In this document: positions 1 through 34,828 of the stretch, in pieces
How positions within the stretch are numbered: position 1 is the first letter of the stretch
Layout of the letters: every line of letters begins with the position of its first letter
Source of the DNA: an uncultured Alphaproteobacteria bacterium
Lineage (GTDB): Bacteria > Pseudomonadota > Alphaproteobacteria > Rs-D84
NCBI GenBank assembly: GCA_944389465.1
Contig: CALXML010000001.1
Span: 143,427-178,254, forward strand
DNA length: 34,828 nucleotides
Reading direction: 5' to 3'
Notes under the pieces: generated by a model
Seen by the model: only the letters and a program-made list of their open reading frames with translations
The model's database searches: none
Told to the model about the DNA's origin: nothing
Position numbers and translations under genes: made by a program

Positions 1-199
1 AGATGCCACCAACAATAGAACCCAATGAGGCCGCAATTGTAATTGGCAGGGCGCGTTTTTTGTTGGCTATGATTGGGGGGGTCATAAATACTTCGGGTGG
101 GATAAACAAAAATATCGATTCGCAGACTGTTAATATAAATACTATCCAAGAATAAGCACGACTTTCAGATTTGCTTAAAATATATTCTGCGAATTTCAT
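1..199 (-). CDS. YqaA/DedA-type membrane protein, N-terminal part (cut by window edge)
   Basis: I translated the minus strand by hand from an ATG at 199 and the frame stays open to the window edge, giving about 66 residues. It begins MKFAEYILSKSESRAYSWIV and continues with a hydrophobic stretch, then a CESIFLFIPPEV segment and a Gly/Ala-rich segment ending SLGSIVGGI. The Glu-Ser followed by phi-PxPP-D/E-V pattern is what YqaA family (SNARE-associated/VTT, DedA superfamily) inner-membrane proteins show near the N-terminus. Members are linked to lipid transport or membrane homeostasis, but the substrate here is unknown. A GGGG ribosome site lies about 8 bp upstream of the ATG. The gene diverges from rbfA. 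Only the first third or so is visible, so the family call rests on one motif. Confidence 0.6.
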   Translation of the reverse strand, partial: MKFAEYILSKSESRAYSWIVFILTVCESIFLFIPPEVFMTPPIIANKKRALPITIAASLGSIVGGI

Positions 200-225
200 A
201 TGTTTTCCCCGTGTTAGACAAAAAA

Positions 226-266
226 TTTACTTGATTGTAATTTATTATTTTATAATTTACAATCAA
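226..266 (+). promoter_or_regulatory. Promoter and 10-bp perfect inverted repeat in the divergent yqaA-like/rbfA region
   Basis: TTGATTGTAA (231-240) and TTACAATCAA (257-266) form a perfect 10-bp inverted repeat with a 16-bp AT-rich spacer. The spacer contains TATAAT (251-256), with a possible -35 TTACTT (227-232) 18 bp upstream. The repeat therefore overlaps the likely rbfA promoter and could act as an operator for both divergent genes. It could also simply form a cruciform or an RNA hairpin. The regulator is unknown. Confidence 0.4.
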
Positions 267-287
267 TATGTAAATGGATGAATAAAA

Positions 288-641
288 ATGAAACGACAAA
301 ATAATAATTCTAATCGGGGTGCGCGTGTCGCCAGTAAAGTGCAAACACTGGTGGCTGAAATTTTGCGTGATATTTATTCTGATGATAAATTGATTGCGGG
401 GGTGTCACTGGTTGGGGCGGTCGCGCATGGTGGATTACAATTTGTACGTTTGTTTTATTATTCGCATAACCCTGATATTAATGCGGTGCAAAACAAGTTG
501 GATAAAATAACGCGCACGGTGCGATATGAATTGGCCGCGCGTATGAATCAAAAGTATGTGCCTGAAATCAGATTTGAATATGATGACACGTTGGAACGTG
601 CCCAGCGTATAGATGCTTTGTTGGATAATTTGGGGGAATAA
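288..641 (+). CDS. rbfA: Ribosome-binding factor A (30S maturation)
   Basis: RbfA is a cold-shock-linked cytoplasmic factor that binds the 30S subunit and helps process and fold the 5' end of 16S rRNA. The 117-residue length is normal. The N-terminal RGARVASKVQTLVAEILRDI helix, the VSLVGAVAHGGLQFVRLF strand and the C-terminal VPEIRFEYDDTLERAQRIDALL match the KH-like RbfA fold, including the conserved P-x-I/L-x-F-x-x-D-x-S/T-x-x-x-x-x-x-I pattern. GGATGA lies upstream of the ATG. In many alphaproteobacteria rbfA sits in the nusA-infB-rbfA-truB cluster. Here it instead heads a unit with a GNAT gene that starts one base after its stop codon, so the two are probably co-translated. Confidence 0.93.
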   Translation: MKRQNNNSNRGARVASKVQTLVAEILRDIYSDDKLIAGVSLVGAVAHGGLQFVRLFYYSHNPDINAVQNKLDKITRTVRYELAARMNQKYVPEIRFEYDDTLERAQRIDALLDNLGE

Positions 642-642
642 T

Positions 643-1110
643 ATGGCGACTGGGTTGGAACGGGTTTTTAATGTAACGCCAGATTTGGTCAAGGATTGTT
701 ATTATATTGTTAATCAAACCAGACCCAGTGAAGCAATTGCATTATACAATACTTTGCGTGAAGATGTGGAAAATCGTGGGCATACGTTGTTTTTGTTTAA
801 TGGTGCGGCTTTCCCGTTGGGATTTATCAAAGGACAGGTTTTGCGTACACCTGATTTCAAGGTTCTGGGTGGTGTTAATATTCAATCCAAAATAGATTAT
901 TTGTTTGTGGATAAAAAGTATCAGCATGCAGGAATTGGGACTTTGTTGTTGCGTGCGTATGAATCCTGTTGTCGTGAACAGAATGTTGAACAGATTATTT
1001 TATACAGTGCGCCGACTGTTCAAGCGACTGGATTTTATACTAAAAATGGGTATGTTCGCGTGACTGATAATTTTTTGATGGCTAAAAATTTAGGCGCGAT
1101 TTCCCGTTAA
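643..1110 (+). CDS. GNAT family N-acetyltransferase
   Basis: This 155-residue protein is predicted to transfer an acetyl group from acetyl-CoA to an amine; the acceptor is unknown. The acetyl-CoA pyrophosphate-binding motif A is visible at residues 86-104: YLFVDKKYQHAGIGTLLL, with Q94-x-x-G97-x-G99. The motif B region follows, with ATGFYTKNGYVRV (about 128-140) carrying the usual Y-x-K/R-x-G-F/Y element. I chose the ATG at 643 over an in-frame ATG at 613 because GGGGGAA (632-638) stands at ribosome-site distance and the start then falls just after the rbfA stop. Nothing in the sequence identifies it as RimI, whose targets are ribosomal proteins, although the rbfA partner makes a translation-related target possible. 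Confidence 0.85.
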   Translation: MATGLERVFNVTPDLVKDCYYIVNQTRPSEAIALYNTLREDVENRGHTLFLFNGAAFPLGFIKGQVLRTPDFKVLGGVNIQSKIDYLFVDKKYQHAGIGTLLLRAYESCCREQNVEQIILYSAPTVQATGFYTKNGYVRVTDNFLMAKNLGAISR

Positions 1111-1130
1111 TTTTTCATATAAAAAACAGA

Positions 1131-1159
1131 TTGCAAGTTTTATTATACTGGTGTATCAT
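1131..1159 (+). promoter_or_regulatory. Promoter of lepA
   Basis: TTGCAA (1131-1136), a 17-bp spacer and TATCAT (1154-1159) form a sigma70-type promoter 35 bp before the lepA ATG. AGGA at 1184-1187 is the ribosome site. Confidence 0.55.
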
Positions 1160-1193
1160 TGCCGCATAGTTTACGGCAGCATCAGGATTTTTT

Positions 1194-2993
1194 ATGAAGC
1201 AACAGAATATCAGAAATTTCGCAATAGTCGCACATATTGACCACGGAAAATCAACACTGTCAGACAGGCTGATTGAATATACCGGTGGTTTGCAGTCGCG
1301 TGAAATGAAGGCGCAGGTTCTGGATTCTATGGATATTGAACGTGAACGTGGAATCACGATTAAGGCGCAAACTGTGCGTCTGAATTATACCGCAAAAGAT
1401 GGCCAAACATATCAATTGAATTTAATGGATACGCCGGGGCACGTGGATTTTTCATATGAGGTATCCCGTTCGTTGGCTGCGTGCGAGGGGGCGTTAATTC
1501 TGGTTGATGCAACACAGGGGGTTCAGGCACAGACGTTGGCCAATGCTTATTTGGCGTTGGATAATGATTTGGAAATGTTGCCGGTGTTAAATAAAATTGA
1601 TTTGCCGTCCAGTGATGTTGCCGGTACGCGTGAACAGATTGCTGATGTTATCGGATTGGATGCATCTGATGCGTTGTGTGTTTCTGGAAAAACAGGGGAT
1701 GGTGTTCCCGAATTATTGGAAGAAATTGTTCGTCGTTTGCCCGCACCACGTGGGGATGAAAATGCACCTGCGCGTGCGTTGTTGGTGGATTCTTGGTACG
1801 ATTCGTATTTGGGTGTTGTGGTTTTGGTTCGGGTGGTTGATGGGCAATTGGCGCGCGGACAAAAAATTCGCTTTATGGCAACGGGTGCAGAATATGTGAT
1901 TGAAAAAATTGGTTACTTTACACCCAAAATGGTTGATGTGGACAGATTAGAAACCGGCGAAATTGGGTTCATTATTACAGGAATGAAAACAATTCATGAT
2001 TGCAAGGTTGGCGATACAATCACAGATGCCAGAACGGGAACAGGGTGTGTGGCATTGGCTGGTTTTAAACCATCTGTGCCGGTGGTGTTTGCGTCCTTTT
2101 TCCCAGTAGAGGCCGATGATTATCCGGCACTGCGTGAAGGTGCAGAAAAATTGGCATTGAATGATGCATCGTTTGTATTTACGGTGGAAAAATCTTCTGC
2201 GCTGGGGTTTGGGTTACGGTGTGGATTTTTGGGTTTGCTGCATATGGAAATTATCAGCGAACGGCTGCGTCGTGAATTTAACCTGAATTTGATAAATACT
2301 GTCCCCAGTGTGTTATACAAGGTATATTTGCGCGATGGTTCGGTTATTGATTTGGAAAATCCGGCTGATATGCCGGACCCAACACGTATTGCATCCATAG
2401 AAGAACCGTGGGTGCGTGCAACCATTATGATGCCTGATAAATATATGGGCGGAATTATGTCGTTGTGTTCTGAACGGCGTGGGGTACAGGAAAATATTTC
2501 TTATGTTGGTAATCGTGCGGTGTTGGTGTATCAATTGCCGTTGGCGGAAATAGTTTTTGATTTTTATGACCGTGTTAAATCTTTGTCGTCTGGATATGCG
2601 TCGTTTGACTATGTGGTGCAGGGATATCGGCCGTCCGATTTGGTCAAAGTATCAATACTGGTTAATGATGAAAATGTAGAACCGCTGTCTTTTATGTGTC
2701 ATCGCAGTTTTGCTGAAAAACGCGGGCGTCAGATTGTTGAACGATTAAAAGACTTAATCCCGCGCCATCAATTTAAAATTCCGTTGCAGGCGGCAATTGG
2801 TGGAAAAATTATCGCGCGTGAAACAATCGCTGCATATCGCAAGGATGTAACAGCCAAGTGTTATGGTGGGGATATTACGCGTAAACGTAAATTATTAGAG
2901 AAGCAGAAAGAGGGAAAAAAGCGTATGCGGACATTTGGTAATGTGGAAATACCACAGTCTGCGTTTATTAATGCATTAAAAGTTGGTGATTAA
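1194..2993 (+). CDS. lepA: Elongation factor 4 (LepA), ribosomal GTPase
   Basis: LepA/EF4 is a translational GTPase that acts on the ribosome, linked to back-translocation and 30S biogenesis. The 599-residue length is standard. G1 AHIDHGKST lies at residues 13-21, G2 includes ERGITIK, G3 is DTPGH, and G4 NKID is in the [10 protein letters not shown] segment. The C-terminal LepA-specific domain is recognisable by [38 protein letters not shown], and the basic tail [20 protein letters not shown] ending in FINALKV. It has its own promoter. The next gene begins 16 bp after the stop, so the Cys-containing pair downstream is probably co-transcribed. Confidence 0.98.
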
Positions 2994-3009
2994 AACAAAG
3001 GAATAAATT

Positions 3010-3390
3010 ATGTCAATGTGGACATATGTAACAAAAGTACCAAATAAAACTATTTTTGCTGATATTGCAGAATATAAACGGTTGTGTGAACGGGTTGCAA
3101 ATGCGCGTCGTATATATAATATCAGTCGCGCACGTTTGACGGTGGATAATGCAAAGGGTTGTATTTATATACGTTTGTATGATGTGCCTGATTTTGGGCG
3201 GGATAATGATTCTGGTGTTTTTGTGTGTCAGGAATTTTGCGAACATTTTACTTATACTGATTCATGCAATAAATCACAGTGCAAATATTATCAAAATAAT
3301 GTTGCGTATTTTAATGCGAAGTATGATTTATATTTGCTGCAACAGCAACGCAAGGATTTCTGGACACAAAAGTTTGCAAACTGCAGATAA
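3010..3390 (+). CDS. Uncharacterised Cys-containing protein, first of a tandem pair
   Basis: I do not recognise this 126-residue protein. It has no signal peptide or membrane segment, so it is probably cytoplasmic. It is basic, with an N-terminal half likely helical, then a Cys cluster (FVCQEFCEHFTYTDSCNKSQ, with another Cys next) and a final charged helix ending FWTQKFANCR. The last 41 residues from SCNKSQ onward align without gaps to the next gene, with about 15 identities: Cys, Lys, Cys, Asn-Asn, Ala-Tyr-Phe, Leu, Leu, Phe-Trp and Lys. The spaced Cys residues could bind a metal. AAAGGAATAA precedes the ATG. The spacing of 14 bp to the next gene argues for an operon with lepA upstream. Function unknown. 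Confidence 0.75.
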   Translation: MSMWTYVTKVPNKTIFADIAEYKRLCERVANARRIYNISRARLTVDNAKGCIYIRLYDVPDFGRDNDSGVFVCQEFCEHFTYTDSCNKSQCKYYQNNVAYFNAKYDLYLLQQQRKDFWTQKFANCR

Positions 3391-3404
3391 CGAAAGGGTT
3401 ATTT

Positions 3405-3818
3405 ATGTTTATAGATGTTGTTCATTATATATTTAAAACGCCACTGAATAGTATTGTTTCTGATATTCGTGGATATTATAAAATTAGTCGTGATTTGCGC
3501 GAAACGCAAAAGAATAAATGTATGCTGGAAAAGCAACTGGTCAGAAGATTGGGGTATGCAAATGACGATATGGCGCGGACATATGTTGGGTGTCAGGTCA
3601 GTTATGTAAAAACTGTGCCAGATGCCAGAACTGGTTATAATATGCCTGTGTTTGCACATCATTGCTGTCCGAACTTTGATTTTCTGCGGCCATGCAGCAA
3701 GTGTGATTGTGTGCGTAATGTGAATAATAATGCTTACTTCGCGGCGCGTGATAATTTGGCGAAATTAAGTTTGGAAAAAAGAACGTTTTGGGCGGAAAAA
3801 ATGATACTGACCAGATAA
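3405..3818 (+). CDS. Uncharacterised Cys-rich protein, second of a tandem pair
   Basis: This 137-residue protein is unrecognised but clearly related to its upstream neighbour. Both end with C-x-K-x-x-C, then N-N-x-A-Y-F-x-A, then a helix with FW-x-x-K, over 41 ungapped residues. The Cys cluster here is denser: FAHHCCPNFDF followed by PCSKCDC (residues about 82-102), suggesting a metal site or disulphides. There is no signal peptide, so a cytoplasmic metal-binding role is the simpler reading, but this is inference. AAAGGG stands before the ATG. The integrase-like gene follows after 30 bp with its own strong ribosome site. Tandem duplication with divergence is likely. Confidence 0.75.
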   Translation: MFIDVVHYIFKTPLNSIVSDIRGYYKISRDLRETQKNKCMLEKQLVRRLGYANDDMARTYVGCQVSYVKTVPDARTGYNMPVFAHHCCPNFDFLRPCSKCDCVRNVNNNAYFAARDNLAKLSLEKRTFWAEKMILTR

Positions 3819-3848
3819 CAATAATTTAATAAACCAAGGGGGACGACC

Positions 3849-4847
3849 ATGGCGCATCAGTTCTTTTTTAATCCCTTTATATTGGATAATTTACCTGCGC
3901 CGGCATCGGGATTTGATGTTGTTCAGGATATATCTGAACCGCGTCTGCGGATGTATGTTACCAGTCGCGGCGTTAAAACTTTCTTTGTACGCAAGCGTAT
4001 TCATGGTCGGGATAAGCGCATTATCATTGGAAATTATCCTGATGTTGATATAGAACAGGCCCGCAGTGCTGTGCCGGATGTGTTGGCCACTGCGATGGAA
4101 AAAAAGCATATTCACAGAAAAAAAATTACGTTAAAAAAATTTTTGGATATTTATTTAGAAAAAAAAGTCCATCGTAACAGTTATTCTTGCTATAAATTGG
4201 AACGCGCAATCCAGCGGCATTTGGCAACGTTGTTGGATAAAAATATTTCAGATATTAATGCCGATGATGTCGCCGGTGTTATTGCAAATATTTCTGGGCG
4301 GGCAATTGCTGCGCGTATGCAGGAATTTTTACAAAGTGTGTTTAAATACGCGGTTGATACGGGGTATTTAAAGGACAGTCCAATTGCGAATTTGCCAAAA
4401 ATTAAACAAAATCGTCGGGTGCGGCCATTGAATAAATCGGGCCTGCACAGATTGGTAAATGCCATAGAACAAGAAGAAGATGCAAATATGCGGGCTGCTT
4501 TTTTAATGTTGATTTATGGTTTCGCACCCAAGGGTCGCATATTTTCAATGCAGTGGGCTGATTTGGATTTTAATCATTATACATGGTGTGATAAACCGCT
4601 GTCGGATATGGCGGTTGTATTATTACAAGATTTGCCACAGGATGGTCGGTGGGTATTTGCAGGGCGTGGGCGCGGACATTTAACAGACCCGCGTGTTGCA
4701 TGGCGGCGTGTTGCACAGCGTGCTGGGATTCCTGATTTAACAATGGATGATGTAAATAAATATTTAATGCGGCAATTGGTTTGGGCGTCTGACAAGGAAG
4801 ATTTTCGTGCCAATATGAATGCGTTATTAACAGAAGTTATGGCATAA
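3849..4847 (+). CDS. Integrase-like protein with lost tyrosine recombinase catalytic residues
   Basis: The fold order matches P4/phage-type tyrosine integrases. Residues 22-80 resemble the DUF4102 arm-binding domain (strand-rich, GVKTFFVRKRIHGRDKRIII followed by GNYPDVDIEQAR). Residues 93-185 resemble the SAM-like core-binding domain (LKKFLDIYLEKK, ending in DTGYLKDSPIANLP), followed by a C-terminal catalytic-type domain. In that domain the region FAPKGRIFSMQWADLD (225-240) aligns with the active-site Arg I block, but the Arg position is Pro227. The H-x-x-R block is replaced by LTMDDVNKYL (297-306). There is no Tyr near the C-terminus. At 332 residues it is short for the family (about 400). 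The intact frame and strong AAGGGGG ribosome site suggest a retained protein, perhaps a DNA-binding one, rather than an active recombinase. No attachment site or tRNA adjoins it. Confidence 0.75.
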   Translation: MAHQFFFNPFILDNLPAPASGFDVVQDISEPRLRMYVTSRGVKTFFVRKRIHGRDKRIIIGNYPDVDIEQARSAVPDVLATAMEKKHIHRKKITLKKFLDIYLEKKVHRNSYSCYKLERAIQRHLATLLDKNISDINADDVAGVIANISGRAIAARMQEFLQSVFKYAVDTGYLKDSPIANLPKIKQNRRVRPLNKSGLHRLVNAIEQEEDANMRAAFLMLIYGFAPKGRIFSMQWADLDFNHYTWCDKPLSDMAVVLLQDLPQDGRWVFAGRGRGHLTDPRVAWRRVAQRAGIPDLTMDDVNKYLMRQLVWASDKEDFRANMNALLTEVMA

Positions 4848-4863
4848 ACATAAATTTTGCCAC

Positions 4864-4926
4864 TTGTCAAGATTTTGTTATTGTTTGTTATAATTCCTTG
4901 ACACTGGGGTCATAAAATGATAGTTT
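4864..4926 (+). promoter_or_regulatory. Two overlapping promoter candidates for acpP
   Basis: TTGACA (4898-4903) is a perfect -35 with TAGTTT (4921-4926) at 17 bp. Upstream, TTGTCA (4864-4869) and TATAAT (4889-4894) form a second pair with a 19-bp spacer. Either would give a leader of about 50-80 nt before acpP. Confidence 0.5.
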
Positions 4927-4983
4927 TAATTGTGATGACGCCCGAATGTGGGCCAGAAATTTAACTTAAACAAAGGAAAAAAA

Positions 4984-5217
4984 ATGACTACTTTTGAAAA
5001 AGTAAAAAAAATCGTATCCGAAAAATTGGGCGTACCAGAAGCCAAAGTTGAAGAAACTTCTTCTTTTGTAAATGATTTGGGTGCTGATTCTTTGGACGTT
5101 GTAGAATTTGTTATGGCTGTTGAACAGGAATTTGGTATTGAAATTCCAGATGACCAAGCTGCAAAACTGACAACAGTCGGCGAAGCTGTTAAATACATTG
5201 ATGAACATGCAAAATAA
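4984..5217 (+). CDS. acpP: Acyl carrier protein
   Basis: ACP carries acyl chains as thioesters on a 4'-phosphopantetheine arm during fatty acid synthesis in the cytoplasm. The 77 residues are acidic and include the [10 protein letters not shown] motif, with Ser36 as the attachment serine, and the usual four-helix pattern (helix [11 protein letters not shown], helix [17 protein letters not shown], helix [12 protein letters not shown]). I use the ATG at 4984, preceded by AAAGGAAA, rather than an in-frame upstream ATG at 4948 that would add a non-conserved 12-residue N-terminus. A strong terminator follows, so acpP can be made separately from fabF, as expected for a very abundant protein. Confidence 0.97.
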
Positions 5218-5249
5218 TCTGGGGTAATATGCCAGATTAGTTTATCTGT

Positions 5250-5288
5250 ATCCGTCACGATATTTGTTTATCGTTGACGGATTTTTTT
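5250..5288 (+). terminator. Rho-independent terminator after acpP
   Basis: ATCCGTC (5250-5256) pairs with GACGGAT (5276-5282), with an inner CGATA/TATCG stem, followed by a T run to 5288. Confidence 0.85.
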
Positions 5289-5357
5289 CTGTACGTATGC
5301 CCCGAAACAGTTTATTATATGGGTGTGTTTATATAAAACTTATAAAGGATAATAAGT

Positions 5358-6611
5358 ATGAAAAGAGTTGTTATTACCGGTATGGGTATCGTTTCCCCAG
5401 TTGGTACAGGTATTGAATATGCATGGAAAAACATTGTAAATGGTGTTTCTGGCGTGCGTAAAATTGATACATTTGATGCGTCTGATTTAACATCGCAAAT
5501 TGCGGGTCTGCCGGTTATTGGAACAGAGGCCGGACAATATAACCCTGATGCGGTTGTTGATGTACGCGAACAACGTAAAATGGACAAGTCCATTGTATAT
5601 GGCGTTGTTGCCGCGGACGAAGCCATTCGTGATGCAGGTTTAATTGAATGTGATGGCGATAAAAATCGTATGGGTGTTTCCATTGGTGCTGGCATCGGTG
5701 GATTAAACACAATTTATGATAACTGTGTGGAATTGTATGCAAATGGTCCACGTCATATCAGTCCTTTCTTTATCCCAAAGGTTATTATTAATATGATTGC
5801 AGGACATGTTTCAATTAAATATGGTTTAAAGGGGCCCAATTTATCCGTTGTGACCGCGTGTGCATCGGCCGCGCATTCAATTGGCGAAGCCGTTCGTTTA
5901 ATTCAGCATGGTGATGCTGATGTTATGGTTGCTGGCGGGGCCGAGGGCGCAGTTGGTAAAATCGGTGTTGCAGGGTTCTGTGCAATGAAGGCGTTATCCA
6001 CACGTAATGATGAACCACAAAAGGCATCCCGTCCATGGGACAAGGACCGTGATGGTTTTATCATGGCCGAAGGTTCGGGTATTTTGGTGCTGGAAGAATA
6101 TGAACATGCTGTTCGTCGTGGTGCAAAAATTTATGCCGAAGTTGCGGGTTATGGTTTATCTGGTGATGCATATCATATCACAGCCCCAGCCCCCAATGGC
6201 GAGGGTGGTATGCGCGCAATGCAGGCTGCGTTAAAAGATGCGGGTATGCAACCGGCAGATGTTGATTATATTAATGCACATGGTACATCAACTGGATTGG
6301 GCGATGTTGGTGAATTGACTGCTGTGAAAACATTGTTTGCAGGTACAAATGTGTGTATGTCGTCAACTAAATCTATGACAGGGCACTTGTTGGGTGCCGC
6401 TGGCGCAGTAGAGGCGATATTCAGCGTTTTGGCGATTCGTGATGGAATTGTTCCGCCAACAATTAATTTGGAAAATCCAATAGAAGAGGTTGGTGATTTT
6501 AATCTGGTTCCGAACAAGGCGCAAAAGAAAGATGTCAAAGTTGCATTAAGTAATTCATTCGGATTTGGTGGTACAAATGCAACGTTGATAATTAAACGTT
6601 TTGAAAAATAA
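5358..6611 (+). CDS. fabF: 3-oxoacyl-[acyl-carrier-protein] synthase II
   Basis: KAS II extends acyl-ACP by condensation with malonyl-ACP. The 417-residue length is typical (E. coli FabF about 413). The Cys-His-His triad is visible: Cys168 in VVTACASAAHSIGEA, His308 in INAHGTSTGLGD, and His343 in KSMTGHLLGAAGA. The C-terminal glycine-rich SNSFGFGGTNATLI is also intact. AAAGGA sits before the ATG. It follows acpP, its substrate carrier, but is separated from it by a terminator, so it probably uses readthrough or its own weak promoter in the 70-bp gap. A symmetric terminator closes the gene. Confidence 0.97.
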   Translation: MKRVVITGMGIVSPVGTGIEYAWKNIVNGVSGVRKIDTFDASDLTSQIAGLPVIGTEAGQYNPDAVVDVREQRKMDKSIVYGVVAADEAIRDAGLIECDGDKNRMGVSIGAGIGGLNTIYDNCVELYANGPRHISPFFIPKVIINMIAGHVSIKYGLKGPNLSVVTACASAAHSIGEAVRLIQHGDADVMVAGGAEGAVGKIGVAGFCAMKALSTRNDEPQKASRPWDKDRDGFIMAEGSGILVLEEYEHAVRRGAKIYAEVAGYGLSGDAYHITAPAPNGEGGMRAMQAALKDAGMQPADVDYINAHGTSTGLGDVGELTAVKTLFAGTNVCMSSTKSMTGHLLGAAGAVEAIFSVLAIRDGIVPPTINLENPIEEVGDFNLVPNKAQKKDVKVALSNSFGFGGTNATLIIKRFEK

Positions 6612-6637
6612 AAAATCCCGCATATGCGGGATTTTTT
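6612..6637. terminator. Bidirectional terminator after fabF
   Basis: AAATCCCGCA and TGCGGGATTT form a near-perfect palindrome flanked by A and T runs, so it can terminate fabF on the plus strand and the candidate RNA on the minus strand. Confidence 0.85.
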
Positions 6638-6866
6638 ATTGCATATTTAATTAGAATAATGGCAATCAGCGGTAAATATGTATGTTCCGATGACCCCGTC
6701 GGCTTTTGGCATTATGCCTGTTGTATAACCGACGGCCCCCCGACAACGCGGGGATATGACACATATGTAAAACACATACTGTGCCCAGAAAACTGCGCGA
6801 TAAATCGCACAGATATACTATGGGATTTCTTAAGTCCCTGAACCCACATCTGTTGTGAATCCAAAT
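6614..6866 (-). ncRNA. Candidate structured small RNA, family not recognised
   Basis: No convincing ORF fills this 318-bp gap between convergent genes. Reading the minus strand, TTGTTT (6893-6898) and TATAAT (6870-6875) with a 17-bp spacer predict a start near 6862-6866, and the transcript would end at the fabF bidirectional terminator, about 250 nt long. Several hairpins are visible: CACAT/ATGTG (6845-6869), GGGA/TCCC (6822-6838), CTGxGCGAT/ATCGCxCAG (6793-6812), TATGT/ACATA (6764-6778), CCCCG/CGGGG (6738-6753), and a 7-bp perfect CCGTCGG/CCGACGG stem (6696-6735) enclosing GGC/GCC. I saw no tmRNA tag, RNase P core or SRP core. The hairpins are strand-symmetric, so strand rests on the promoter. 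Confidence 0.45.
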
Positions 6867-6869
6867 GTG

Positions 6870-6898
6870 ATTATATTGTATCGGAATAATAAAAACAA
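6870..6898 (-). promoter_or_regulatory. Promoter of the candidate small RNA
   Basis: On the minus strand TTGTTT (6898-6893), 17 bp, TATAAT (6875-6870). A consensus -10 in a region without genes supports an independent transcript. Confidence 0.5.
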
Positions 6899-6925
6899 TA
6901 ATTAAAAACTGTGATTGCGTGACAT

Positions 6926-6957
6926 AAAAAACAGCGGGATAATTCCCGCTGTTTTTT
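6926..6957. terminator. Bidirectional terminator at the 3' end of the acyl-CoA synthetase gene
   Basis: ACAGCGGGA and TTCCCGCTGT form a long GC stem with A and T runs on the two sides. It ends the minus-strand synthetase gene just after its stop codon. Confidence 0.8.
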
Positions 6958-8638
6958 ATTTTTCTTCATCTTTGCCCAGACCAATTACATTTTTTACGGG
7001 TTCAATAATTGTGTCTTTGGCACTGTCCAGTGTTCTTATTAATGCACGACGAATTTTACCAGAAATTGTCATTGGTAAACTGTCCACAAATTCAATTACA
7101 CGTGGATATTTATATGATGCGGTGCGACTGCGCACGTGGTCCTGTAATTGACGAACCAAAACATCAGTGCCCTGAAAGTATTTATTCAGAACAATTGTTG
7201 CCTTGACCGCCATACCACGTGATGGGTCAGGAATACCGGTGACGGCAACTTCACGTACGGCAGGGTGTTCCAACAGAACACTTTCAACCTCAAACGGGCT
7301 GACGCGGTAACCTGATGTTTTAATTAAATCGTCGTTACGACCAACAAACCAATAATATCCATCATTATCACGGTATGCCACATCACCAGTATGATAGTAT
7401 CCGTCACGGAAAACCTTGGCCGTCAGTTTTTCATTTTTATGATATCCTTGGAACAAACCAACCGGACGACCATTTTTTAATGATACACAGATTTCGCCAA
7501 CTGTGCCGTTTGGAACAGGGCGACCACCTTCGTCCAGTAATTGAACATCCCAACCGGCGGCCGGCATACCCATACTGCCGGGTTTTGGTTCAATCCACTG
7601 GTTTGTGAACATCATAACACAGGTTTCTGTTTGACCAAAACCCTCGTGTAATTTTATGCCGGTGGCCCGCTGAAAGCGTTCATATACTTCTGGGTTTAAT
7701 GCTTCGCCGGCAACGTCAGCCTTGGTCAAAGCGGACAAGTCATATTTACTGAAATCGGCATGAATTAACATTTTGTACACTGTTGGTGGTGCACAGAATG
7801 ATGTTATGTGATTTTCTGCCATTGCCGACAACAGGTCGTGTGCCGTTGCAATGCCTGAAAAGTCAAACACAAATACTGTTGCGCCGGCCAACCACTGACC
7901 GTACATTTTTCCCCATGAACATTTTGCCCAACCTGATTCAGATAATGTAAAGTGAATATCCCCATCATGCAGGCGTTGCCAGAATATCGCAGTGTTTATA
8001 TGTCCCAATGGGTATGCAAAATTATGGGCAACCATTTTTGGCATATCTGTTGTGCCACTGGTGAAATAAATTACCATTGTGTCTGTGTTTTCATTTGGCA
8101 CGCGTTCCAGTGTGTCCGGCATTGTGTCAATTGATTCGGCAACCGTGTCATTTGATATTAATTGAACATTTCTGTCACCAATTGCCGTTTTGATTTCATT
8201 CAAAATGTGACCATCATCAAATGCTATTATTGCCTTGGATTCAGCCTGTTCAATACGGTATTCAATATCTTCGGCCTTTAATTGATTGGTTGATGGAATT
8301 GGAATCACACCAATTTTATGCATGGCCAACATCAAAATCCAATATTCCCAACGGCGACGCATAAACAGCAATACCGTGTCGCCATATGTTAAACCGCGTG
8401 ATGTTAAAAAATTGGCAACTGCGTTTGACATACGTGACAGGTCACGAAATGTAAATTTGCGCTTTTCCCCCGAATCGTTTTCCCATAACAATGCAACGTT
8501 ATCGGGCGTTTCTTTTGCCAATACATCAATAACGTCATATGAAAAATTAAAATGTTCCGGAACAGTTGGCGCGCCGTTTTCAACATAATCATTATAATTA
8601 TCAAATTTATCTTTCTTTAAGAATTTAAGTCCAAACAT
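6956..8638 (-). CDS. AMP-forming acyl-CoA synthetase (acetyl/medium-chain type)
   Basis: This 560-residue ANL-superfamily enzyme is predicted to activate a carboxylic acid with ATP to an acyl-adenylate and then to acyl-CoA. Visible motifs: the P-loop YFTSGTTDMPK (residues 191-201, Asp198 where Gly is usual), the GFGQTE block, YHTGD, GRxDD with hinge KTSGYRVSPFEVE, and the C-terminal PMTISGKIRR with catalytic Lys528. The overall pattern resembles ACSM/MACS-like enzymes of gut bacteria more than fatty acid degradation FadD, but the substrate cannot be read. AAAGGAATAG precedes the ATG. It runs opposite to its neighbours and separates fabF from mltG, so it looks like an insertion into an older cluster. 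Confidence 0.9.
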   Translation of the reverse strand: MFGLKFLKKDKFDNYNDYVENGAPTVPEHFNFSYDVIDVLAKETPDNVALLWENDSGEKRKFTFRDLSRMSNAVANFLTSRGLTYGDTVLLFMRRRWEYWILMLAMHKIGVIPIPSTNQLKAEDIEYRIEQAESKAIIAFDDGHILNEIKTAIGDRNVQLISNDTVAESIDTMPDTLERVPNENTDTMVIYFTSGTTDMPKMVAHNFAYPLGHINTAIFWQRLHDGDIHFTLSESGWAKCSWGKMYGQWLAGATVFVFDFSGIATAHDLLSAMAENHITSFCAPPTVYKMLIHADFSKYDLSALTKADVAGEALNPEVYERFQRATGIKLHEGFGQTETCVMMFTNQWIEPKPGSMGMPAAGWDVQLLDEGGRPVPNGTVGEICVSLKNGRPVGLFQGYHKNEKLTAKVFRDGYYHTGDVAYRDNDGYYWFVGRNDDLIKTSGYRVSPFEVESVLLEHPAVREVAVTGIPDPSRGMAVKATIVLNKYFQGTDVLVRQLQDHVRSRTASYKYPRVIEFVDSLPMTISGKIRRALIRTLDSAKDTIIEPVKNVIGLGKDEEK

Positions 8639-8728
8639 TTTTTACTATTCCTTTTATTCCTGTTGGATACCCAGTAAAGTATTGCAAAAAAATTCCTGTA
8701 GTAAAAGAAAAATAACAAATAAAATAAG

Positions 8729-8757
8729 TTGATTTTTTGACGTTATAGTTGCATAAT
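8729..8757 (+). promoter_or_regulatory. Promoter of tRNA-Pro
   Basis: TTGATT (8729-8734), 17-bp spacer, CATAAT (8752-8757); the predicted start is about 12 bp before the mature tRNA. Confidence 0.5.
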
Positions 8758-8775
8758 CGCGGTACTTGTTTGTTA

Positions 8776-8852
<77 letters not shown>

Positions 8853-8857
8853 TAATC

Positions 8858-8882
8858 CGCCACCGTGGGTGGTGTTTTTTTT
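8858..8882 (+). terminator. Terminator after tRNA-Pro
   Basis: CCACC (8860-8864), loop GTG, GGTGG (8868-8872), then TG and eight T residues. Confidence 0.75.
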
Positions 8883-8905
8883 GTGTGTTTTGGAAATCTT
8901 CGTGA

Positions 8906-8933
8906 TTGCAAGTTGGTTTTTTATTTGTATAAT
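8906..8933 (+). promoter_or_regulatory. Promoter of mltG, predicting a leaderless transcript
   Basis: TTGCAA (8906-8911), 16 bp, TATAAT (8928-8933). The start site would fall at about 8940-8943, essentially on the mltG ATG at 8943, and no Shine-Dalgarno sequence is visible. Confidence 0.5.
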
Positions 8934-8942
8934 TATCTGGTC

Positions 8943-9959
8943 ATGAGAAAGAAAAACATTATTCCCAATAACAAGTATGTAAATATTATATGTATTGCAA
9001 TAATTGTTTTGATTATTGCGCTGGTTTATATTTTTGGAATACGGTCTGTGGTGCGGCGTGATGCTGTGTTTAATGTTACGCGCGGTACAAATGTTTCTGA
9101 TATAGCGGCACAATTACAGGCACGCGATTTAATCGATTCGCAATTTTTATTTAAATTGGCTGTGCGTGGTAATGGCGGCGCGGTGCAATCGGGACAATAT
9201 GATATCCCGCGTGGAACCAGTGTTTGGCGTATTGCTGATATGTTTGCACATGGTGATGTGGCGGCAACAACCGTTGTTGTACCCGAGGGTTTAACCGTAA
9301 AACAAATCAAAGAATTATTAATGGCGGATAATTCGCTGACCGGTGGTGTTGAATGCGGGGCAGGGACTGATTTGCCGGTGTGCCATTTACATGATGGTGA
9401 TTTGTTTCCGGATACTTATCGTGTGGCGCGTGGAACATCGCGGTTGGCCTTGCTGGATTTAATGCGCAAAAAAATGGTTGAATTGGAAAATAATTGGGAC
9501 AGGGCGGGACGTATTGCGCCAAAGCCACTGAAAACATGGGATGATGTCGTGACATTGGCGTCCATTGTTCAGAAAGAAACGTCCAAAACATCGGAAATGC
9601 CAATCGTGGCCAGTGTGTATTTAAATCGTATGCGTGATGGAATGCGGCTGCAGGCTGACCCGACGGTTGTGTATGCACTGACAAATGGGTTGGGTGATAT
9701 GCGTGGCAGACCCCTGTTGCGTGAACATTTAAAAATAGACAGTCCATATAACACATATAAAAATTATGGTTTGCCGCCTGCGCCAATTGCAAATGTTGGG
9801 TTGGACGCAATTCATGCGGTGTTGCAGCCGGCCGATACGAATTATCTGTATTTTGTTGCCGATGGACGGGGTGGACATCGGTTCGCGCATACTTATGCGG
9901 AACATATGAAAAATCATGCTGACTGGCGCGTGATAAAAAAAGTTCAAAATGAAAAATAA
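8943..9959 (+). CDS. mltG: Endolytic transglycosylase MltG (YceG family)
   Basis: MltG is an inner-membrane enzyme that cleaves nascent peptidoglycan strands and so limits their length. The 338-residue protein has a basic N-terminus and one membrane segment (about 14-32, IICIAIIVLIIALVYIFGI). A LysM-like YceG N-domain follows (VTRGTNVSDIAAQL, VVPEGLTVKQIKELL). The catalytic domain carries Glu212 in ASIVQKET and the downstream LQADPTVVYAL, SPYNTYKNYGLPPAPIAN and FVADGRGGHRFAHTYAEH blocks. I use the ATG at 8943; an upstream in-frame ATG at 8865 lies inside the tRNA terminator and adds an unconserved stretch. It normally follows fabF in alphaproteobacteria, but here the acyl-CoA synthetase and tRNA intervene. 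Confidence 0.93.
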   Translation: MRKKNIIPNNKYVNIICIAIIVLIIALVYIFGIRSVVRRDAVFNVTRGTNVSDIAAQLQARDLIDSQFLFKLAVRGNGGAVQSGQYDIPRGTSVWRIADMFAHGDVAATTVVVPEGLTVKQIKELLMADNSLTGGVECGAGTDLPVCHLHDGDLFPDTYRVARGTSRLALLDLMRKKMVELENNWDRAGRIAPKPLKTWDDVVTLASIVQKETSKTSEMPIVASVYLNRMRDGMRLQADPTVVYALTNGLGDMRGRPLLREHLKIDSPYNTYKNYGLPPAPIANVGLDAIHAVLQPADTNYLYFVADGRGGHRFAHTYAEHMKNHADWRVIKKVQNEK

Positions 9960-10024
9960 AAAAGCGTCATTTGTTAAAAAAGTTAATGATTTAGAAAATT
10001 AATTAAATATTTGTGCTGATAAAT

Positions 10025-10050
10025 AAAACGCCCAGAAAACTGGGCGTTTT
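10025..10050 (+). terminator. Terminator after mltG
   Basis: AAAACGCCCAG, loop AAAA, CTGGGCGTTTT; a nearly perfect symmetric stem that could work in both directions. Confidence 0.8.
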
Positions 10051-10076
10051 AATAATTGTTTTGCGAAAAAAATCCG

Positions 10077-10196
10077 ATTCGCACGTCGCATAATATATCA
10101 TATTTTTGGGTAAAATGCAAAAATCTTTTACCTTGCCAGATGGGCGAATCGCGCGGTAAAATATTCCTAGCTAGGTAGATAAAATCTAGTTTTCTA
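10077..10196 (+). promoter_or_regulatory. Promoter and repeat-rich leader of the outer-membrane protein gene
   Basis: Three copies of one 7-mer alternate in orientation: GGTAAAA (10109-10115), TTTTACC (10126-10132) and GGTAAAA (10155-10161). The middle copy can pair with either flank. GATTCGC (10077-10083) and GCGAATC (10144-10150) form another inverted pair, and CCTAGCTAGG (10167-10176) is a palindrome. A promoter TTGCCA (10133-10138), 18 bp, TAAAAT (10157-10162) lies between the repeats. The copies could be operator boxes or competing RNA hairpins. AAGGATAT precedes the gene. Confidence 0.4.
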
Positions 10197-10217
10197 ACTA
10201 AACCATAAGGATATAGT

Positions 10218-10994
10218 ATGAAAAAATTAGTTTTAACATCATTATTGGCAGTTTTCGCGGCAACGGGCGCAAACGCAGCGATTAACGATAATCCGCTGTA
10301 TCGTCCGGAACAGGGCCGCTTTTACAGTGTGACGGCGTTGGAATCTTCGTCACGGTCAACCAATACATATACTTTGGGTGAAGCATTTGGTTATGGTATT
10401 ACAGACAGATTGGCAGTTGGTTTGGAAACAACCGCATCAACAGCGAATTGGTTTGACCAAAATTCTTGGGATACATTTGGTGTTGGTTTGAATTACCGCG
10501 TATTTGACGGCGCAAATTGGAAGGCTGATGTATTTGGCTCATATGGGTTCAGCGGTGTTTGGCCATATGGCAAAACATTCCTTGGCGAAGAAAATACATT
10601 GTATGCATGGACGGTTGGCGCCAGTGTTGGTTATGAAACAGCAGAATGGACAGTTGCGGGGCACATCGCATATGATTATTTAAATTCAGAATCATTCAAC
10701 TGGGGTGATGATGGTGTTCATTCTTTGCGCGTAGGTGCCGATGCATTATTTGCAATGAATATGCAATGGTCATTGGTATTGGGTGCTGAATACCAGATTG
10801 ATGATATGGCCGATATGTGGGACGGTGACAACCGTGGTACATGGTTGGGTAAATTGGGTGTAAACTATAACATTGATGACGCCAAATATATTGGTGCGTA
10901 TGTTGGTAAAGAAATGAGCCATACACCTAATGCTGGTGAATGGGAAATTGAAGACGGCTTTGCATATGGTGTAAAGTTTGGTATTGAATTTTAA
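10218..10994 (+). CDS. Putative outer-membrane beta-barrel protein
   Basis: The 258-residue protein has a clear Sec signal peptide (MKKLVLTSLLAVFAATGANA, cleavage after about residue 20). The mature part has alternating polar and hydrophobic residues and many aromatic and Gly residues typical of transmembrane strands, such as TYTLGEAFGYGITDRLAVGL and AWTVGASVGYETAEWTVAGH. It ends YGVKFGIEF, with the terminal Phe expected for BAM-dependent insertion. I infer a small barrel of about 8-12 strands, perhaps an OmpA-barrel- or porin-like protein; no transported ligand can be named. It is a single-gene unit between terminators, and its elaborate leader suggests regulated, possibly high, expression. 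Confidence 0.8.
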   Translation: MKKLVLTSLLAVFAATGANAAINDNPLYRPEQGRFYSVTALESSSRSTNTYTLGEAFGYGITDRLAVGLETTASTANWFDQNSWDTFGVGLNYRVFDGANWKADVFGSYGFSGVWPYGKTFLGEENTLYAWTVGASVGYETAEWTVAGHIAYDYLNSESFNWGDDGVHSLRVGADALFAMNMQWSLVLGAEYQIDDMADMWDGDNRGTWLGKLGVNYNIDDAKYIGAYVGKEMSHTPNAGEWEIEDGFAYGVKFGIEF

Positions 10995-11011
10995 TACCCA
11001 ACAGAATGAAC

Positions 11012-11038
11012 AAAAACGGGGCGTTTGCCCCGTTTTTA
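11012..11038 (+). terminator. Terminator after the outer-membrane protein gene
   Basis: AAAAACGGGGC, loop GTTT, GCCCCGTTTTT: strong stem with T run. Confidence 0.85.
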
Positions 11039-11040
11039 TT

Positions 11041-11163
11041 AGATAACAGATGAGGATGCGCACAGGGTACGCAGTACCCGAGCGACACATTATAATACGA
11101 TGATAAAGAATGGATTGCTGCGCTGTGCTCGCAATGACAGGTTAGGTTACGAGTAACCAGTAA
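11041..11163 (+). repeat. REP-like short palindromic repeat region
   Basis: This gene-free stretch holds small palindromes: GGGTAC/GTACCC (about 11065-11079), ATTGC/GCAAT in a GGATTGC...CTCGCAATGAC unit (11111-11139), and GGTTAC/GTAACC (about 11144-11158). The same GGATTGC...CGCAATGAC unit and the AGATAACAG/GGGTACG words recur after rplQ (31231-31475). Both places directly follow a strong terminator, as intergenic dispersed repeats often do. Confidence 0.55.
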
Positions 11164-11266
11164 CTTTTTATACTAATAAAATAATTGTCATTTTGGTGGG
11201 GTGGGGTGTATGGCGGATTTTTGCCTTTTTCCAGCGGTTTTTTTGGCGAAATAACCCAGATTTTCC

Positions 11267-11295
11267 TTGACAATATGTGGGTTCGTGGTTATAGT
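11267..11295 (+). promoter_or_regulatory. Strong promoter of the str-S10-spc supercluster
   Basis: TTGACA (11267-11272), exactly 17 bp, TATAGT (11290-11295): the best sigma70 match in the window. It gives a leader of about 145 nt before rpsL. Confidence 0.75.
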
Positions 11296-11444
11296 ATGTT
11301 CGCTTTCCGTGTAAACAAGGAAAGAAAAAAACACAGAATTCTGCATATTCTGACAGATTTATAATCGCGGCCACGCCGTTGAAATAATTCTGAAGAGATG
11401 TTTTATGCAGATAAAAAAGAGTACAAAAAACAAAGAGATTTTGA
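11296..11444 (+). promoter_or_regulatory. rpsL 5' leader with possible second promoter and complementarity to the rpsL-rpsG spacer
   Basis: TATAAT at 11360-11365 could be a second -10. CAGAAT/ATTCTG form a small hairpin near 11335-11352. CGGCCACGCCG (11368-11378) is the exact reverse complement of CGGCGTGGCCG (11829-11839) just after the rpsL stop, so the leader could pair with the downstream spacer around the whole gene. In E. coli S7 regulates str translation by binding the rpsL-rpsG spacer; whether this pairing plays a similar role is inference. Confidence 0.35.
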
Positions 11445-11816
11445 ATGCCAACAGTAAATCAACTGATTCGGAAGCCCCGCAAAAAGGTTGTTGTTAAATC
11501 AACAGCACCCGATATGATGGAGGCCCCACAAAAACGTGGTGTTTGCACACGTGTGTACACAACCACGCCTAAAAAACCTAATTCTGCCCAGCGTAAGGTG
11601 GCCCGTGTTAAATTGGCCAATGGTCGTGAAGTTACGGCATATATCCCCGGCGAAGGGCATAATCTGCAGGAACACAGTGTTGTTATGATTCGTGGTGGTC
11701 GTGTAAAGGACTTGCCCGGTGTTAAATATCATATTATTCGCGGTGTTTTGGATACCAAGGGTGTAGAAAGCAGAAAGCAGGGCCGTTCCCTGTATGGTGC
11801 AAAGATTGCAAAATAA
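11445..11816 (+). CDS. rpsL: 30S ribosomal protein S12
   Basis: S12 sits at the decoding centre and controls accuracy. The 123 residues match the family end to end: [10 protein letters not shown] start, [17 protein letters not shown] at 41-57, and [16 protein letters not shown] at 85-100. The Lys residues at 43 and 88, whose substitution gives streptomycin resistance in other bacteria, are wild type, and Asp89 (methylthiolated in many species) is present. It is first in the supercluster and follows its own promoter, whereas rpoC commonly lies upstream of rpsL in related genomes. The ribosome site is weak (AAAGAG, about 9 bp before the ATG). Confidence 0.98.
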
Positions 11817-11887
11817 TAACTGTACACGCGGCGTGGCCGTGTGAGTAATTTGGGCGTGCCCAGATGAAGAAATAAAAGGAAAATAAA

Positions 11888-12361
11888 ATGTCAAGACGTA
11901 AAAGTGCAACTAAACGTGAAATTTTACCAGATTCAAAATACAATAATCTGGTTGTTGCAAAATGTATTAATGTTGTTATGTGGGATGGCAAAAAAGAAGT
12001 TGCCGAAAACATCGTTTATGGTGCATTAGATAAACTGAAAAGTGTTGCAAAAGACGGTGATGAATTGGCTGCATTTTTAGAAGCAGTTGATGCATTAAAA
12101 CCATCAGTTGAGGTTAAAGGTCGTCGTGTTGGCGGTGCAACATATCAGGTTCCGGTTGATGTCAGACCGGCGCGTCAGCAGACATTGGCATTGCGTTGGT
12201 TGGTAATGTTTGCACGTAAACGTGGCGAACGTTCCATGCAGGACAGATTGTTTGGTGAACTGCGCGATGCGTTGAATGGTCAGGGCGGTGCATTTAAAAA
12301 GAAAATTGACACCCATAAAATGGCCGAAGCAAACAAAGCCTTTGCGCATTTCCGTTGGTAA
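11888..12361 (+). CDS. rpsG: 30S ribosomal protein S7
   Basis: S7 nucleates assembly of the 30S head by binding the 3' major domain of 16S rRNA. The 157 residues begin [12 protein letters not shown] and contain the conserved [20 protein letters not shown] and [11 protein letters not shown] segments and the C-terminal [24 protein letters not shown] precedes the ATG. It lies 71 bp after rpsL; that spacer holds small hairpins (ACACG/CGTGT and GGGC/GCCC), which may be a control site because S7 is the known repressor of this operon in enterobacteria. Confidence 0.98.
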
Positions 12362-12421
12362 TAATTACGGTTTAACATCAGGCGAATATAAACAAATATT
12401 AAAAATAAGGGAAAGAATAAT

Positions 12422-14503
12422 ATGTCAGTCGGAAAAACAGCACCTTTGGATATGTACCGTAATATCGGTATTATGGCGCACATTGACGCCGGTAAGACCA
12501 CTACATCGGAACGTATTCTTTTCTATACTGGTAAAACATATAAAATTGGCGAAGTTCATGATGGCGGTGCCACTATGGACTGGATGGAACAGGAACAGGA
12601 ACGCGGTATTACAATTACGTCCGCTGCAACAACATGCTTTTGGCGCGACCATCGTATCAATTTGATTGATACACCGGGGCACGTGGACTTTACCATGGAA
12701 GTGGAACGTTCATTGCGTGTTTTGGACGGTGCGGTTGCGGTGTTTGAATCTGTGTCTGGGGTTCAGCCACAGACTGAAACTGTATGGCGTCAGGCTGACC
12801 GTTACAATGTGCCACGTATTTGTTTCGTAAACAAAATGGACCGTATTGGTGGTAACTTTTTCCGCTGTGTTGATATGATTCGTGAACGTTTGGGTGCGAA
12901 TCCGTTGGTTGTTAATTTCCCAATCGGTGCAGAATCTGATTTCCGTGGCGTGGTTGACGTTGTTGAAATGCGCGGTATTGTCTGGGAAGATGATTTGGGC
13001 AAAGAACCACACATTATTGATATTCCAGATGAATTAAAGGAAAAAGCAGAAGAACTGCATAACAAGTTAATAGAAGAAGTTGTAACACTGGATGATGAAA
13101 TTATGGAAGCCTATATGGAAGGCACAAAACCAGATGTTGCAACAATTAAAAAATTAATCCGCAAGGGCACAATTGCACAAAACTTTAATCCTGTTTTGTG
13201 TGGTACTGCGTTTAAAAACAAGGGTGTTCAGCCATTGTTGGATGCAATTGTTGATTATTTGCCAAGTCCGTTGGATATTCCTGCGATTAAGGGTACTGCA
13301 ATGGATAAAAAGACGGTTATTGAACGTCATGCTGACCCAAAAGAACCGTTCAGTGCGTTGGCGTTCAAGGTTGCAAATGACCCATTCGTTGGAAACCTGA
13401 TGTTTATACGTATTTATTCTGGTAAATTGACATCTGGGTCATACATTTACAATTCTAACCGTGATAAACGCGAACGTGTTGGTCGTATGTTGTTAATGCA
13501 TTCCAATCAACGTGAAGAAATCAAAGAAGCGTCTGCGGGTGACATTATCACATTGGTGGGTATGAAAGAAACCATTACTGGTGATACATTGTGTGATGAA
13601 GCCAATCCAATTATTTTGGAAAACATTCACGTCCCAGACCCAGTTATGAGTATTGCCGTTGAACCAAAAACCAAGGCTGATATTGAAAAAATGTCTTTGG
13701 GTTTGCAGGCATTGGCAAAAGAAGACCCATCATTCCATGTTTCTGTGGATGAAGAATCAGGTCAGACTATTTTGGCCGGTGTTGGTGAATTGCACTTGGA
13801 AATTTTGGTTGACCGTTTGTCACGTGAATTTAAAGTAGACGTTAACGTTGGTGAACCACGTATCGCATACCGCGAAGCATTTGGCAAACCTGTAACCGAA
13901 GAATATACACATAAAAAACAATCCGGTGGTTCTGGTCAATATGCACAGGTGAAAATTGAATTTGAACCTTTGGAACCGGGTTCCGGATATGAATTTGAAA
14001 ACAAGATTGTTGGTGGTGCTATTCCAAAAGAATACATCCCCGGCGTTGAAAAGGGTTTAAAGATAGCCCAACAAACAGGTGTTTTGATTGGCTATCCCAC
14101 AGTAGATTTCAAGGCAACATTAGTTGATGGTAAATATCACGAAGTTGACTCTAATGTATTATGCTTTGAAATAGCGGCGCGTGCATGTTTCCGTGAGGCA
14201 ATGAAAAAGGCTGCGCCAAAATTGTTGGAACCGATTATGAAACTTTCGGTTAATACACCAGAAGAATATGTCGGTGACATCATTGGGGACCTGAACAGTC
14301 GTCGTGGACAAATCAATGGTATTGAAACACAATTCGGTAACCAGTTGATTTCAGCCTTTGTACCATTGGCTAACTTGTTCGGATATGTCAAGACATTGCG
14401 TTCTTTGTCACAGGGGCGTGCAAATCCATATATGGAATTGTCCCACTATGCCGAAGTGCCGAAAAATGTCGCAGACGAGGTTATAAAGAAACTGACAAAA
14501 TAA
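12422..14503 (+). CDS. fusA: Elongation factor G
   Basis: EF-G is the GTPase that drives translocation and, with RRF, ribosome recycling. The 693-residue length is standard. The G domain shows [15 protein letters not shown] (G1), [12 protein letters not shown] (G2), [11 protein letters not shown] (G3) and [11 protein letters not shown] (G4). Domain IV and V blocks such as [16 protein letters not shown] and [10 protein letters not shown] are intact. It follows rpsG by 60 bp with an AAGGGAAAG ribosome site. Only this one EF-G copy is present in the window. Confidence 0.98.
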
Positions 14504-14516
14504 AAATAAAAAAAGA

Positions 14517-14583
14517 TTGTGATTTTTGATTTCTGGTTTATGATTTAATGTAATGAATCGGAAATCAGATTTCAGAAATCAAA
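14517..14583 (+). promoter_or_regulatory. fusA-tuf spacer: possible tuf promoter and 11-bp perfect inverted repeat
   Basis: TTTGATTTCTG (14525-14535) and CAGAAATCAAA (14573-14583) are perfect inverted repeats, with a competing inner GAAATC/GATTTC pair. A promoter-like TTGTGA (14517-14522), 16 bp, TATGAT (14539-14544) overlaps the left arm. An extra promoter for tuf would fit the high demand for EF-Tu. Confidence 0.4.
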
Positions 14584-14611
14584 TTTAACAAAGCCCTAAG
14601 GAGAAAAAACT

Positions 14612-15799
14612 ATGGCAAAAGAAAAATATGTAAGAACCAAGCCACACGTCAATATTGGTACAATTGGTCACGTTGACCATGGAAAAACAACATTGACTGC
14701 TGCTATTGTTCACTACTATGGTGTTGGTGCTGACCAGTCAAAGGGTGTTGACCAAATTGATAATGCACCAGAAGAACGCGCACGTGGTATTACAATTAAT
14801 ACTGCACACGTTGAATATGAAACAGAACATCGTCATTATGCACACGTTGACTGCCCGGGGCACGCGGACTATGTTAAAAACATGATTACCGGTGCTGCAC
14901 AGATGGACGGTGCTATCTTGGTTGTTGCTGCAACTGATGGTCCAATGCCACAGACACGTGAACACATCTTGTTGGCACGTCAGGTTGGTATTCCAAAAAT
15001 CGTTGTTTATTTGAACAAGTGCGATTTGGCAAACGACCCTGAATTGTTGGAATTGGTTGAAATGGAAATTCGCGAATTGTTGTCTGCAAATGACTTTGAT
15101 GGTGAAAATGTTCCAATCATTCGTGGTTCTGCTGTTTCCGCATTGGAAGGCAAAAACGACGGTTTGGGCAAGGAATCAATTGATGCGTTGTTAAAGGCCT
15201 GTGATGAATATATCCCATTGCCAGAACGTCCAGTTGATAAACCATTCTTGATGCCAATTGAAGACGTATTTTCTATTACAGGTCGTGGTACAGTGGTTAC
15301 AGGCCGTATAGAAGCAGGTACAGTCAAAGTTGGTGACGAATGCGAAATCGTTGGTTTGCGTCCAACACAGAAAACAACAGTTACCGGTGTTGAAATGTTC
15401 CGCAAATTGCTGGACCAAGGTGAAGCCGGTGATAACGTAGGTTTGCTGTTGCGTGGTACAAAGAAAGAAGATGTAGAACGTGGTCAGATTATCTGCAAAC
15501 CGGGTTCTATTACACCACACACAGACTTTGAAGCTGAAGTTTATATCTTGACCAAAGAAGAAGGTGGCCGTCATACTGCGTTCTTTAGCAACTATCGTCC
15601 ACAGTTCTACTTCAGCACAACAGACGTAACAGGTACAATTACATTACCAGCAGACAAAGAAATGGTTCTGCCGGGGGACAACGTTCGTATCACAGTGCAA
15701 TTGATTGCACCTATTGCTATGGACGAAGGTCGTCGCTTTGCTATCCGTGAAGGCGGACGCACAGTTGGCGCAGGCGTTGTATCTAAAATCATTAAATAA
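14612..15799 (+). CDS. tuf: Elongation factor Tu
   Basis: EF-Tu delivers aminoacyl-tRNA to the ribosome. The 395 residues carry [12 protein letters not shown] (19-30, G1), [14 protein letters not shown] (G2), [20 protein letters not shown] (G3) and VVYLNKCDL (G4), followed by the full domains II and III ending [22 protein letters not shown] gives a near-perfect Shine-Dalgarno sequence. It sits between fusA and rpsJ in the classic order. A second tuf copy, common in proteobacteria, is not in this window. Confidence 0.98.
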
Positions 15800-15812
15800 C
15801 AGGTAAATATCG

Positions 15813-15858
15813 CGGGTCGGTGTAACTGGATAAAAAAATGCCAGTGATTACCGGCCCG
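15813..15858 (+). promoter_or_regulatory. Two-tier hairpin in the tuf-rpsJ spacer (S10 leader)
   Basis: CGGGTCGGT (15813-15821) pairs with ACCGGCCCG (15850-15858) with one wobble, and ACTGG (15825-15829) pairs with CCAGT (15841-15845) inside it. There is no T run, so it is unlikely to be a terminator. It may be a 5' leader structure of the S10 part or an RNA-processing site. Confidence 0.5.
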
Positions 15859-15883
15859 GAATAACGATAAGGAAAACAAGCAA

Positions 15884-16195
15884 ATGGTACCAACATCTAA
15901 AATTCGTATCAAATTGACAGCGTTTGACCACAGGGTCTTGATGGAATCTGTGGATGAAATTGTCAAAACTGCAAAGCGCACTGGCGCAGATGTAGTAGGA
16001 CCGGTTCGCTTGCCGACATTGATTAAAAAATTTACTGTTAACCGTTCGCCACACGTTGATAAAAAATCACGCGAACAGTTTGAAATTCGTAATCACAAGG
16101 CGGTCGTTGATATCGTAAATCCAACACCGCAAACAGTAGATGCTTTGATGAAGTTGGATTTGGCGTCAGGTGTTGATGTAAAGATTAAGTTGTAA
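15884..16195 (+). CDS. rpsJ: 30S ribosomal protein S10
   Basis: S10 is a 30S head protein that also partners NusB in antitermination. The 103 residues match throughout ([56 protein letters not shown], and the C-terminal [11 protein letters not shown]). AAGGAAAAC precedes the ATG. It opens the S10 section and follows the leader hairpin in the tuf-rpsJ gap. The next spacer contains a GTTGGxCGG/CCGxCCAAC hairpin before rplC. Confidence 0.98.
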
Positions 16196-16272
16196 TAAAT
16201 GTTTGTGTTGGACGGGCGTAATAATGGTGTGTACAACCGACCAACCTACTAACAAATAAAAGGCAAAAGAAA

Positions 16273-17001
16273 ATGAAACGTAGCGGTTTAATAACAACAA
16301 AAATTGGTATGACACGTTTATATGATGACGGTGGCGTGGCACATCCTGTAACAGTTTTATCCGTCGGTGATTGCACTGTTATCGGCAATCGTACAGTGGA
16401 AAAAAATGGTTATGTCGCAAACATACTGGGTATGCGCGAGGCAAAGGCAAAACATGTTGCAAAACCACAGGCTGTGGCTGCAGAAAAGGCCGGTGTAAAA
16501 CCATATCGCAAAGTTGTTGAATTTCGTGTATCTGATGATTGCATTATCCCAGCAGGTACACAATTGATGGCGTCTCATTTTATTGCCGGTCAATTCGTTG
16601 ATGTTCAGGCAACCAGCAAAGGTAAGGGATTCCAAGGTGCGATGAAACGTCATAACTTTGGCGGTAAGGAAGCATCACACGGTGTTTTAAAAGCGCATCG
16701 TTCAATCGGTGGTACAGGTATGCGTGAATGGCCGGGACGTGTTCTGAAGGGCAAAAAGATGGCTGGTCAGATGGGTAATGAAACCGTTACTGTTCAGAAC
16801 TTGAAAGTATTCGGTGTTGATGACGCAGAAAATCTGATATTCGTTGAAGGCGCAGTTCCGGGTGCAAATGGTACTTTTGTTTTGGTTGCAGATGCAGTCA
16901 AAAAGGAACAGAAAGATTTGCCAGTTCCAACAAAAATGAAAATTGTGGAATCTGGGGAACAAACAGCAGCAGAAACCGAAACAGAACCTGTTGCGGAATA
17001 A
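16273..17001 (+). CDS. rplC: 50S ribosomal protein L3
   Basis: L3 starts 50S assembly and reaches toward the peptidyl-transferase centre. The 242 residues start MKRSGLITTKIGMTRLYDDG and contain KGKGFQGAMKRHNFGG, SIGGTGMREWPGRVLKGKKM and AGQMGNETVTVQNLKV, the alphaproteobacterial/mitochondrial version of the central loop. The last 30 or so residues form an acidic, Ala/Glu/Thr-rich tail (EQTAAETETEPVAE) beyond the usual end of bacterial L3, about 209-220 residues. The tail resembles extensions seen in other ribosomal proteins of alphaproteobacteria. AAGGCAAAAG is the ribosome site. Confidence 0.97.
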   Translation: MKRSGLITTKIGMTRLYDDGGVAHPVTVLSVGDCTVIGNRTVEKNGYVANILGMREAKAKHVAKPQAVAAEKAGVKPYRKVVEFRVSDDCIIPAGTQLMASHFIAGQFVDVQATSKGKGFQGAMKRHNFGGKEASHGVLKAHRSIGGTGMREWPGRVLKGKKMAGQMGNETVTVQNLKVFGVDDAENLIFVEGAVPGANGTFVLVADAVKKEQKDLPVPTKMKIVESGEQTAAETETEPVAE

Positions 17002-17039
17002 TTTAAAAACAGGCAACAGATTAGAGTAAGGTGGAAAAA

Positions 17040-17660
17040 ATGCAAGTAGACATTATAAATTTTGATGGCAAAGCGGTCGGCAAAGTTGATTTGGCAGACC
17101 AAATTTTCGGGTTGGAACCACGCGCAGATATTCTGCATCGTGTTGTTACATGGCAACGTGCAAAATCCCGCGCAGGTACGCATGCAGTAAAATCTGTTTC
17201 TGATGTTGCAGGCAGCGGCAAAAAAGCGTTTAAACAGAAAAAAACTGGTAATGCACGTCAGGGTGAAAGATACAATGTTCATATGCGTGGCGGTGGTGTT
17301 GTTCATGGCCCGGTCGTTCGTGACCATGCAATTGATTTGCCAAAGAAAATCCGCAGTTTGGGATTGAAAATGGCATTGTCATCCAAGGCCAAAGACGGCA
17401 ACTTAATCATTATTGATTCTGAAAAATTATCAGCGGTAAAAACATCTGCATTGGCGAAACAGTTGAAAAAGTTGAATTTAAATTCAGCACTGTTTGTTGG
17501 TGCCACAGAATTGGATGCAAATTTCAAAAAATCTGCAGCAAATATTCCAAATATTGATGCATTACCAACAATTGGGTTGAATGTATTGGATGTTTTGAAC
17601 CATGATAAATTGGTTTTGACAGCAGATGCAGTCAAGGCTGTGGAAGCACGCTTGGCATAA
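17040..17660 (+). CDS. rplD: 50S ribosomal protein L4
   Basis: L4 binds 23S rRNA domain I and lines the exit tunnel; in E. coli it also represses the S10 operon. The 206 residues begin MQVDIINFDGKAVGKVDL and contain the tunnel loop region RAKSRAGTHAVKSVSDVAGS followed by GKKAFKQKKTGNARQG and GGGVVHGP. I place the start at the ATG at 17040 with AAGGTGG just upstream. A GTG at 17031 in frame overlaps that ribosome site and is less likely. No L4-responsive leader of the E. coli type can be recognised before rpsJ. Confidence 0.97.
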   Translation: MQVDIINFDGKAVGKVDLADQIFGLEPRADILHRVVTWQRAKSRAGTHAVKSVSDVAGSGKKAFKQKKTGNARQGERYNVHMRGGGVVHGPVVRDHAIDLPKKIRSLGLKMALSSKAKDGNLIIIDSEKLSAVKTSALAKQLKKLNLNSALFVGATELDANFKKSAANIPNIDALPTIGLNVLDVLNHDKLVLTADAVKAVEARLA

Positions 17661-17693
17661 ATGTCAGTGACGCAAGACGAAAAGGTATAACAA

Positions 17694-18026
17694 ATGGCAG
17701 AAAAGAAAGTTACATCAGAGAAAAAAATCGTGCGCAGCGCCGGTATTTATGATATACTGCGTCGCCCGATAATCTCGGAAAAGGCAGCAAAGTTGTCTGA
17801 AAGCAATGGTGTCGCATTTGAAGTTGCCCCAGACGCAACAAAAGAAGATGTTGCACGTGCAATTCAGGCGATATACAATGTAAAGCCGACCAAGGTCAAC
17901 ATTGTTGTTGTCAAAGGTAAAGTAAAGTCCTTTCGTGGACGTGGCGTGGGTACACAACGCAGTGTTAAAAAGGCATATGTATCCCTGCCGGCTGATGCGA
18001 AATTGGATTTGTCAGCAAACGTATAA
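17694..18026 (+). CDS. rplW: 50S ribosomal protein L23
   Basis: L23 lies at the exit-tunnel rim and docks SRP and trigger factor. The 110 residues have a Lys-rich N-terminal extension of about 14 residues (EKKVTSEKKIVRSAG), then the conserved YDILRRPIISEKAAKL, AIQAIYNVKPTKVNIVVVKG and RGVGTQRSVKKAYVSL. AAAAGGTATAAC provides the ribosome site 33 bp after rplD. The following spacer to rplB contains two overlapping, mutually exclusive stems. Confidence 0.97.
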   Translation: MAEKKVTSEKKIVRSAGIYDILRRPIISEKAAKLSESNGVAFEVAPDATKEDVARAIQAIYNVKPTKVNIVVVKGKVKSFRGRGVGTQRSVKKAYVSLPADAKLDLSANV

Positions 18027-18030
18027 TTAA

Positions 18031-18083
18031 ACTAACGCGCGCCAGCAGAGAACCCATGTCAAAATGGATGTTAGTGTTGGCGC
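18031..18083 (+). promoter_or_regulatory. Mutually exclusive stems in the rplW-rplB spacer
   Basis: ACTAAC (18031-18036) can pair with GTTAGT (18070-18075), and GCGCCAGC (18039-18046) with GTTGGCGC (18076-18083). The two pairings cross and leave no connecting loop, so a pseudoknot is unlikely and they read as alternatives. CCAT/ATGG forms a small inner hairpin. Confidence 0.4.
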
Positions 18084-18103
18084 AGAAACAAAGGTAAGAA
18101 AAA

Positions 18104-18937
18104 ATGGCATTAAAGCATTATAAGCCAACTACACCGGGGAACCGTGGTTTGACACAGGTTGATCGCAGTGAACTGCATCGCGGTGCACCTGAAAAGGCAT
18201 TGACAGTTGGTTTAAAGTCCAAAGGTGGACGTAATAATTTTGGTCATGTAACCGTTATGCATCAGGGTGGTGGCCACAAACGTAAATATCGTTTGATTGA
18301 TTTTGCACGCAAGAAAAAGGGTGTTCCTGCAACTGTTGTTCGTTTGGAATATGACCCAAATCGTACGGCTTTTATTGCGTTGATTGAATATACAGATGGT
18401 GCGCGTTCCTATATTTTGGCACCACGTGATTTAAAGGCGGGCGATGTTGTTATTTCCGGTGAACGCGAAGATATTAAACCGGGTAATGCAATGCCATTGA
18501 AAAATATGCCAATCGGTACAATTGTGCATAATGTTGAATTGAAACCGGGGGCTGGCGGCCAATTGGCACGCAGTGCAGGTTGCTATGCACAATTAATGGG
18601 TAAAGACGGTGTTTATGCCCAGATTAAAATGAACAGTGGCGAGTTGCGCAAGGTTCATTCCGATTGTATGGCGACAGTTGGCAGTGTTTCTAATCCTGAC
18701 CAACGTAATGTAAACTTGGGTAAAGCGGGCCGCGCACGCTGGTTGGGTATTCGTCCATCAGTTCGTGGTATGGCACAGAACCCAGTTGACCACCCGATGG
18801 GTGGTGGTAATGGTCATTCCAAGGGCCACGAACCAGTATCACGTACAGGTATTCCAGCCAAGGGATATCGTACCCGTAGCAATAAACGTACTGCAAAGAT
18901 GATTATTCGCAGCAGACATTTGGCAAAGAAAAAATAA
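18104..18937 (+). CDS. rplB: 50S ribosomal protein L2
   Basis: L2 is a core 50S protein near the peptidyl-transferase centre and at the subunit bridge. The 277 residues match across the length: [40 protein letters not shown], the KOW-like middle, and the C-terminal [20 protein letters not shown] containing the key His of the DHPxGGG loop. AAAGGTAAGAAAA precedes the ATG. The small insert [13 protein letters not shown] in place of the usual GRxPxxPWG is a minor lineage variation. Confidence 0.98.
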
Positions 18938-18960
18938 TTAAGTAAAAAACGGAGTAAATG

Positions 18961-19245
18961 ATGTCTCGTTCTGTATGGAAAGGTCCTTATGTTCATCCGT
19001 CCGTGTTAAAGAAAGTCGCGGCGGCAAATGAAAAAAATGACCACAAGCCAATTAAGACTTGGTCACGTGGCAGCACAATTGTGCCACCAATGGTTGGTTT
19101 GACTTTTGAAGTTCACAATGGTAACAAATTCATCCCTGTCTCAATCGTAGAAGATATGATTGGGCACAAATTGGGCGAATTTGCACCAACGCGTACTTTC
19201 AAGGGGCATGCGGCAAATAAAAAAGCAGCCGCCGCCAAAAAATAA
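18961..19245 (+). CDS. rpsS: 30S ribosomal protein S19
   Basis: S19 is in the 30S head near the A site. The 94 residues match the family ([53 protein letters not shown]) with an Ala/Lys-rich tail. Two adjacent ATG codons (18958 and 18961) are possible; 18961 gives the standard N-terminus and a 7-bp gap to the GGAG site, so I prefer it. A short TATGG/CCATA hairpin lies in the 39-bp gap to rplV. Confidence 0.97.
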
Positions 19246-19284
19246 TAATTTATGGTGACCATATAAATAAATAGGGTAACAGTT

Positions 19285-19698
19285 ATGACAACAACAAGAT
19301 ATGGAATTAAAGAAAATCAAGTTCGTGCGTTCAATAAAATGATTCGCATCAGCCACCAGAAATTGAATCTGGTTTGCGATTTGGTGCGGGGAATGCCGGT
19401 TGAACGTGCAATAGATGTCTTGAAATTTTCTAAAAAGCGTGTTGCAGGTGAAGTATTAAAGACTTTGTTGTCCGCCATTGCAAATGCAGAACATAACAAA
19501 AATCTGCCAGTGGACAGTTTGTACATCAAAGAAATTTGGTGTGGCAAAGCGTTGACAATGAAGCGCATATTTCCGGGACCACGTGGCAGTGCACGTCCGA
19601 TTTTGAAACCATTTTCTAATTTGACAATTGTTTTGGAATCTGGGGTTGCACCAACAAAGAAAACAGCCAAGGCAAAGGCAGAAAAAAAAGCAAAATAA
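19285..19698 (+). CDS. rplV: 50S ribosomal protein L22
   Basis: L22 lines the exit tunnel with a long beta hairpin. The 137 residues contain NQVRAFNKMIRISHQKLNLV, RGMPVERAIDVLKFSKKRVA and the hairpin region KRIFPGPRGSARPILKPFSN, followed by a Lys-rich C-terminal tail (KKTAKAKAEKKAK). The macrolide-sensitive hairpin tip appears ordinary. The ribosome site is weak (AGGGTAACAG). The 94-bp spacer that follows has one of the strongest hairpins in the operon. Confidence 0.96.
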   Translation: MTTTRYGIKENQVRAFNKMIRISHQKLNLVCDLVRGMPVERAIDVLKFSKKRVAGEVLKTLLSAIANAEHNKNLPVDSLYIKEIWCGKALTMKRIFPGPRGSARPILKPFSNLTIVLESGVAPTKKTAKAKAEKKAK

Positions 19699-19704
19699 TA
19701 AATC

Positions 19705-19769
19705 TGGCAAGTGGTATGGATTAGTTTCCTGAATAAAGATGTTTGCCGCATCTTCAAGAACACTTGCCA
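19705..19769 (+). promoter_or_regulatory. Strong hairpin in the rplV-rpsC spacer
   Basis: TGGCAAGTG (19705-19713) and CACTTGCCA (19761-19769) pair perfectly over 9 bp, with an inner AAGATG/CATCTT stem near 19736-19754. There is no T run after it. It may protect or expose the rpsC ribosome site or serve as a processing point. Confidence 0.55.
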
Positions 19770-19792
19770 TAAAACAGTAAGGAAAAATAAAA

Positions 19793-20494
19793 ATGGGACA
19801 GAAAGTATCGCCAATATCTTTGCGTGAATTTATTAACAAAGTAACTGATTCACGTTGGATTGCAGGTAAAAAAGAATATGCGGCTTTATTAGCAGAAGAT
19901 ATTAAAATCCGCAACTTTATTGAAAAGAAATTGAAAAAAGCGGGTTTGGCCAAGGTTGTTATTGAACGCTTTGCCAAAAAAGTTGTGGTTACAATACACA
20001 CATCTCGTCCGGGGATGATTATTGGTAAAAATGGTGCTGATATAGAAGCATTGCGCAACGATATTAAAAAACTGGTTAAAAATGACCAAGTCGTTGTGAA
20101 TATTTATGAAGTTCGTCGTCCGGATTTGAATGCACAATTGGTTGCGCAAAATATTGCGCAGCAAATAGAAGGTCGTGTTTCCTTCAAACGCGCAATGAAA
20201 AAAGCGGTTCAAAACGCTGTAAAGGCGGGGGCACAGGGTATCAAAGTTATGTGTTCTGGTCGTCTGAATGGTGCGGAAATTGCCCGCAGCGAACAAATTC
20301 GCGAAGGTCGCATTCCATTGCATACATTGCGTGCTGATATTGACTATGCGTCAATTCAGGCAAAAACAACATATGGCGTTATTGGTGTAAAAGTTTGGAT
20401 TTACACAGGTGACGTTGTAAACAAGGAAAAGTTGGCTTCTGAAATGGCACGCCCAACAGAATATGCCGGCAGCAGCGAAAAAAAGAGCAAGTAA
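19793..20494 (+). CDS. rpsC: 30S ribosomal protein S3
   Basis: S3 forms part of the mRNA entry tunnel. The 233 residues include [20 protein letters not shown], a KH domain with the GxxG loop in [19 protein letters not shown], and the C-terminal [20 protein letters not shown] and [17 protein letters not shown] blocks. AAGGAAAAATAAA precedes the ATG. The protein ends shortly after the conserved region with a Ser/Lys tail. The 68-bp spacer downstream holds a CGGTA/TGCCG stem. Confidence 0.98.
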
Positions 20495-20562
20495 TTTTTG
20501 ACGGTATCCTATATGGTGCCGAACAATCAGAAATGAAACACAGAAATTAAAAGGTTGTTATT

Positions 20563-20976
20563 ATGTTAATGCCAAATAAAACTAAATTTCGCAAACAGCA
20601 CAAGGGACGTATCCATGGTGTTGCCAAGGGTGGCAGCGAATTGGCATTTGGTTCCTTTGGCTTAAAGGCGATGACGCCGGAACGTGTTACCGCGCGTCAA
20701 ATAGAGGCGGCGCGTCGCGCAATTACCCGTCATATGCGCCGTATGGGTAAATTGTGGATTCGTGTTTTCCCAGATGTTCCTGTTACTAAAAAACCAGCGG
20801 AAGTCCGTATGGGTAAAGGTAAGGGTGCTGTTGAATACTGGATTTGCCGTGTTAAACCGGGGCGCATCTTGTTTGAACTGGATGGTGTAAAACCAGAAGT
20901 TGCATATGAAGCATTTGCTTTGGCTGCAGCAAAATTGCCAGTAAAAACAAAGGTTGTAGAACGTAAAGTCAACTAA
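20563..20976 (+). CDS. rplP: 50S ribosomal protein L16
   Basis: L16 organises the A-site region of the 50S subunit. The 137 residues start [19 protein letters not shown] and contain the conserved [40 protein letters not shown] and [20 protein letters not shown], with the usual basic C-terminus. AAAGGTTGTTATT is the ribosome site. Only 36 bp separate it from rpmC, so the two are probably translated together. Confidence 0.98.
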
Positions 20977-21012
20977 TGATAAATACTGTAGGCAACGCAA
21001 AAGGTTAAAAAA

Positions 21013-21207
21013 ATGGCAGAAAAGAAAGTTGAAAAAGAATCTTTGACAGCAGAAGCACTGCAAAGCAAACTGGAAAATCTGAAACAAGAACAGATGAACC
21101 AACGCTTTCAGCATGCTGCGGGCCAAATGACGAAAACACACGTTATTCGTCAAACCCGTCGTGAAATTGCACGCGTAAAAACACAAATAAACGCTGCAAA
21201 AAAATAA
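21013..21207 (+). CDS. rpmC: 50S ribosomal protein L29
   Basis: L29 is a small two-helix protein at the exit-tunnel rim beside L23. The 64 residues are mostly helical and charged, with the family signature ending HVIRQTRREIARVKTQIN near the C-terminus. AAAAGGTTAAAAAA precedes the ATG. The following 128-bp gap is one of the longest inside the operon and contains two promoter candidates, so rpmC may end one transcription segment. Confidence 0.93.
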   Translation: MAEKKVEKESLTAEALQSKLENLKQEQMNQRFQHAAGQMTKTHVIRQTRREIARVKTQINAAKK

Positions 21208-21222
21208 AATTGCCGATTTTTG

Positions 21223-21306
21223 TTGAGATTTCTAAATTTTTAGTTATCATATTCCGAAGTCGGGTAAAAAAGGTGGTTGATTTATACGCAAAAATTTATG
21301 TATAAG
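21223..21306 (+). promoter_or_regulatory. Internal promoters before rpsQ
   Basis: TTGAGA (21223-21228), 16 bp, TATCAT (21245-21250) and TTGATT (21277-21282), 18 bp, TATAAG (21301-21306). They lie in an AT-rich 128-bp gap and could restart transcription of the spc part. Confidence 0.4.
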
Positions 21307-21335
21307 TCACAGTTAGAAGTATAAGGACAAAAGTT

Positions 21336-21605
21336 ATGCCAAGACGTATACTGCAAGGAACAGTTAAAAGTACAGCAAATGACAAAACAGTCGTCGTAGA
21401 AGTTGAACGTCGTTTCCGTCATCCGTTGTATGGCAAGTTCGTAAAGCAGAATAAAAAGTACAAGGCGCACGATGAAAACAATGAATACAAGGTTGGTGAC
21501 ATCGTCGCAATTGAAGAGCATCGTCCAATTTCCAAGACTAAATCTTGGGTGGTCAAGGGACGCGTTGGTGTTTCCAAAGACGAAACAGTGGATGTTGCTG
21601 AATAA
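21336..21605 (+). CDS. rpsQ: 30S ribosomal protein S17
   Basis: S17 is an early 30S assembly protein with an OB fold. The 89 residues contain [40 protein letters not shown] and the conserved [25 protein letters not shown] gives the ribosome site. The spacer to rplN has two hairpins: AGGTTC/GAACCT (21618-21646) and a GGTGGGG/CCCCGCC stem with one wobble (about 21661-21680). Confidence 0.97.
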
Positions 21606-21701
21606 TTAATCACAACAGGTTCTTTGAGGCGTGATACGCAGTCGGAACCTATAACAAAGCGGTGGGGGATTGCCCCGCCTGCAGGAAAAAGGTGAAGTGT
21701 T

Positions 21702-22076
21702 ATGATACAAAATGAAACAGTTATGACAGTTGCCGATAATTCTGGTGCACGCAAGGCTATGTGCATCAAGGTTTTGGGCGGGTCACATCGTCGTTATGCA
21801 ACAGTTGGTGATAAAATCGTTGTTGCCATCAAAGAAGCCATTCCACGTGGCAAAGTTCAAAAGGGTACTGTACAGCGTGCAATAATCGTTCGTACAAAGT
21901 TTCCTGTGAAACGTCCGGATGGTTCAATCATTCGTTTTGATGACAATGCTGTTGTTTTAATTAACAAAAATAATTTTGAACCAATTGGTACACGTATTTT
22001 TGGGCCGATTGCGCGTGAAGTACGCCGCAAATATGACGTTCAGAAAATTGTATCTTTGGCACCCGAAGTTATATAA
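21702..22076 (+). CDS. rplN: 50S ribosomal protein L14
   Basis: L14 sits at the subunit interface and is the binding site of the silencing factor RsfS. The 124 residues match: [59 protein letters not shown] and [25 protein letters not shown] is a strong ribosome site. In other bacteria the spc repressor S8 acts near the rplX-rplE region downstream. Confidence 0.98.
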
Positions 22077-22111
22077 TACCGGTGTAATTGCAATAGACAA
22101 AGGGTTATAAA

Positions 22112-22414
22112 ATGAAAATCAAGAAAGGCGATGAAGTCGTAGTTATTTCGGGAAAGTACAAGGGCGTCAAAGGCAAAGTGCTGGAAGCGCGCCCATCTGA
22201 ATCCCGTGTTGTCGTAGAAGGTGTTAACCGCCATAAATGGCATGTTAAACCAACACAAGAACAAGCCGGACACATTGTTGACCGCGAAGCACCAATACAT
22301 GTTTCTAATGTTGCTTTGGTTGACCCAAAAACTAAAAAAGCAACACGCGTGGGATACAAGGTAGAAGGTGACAAGAAAGTTCGCATTGCAAAAAAGTCTG
22401 GTGCGGAATTATAA
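22112..22414 (+). CDS. rplX: 50S ribosomal protein L24
   Basis: L24 is an assembly initiator of the 50S subunit. The 100 residues begin [20 protein letters not shown] with the KOW motif (about residues 3-30) and include [20 protein letters not shown] and [27 protein letters not shown] precedes the ATG. The short spacer after it carries a hairpin also found after rplF; this is the position where S8 binds in the E. coli spc operon, but similarity to an S8 site was not established. Confidence 0.97.
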
Positions 22415-22421
22415 TAACTGG

Positions 22422-22440
22422 TTCCCGCTGTTACGGGAAT
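22422..22440 (+). repeat. Hairpin in the rplX-rplE spacer, identical to the one after rplF
   Basis: TTCCCGCTGTTACGGGAA forms a 6-bp stem with a 6-nt loop. The same 18-mer occurs in the rplF-rplR spacer (24393-24410), about 2 kb downstream. Confidence 0.65.
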
Positions 22441-22460
22441 AAAACGTTAAGGAATTTAAA

Positions 22461-23006
22461 ATGCAAAGCAGATTGCGTGAAATTTATGAAAAGCAGATTG
22501 TTCCTGAATTAGTAAAAGAATTTGGGTACAAAAATGCATTGGAAGTACCAAAACTGACCAAAATTGTTTTGAATATGGGTGTGGGCGAGGCCGTTTCTGA
22601 TAAAAAGAAACTGGATTCCGCAGTGGCTGATTTAACGGCGATTGCTGCACAAAAGTCTGTTATTACCCGTGCAAAAAAATCTATTGCAACATATCGTTTG
22701 CGCGAAGGTCAGCCCATTGGTTGCAAGGTTACATTACGTGGCAAAAGAATGTATGATTTCTTGGATAAATTAATTACTGTTGCGTTGCCACGTGTAAAGG
22801 ATTTCCGTGGTTTATCAAAATCTAAATTTGATGGTCGTGGAAATTATGCTTTTGGTATCAAAGAACATTTGATATTCCCTGAAATTTCCGTTGATAAAAT
22901 TGATGCGATTCGTGGAATGGATATCGTTATCGCAACAACGGCTAAAACAGATGATGAAGCGCGCGCACTGCTGACTAAAATCGGTTTGCCGCTGGTCTTG
23001 AAATAA
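22461..23006 (+). CDS. rplE: 50S ribosomal protein L5
   Basis: L5 binds 5S rRNA and contacts the P-site tRNA. The 181 residues match ([71 protein letters not shown], and [19 protein letters not shown]). AAGGAATTTAAA precedes the ATG. rpsN follows after only 15 bp, indicating tight coupling. Confidence 0.98.
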
Positions 23007-23021
23007 TAAAAGGTAATAAAG

Positions 23022-23324
23022 ATGGCAAAGTTAGCGTTAATTAATAAACAAAAAAAACGTGAAAAATTAGTCGCGCAATACGCAAAAAAGCGTGAAGCAA
23101 TCAAGGCAAAAATGTCTGTGAATGCAACACCTGATGAACGTATGGATGCGATGAAAAAATTGGCAAAATTGCCACGTAATGCGAATCCAACACGTTTGCA
23201 CAATCGTTGTTCTGTGACGGGACGTGCACGTGGTTATTCCCGTTTGTTCGGTTTGTGCCGTCAACAGGTTCGCACCATGGCGTCCGAAGGTAAATTGCCC
23301 GGTGTACGCAAGTCCAGTTGGTAA
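23022..23324 (+). CDS. rpsN: 30S ribosomal protein S14 (zinc-free long form)
   Basis: S14 sits in the 30S head. The 100-residue length and the absence of two CxxC pairs mark this as the long, zinc-independent type. Family blocks include LINKQKKREKLVAQYAKKRE, KLPRNANPTRLHNRCSVTGR and GLCRQQVRTMASEGKLPGVR, ending KSSW. AAAAGGTAATAAAG is the ribosome site. The 84-bp spacer that follows holds CCAGTTG/CAACTGG and GGGTT/AACCC pairings that overlap in sequence and so compete. Confidence 0.97.
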   Translation: MAKLALINKQKKREKLVAQYAKKREAIKAKMSVNATPDERMDAMKKLAKLPRNANPTRLHNRCSVTGRARGYSRLFGLCRQQVRTMASEGKLPGVRKSSW

Positions 23325-23408
23325 TTTTGTAAATTAATAAAACGCCAGTTGTGGACAATGCAACTGGGTTCGGCGGGGTAACCCAAAGAGTAACAAGGAG
23401 TAAAATAG

Positions 23409-23807
23409 ATGTCATTATCACACCCAATCGGAGACATGCTGACCCGTATTCGTAATGGTCAGAATGCCGGTAAAGAATTTGTAACTGTCCCAAACAGCAA
23501 ATTGCGTGCAGCAGTTTTGTCTGTATTAAAGGACGAAGGTTTTATTACTGATTTCCGCAAAGAACAAATTGACGAACATCGTGCTAATTTGGTTATTGAA
23601 TTAAAATATGTCGGCGGAAACGGTGCAATTCAGGATATTACAGTCGTTTCAAAACCGGGGCGTCGTGTTTATGCCGGCAGTGCAAAAATGCCACGCGTTT
23701 TGAACGGTTTGGGTATTGCAATTGTTTCTACGCCAAACGGTGTTATGACTGACCACAAGGCGCGCCTGATGAATGTCGGTGGTGAAGTGTTGTGCAAGGT
23801 TATTTAA
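23409..23807 (+). CDS. rpsH: 30S ribosomal protein S8
   Basis: S8 binds the central domain of 16S rRNA and, in E. coli, represses the spc operon. The 132 residues match (SHPIGDMLTRIRNGQNAGKE, VPNSKLRAAVLSVLKDEGFI, SKPGRRVYAG, and GLGIAIVSTPNGVMTDHKAR). ACAAGGAGTAAAA is a near-perfect ribosome site. Only 19 bp separate it from rplF. Confidence 0.98.
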   Translation: MSLSHPIGDMLTRIRNGQNAGKEFVTVPNSKLRAAVLSVLKDEGFITDFRKEQIDEHRANLVIELKYVGGNGAIQDITVVSKPGRRVYAGSAKMPRVLNGLGIAIVSTPNGVMTDHKARLMNVGGEVLCKVI

Positions 23808-23826
23808 TATATAGTGAGGTTAAATT

Positions 23827-24378
23827 ATGTCTCGTGCAGGAAAACATCCAGTTGAACTGAAAGAAGGCGTATCAGCAGTAATTGCAGGCGACGTCTTGAC
23901 TATCAAGGGCCCAAAGGGTGAAATTAAATTGCCTTTGGATACTAAACACGCAGGTTTGGTAGATGTAACCATAGATGATAAACAAGTTGTTGTTACACCA
24001 AAAGATGCAGAAGATAAAACGTCCCGTGCAATGTGGGGCACAATGGCGCGTAATGTTCGTGCCGCAATAGATGGCGTTACAACAGGCTTTAGCAAAGCAA
24101 TGTATATGAAGGGTGTTGGTTACAAAGCATCTGTCAGTGGTAACAAATTGGTTTTGGTGGCGGGTTATTCACATGATGTTATTATGGAAATCCCAGCCGG
24201 TCTGACCGTACAGATGGGTGAAACACCAACAGAATTTATTATCAATGGTATTGATAAATGTTTGGTTGGTCAATTTGCAGACAAAATTCACAAGGTTCGC
24301 AAGGCTGACCCATACAAGGGCAAAGGTATCTTCTATAAGGGCGAAAGAATCCGTCGCAAAGAAGGTAAAAAGAAATAA
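23827..24378 (+). CDS. rplF: 50S ribosomal protein L6
   Basis: L6 lies near the sarcin-ricin loop and GTPase centre. The 183 residues contain MSRAGKHPVELKEGVSAVIA, WGTMARNVRAAIDGVTTGFS, LKGVGYKA-type sequence at MKGVGYKASVSGN, and the C-terminal KVRKADPYKGKGIFYKGERI with RRKEGKKK. GTGAGGTTAAATT is the ribosome site. It is followed by the repeated TTCCCG...CGGGAA hairpin. Confidence 0.98.
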   Translation: MSRAGKHPVELKEGVSAVIAGDVLTIKGPKGEIKLPLDTKHAGLVDVTIDDKQVVVTPKDAEDKTSRAMWGTMARNVRAAIDGVTTGFSKAMYMKGVGYKASVSGNKLVLVAGYSHDVIMEIPAGLTVQMGETPTEFIINGIDKCLVGQFADKIHKVRKADPYKGKGIFYKGERIRRKEGKKK

Positions 24379-24392
24379 TAGATTAGGGTAAT

Positions 24393-24410
24393 TCCCGCTG
24401 TTACGGGAAT
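24393..24410 (+). repeat. Hairpin in the rplF-rplR spacer, second copy
   Basis: TTCCCGCTGTTACGGGAA, the same 18-mer as at 22422-22440; here flanked by AA and TT, which extends the stem to 8 bp. Confidence 0.65.
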
Positions 24411-24429
24411 TGGAAACAAAGGAAACAAA

Positions 24430-24786
24430 ATGTTAAAACATTTGTCTACAGAAGAAAGACGTACGTTGGCTAATCGCAGTGCGTTGAAAAGAAAAAATCC
24501 GGGTAAAATTCGTTTGTCGGTTTTCCGCTCGGGTCGTCATATTGAAATTCAGGCTATTGATGATGTAAAGGGACATACTGTTTGTGCTGCTTCATCAAAA
24601 GAAAAAGATTTCAAAGGTAAGGGCTGGAATGTTGCCGGCGCAGAACTGGTTGGCAAGGCATTCGCAGAACGTGCAGTTAAGGCTGGTATTGCCGATAACT
24701 GCTACTTTGATCGTGGTGGATATCGTTATCATGGCAGAATCAAGGCCTTGTGCGAAGCAATCCGTGCAGGCGGGGTTAGAATTTAA
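24430..24786 (+). CDS. rplR: 50S ribosomal protein L18
   Basis: L18 binds 5S rRNA with L5. The 118 residues match ([60 protein letters not shown]). AAAGGAAACAAA precedes the ATG. rpsE starts 24 bp later with a CGGAG ribosome site. Confidence 0.97.
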
Positions 24787-24809
24787 TCGGTAATATAACG
24801 GAGATTATA

Positions 24810-25370
24810 ATGGCACGTTTTGATGATAAAAAATTACAAACGGATAATTTGGTAGACAAATTAGTTTCTATCAACCGTGTTTCAAAAACGGTAAAAGGTG
24901 GTCGTAATATGTCTTTCTCGGCACTGGTTGTTGTCGGGGACAAGGCCGGTCGTGTTGGTTTTGGCAAGGGCAAGGCACTGGAAGTTCAGGCCGCTGTTCA
25001 AAAAGCAACCAAGGCCGCCAAGGCAAAAATGATACGCGTTCCGTTAAAAGAAGGTCGTACTTTGCACCATGACATTGCTGCAAAATATGGCGCAAGTAAA
25101 TTGGTTGTTCGCAGTGCTGTCCCCGGTACTGGTATTATTGCGGGTGGTGCATTGCGTGCAGTGTTTGAATGCTTGGGCGTTCAGGACGTTGTTGTAAAAT
25201 CACAGGGTTCTAATAATCCAAACAATATGATACGTGCTGCGTTCTTGGCGTTTGCAAAAATGAACTCTCCAAAGACTGTTGCTGCACGCCGTGGCAAGAC
25301 TGTTGCTGAAATTATTGCCGGTCGTGACGGTAAAAAGTTGGAAAATAACGAAGCGGCAGAAGCAAAATAA
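24810..25370 (+). CDS. rpsE: 30S ribosomal protein S5
   Basis: S5 contributes to decoding accuracy and spectinomycin binding. The 186 residues contain [40 protein letters not shown], and [20 protein letters not shown], plus the [15 protein letters not shown] segment, with a short Glu/Ala-rich tail. CGGAGATTATA is the ribosome site. rpmD follows after 34 bp. Confidence 0.98.
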
Positions 25371-25404
25371 TTGCCGACTGTCAGTAAAAACGGAGACTTA
25401 AATT

Positions 25405-25584
25405 ATGGCAAAAATAGTTGTAAAGCAAGTTAAAAGCATTATTGGCCGTCCAACTGCACAACGCAAGGTTGTTGCGGCTTTGGGATTGGGACGTATCGGA
25501 AAATCCAAGGAATTAGAAGATACACCAGCAGTCCGTGGTATGGTGGCCAAGGTTTCACATTTGGTTGAAATCGTTGAAAAATAA
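25405..25584 (+). CDS. rpmD: 50S ribosomal protein L30
   Basis: I found this 59-codon gene by reading the frame between rpsE and rplO. It begins [20 protein letters not shown], continues with [17 protein letters not shown] and ends [13 protein letters not shown]. The I-G-R/x-P-xx-Q-R followed by [29 protein letters not shown] pattern is diagnostic of L30. CGGAGACTTAAATT gives the ribosome site. The position between rpsE and rplO is the conserved one. Two hairpins follow in the spacer (ACGCC/GGCGT and GAATCTG/CAGATTC). Confidence 0.95.
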
Positions 25585-25596
25585 ATTTAATTAAAC

Positions 25597-25640
25597 CGAG
25601 TACGCCAATGGCGTGCGATACAGAATCTGGGTTCAGATTC
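25597..25640 (+). promoter_or_regulatory. Two hairpins in the rpmD-rplO spacer
   Basis: ACGCC/GGCGT with an AAT loop, then GAATCTG/CAGATTC with a GGTT loop, stand side by side before the rplO ribosome site. Neither has a T run. Confidence 0.5.
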
Positions 25641-25662
25641 ACAGGACAAAAGGAAAAATAAA

Positions 25663-26121
25663 ATGAAATTAAACGCTTTGATGGATAATTTGGGCGCACG
25701 CAGCAGTGCAAAACGTGTTGGCCGTGGTATCGGTTCTGGGATGGGTAAAACATCTGGCCGCGGTAACAAAGGTCAAAAGGCACGCAGTGGTTCACGCAAG
25801 CAAGCCACTTTCCAAGGTGGTCAGATGCCTATTTTGCGTCGTTTCCCAAAATTCGGTTTCAACAACCCGTTCGCAAAAGAATATGTTACTGTTAATTTGG
25901 GTGATATTGAAAAATTCATTGCGTCCGGTAAAATTGATGCGAAATCACCAATTACAATGGAATCTTTGCTGCAGGCGAAAATTATCAACCGCACAAAAGA
26001 TGGCTTGAAAATTTTGGCCAAGGGTGAAATAAAATCATCTGTTAATATTATTGCTGATAAATGGTCCAAGGCGGCCGAAGAGGCAATCGTAAAAGCGGGT
26101 GGTTCAATTAAAAATAAATAA
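25663..26121 (+). CDS. rplO: 50S ribosomal protein L15
   Basis: L15 is a late assembly protein that connects 23S rRNA domains. The 152 residues begin MKLNALMDNLGARSSAKRVG, with GRGIGSGMGKTSGRGNKGQK and ARSGSRKQATFQGGQMPILR, and the C-terminal half LLQAKIINRTKDGLKILAKG. AAAAGGAAAAATAAA precedes the ATG. Its order before secY is conserved. Confidence 0.98.
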   Translation: MKLNALMDNLGARSSAKRVGRGIGSGMGKTSGRGNKGQKARSGSRKQATFQGGQMPILRRFPKFGFNNPFAKEYVTVNLGDIEKFIASGKIDAKSPITMESLLQAKIINRTKDGLKILAKGEIKSSVNIIADKWSKAAEEAIVKAGGSIKNK

Positions 26122-26178
26122 CGTTGTGTTTGCATTCGGGAAACCTAATGCAAATACTGATTAATAAAGTTTGTTCGC

Positions 26179-27495
26179 ATGAAATTTTTGAGAGAATTTT
26201 TTGGAAGTATGTCCGATTTGCAAAAGCGCATATTGTTTACAATTGGTGCGCTGATTGTATATCGTATCGGGTCTTTTATTCCATTGCCGGGGGTAAATGC
26301 GTCCGCTGTGTTGCATTTGTTCACAGGCGAGGGCAGCGGTATGATGGGAATGTTTGATATGTTCGCTGGTGGTTCGTTGTCGCGTATGTCTGTGCTGGCA
26401 TTGAATATTTTCCCGTATATATCTGCATCCATCGTTTTACAGTTGTTAACCGCAACCAGCAAATCACTGAACGAATTGCGCAAAGAGGGTGAATCAGGCC
26501 GTATCAAGATTAACCAATATACACGTTACTTGGCGGTATTTTTAGCCTTGGTTCAGGGATGGGCCGTTGTGCGTGGATTGGAATCTATGGCACCGGCAAA
26601 TGGTGTTTCTGCGGTTGTAAATCCGGGGTTTGCGTTTGAACTGTCCGCCATTATCGCGTTGGTTGGTGGTACTGTATTCGTTATGTGGTTGGCGGAACAA
26701 ATCACAGCGCGTGGTATTGGACAGGGCGCATCATTGTTAATCTTTGCTGGTATTATCGCCGAAGTACCGGGGGGAATTGCACAATTATTCTCGTTGGGGT
26801 CGGTTGGGCAAATTTCACCAGCAATGATTGCGTTGGTGGTTGCATTTGTCGTGGGCATTATCGCTTTAATCGCTTTCTTTGAACAGGCCCAGCGTCGTAT
26901 TCAAATTTTATATCCGCGTCAGGTTATGGCGAACGGGGTTATGAATACAAATGCGTCTTATTTGCCGATTAAGGTTAATATGTCCGGTGTTATGGGGCCT
27001 GTGTTCGCGGCCAGTATTATGATGCTGCCGGCGTTTGTACAGCGTTTCGTACAAAGTGAAAATCCAATTGTTCAATCTGTTATGGGATTCTTTACTTATG
27101 GAACGTGGTCATATATCATCACATATACTATTTTAATCGCTTTCTTTGCATATTTTCAGACGGCTGTTATTTTCAATTCAGAAGAAACATCTAATAATCT
27201 GAAAAATGCGGGCGGTTATATTCCGGGGGTACGTCCGGGGGAACAGACTATGCACTATTTGGATTCTGTTGTATCACGTACAACGGCGATTGGTGTTTTG
27301 TATCTGATTGTTGTGTGCGTTGTACCAATTATCCTGAATGCACATGCGGGTATGCCATTGGCAATTGGTGGAACCAGTGTGTTAATCGTGGCCGGTGTGG
27401 TTTTGGATACTATGAATCAGGTTCAATCATACTTGGTCGCAAAACAGTACAAAAGTGTTATTAAAAAAGCACAGAAAAAGGGACGTTTCCGTTAA
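26179..27495 (+). CDS. secY: Protein translocase subunit SecY
   Basis: SecY is the ten-helix channel of the Sec translocon in the inner membrane. The 438-residue length is typical. Visible markers are the N-terminal IGALIVYRIGSFIPLPGVNA, the plug-region GGSLSRMSVLALNIFPYISA, RGIGQGASLLIFAGIIAEVP, and the cytosolic loop NLKNAGGYIPGVRPGEQT needed for SecA/ribosome contact, ending in MNQVQSYLVAKQYKSVI. The ribosome site is weak, which is common for membrane proteins. Downstream, adk (the usual neighbour in alphaproteobacteria) is absent and a new promoter precedes rpsM. Confidence 0.98.
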   Translation: MKFLREFFGSMSDLQKRILFTIGALIVYRIGSFIPLPGVNASAVLHLFTGEGSGMMGMFDMFAGGSLSRMSVLALNIFPYISASIVLQLLTATSKSLNELRKEGESGRIKINQYTRYLAVFLALVQGWAVVRGLESMAPANGVSAVVNPGFAFELSAIIALVGGTVFVMWLAEQITARGIGQGASLLIFAGIIAEVPGGIAQLFSLGSVGQISPAMIALVVAFVVGIIALIAFFEQAQRRIQILYPRQVMANGVMNTNASYLPIKVNMSGVMGPVFAASIMMLPAFVQRFVQSENPIVQSVMGFFTYGTWSYIITYTILIAFFAYFQTAVIFNSEETSNNLKNAGGYIPGVRPGEQTMHYLDSVVSRTTAIGVLYLIVVCVVPIILNAHAGMPLAIGGTSVLIVAGVVLDTMNQVQSYLVAKQYKSVIKKAQKKGRFR

Positions 27496-27523
27496 ACAGG
27501 TTTTGCGGAATCGTAATAAAAAT

Positions 27524-27551
27524 TTGACTTTTGCAGCATTTTGTATAAAAT
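27524..27551 (+). promoter_or_regulatory. Promoter of rpsM-rpsK
   Basis: TTGACT (27524-27529), 16 bp, TAAAAT (27546-27551). The stretch TTGACTTTTGC plus the AT-rich -10 is nearly the same as the rpoA promoter at 29169-29197, suggesting a duplicated or co-regulated pair. Confidence 0.6.
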
Positions 27552-27655
27552 TATGCGGCAAAATAAAATACGTTTCGTCGGTCACACTGATTGGTGCGAA
27601 GCGTTTGAATCCGGTGTAAATATGCACCACAGTTAAATAAAAAGGAAAATGAAAA

Positions 27656-28033
27656 ATGGCACGTATAGCAGGTGTTAACATTCCGACAGAAAAGCGCATT
27701 GAAATTGCGTTGCAATACATTCATGGTATTGGGCCGGCAAAATCTGCCCAGATTTGCAAGGCTTTGAAACTGAAAGATGGTTTGCGCGCAAAGGACTTGA
27801 CTGACGAGGATGTTGTTAAAATTTCTAACTACATTGAACAAAACTTTAAGGTAGAAGGTGACGTTCGTCGCGAAGTTGCAATGAACATTAAACGTTTGCA
27901 AGATTTGAAAACTTACCGCGGTATTCGTCATCGTAATCGTTTGCCGGTTCGTGGCCAGCGTACACAAACTAATGCCCGTACACGCAAGGGCAAGCGCGTC
28001 GTGGTTGCTGGGTCCGCAGTCAAGGGTAAATAA
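27656..28033 (+). CDS. rpsM: 30S ribosomal protein S13
   Basis: S13 is in the 30S head and contacts the P-site tRNA and 50S bridges. The 125 residues match ([77 protein letters not shown]). AAAAGGAAAATG gives the ribosome site. It begins the alpha operon, which here is rpsM-rpsK only before being interrupted. Confidence 0.98.
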
Positions 28034-28097
28034 TATTAAACAGGTAGAGATTAACACGATAGTTAATTGAAGACATCTAAATCAAAGGTAAAAAATA

Positions 28098-28481
28098 ATG
28101 GCAGTATCAAAAGCTAAAAAGAAAGTCGTAAAGAAAGTATCACATGGCATTGCGCACGTGGTCGCGACTAATAACAATACACGTATTACAATCACCGACC
28201 AATCGGGGGCCGTATTAACATGGGCAACCGCCGGTGCAAATAATTTCAAGGGTGCAAAAAAATCTACCCCATATGCCGCAACAGTTGTTGCCGATGCAGT
28301 TGGCAAAAAAGTTGCTGAAATGGGTATGAAGACAGTTGATGTTTTAATGCGTGGTATTGGTCAGGGTCGTGAATCTGCTGTCCGCGGTTTGGCGAATGCA
28401 GGCTTGATTGTTCAGTCCATTACCGACACGACTCGTATCCCACATAATGGGTGTCGTCCAAAGAAAGTACGTCGCGTCTAA
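28098..28481 (+). CDS. rpsK: 30S ribosomal protein S11
   Basis: S11 forms the platform near the Shine-Dalgarno helix. The 127 residues match (GIAHVVATNNNTRITITDQS, FKGAKKSTPYAATVVADAVG, GIGQGRESAVRGLANAGLIV and TTRIPHNGCRPKKVRRV). AAAGGTAAAAAATA precedes the ATG. It ends the first half of the alpha operon; a large hairpin element and then a convergent minus-strand gene follow instead of rpsD or rpoA. Confidence 0.98.
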   Translation: MAVSKAKKKVVKKVSHGIAHVVATNNNTRITITDQSGAVLTWATAGANNFKGAKKSTPYAATVVADAVGKKVAEMGMKTVDVLMRGIGQGRESAVRGLANAGLIVQSITDTTRIPHNGCRPKKVRRV

Positions 28482-28492
28482 AATTAAATATA

Positions 28493-28573
28493 ATGGCGCA
28501 TATATACGCAAACGGGATTGCTCATGTACGTTTTTGTACATTACGCAATCCCGTTTTCATATCTCTGTGCCAT
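28493..28573 (+). repeat. Large imperfect hairpin element after rpsK
   Basis: AAACGGGATTGC (28510-28521) and GCAATCCCGTTT (28545-28556) pair perfectly over 12 bp. Inside, ATGTAC pairs with GTACAT (28524-28529, 28536-28541), and outside, ATGGC pairs with GCCAT (28493-28497, 28569-28573). Only four T residues follow the strong stem, so it is at best a weak terminator; it could be a palindromic repeat element. Confidence 0.55.
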
Positions 28574-28614
28574 TCTATTTAATTTTCAAATTTGTATCCG
28601 ATACAATCAAAACT

Positions 28615-28640
28615 AAAAACGCCCGTCGGGGCGTTTTTTT
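28615..28640. terminator. Bidirectional terminator between rpsK and the minus-strand secreted protein gene
   Basis: AAAAACGCCC, loop GTCG, GGGCGTTTTTTT: works for rpsK on the plus strand and for the 28654-29055 gene on the minus strand. Confidence 0.8.
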
Positions 28641-28653
28641 GTTGTGTGTTTTT

Positions 28654-29055
28654 TTATCGTGCGCATGTGCCACAATGTGGATTTGGGGCATCAACATAGC
28701 GGCGGGTTGTATATTCGCCTGCTGGTTTATATGTGACAACAGGTTGATATACTTGGTAATGGTCAATAACTTCGCTGTATGTTTTTACGCGGACCGGTTG
28801 CAATTTTTTTTGCATACTTTTTGCACAGCCACATGGGCGGGCAACATCCAATGATGATGCAACACGGCATGGGGTCGGCTTTGCCACGCGAACGCGGGCA
28901 GGGACCGCATAAGAATTGTCAACGTATGTTACCGTATCAATTGTTATTGTTTCGTATGTGTTGAATGTTTCTGTTTCAACATAACCGTCCGCAGATGCGT
29001 TTGCACAGACACATACCGCACCGGCAAAAATTCCAAATAAAACAGATTTTTTCAT
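28654..29055 (-). CDS. Small secreted Cys-containing protein, unrecognised
   Basis: This 133-residue protein has a Sec signal peptide (MKKSVLFGIFAGAVCVCANA, then SA). The mature part is Tyr/Thr/Val-rich in its first section (TETFNTYETITIDTVTYVDN), then basic with Pro, and has several Cys: TPCRVAS, RPCGCAKS and a final HCGTCAR. It is likely periplasmic or surface-exposed with disulphides, but it has no family I recognise. AAAGGATACAC precedes the ATG, and a perfect -35 promoter (29083-29111) drives it. It lies opposite in direction inside the alpha operon, between rpsK and rpoA, which is unusual. Confidence 0.8.
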   Translation of the reverse strand: MKKSVLFGIFAGAVCVCANASADGYVETETFNTYETITIDTVTYVDNSYAVPARVRVAKPTPCRVASSLDVARPCGCAKSMQKKLQPVRVKTYSEVIDHYQVYQPVVTYKPAGEYTTRRYVDAPNPHCGTCAR

Positions 29056-29082
29056 TGTGTATCCTTTATTCTGGTTGATTGA

Positions 29083-29111
29083 ATATTAGTACAATATTTT
29101 TGTATTGTCAA
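29083..29111 (-). promoter_or_regulatory. Promoter of the minus-strand secreted protein gene
   Basis: On the minus strand TTGACA, 17 bp, TAATAT. The spacer and -35 overlap the inverted repeat ACAATA/TATTGT (about 29091-29108), a possible operator. Confidence 0.6.
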
Positions 29112-29168
29112 CTTTTTTGACGATATAAAATTTGTTGCAATAATTGTGTATAAATAATCAAGAAATGT

Positions 29169-29197
29169 TTGACTTTTGCGGATTTGTGTTATAAAAT
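29169..29197 (+). promoter_or_regulatory. Promoter of rpoA
   Basis: TTGACT (29169-29174), 17 bp, TAAAAT (29192-29197). This promoter compensates for separation of rpoA from the upstream operon. It resembles the rpsM promoter base for base over TTGACTTTTGC. Confidence 0.6.
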
Positions 29198-29280
29198 TTG
29201 CCGGCGTGTTGGGTAATTTTGTATTATTCAATGCGTATGCTATTGGCGAAAATGATAAACTAAGCCTATGGAGGAATTTT

Positions 29281-30309
29281 ATGATTGAAAAAAACTGGGT
29301 TACTTTGATTAAGCCCAAAAAATTAAATATCAAGGTTGATGAACATAATCCAAATCAGGCAACATTAGTTGCAGAACCGCTGGAAAAGGGTTTCGGTTTG
29401 ACATTGGGTACGGCATTGCGTCGTGTTCTGTTGTCTTCGTTACAGGGATGTGCACCAATTTATATCAAAATTGATGGCGTGCAACACGAATTTTCCAGTA
29501 TTTCCGGTGTGCGCGAGGATGTAACCGATATCATCCTGAACCTGAAGGGTGTTTATTTCAAGGCTTTGACCGAGGGGCAGCACAAGGCCACATTAAAGGT
29601 CAAAGGGCCGGCCGTCGTTACCGCTGGTATGATTGAAACCACCGGCGGGGTAGAGGTTATGAACAAAGATGCTGAAATTTGCACTTTGGATAATGGCGCA
29701 AATTTGGATATGGAAATCACTTTGTCCACAGGACGTGGTTATGTTCCGGCATCTGCACATGCAGACGGTTTGCCATTGGGCGTAATTCCAGTTGATTCAA
29801 TCTTTTCACCAATTTTGAATGTCGCAACAGAAGTTTCTGAAACCCGTGTTGGTCAAAGTACTGATTACGACAAATTGGAAATGACGGTCAAGACAAATGG
29901 TTCTGTTTCACCCGAAGATGCAATTGCTTTGGCGGCACGTATTTTGACGGACCAGTTGGTTGTGTTTATTAACTTTGAAGACCCAGCACAAATCAACGCA
30001 CCGGCCGAAGAAGAAAAGGCCAAGGATGCATTACCATTTGACCCAAAATTGTTAAAGCATGTTGATGAATTGGAATTGTCAGTTCGTGCAAATAATTGCC
30101 TGAAAAATGACAAGATTAACTGGTTGGGCGAATTGGTTCAAAAGACCGAGGCTGATATGTTGAAAACACCAAACTTTGGCCGCAAGTCTTTGAATGAAAT
30201 CAAAGTTCAACTGGAAGCGATGGGGTTAAGTTTGGGTATGGAAGTACCGGGGTGGCCACCAGAAAATATTGCAGAGTTGGCCAAAAAGTACGAAGACCCA
30301 TACAAATAA
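29281..30309 (+). CDS. rpoA: RNA polymerase subunit alpha
   Basis: The alpha subunit dimerises to seed RNA polymerase assembly; its C-terminal domain binds UP elements and regulators. The 342 residues show the N-terminal domain blocks [20 protein letters not shown] and [20 protein letters not shown], the linker (about 240-265, acidic [16 protein letters not shown]), and the alpha-CTD with [20 protein letters not shown] and [20 protein letters not shown]. The Arg and Asn residues that contact DNA are conserved. I choose the ATG at 29281 with GGAGGAA upstream over an earlier in-frame ATG at 29176, which lies within the promoter. Confidence 0.98.
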
Positions 30310-30310
30310 A

Positions 30311-30408
30311 TTAAATTCTGCGGGCGTCTGCCGCCGTTCACAGATTCCTCGTGTATGTCCAATACACGTCGGAACTGCGAACGACTGCATTCACCCTGCA
30401 TAATTTAA
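30311..30408. repeat. 98-nt palindromic element between rpoA and a small ORF
   Basis: Nested inverted arms run from both ends toward the centre: TTAAATT/AATTTAA (30311-30317, 30402-30408), a TGC-GG / CC-TGCA tier, GTTC/GAAC, TTCC/GGAA, and a perfect 7-bp CGTGTAT/ATACACG around a GTCCA loop. The whole element folds as one long imperfect hairpin, on either strand. It resembles mobile palindromic elements of the kind known in Rickettsiales and other alphaproteobacteria; whether it is repeated in this genome cannot be seen from one copy. Confidence 0.55.
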
Positions 30409-30447
30409 TTTCTTGCATAATAGTGTGCAAAAAACAGGATGTCACAG

Positions 30448-30576
30448 ATGGTATCAAAACAACAAAAGAAAGATTCTTATAAACAGGCCAGAAAGCGTGT
30501 GCCCTTTTTACAGGGTAACAGCGTTTTTGCCCAAATGTTAAGAATTGTGTTTTTTGGTACGTCCAAGACAAAGTAA
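30448..30576 (+). CDS. Possible small basic protein, 42 residues
   Basis: A 42-codon ORF with ATG at 30448, AGGA (30436-30439) eight bases upstream, and a TAA stop like every other gene here. The product is strongly basic (MVSKQQKKDSYKQARKRVPF, then a hydrophobic segment MLRIVFFG and TSKTK). It lies between rpoA and rplQ on the coding strand, so it would be transcribed with them. I recognise no family. A spurious short ORF cannot be excluded; the good ribosome site and low-complexity Lys/Arg content argue mildly for it being real. Confidence 0.4.
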   Translation: MVSKQQKKDSYKQARKRVPFLQGNSVFAQMLRIVFFGTSKTK

Positions 30577-30669
30577 ACAAAAATTCCACGTTACTGAAAG
30601 AGATTTTAGGGCGTGGCGTCTCTAACCAATCCCCGATAATTTCGGGGCGGAAACATAAAGGAGTAATCA

Positions 30670-31206
30670 ATGAGACATATGAGAGCAGGTCGCACATTTA
30701 ACCGCGACACTAATGCACGCAAGGCCTTGTTCATTGGTCTGGCGAAAAATTTAATTGAAAAAGAACAAATTAAAACCACCCTGCCAAAGGCCAAGGATTT
30801 ACGCGGTGTTGTTGAAAAATTGATTACCCGCGCCAAGGTTGACACTGTTGCAAATCGTCGTTTGGTTGCCAGTGAATTGGGCAATGGCTCGGACGCAACT
30901 GTTAAAAAGTTGTTCACGGTTTTGGGGCCACGTTATGCAAAACGTCCCGGCGGTTATACCCGTGTGTTAAAGGCTGGTTTCCGTTATGGCGACGCTGCGC
31001 CAATGGCAATCATTGAATTGGTTGACCGTGATGTTAATGCGAAAAAGGTTGTAAAACCGGCCACAGCGGCAGATGAAAAAGCAACAGAACCTGTTGCAGA
31101 CAAGGCCGAAAAAGCAGAAAAAACGACCAAGAAAACAGCGGCCAAGGCTGATAAAGAAACAGCCGCAGAAAAAAAGCCAGCGGCAAAACGTCGCAGTGCG
31201 AAATAA
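30670..31206 (+). CDS. rplQ: 50S ribosomal protein L17 with Ala/Lys-rich tail
   Basis: L17 sits near the exit-tunnel rim on the 50S subunit. Residues 1-125 match the family ([72 protein letters not shown]). Residues about 130-178 are an Ala/Lys/Glu/Thr-rich tail ([20 protein letters not shown]) absent from the roughly 120-130-residue family core, making the protein 178 residues long. AAAGGAGTAATCA is a strong ribosome site, preceded by a CCCCGA/TCGGGG hairpin. It closes the alpha operon. Confidence 0.96.
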
Positions 31207-31230
31207 AAAACGGGGCATTGCCCCGTTTTT
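31207..31230 (+). terminator. Terminator after rplQ
   Basis: AAAACGGGGC, loop ATT, GCCCCGTTTTT: strong stem with T run; the end of the ribosomal gene block. Confidence 0.88.
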
Positions 31231-31277
31231 GTTAGAGAACAGGGGACAGAGAACAGATAACAGGGTACGGATGTTGT

Positions 31278-31300
31278 CCGCGCGAATGCGCGGATTTTTT
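31278..31300 (+). terminator. Second terminator-like hairpin downstream of rplQ
   Basis: CCGCGC (31278-31283), loop GAAT, GCGCGG (31288-31293), then ATTTTTT. It may back up the rplQ terminator. Confidence 0.7.
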
Positions 31301-31301
31301 A

Positions 31302-31475
31302 TGGATTGCCACGCCACTGCCGTGGCTCGCAATGACAAAGATTTCATTATGCTGAATAGTTATTCAATACTTGTCATTGCGAGTGAAACGAAGCAATCCA
31401 GTTAATATAAACTTATTTGCGCCAGCAAATGCATTTTTCTGGTTTACCACGCCATCTGCGATGGTTCGCAATGAC
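31302..31475 (+). repeat. Cluster of REP-like units
   Basis: Three copies of a roughly 30-bp unit built on GGATTGC...CGCAATGAC: 31302-31336 (plus orientation, containing a CCACG/CGTGG stem), 31371-31400 (minus orientation, TTGTCATTGCGAG...AAGCAATCC), and 31441-31475 (diverged, GGTTTACCACGCC...TTCGCAATGACC). A fourth copy lies before rpsL at 11111-11139. Similar ATTGCGAG...AAGCAATCC units are widespread intergenic repeats in bacteria. No gene is seen in 31231-31530. Confidence 0.65.
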
Positions 31476-31515
31476 CAAGAGATTGGGTTTTCCCAGTAAC
31501 GAGTACCATTATCCC

Positions 31516-31544
31516 TTGCATTAACGGAACTTACGCGGTAATAT
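31516..31544 (+). promoter_or_regulatory. Promoter of the 31550-31750 leader transcript
   Basis: TTGCAT (31516-31521), 17 bp, TAATAT (31539-31544); an overlapping TATAAT (31542-31547) is also present. Predicted start near 31551. Confidence 0.55.
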
Positions 31545-31587
31545 AATTTTGTCGGTGGGTGTTCCGCCGATGGGGTGTAAGAACCCA

Positions 31588-31716
31588 ATGAAGGCGTCGG
31601 AACAATTCGTGGCGCAGTTGCGCTGTTTTTTGTGGCGACGAAAAATAACTCCTGATGCGGTCAGGAGGGTCGTGATATATCAAAATAAGCGACACAATTC
31701 CTTCAATTGTTCTTAA
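31588..31716 (+). CDS. Possible 42-residue leader peptide or small protein
   Basis: A 42-codon ORF (ATG 31588, TAA 31714-31716) inside the leader transcript, basic and Arg-rich (KASEQFVAQLRCFLWRRKIT, then DAVRRVVIYQNKRHNSF). Its codons cover the left and middle pairing arms, and its stop codon directly abuts the third arm of the leader structure. That is the geometry of a translated attenuator, but the peptide is longer than most leader peptides and has no obvious run of one amino acid. The ribosome site is weak (GTAAGAA). The start codon fits the transcript predicted from the upstream promoter. No family recognised. Confidence 0.35.
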   Translation: MKASEQFVAQLRCFLWRRKITPDAVRRVVIYQNKRHNSFNCS

Positions 31717-31724
31717 CCTCCTGA

Positions 31725-31749
31725 CCACCAAAAATTTTGGTGGTTTTTT
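31725..31749 (+). terminator. Terminator upstream of the secreted protein gene at 31777
   Basis: CCACCAAA (31725-31732) and TTTGGTGG (31736-31743) with a tight loop, then six T residues. It stands between the leader and the next gene. Confidence 0.85.
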
Positions 31750-31776
31750 CATACAGAAAAAAACAGGAGTTAGAAA

Positions 31777-32217
31777 ATGAAAAAACATTTATTAATTGCT
31801 GGCCTGATGTGCGTGGCCATAATCCCACCGGCGGCGGCCGTTACAAAATGCGTGGCGTTGAATCCAAATAATACGACTTGCACATACAATCAAAACTTTA
31901 ATACCCTTGATTGGTCGGCAAATTGTACAGCCAATGGCAAAAATGTAAAAATCACAGGGGTTGCCGGATGTTCATCACAATATGGTGGCACAACGGGTGA
32001 AGCATCAGCAACCATATCAACCAGCAGTAACGTTAATGACAATAAATACTGTTGGTGTAAAATGACCAGTCCCGCGGTATCGCAATGGGTGTATTTCTAT
32101 TTTTATATGGGGCCCAGTGCCACCAGTTGCGCAGAACGTTGTGCGACGGATTGTTCAAATGCTCTAAATGGTAATGTATATTTTATGAACGCTATGTTCA
32201 ATAACCTATCTGACTAA
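31777..32217 (+). CDS. Small secreted Cys-rich protein, unrecognised
   Basis: The 146-residue protein has a signal peptide (MKKHLLIAGLMCVAIIPPAA, then A) and a mature part with about ten Cys residues in irregular spacing (VTKCVAL, TTCTYN, ANCTANG, GCSSQ, YCWCKM, then SCAERCATDCSNALN). It is Thr/Ser/Asn-rich and aromatic in the middle (QWVYFYFYMG). Several disulphides and an extracytoplasmic location are inferred. I recognise no family. ACAGGAGTTAGAAA is a strong ribosome site. Expression depends on readthrough of the terminator just upstream. It is followed closely by another secreted protein gene. Confidence 0.82.
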   Translation: MKKHLLIAGLMCVAIIPPAAAVTKCVALNPNNTTCTYNQNFNTLDWSANCTANGKNVKITGVAGCSSQYGGTTGEASATISTSSNVNDNKYCWCKMTSPAVSQWVYFYFYMGPSATSCAERCATDCSNALNGNVYFMNAMFNNLSD

Positions 32218-32230
32218 ATGGGAGGATGAA

Positions 32231-32509
32231 ATGAAACGAATAATTGTTGTAATTATGGTGATTGCACCGATTGGCGCAATTGCAGCCACGCCGTCCACAT
32301 CGTGCCCGTCTGGTTACATCACGGTGGTGGAAGAATATATGGATATTGCGGACAGTTCATGCCAATCAGAATATACACCTGCCGGCACGGCGGACAGTTG
32401 TTTGGTGTCAAATCCATCGGGTTCATGCATTATGTATGCGCCGACCGGTGTCAGTTATACGGATGCGTCCGGTACGTATGAATATACCGCCGCGTGCGCA
32501 ATGGAATAA
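32231..32509 (+). CDS. Small secreted protein, unrecognised
   Basis: The 92-residue protein has a short signal peptide (MKRIIVVIMVIAPIGAIA, then A) and a mature part with five Cys (TSCPSG, SSCQSE, DSCLVS, GSCIMYA, AACAME) and many Ser, Thr, Tyr and Gly. GGGAGGATGAA is an excellent ribosome site only 13 bp after the preceding stop, so the two are co-transcribed. There is no recognisable fold; the spaced Cys suggest disulphides in the periplasm or at the surface. A bidirectional terminator follows. Confidence 0.8.
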   Translation: MKRIIVVIMVIAPIGAIAATPSTSCPSGYITVVEEYMDIADSSCQSEYTPAGTADSCLVSNPSGSCIMYAPTGVSYTDASGTYEYTAACAME

Positions 32510-32510
32510 A

Positions 32511-32537
32511 AAAACGCCCTTTTGGGCGTTTTTTTAT
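32511..32537. terminator. Bidirectional terminator between convergent genes
   Basis: AAAACGCCC, loop TTTT, GGGCGTTTTTTT. The minus-strand transferase gene ends within its T run. Confidence 0.82.
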
Positions 32538-33394
32538 CGTGTACGTTGCAGAATGGCAATCATTTCTGAATTTGCTTTGTTTTTGTCTTGGCGAATATAG
32601 CCAACGCGTGCCCAGCGTTTGAATTTTTGTGACGCGTCGTAATATGCACGGTTGTTACGATGTATACCCCAACTGCCGGTTTGGGCGATTATTGTACCGC
32701 CACGGCGTACATGACAGCGCAGTGCCGCCAATGTTTGATGTATTTGTTGCGGTGTCATATATTCAAAGATATTTGACAGATTAATGATATCGTATTCATG
32801 CAATAAACGCGTGTGCAGGGACTTTATATCCGTCCATATAAATTTAAATGGCTTTTGCACTGCGTTGCGCATTTGGTCATATTCCGCGTCTGTTGGGATG
32901 ATTTCTTGGTAACTGGACGGGTTCAGACCATTGCTGAATATAGGATAATTATTCATTTGCTGTATAAAGTAAGCACTGTTTTGCGGTATGTTGGGCATTA
33001 ATTCTGTTATGTATGGAATTTGTGACATATCTTTGGCATTGTGCATGTTGTTCAGCAATTGGATGTACTGGTCACGTGATAATTTTTTTATTGCTGCTGT
33101 TTTTATATCCATTGCAACCTTGGCACAGAAAGAAATGTCAAAAGTATCAATATCTGTTGCGCCACGCATTGCATAAAACATAGGATGGTCACCAGATGCC
33201 GCCACTGTTAAAACGCGTTTACCGTTACCATTGGTCAGGTTGGATACCCAACGAATATCTTCGTTTGTTAATACGTATGATGGCGAATAATATGAAAAGC
33301 CCAAAGTTGGGTTATAAAAATTACCGCTTTTTTCACCGTTTATATATTCGCTTTGTGCGTTTTTGATGTTCAGCACAGGTGTGTAATATTTCAT
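32534..33394 (-). CDS. SAM-dependent transferase-like protein (DUF3419-like)
   Basis: The 286-residue protein contains RVLTVAASGDHPMFYAMRGA (residues 60-79), a glycine-motif I of the VLTVA-x-SGD type found in DUF3419 proteins related to BtaA-type amino-carboxypropyl transferases and some methyltransferases, followed by an acidic IDTFDIS at about 82-88. A second block, DIINLSNIFEYM (about 201-212), resembles the motif IV/post-motif region, and RRGGTIIAQTGSW (about 230-242) completes a Rossmann-like pattern. The substrate is unknown; lipid head-group modification is one family role. AAAAGGATTTTAT precedes the ATG and a TTGACA promoter lies upstream. The neighbouring genes are all secreted proteins. 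Confidence 0.65.
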   Translation of the reverse strand: MKYYTPVLNIKNAQSEYINGEKSGNFYNPTLGFSYYSPSYVLTNEDIRWVSNLTNGNGKRVLTVAASGDHPMFYAMRGATDIDTFDISFCAKVAMDIKTAAIKKLSRDQYIQLLNNMHNAKDMSQIPYITELMPNIPQNSAYFIQQMNNYPIFSNGLNPSSYQEIIPTDAEYDQMRNAVQKPFKFIWTDIKSLHTRLLHEYDIINLSNIFEYMTPQQIHQTLAALRCHVRRGGTIIAQTGSWGIHRNNRAYYDASQKFKRWARVGYIRQDKNKANSEMIAILQRTR

Positions 33395-33423
33395 ATAAAA
33401 TCCTTTTCTATATTGCCCTTATA

Positions 33424-33451
33424 CATATAGTACAAAATGCCACATTGTCAA
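33424..33451 (-). promoter_or_regulatory. Promoter of the transferase-like gene
   Basis: On the minus strand TTGACA, 16 bp, TATATG. Confidence 0.5.
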
Positions 33452-33499
33452 TGATTTTATGTTTTTTTATAAAAAAGTGCCTTTAAATGAAAAAAATAG

Positions 33500-33529
33500 T
33501 TTCAATAAATTCTTTAAATATGGTAAAAT
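33500..33529 (+). promoter_or_regulatory. Promoter candidate of the large secreted protein gene
   Basis: TTTCAA (33500-33505), 18 bp, TAAAAT (33524-33529). The ATG follows 24 bp later with AGGAAGG as the ribosome site. Confidence 0.4.
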
Positions 33530-33552
33530 TCATTAATCAGGAAGGGCCTTTT

Positions 33553-34828
33553 ATGAAAAAAATCGCGATTTTTTGTGCATTATTAATGGGATTTACATAT
33601 AACGCGGATGCCGCACAGGCAACAAATCCGCGGGCTGGCGGTGCGGTCAGTCGTGGTGCGTCGTCATCTGCGACAACGTCAACACGCGCAACCACGGCGC
33701 GCAGTGCGACAACTGCACGCAGTGCAACTGCAACGCGCAGTGCGACAACGCCAACAACAACGGCGCGTTCTGCAACGGCGGGACGCACAACGGTCAGTCG
33801 CACACCTGCCGCAACAGCAACCACATCGGGCAGTGCGGTCAGTCGCAGTGCAACAACCGCGCGTGCGGGCACAACGCAAAAGGTTATTAATACCGGTACA
33901 ACAATCGCGTCCGCCAATGAAAATGTGGTGGTCAGCGAGGCTTGCCGTCAAAAATATTATGGATGTATGGATTCTTTCTGTATGTTGGATAATGACAGTG
34001 GTGGTCGTTGTATCTGCAGTGATAAAAATGCCGAATTGGATGATATTTTGGCACAAATAGAAGAATTAGACCAGCAATCATACCAAATGGCAACATATGG
34101 TGTTGAACGTATTGAAATGGGTGATGCGGCCGATGCTGCAATCGCCAGTGCAAATGCTGTGGCGCAATCTATACGTGATGATGCCGCAAAGGAAGAGGAA
34201 AAAACCGAACGTACGTTGGATTTGACGTCGTGGTTATCGCCGGTTGATTTTACGGCCGATGATATTTTTGCAGATACCGGTATGATGGCCAGCCCGATAG
34301 AGGGCAAAGAGGGCGACGCCCTGTATCAGGCATCGCATCAAATTTGTGTTCAGCAAATGCCTGAATGTTCATCTGAATTAAATATGTTACAATTAATGTA
34401 TGCACAGCAAATCCGTTCTGATTGCACCGCATATGAAAACAGTTTAAAACAACAGAAAAATGCCAGTGCGCAAAAACTGTATGTCGCAGAACAGGCGTTG
34501 CGTGATGCCGCATTGGAACAGTATCAAAATGCAAACAAATATGATTTGGGGCAATGCACGGTTGAATTTAAAAATTGTATGATATCCACCGGTGGCTGTG
34601 GCGAGGATTTTTCCGGCTGTGCATCCGTCGCTGCGTTTGATTCAACAAATACACGGGGTCGTGGCAGTGGTGCCGATACATATGAAATTCAGGGCAGTGT
34701 GACCAGTATTGAAATTCAGGCATCAACATATGATATATTGTTATCTAAAAAGCCCCTGTGTGAAAGCGTAACAAAGCAATGCCAAAACGTGGCGTCACAG
34801 GTGTGGGATACTTTCCTGCGCGAAGTTG
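33553..34828 (+). CDS. Large secreted Cys-rich protein with Thr/Ala/Ser/Arg repeat tract (cut by window end)
   Basis: An open frame of 425 codons runs off the window. It starts with a signal peptide (MKKIAIFCALLMGFTYNADA). Residues about 28-109 are low complexity, built from ARSATT-like units, then a Cys motif begins (SEACRQKYYGCMDSFCMLDN, followed by GGRCICSD). After it come a probable coiled or helical stretch (about 162-222), and further Cys pairs (about 265-295, 335-356 and 403-410). No known domain is recognised. The size, signal peptide and Cys suggest an extracytoplasmic protein with disulphides; the repeat tract may be a flexible linker or wall-spanning stalk. The stop is beyond the window. 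Confidence 0.82.
   Translation, partial: MKKIAIFCALLMGFTYNADAAQATNPRAGGAVSRGASSSATTSTRATTARSATTARSATATRSATTPTTTARSATAGRTTVSRTPAATATTSGSAVSRSATTARAGTTQKVINTGTTIASANENVVVSEACRQKYYGCMDSFCMLDNDSGGRCICSDKNAELDDILAQIEELDQQSYQMATYGVERIEMGDAADAAIASANAVAQSIRDDAAKEEEKTERTLDLTSWLSPVDFTADDIFADTGMMASPIEGKEGDALYQASHQICVQQMPECSSELNMLQLMYAQQIRSDCTAYENSLKQQKNASAQKLYVAEQALRDAALEQYQNANKYDLGQCTVEFKNCMISTGGCGEDFSGCASVAAFDSTNTRGRGSGADTYEIQGSVTSIEIQASTYDILLSKKPLCESVTKQCQNVASQVWDTFLREV
33634..33879 (+). repeat. Low-complexity tract coding ARSAT-like repeats
   Basis: GC-rich, Thr/Ala/Arg/Ser-coding DNA with recurring GCGCAGTGCGACAAC-like words (about 33690-33780). It lies within the 33553 gene and stands out in base composition from its AT-richer surroundings. 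Confidence 0.65.

Follow-up and report, generated by a model that had tools for sequence, protein, structure and literature searches.

Organization of the leader locus

The window, the whole 34,828-nucleotide stretch of contig CALXML010000001.1 that was analyzed, comes from a gut alphaproteobacterium of the Candidatus Enterousia type, in the order Rs-D84, and codes for a secreted Cys-rich protein preceded by a 203-nt leader. The promoter, a 42-codon open reading frame (ORF), three arms, and a terminator lie where the preliminary description had placed them, as seen in a sequence check of 31516–31790, and are listed with the other elements of the leader in Table 1. The leader has a predicted MFE of -80.6 kcal/mol (z = -6.1 relative to dinucleotide shuffles), and none of 200 shuffles was equally stable.

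Table 1. Elements of the leader and the downstream gene in the window.
Feature	Coordinates	Strand	Description and basis
Sigma70-like promoter	31516–31547	+	-35 TTGCAT, 31516–31521; -10 TAATAT/TATAAT, 31539–31547; directly 5' of P1
P1 hairpin	31551–31571	+	Presumed 5' end of the transcript; MFE and partner shuffles
P2 hairpin, GGGG(UGU-a)CCC	31572–31586	+	Loop contains strand a, AAGAA, 31579–31583; compensatory copies
ORF, 42 codons	31588–31716	+	ATG at 31588 to TAA at 31716; stop adjoins arm 3
Strand b, TGAAGG	31589–31594	+	Partner b'; b:b' helix test across copies
P3, variable hairpin domain, CGTCG..CGACG	31595–31640	+	Covariation in alignment A3
Arm 1, CTCCTGA	31649–31655	+	arm1:arm2 partner shuffles
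Arm 2, GGTCAGGAGG	31659–31668	+	Partner arm 1 or arm 3; arm2:arm3 partner shuffles
P5 hairpin	31669–31693	+	Near-invariant loop of the GAAUAUAUUGAAUA type, UGAUAUAUCAAAAUAAG in the window copy; covariation and loop conservation
Hairpin c, CAAT/ATTG or CTAT/ATAG	31695–31709	+	Loop is b', CCTTCA, 31700–31705
Strand a', TTCTT	31710–31714	+	Partner P2 loop; a:a' test across copies
Arm 3, CCTCCTGACC	31717–31726	+	Partner arm 2 or, in readthrough RNA, the Shine-Dalgarno sequence
Intrinsic terminator	31723–31751	+	Hairpin 31723–31745, then T6; basal CC 31725–31726 common with arm 3
Shine-Dalgarno sequence, CAGGAG	31764–31769	+	Complementary to CTCCTG of arm 1/arm 3
Secreted Cys-rich protein gene, 146 aa	31777–32217	+	One of about 17 leader-linked paralogues in the genome

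The elements have the same order in copies of the leader found elsewhere, with the promoter followed by P1, P2 with strand a in its loop, strand b, P3, arm 1, arm 2, P5, hairpin c with strand b' in its loop, strand a', the dinucleotide AA, arm 3, the terminator, the Shine-Dalgarno sequence (SD), and the start codon, which in most copies is about 20–35 nt from the leader. Hexamers resembling a promoter are located directly 5' of P1, with at least nine of twelve matches in 65 of 103 copies, compared with 6% of shuffles; the window promoter is not called by a consensus scan, either being too weak or having a spacer outside the 16–18 nt that the scan allows.

The leader matches nothing in Rfam 15 at the gathering threshold, at which the only matches in the window are tRNA and Alpha_RBS elsewhere; the latter, the Alpha operon ribosome binding site (RF00140) at 27588–27688, is barely above its gathering score. 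There is no T-box match in the window at the gathering score, nor any up to E = 10 within 31200–31900, and no tRNA or tmRNA was found at the leader. We found no paper describing the leader RNA; riboswitches go unmentioned in PMC12306168, an mSphere article about the Rs-D84 genomes.

A REP-like palindromic repeat (CATTGCGAG-n5-CGAAGCAATCC) is present near many leaders, at 31300–31480 in the window and also in L010, L011, L020, L022, L023 and L029–L031.

Copy number and distribution

Plain blastn finds about 30 places in the window's own genome that match its leader. A covariance model (R1) built from an alignment of 26 copies found by blastn identifies 38 places in the same genome (953,858 bases), with 34 of them scoring above 57 bits; the four weakest precede three Cys-rich secreted proteins and one PAP2-type protein, and may be true copies because of the genes behind them. 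The density of approximately one leader per 25 kb is extraordinary for a single regulatory RNA.

R1 has matches in 56 of the 59 congeneric genomes, often with at least 30 copies each, and in other families of the order Rs-D84, including 29 copies in G029 and 18 in G075. Among 385 sampled Alphaproteobacteria, 27 have matches, 23 of which are outside the genus and represent 15 further families, and the weakest of these matches may be due to chance. A search of 398 genomes from across the phylum gave no matches beyond the own genome, a single congener, and, weakly, one member of the same class, so false positives of the model appear to be rare. Related leaders occur across many small-genome Alphaproteobacteria, and the architectural plan is also kept in L206, from a 4.7-Mb genome of 63% G+C. 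The RNA leader family is real and previously uncatalogued, and its presence in about 15 further alphaproteobacterial families provides an alignment ready for ligand hunting and structural work.

Records with the core pattern of the leader include Candidatus Enterousia intestinigallinarum, E. excrementavium and E. avistercoris, as well as gut MAGs. The pattern matches in L145 (a bacterial MAG) and L144 (a Pseudomonadota MAG) are confirmed by the model; those in L126 (a Bacteroidales MAG) and L136 (Streptococcus) are not real model matches. No leader was matched in phage, plasmid or viral sequence sets, and this, together with the location of most leaders 20–35 nt before the starts of secreted, envelope, or small HTH genes, argues against a mobile or selfish repeat.

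Genes downstream of the leaders

In the window's genome, leaders precede about 17 paralogues of a secreted family with the motif VTKCV..CWCKM, about nine other Cys-rich secreted proteins, about nine small HTH-like proteins, and one PAP2-type protein. The paralogues share a near-constant signal peptide (MKKHLLIAGLICVATIPPA), followed by a variable mature part with conserved Cys residues and a CWCKM-SPAVS-W motif. Neither the 146-aa protein nor its paralogues have relatives in Pfam or the PDB; an AlphaFold model of the secreted protein (pLDDT 81) gave no convincing structural match, the best Foldseek E value being 0.35 and the best Z score 4.0. In other families, the leaders precede genes coding for beta-barrel outer-membrane proteins, lipoproteins, pilin-like proteins, a glycosyltransferase, and an Mrr-type endonuclease. 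These genes have no single pathway in common, which suggests a global signal as the input and not a single metabolite feeding back. In L019, two leaders are arranged head-to-head, at 991–1142 (leftwards) and 1295–1425 (rightwards), and precede a secreted protein and a small HTH-like protein.

Conserved fold of the leader

The predicted helices covary extensively among the copies. In a structure-free MAFFT alignment, changes on both sides of a pair are present in 108 cells, compared with 3–15 when the partners are slid by one to three columns. With 116 copies fitted to the model there are 608 double-change cells, compared with 30–78 for slid partners, in an alignment that is biased towards the model structure. 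The copies are related by descent, and shuffles that ignore this therefore overstate significance, here and in the partner tests below.

Each of the local hairpins has comparative evidence of its own. The P1 arms pair at -10.1 kcal/mol within a copy, as opposed to -4.1 kcal/mol with partners shuffled between copies. P2 forms a local hairpin with compensatory GAGG/CCTC, GGAG/CTCC and AGGG/CCCT copies. An extended form of P2, in which GGGGU pairs with arm 3 as in the window MFE, was rejected; three pairs can form in 82 of 103 copies, as opposed to 99 of 103 for the local hairpin, and it is the latter that the compensatory changes track. P3 has changes on both sides at all five pairs in alignment A3, and is missing or very short in some copies. 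P5 is paired in 99.6% of cells with double changes at all four pairs, and in hairpin c 40 copies have both bases of a pair changed, from A-U to U-A.

Two further helices, a:a' and b:b', cross these hairpins and were tested copy by copy in 100 copies, outside the covariance model. Helices of at least 5 bp are available for a:a' in 98% of copies (15% with shuffled partners) and for b:b' in 93% (13% when shuffled), the latter with 82 distinct b strands; the mean energies for own and shuffled partners are -3.37 and -0.36 kcal/mol for a:a', and -5.33 and -0.50 kcal/mol for b:b'. P2 and hairpin c thus each pair through their loop with the tail of the other, giving two mutually threaded pseudoknots. 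We found no description in the literature of a fold of two mutually threaded hairpins, and the leader would add one.

The P5 loop is near-invariant across tens of copies, but is different in the distant members L083, L187 and L206, and a single common ligand is therefore not assured. In G029 (L082, L089, L097 and L103) the two conserved P5-loop strands have changed places and flank an additional apical hairpin, similar to a circular permutation, as expected for an internal-loop motif.

Alternative pairings of the arms

Arms 1 and 3 are identical in sequence and are competitors for arm 2. The preliminary description had noted three mutually complementary arms before a terminator, and partner shuffles and covariation confirm that the choice between 1:2 and 2:3 pairing is conserved. 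The mean energy of arm1:arm2 is -9.4 kcal/mol, compared with -7.4 kcal/mol for shuffled partners, with a helix of at least 7 bp in 67% of copies (31% shuffled); for arm2:arm3 the energies are -13.9 and -10.7 kcal/mol, with a helix of at least 8 bp in 95% (36% shuffled). Both pairings beat every shuffle, including those within arm type. Arm2:arm3 has covariation of its own, with GGUUGGAGU:ACUCCAACC in one type, and is kept in other families with quite different sequences, such as GGCCAGAAG:CTTCTGGCC, GGCTGGGAG:CTCCCAGTC, GGTCAGGAAG:CTTCCTGACC and GGCAGGAAG:CTTCCTGCC.

The terminator hairpin is present across copies, and pairing of arm 2 with arm 3 takes two C's at the base of its stem, removing only the lowest two terminator pairs. 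The preliminary description had regarded this two-base overlap as a sign that the switch may be partial. The overlap itself is real and conserved, and it looks functional; the G preceding arm 2, which is in the loop of the 1:2 helix and whose sole partner is the last C of arm 3, a terminator base, is kept in 98 of 100 copies, and the overlap therefore appears to be selected. Without the shared bases the terminator is weaker by an average of 4.3 kcal/mol, and the putative OFF state (1:2 with the full terminator) differs from the ON state (2:3 with a shortened terminator) by -1.0 ± 2.6 kcal/mol in an energy model without pseudoknots.

Some relatives use arm 3 differently. In G076 (L086 and L094) the terminator is gone and arm 3 directly faces the SD (CCUCCAA-n-UUGGAGG-AAAAUAUG), and L102 (genome G097) also has direct arm3:SD pairing, CUCCCA-n-UGGGAG. 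Arm 3 can likewise match the SD in members with a terminator, as with AACUUCC/GGAAGUU in L191 and ACGUCC/GGAUGU in L204. In two tests with 200 shuffles each, none and one, respectively, did as well as the own arm3:SD pairs, whose covariation is strongest in distant relatives; within the genus there is no excess over shuffles within arm type, and arm 1 as the main SD partner does slightly better than shuffles. Whichever the platform, expression would be favored once arm 2 has captured arm 3, and 2:3 is therefore probably the ON state and 1:2 the OFF state. The helices, both alternatives, the order of promoter, leader, terminator and SD, and the exchange of the terminator for SD pairing are shown by comparison.

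The U-tract of the terminator is often complementary to an A-rich stretch before the SD (31744–31763 in the window and at the same place elsewhere; -2.98 kcal/mol compared with -2.36 kcal/mol for shuffles), which may give the readthrough RNA an additional hairpin there, adjoining the arm3:SD pairing. In L132 (581–721, leftwards) the region of arms 1 and 2 is lost and P2, P5, hairpin c, arm 3 and the terminator are kept, constituting a natural deletion of the switch.

A putative riboswitch-like regulatory RNA

We consider it reasonably probable, judging from the comparative data, that the window leader belongs to a new kind of multicopy cis-regulatory leader RNA resembling riboswitches, in which a sensor composed of the pseudoknots and P5 is coupled to a two-way arm switch. 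Transcription would begin at P1, and P2 and hairpin c would then lock as two interlocked pseudoknots (the P2 loop with a', and b with the c loop) adjoining P5, in which the conserved loop is the strongest candidate for where the signal is sensed. In the OFF state, arm 2 would be paired with arm 1, leaving arm 3 free and the terminator complete, and any readthrough RNA could hide its SD by pairing with arm 3; in the ON state, arm 2 would pair with arm 3, with loss of the lowest two terminator pairs and a free SD. A common signal acting at the pseudoknot/P5 domain would set all of the copies together as one RNA regulon comprising genes for secreted and envelope proteins and for small regulators. 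We infer which state is ON and which OFF, the order of folding during transcription, and that the input is a ligand and not a protein.

Enterousia, of the order Rs-D84, are gut bacteria with reduced genomes and a dependence on partners (PMC12306168). No genes for GGDEF, RelA/SpoT, CsrA or Hfq proteins were found in the window's genome; one NusG was found and no second one, so no additional paralogue of the RfaH or LoaP kind is seen. Each of these searches had matches in several control genomes. With no recognizable synthesis of c-di-GMP or (p)ppGpp, and neither CsrA nor Hfq, the leader RNA may be a principal means by which these partner-dependent gut bacteria switch their secreted and surface proteins. 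The broader proposal, that this is a new alphaproteobacterial riboswitch class with an interlocked double-pseudoknot sensor that serves gut bacteria of reduced genome as their main global regulatory device, with one signal read at 30–40 sites in a 1-Mb genome and setting secreted and envelope proteins, falls a little short of being probable and is offered tentatively.

The same switch could be operated by an RNA-binding protein instead of a ligand; this might be a regulator of global range or a small HTH-like protein encoded behind one of the leaders. One near-invariant P5 loop common to tens of copies would suit such a protein, and the HTH proteins encoded behind leaders could feed back, but none of the candidate regulators CsrA, Hfq, and an extra NusG paralogue was found, and a fold of two pseudoknots exceeds what most protein sites need; we regard a protein input as unlikely. 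More doubtful still is a constitutive cassette of promoter and leader, spread by duplication, in which the folded leader shields or insulates the mRNA and the terminator does no more than set a low level of readthrough, with no sensing. Copies do share promoter and leader, and often the gene's signal-peptide region too, and there are many of them per genome, but in such a cassette arm 2 would not need two conserved alternative partners, nor would SD pairing have to replace the terminator, and the platform is nearly balanced in energy.

The terminated RNA of about 200 nt might itself be the product, as a family of trans-acting small RNAs with the downstream genes as bystanders. Each copy has its own promoter and terminator, but the constant short distance to the SD and start codon, the complementarity to the SD, the relatives that lack a terminator at the same place, and the failure to find Hfq make this very improbable. 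Least credible is the original proposal of a translated attenuator, in which a ribosome on the leader peptide selects the fold: the 42-codon ORF of the window copy does stop precisely at arm 3, where the TAA is made by strand a' and the conserved AA, but its start, frame and stop are not conserved, and ORFs that start before arm 1 and stop at arm 3 are at chance frequency (15 of 105 copies, with 15.9 expected from shuffling; 12 ATG-started ORFs ending at arm 3, with 7.1 expected), such that no conserved leader ORF placed to control the arms is present among the 105 copies.

Comparison with known regulatory RNAs

As in riboswitches, a conserved and covarying structured domain is present in the 5' leader, and mutually exclusive helices would, as judged by comparison, control a terminator or an SD. 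Riboswitches with terminator or SD platforms resemble the leader in having a structured leader, exclusive helices, a terminator (in most) or SD pairing (in few), and several copies per genome. The leader differs from them in lacking an Rfam match, in its 38 copies in 0.95 Mb with no common pathway, and in its two interlocked pseudoknots, the strands of which vary between copies. Leader-peptide attenuators of the trp and leu type have a similar choice of 1:2 and 2:3 arms before an intrinsic terminator, but the leader has an elaborate fold in place of a peptide, and no conserved ORF.

GEMM (c-di-GMP-I) riboswitches form regulons in which numerous copies in one genome precede surface and secreted genes, and the leader shares this multicopy arrangement; however, it lacks an Rfam match, and its own genome is without a GGDEF protein. 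The HMP-PP/thiS riboswitch is reported to have an aptamer embedded in the terminator with bases common to both (PMC6478431), which is similar to the sharing of bases between RNA domain and terminator seen here, although the window leader shares two bases of one arm only and its fold is different.
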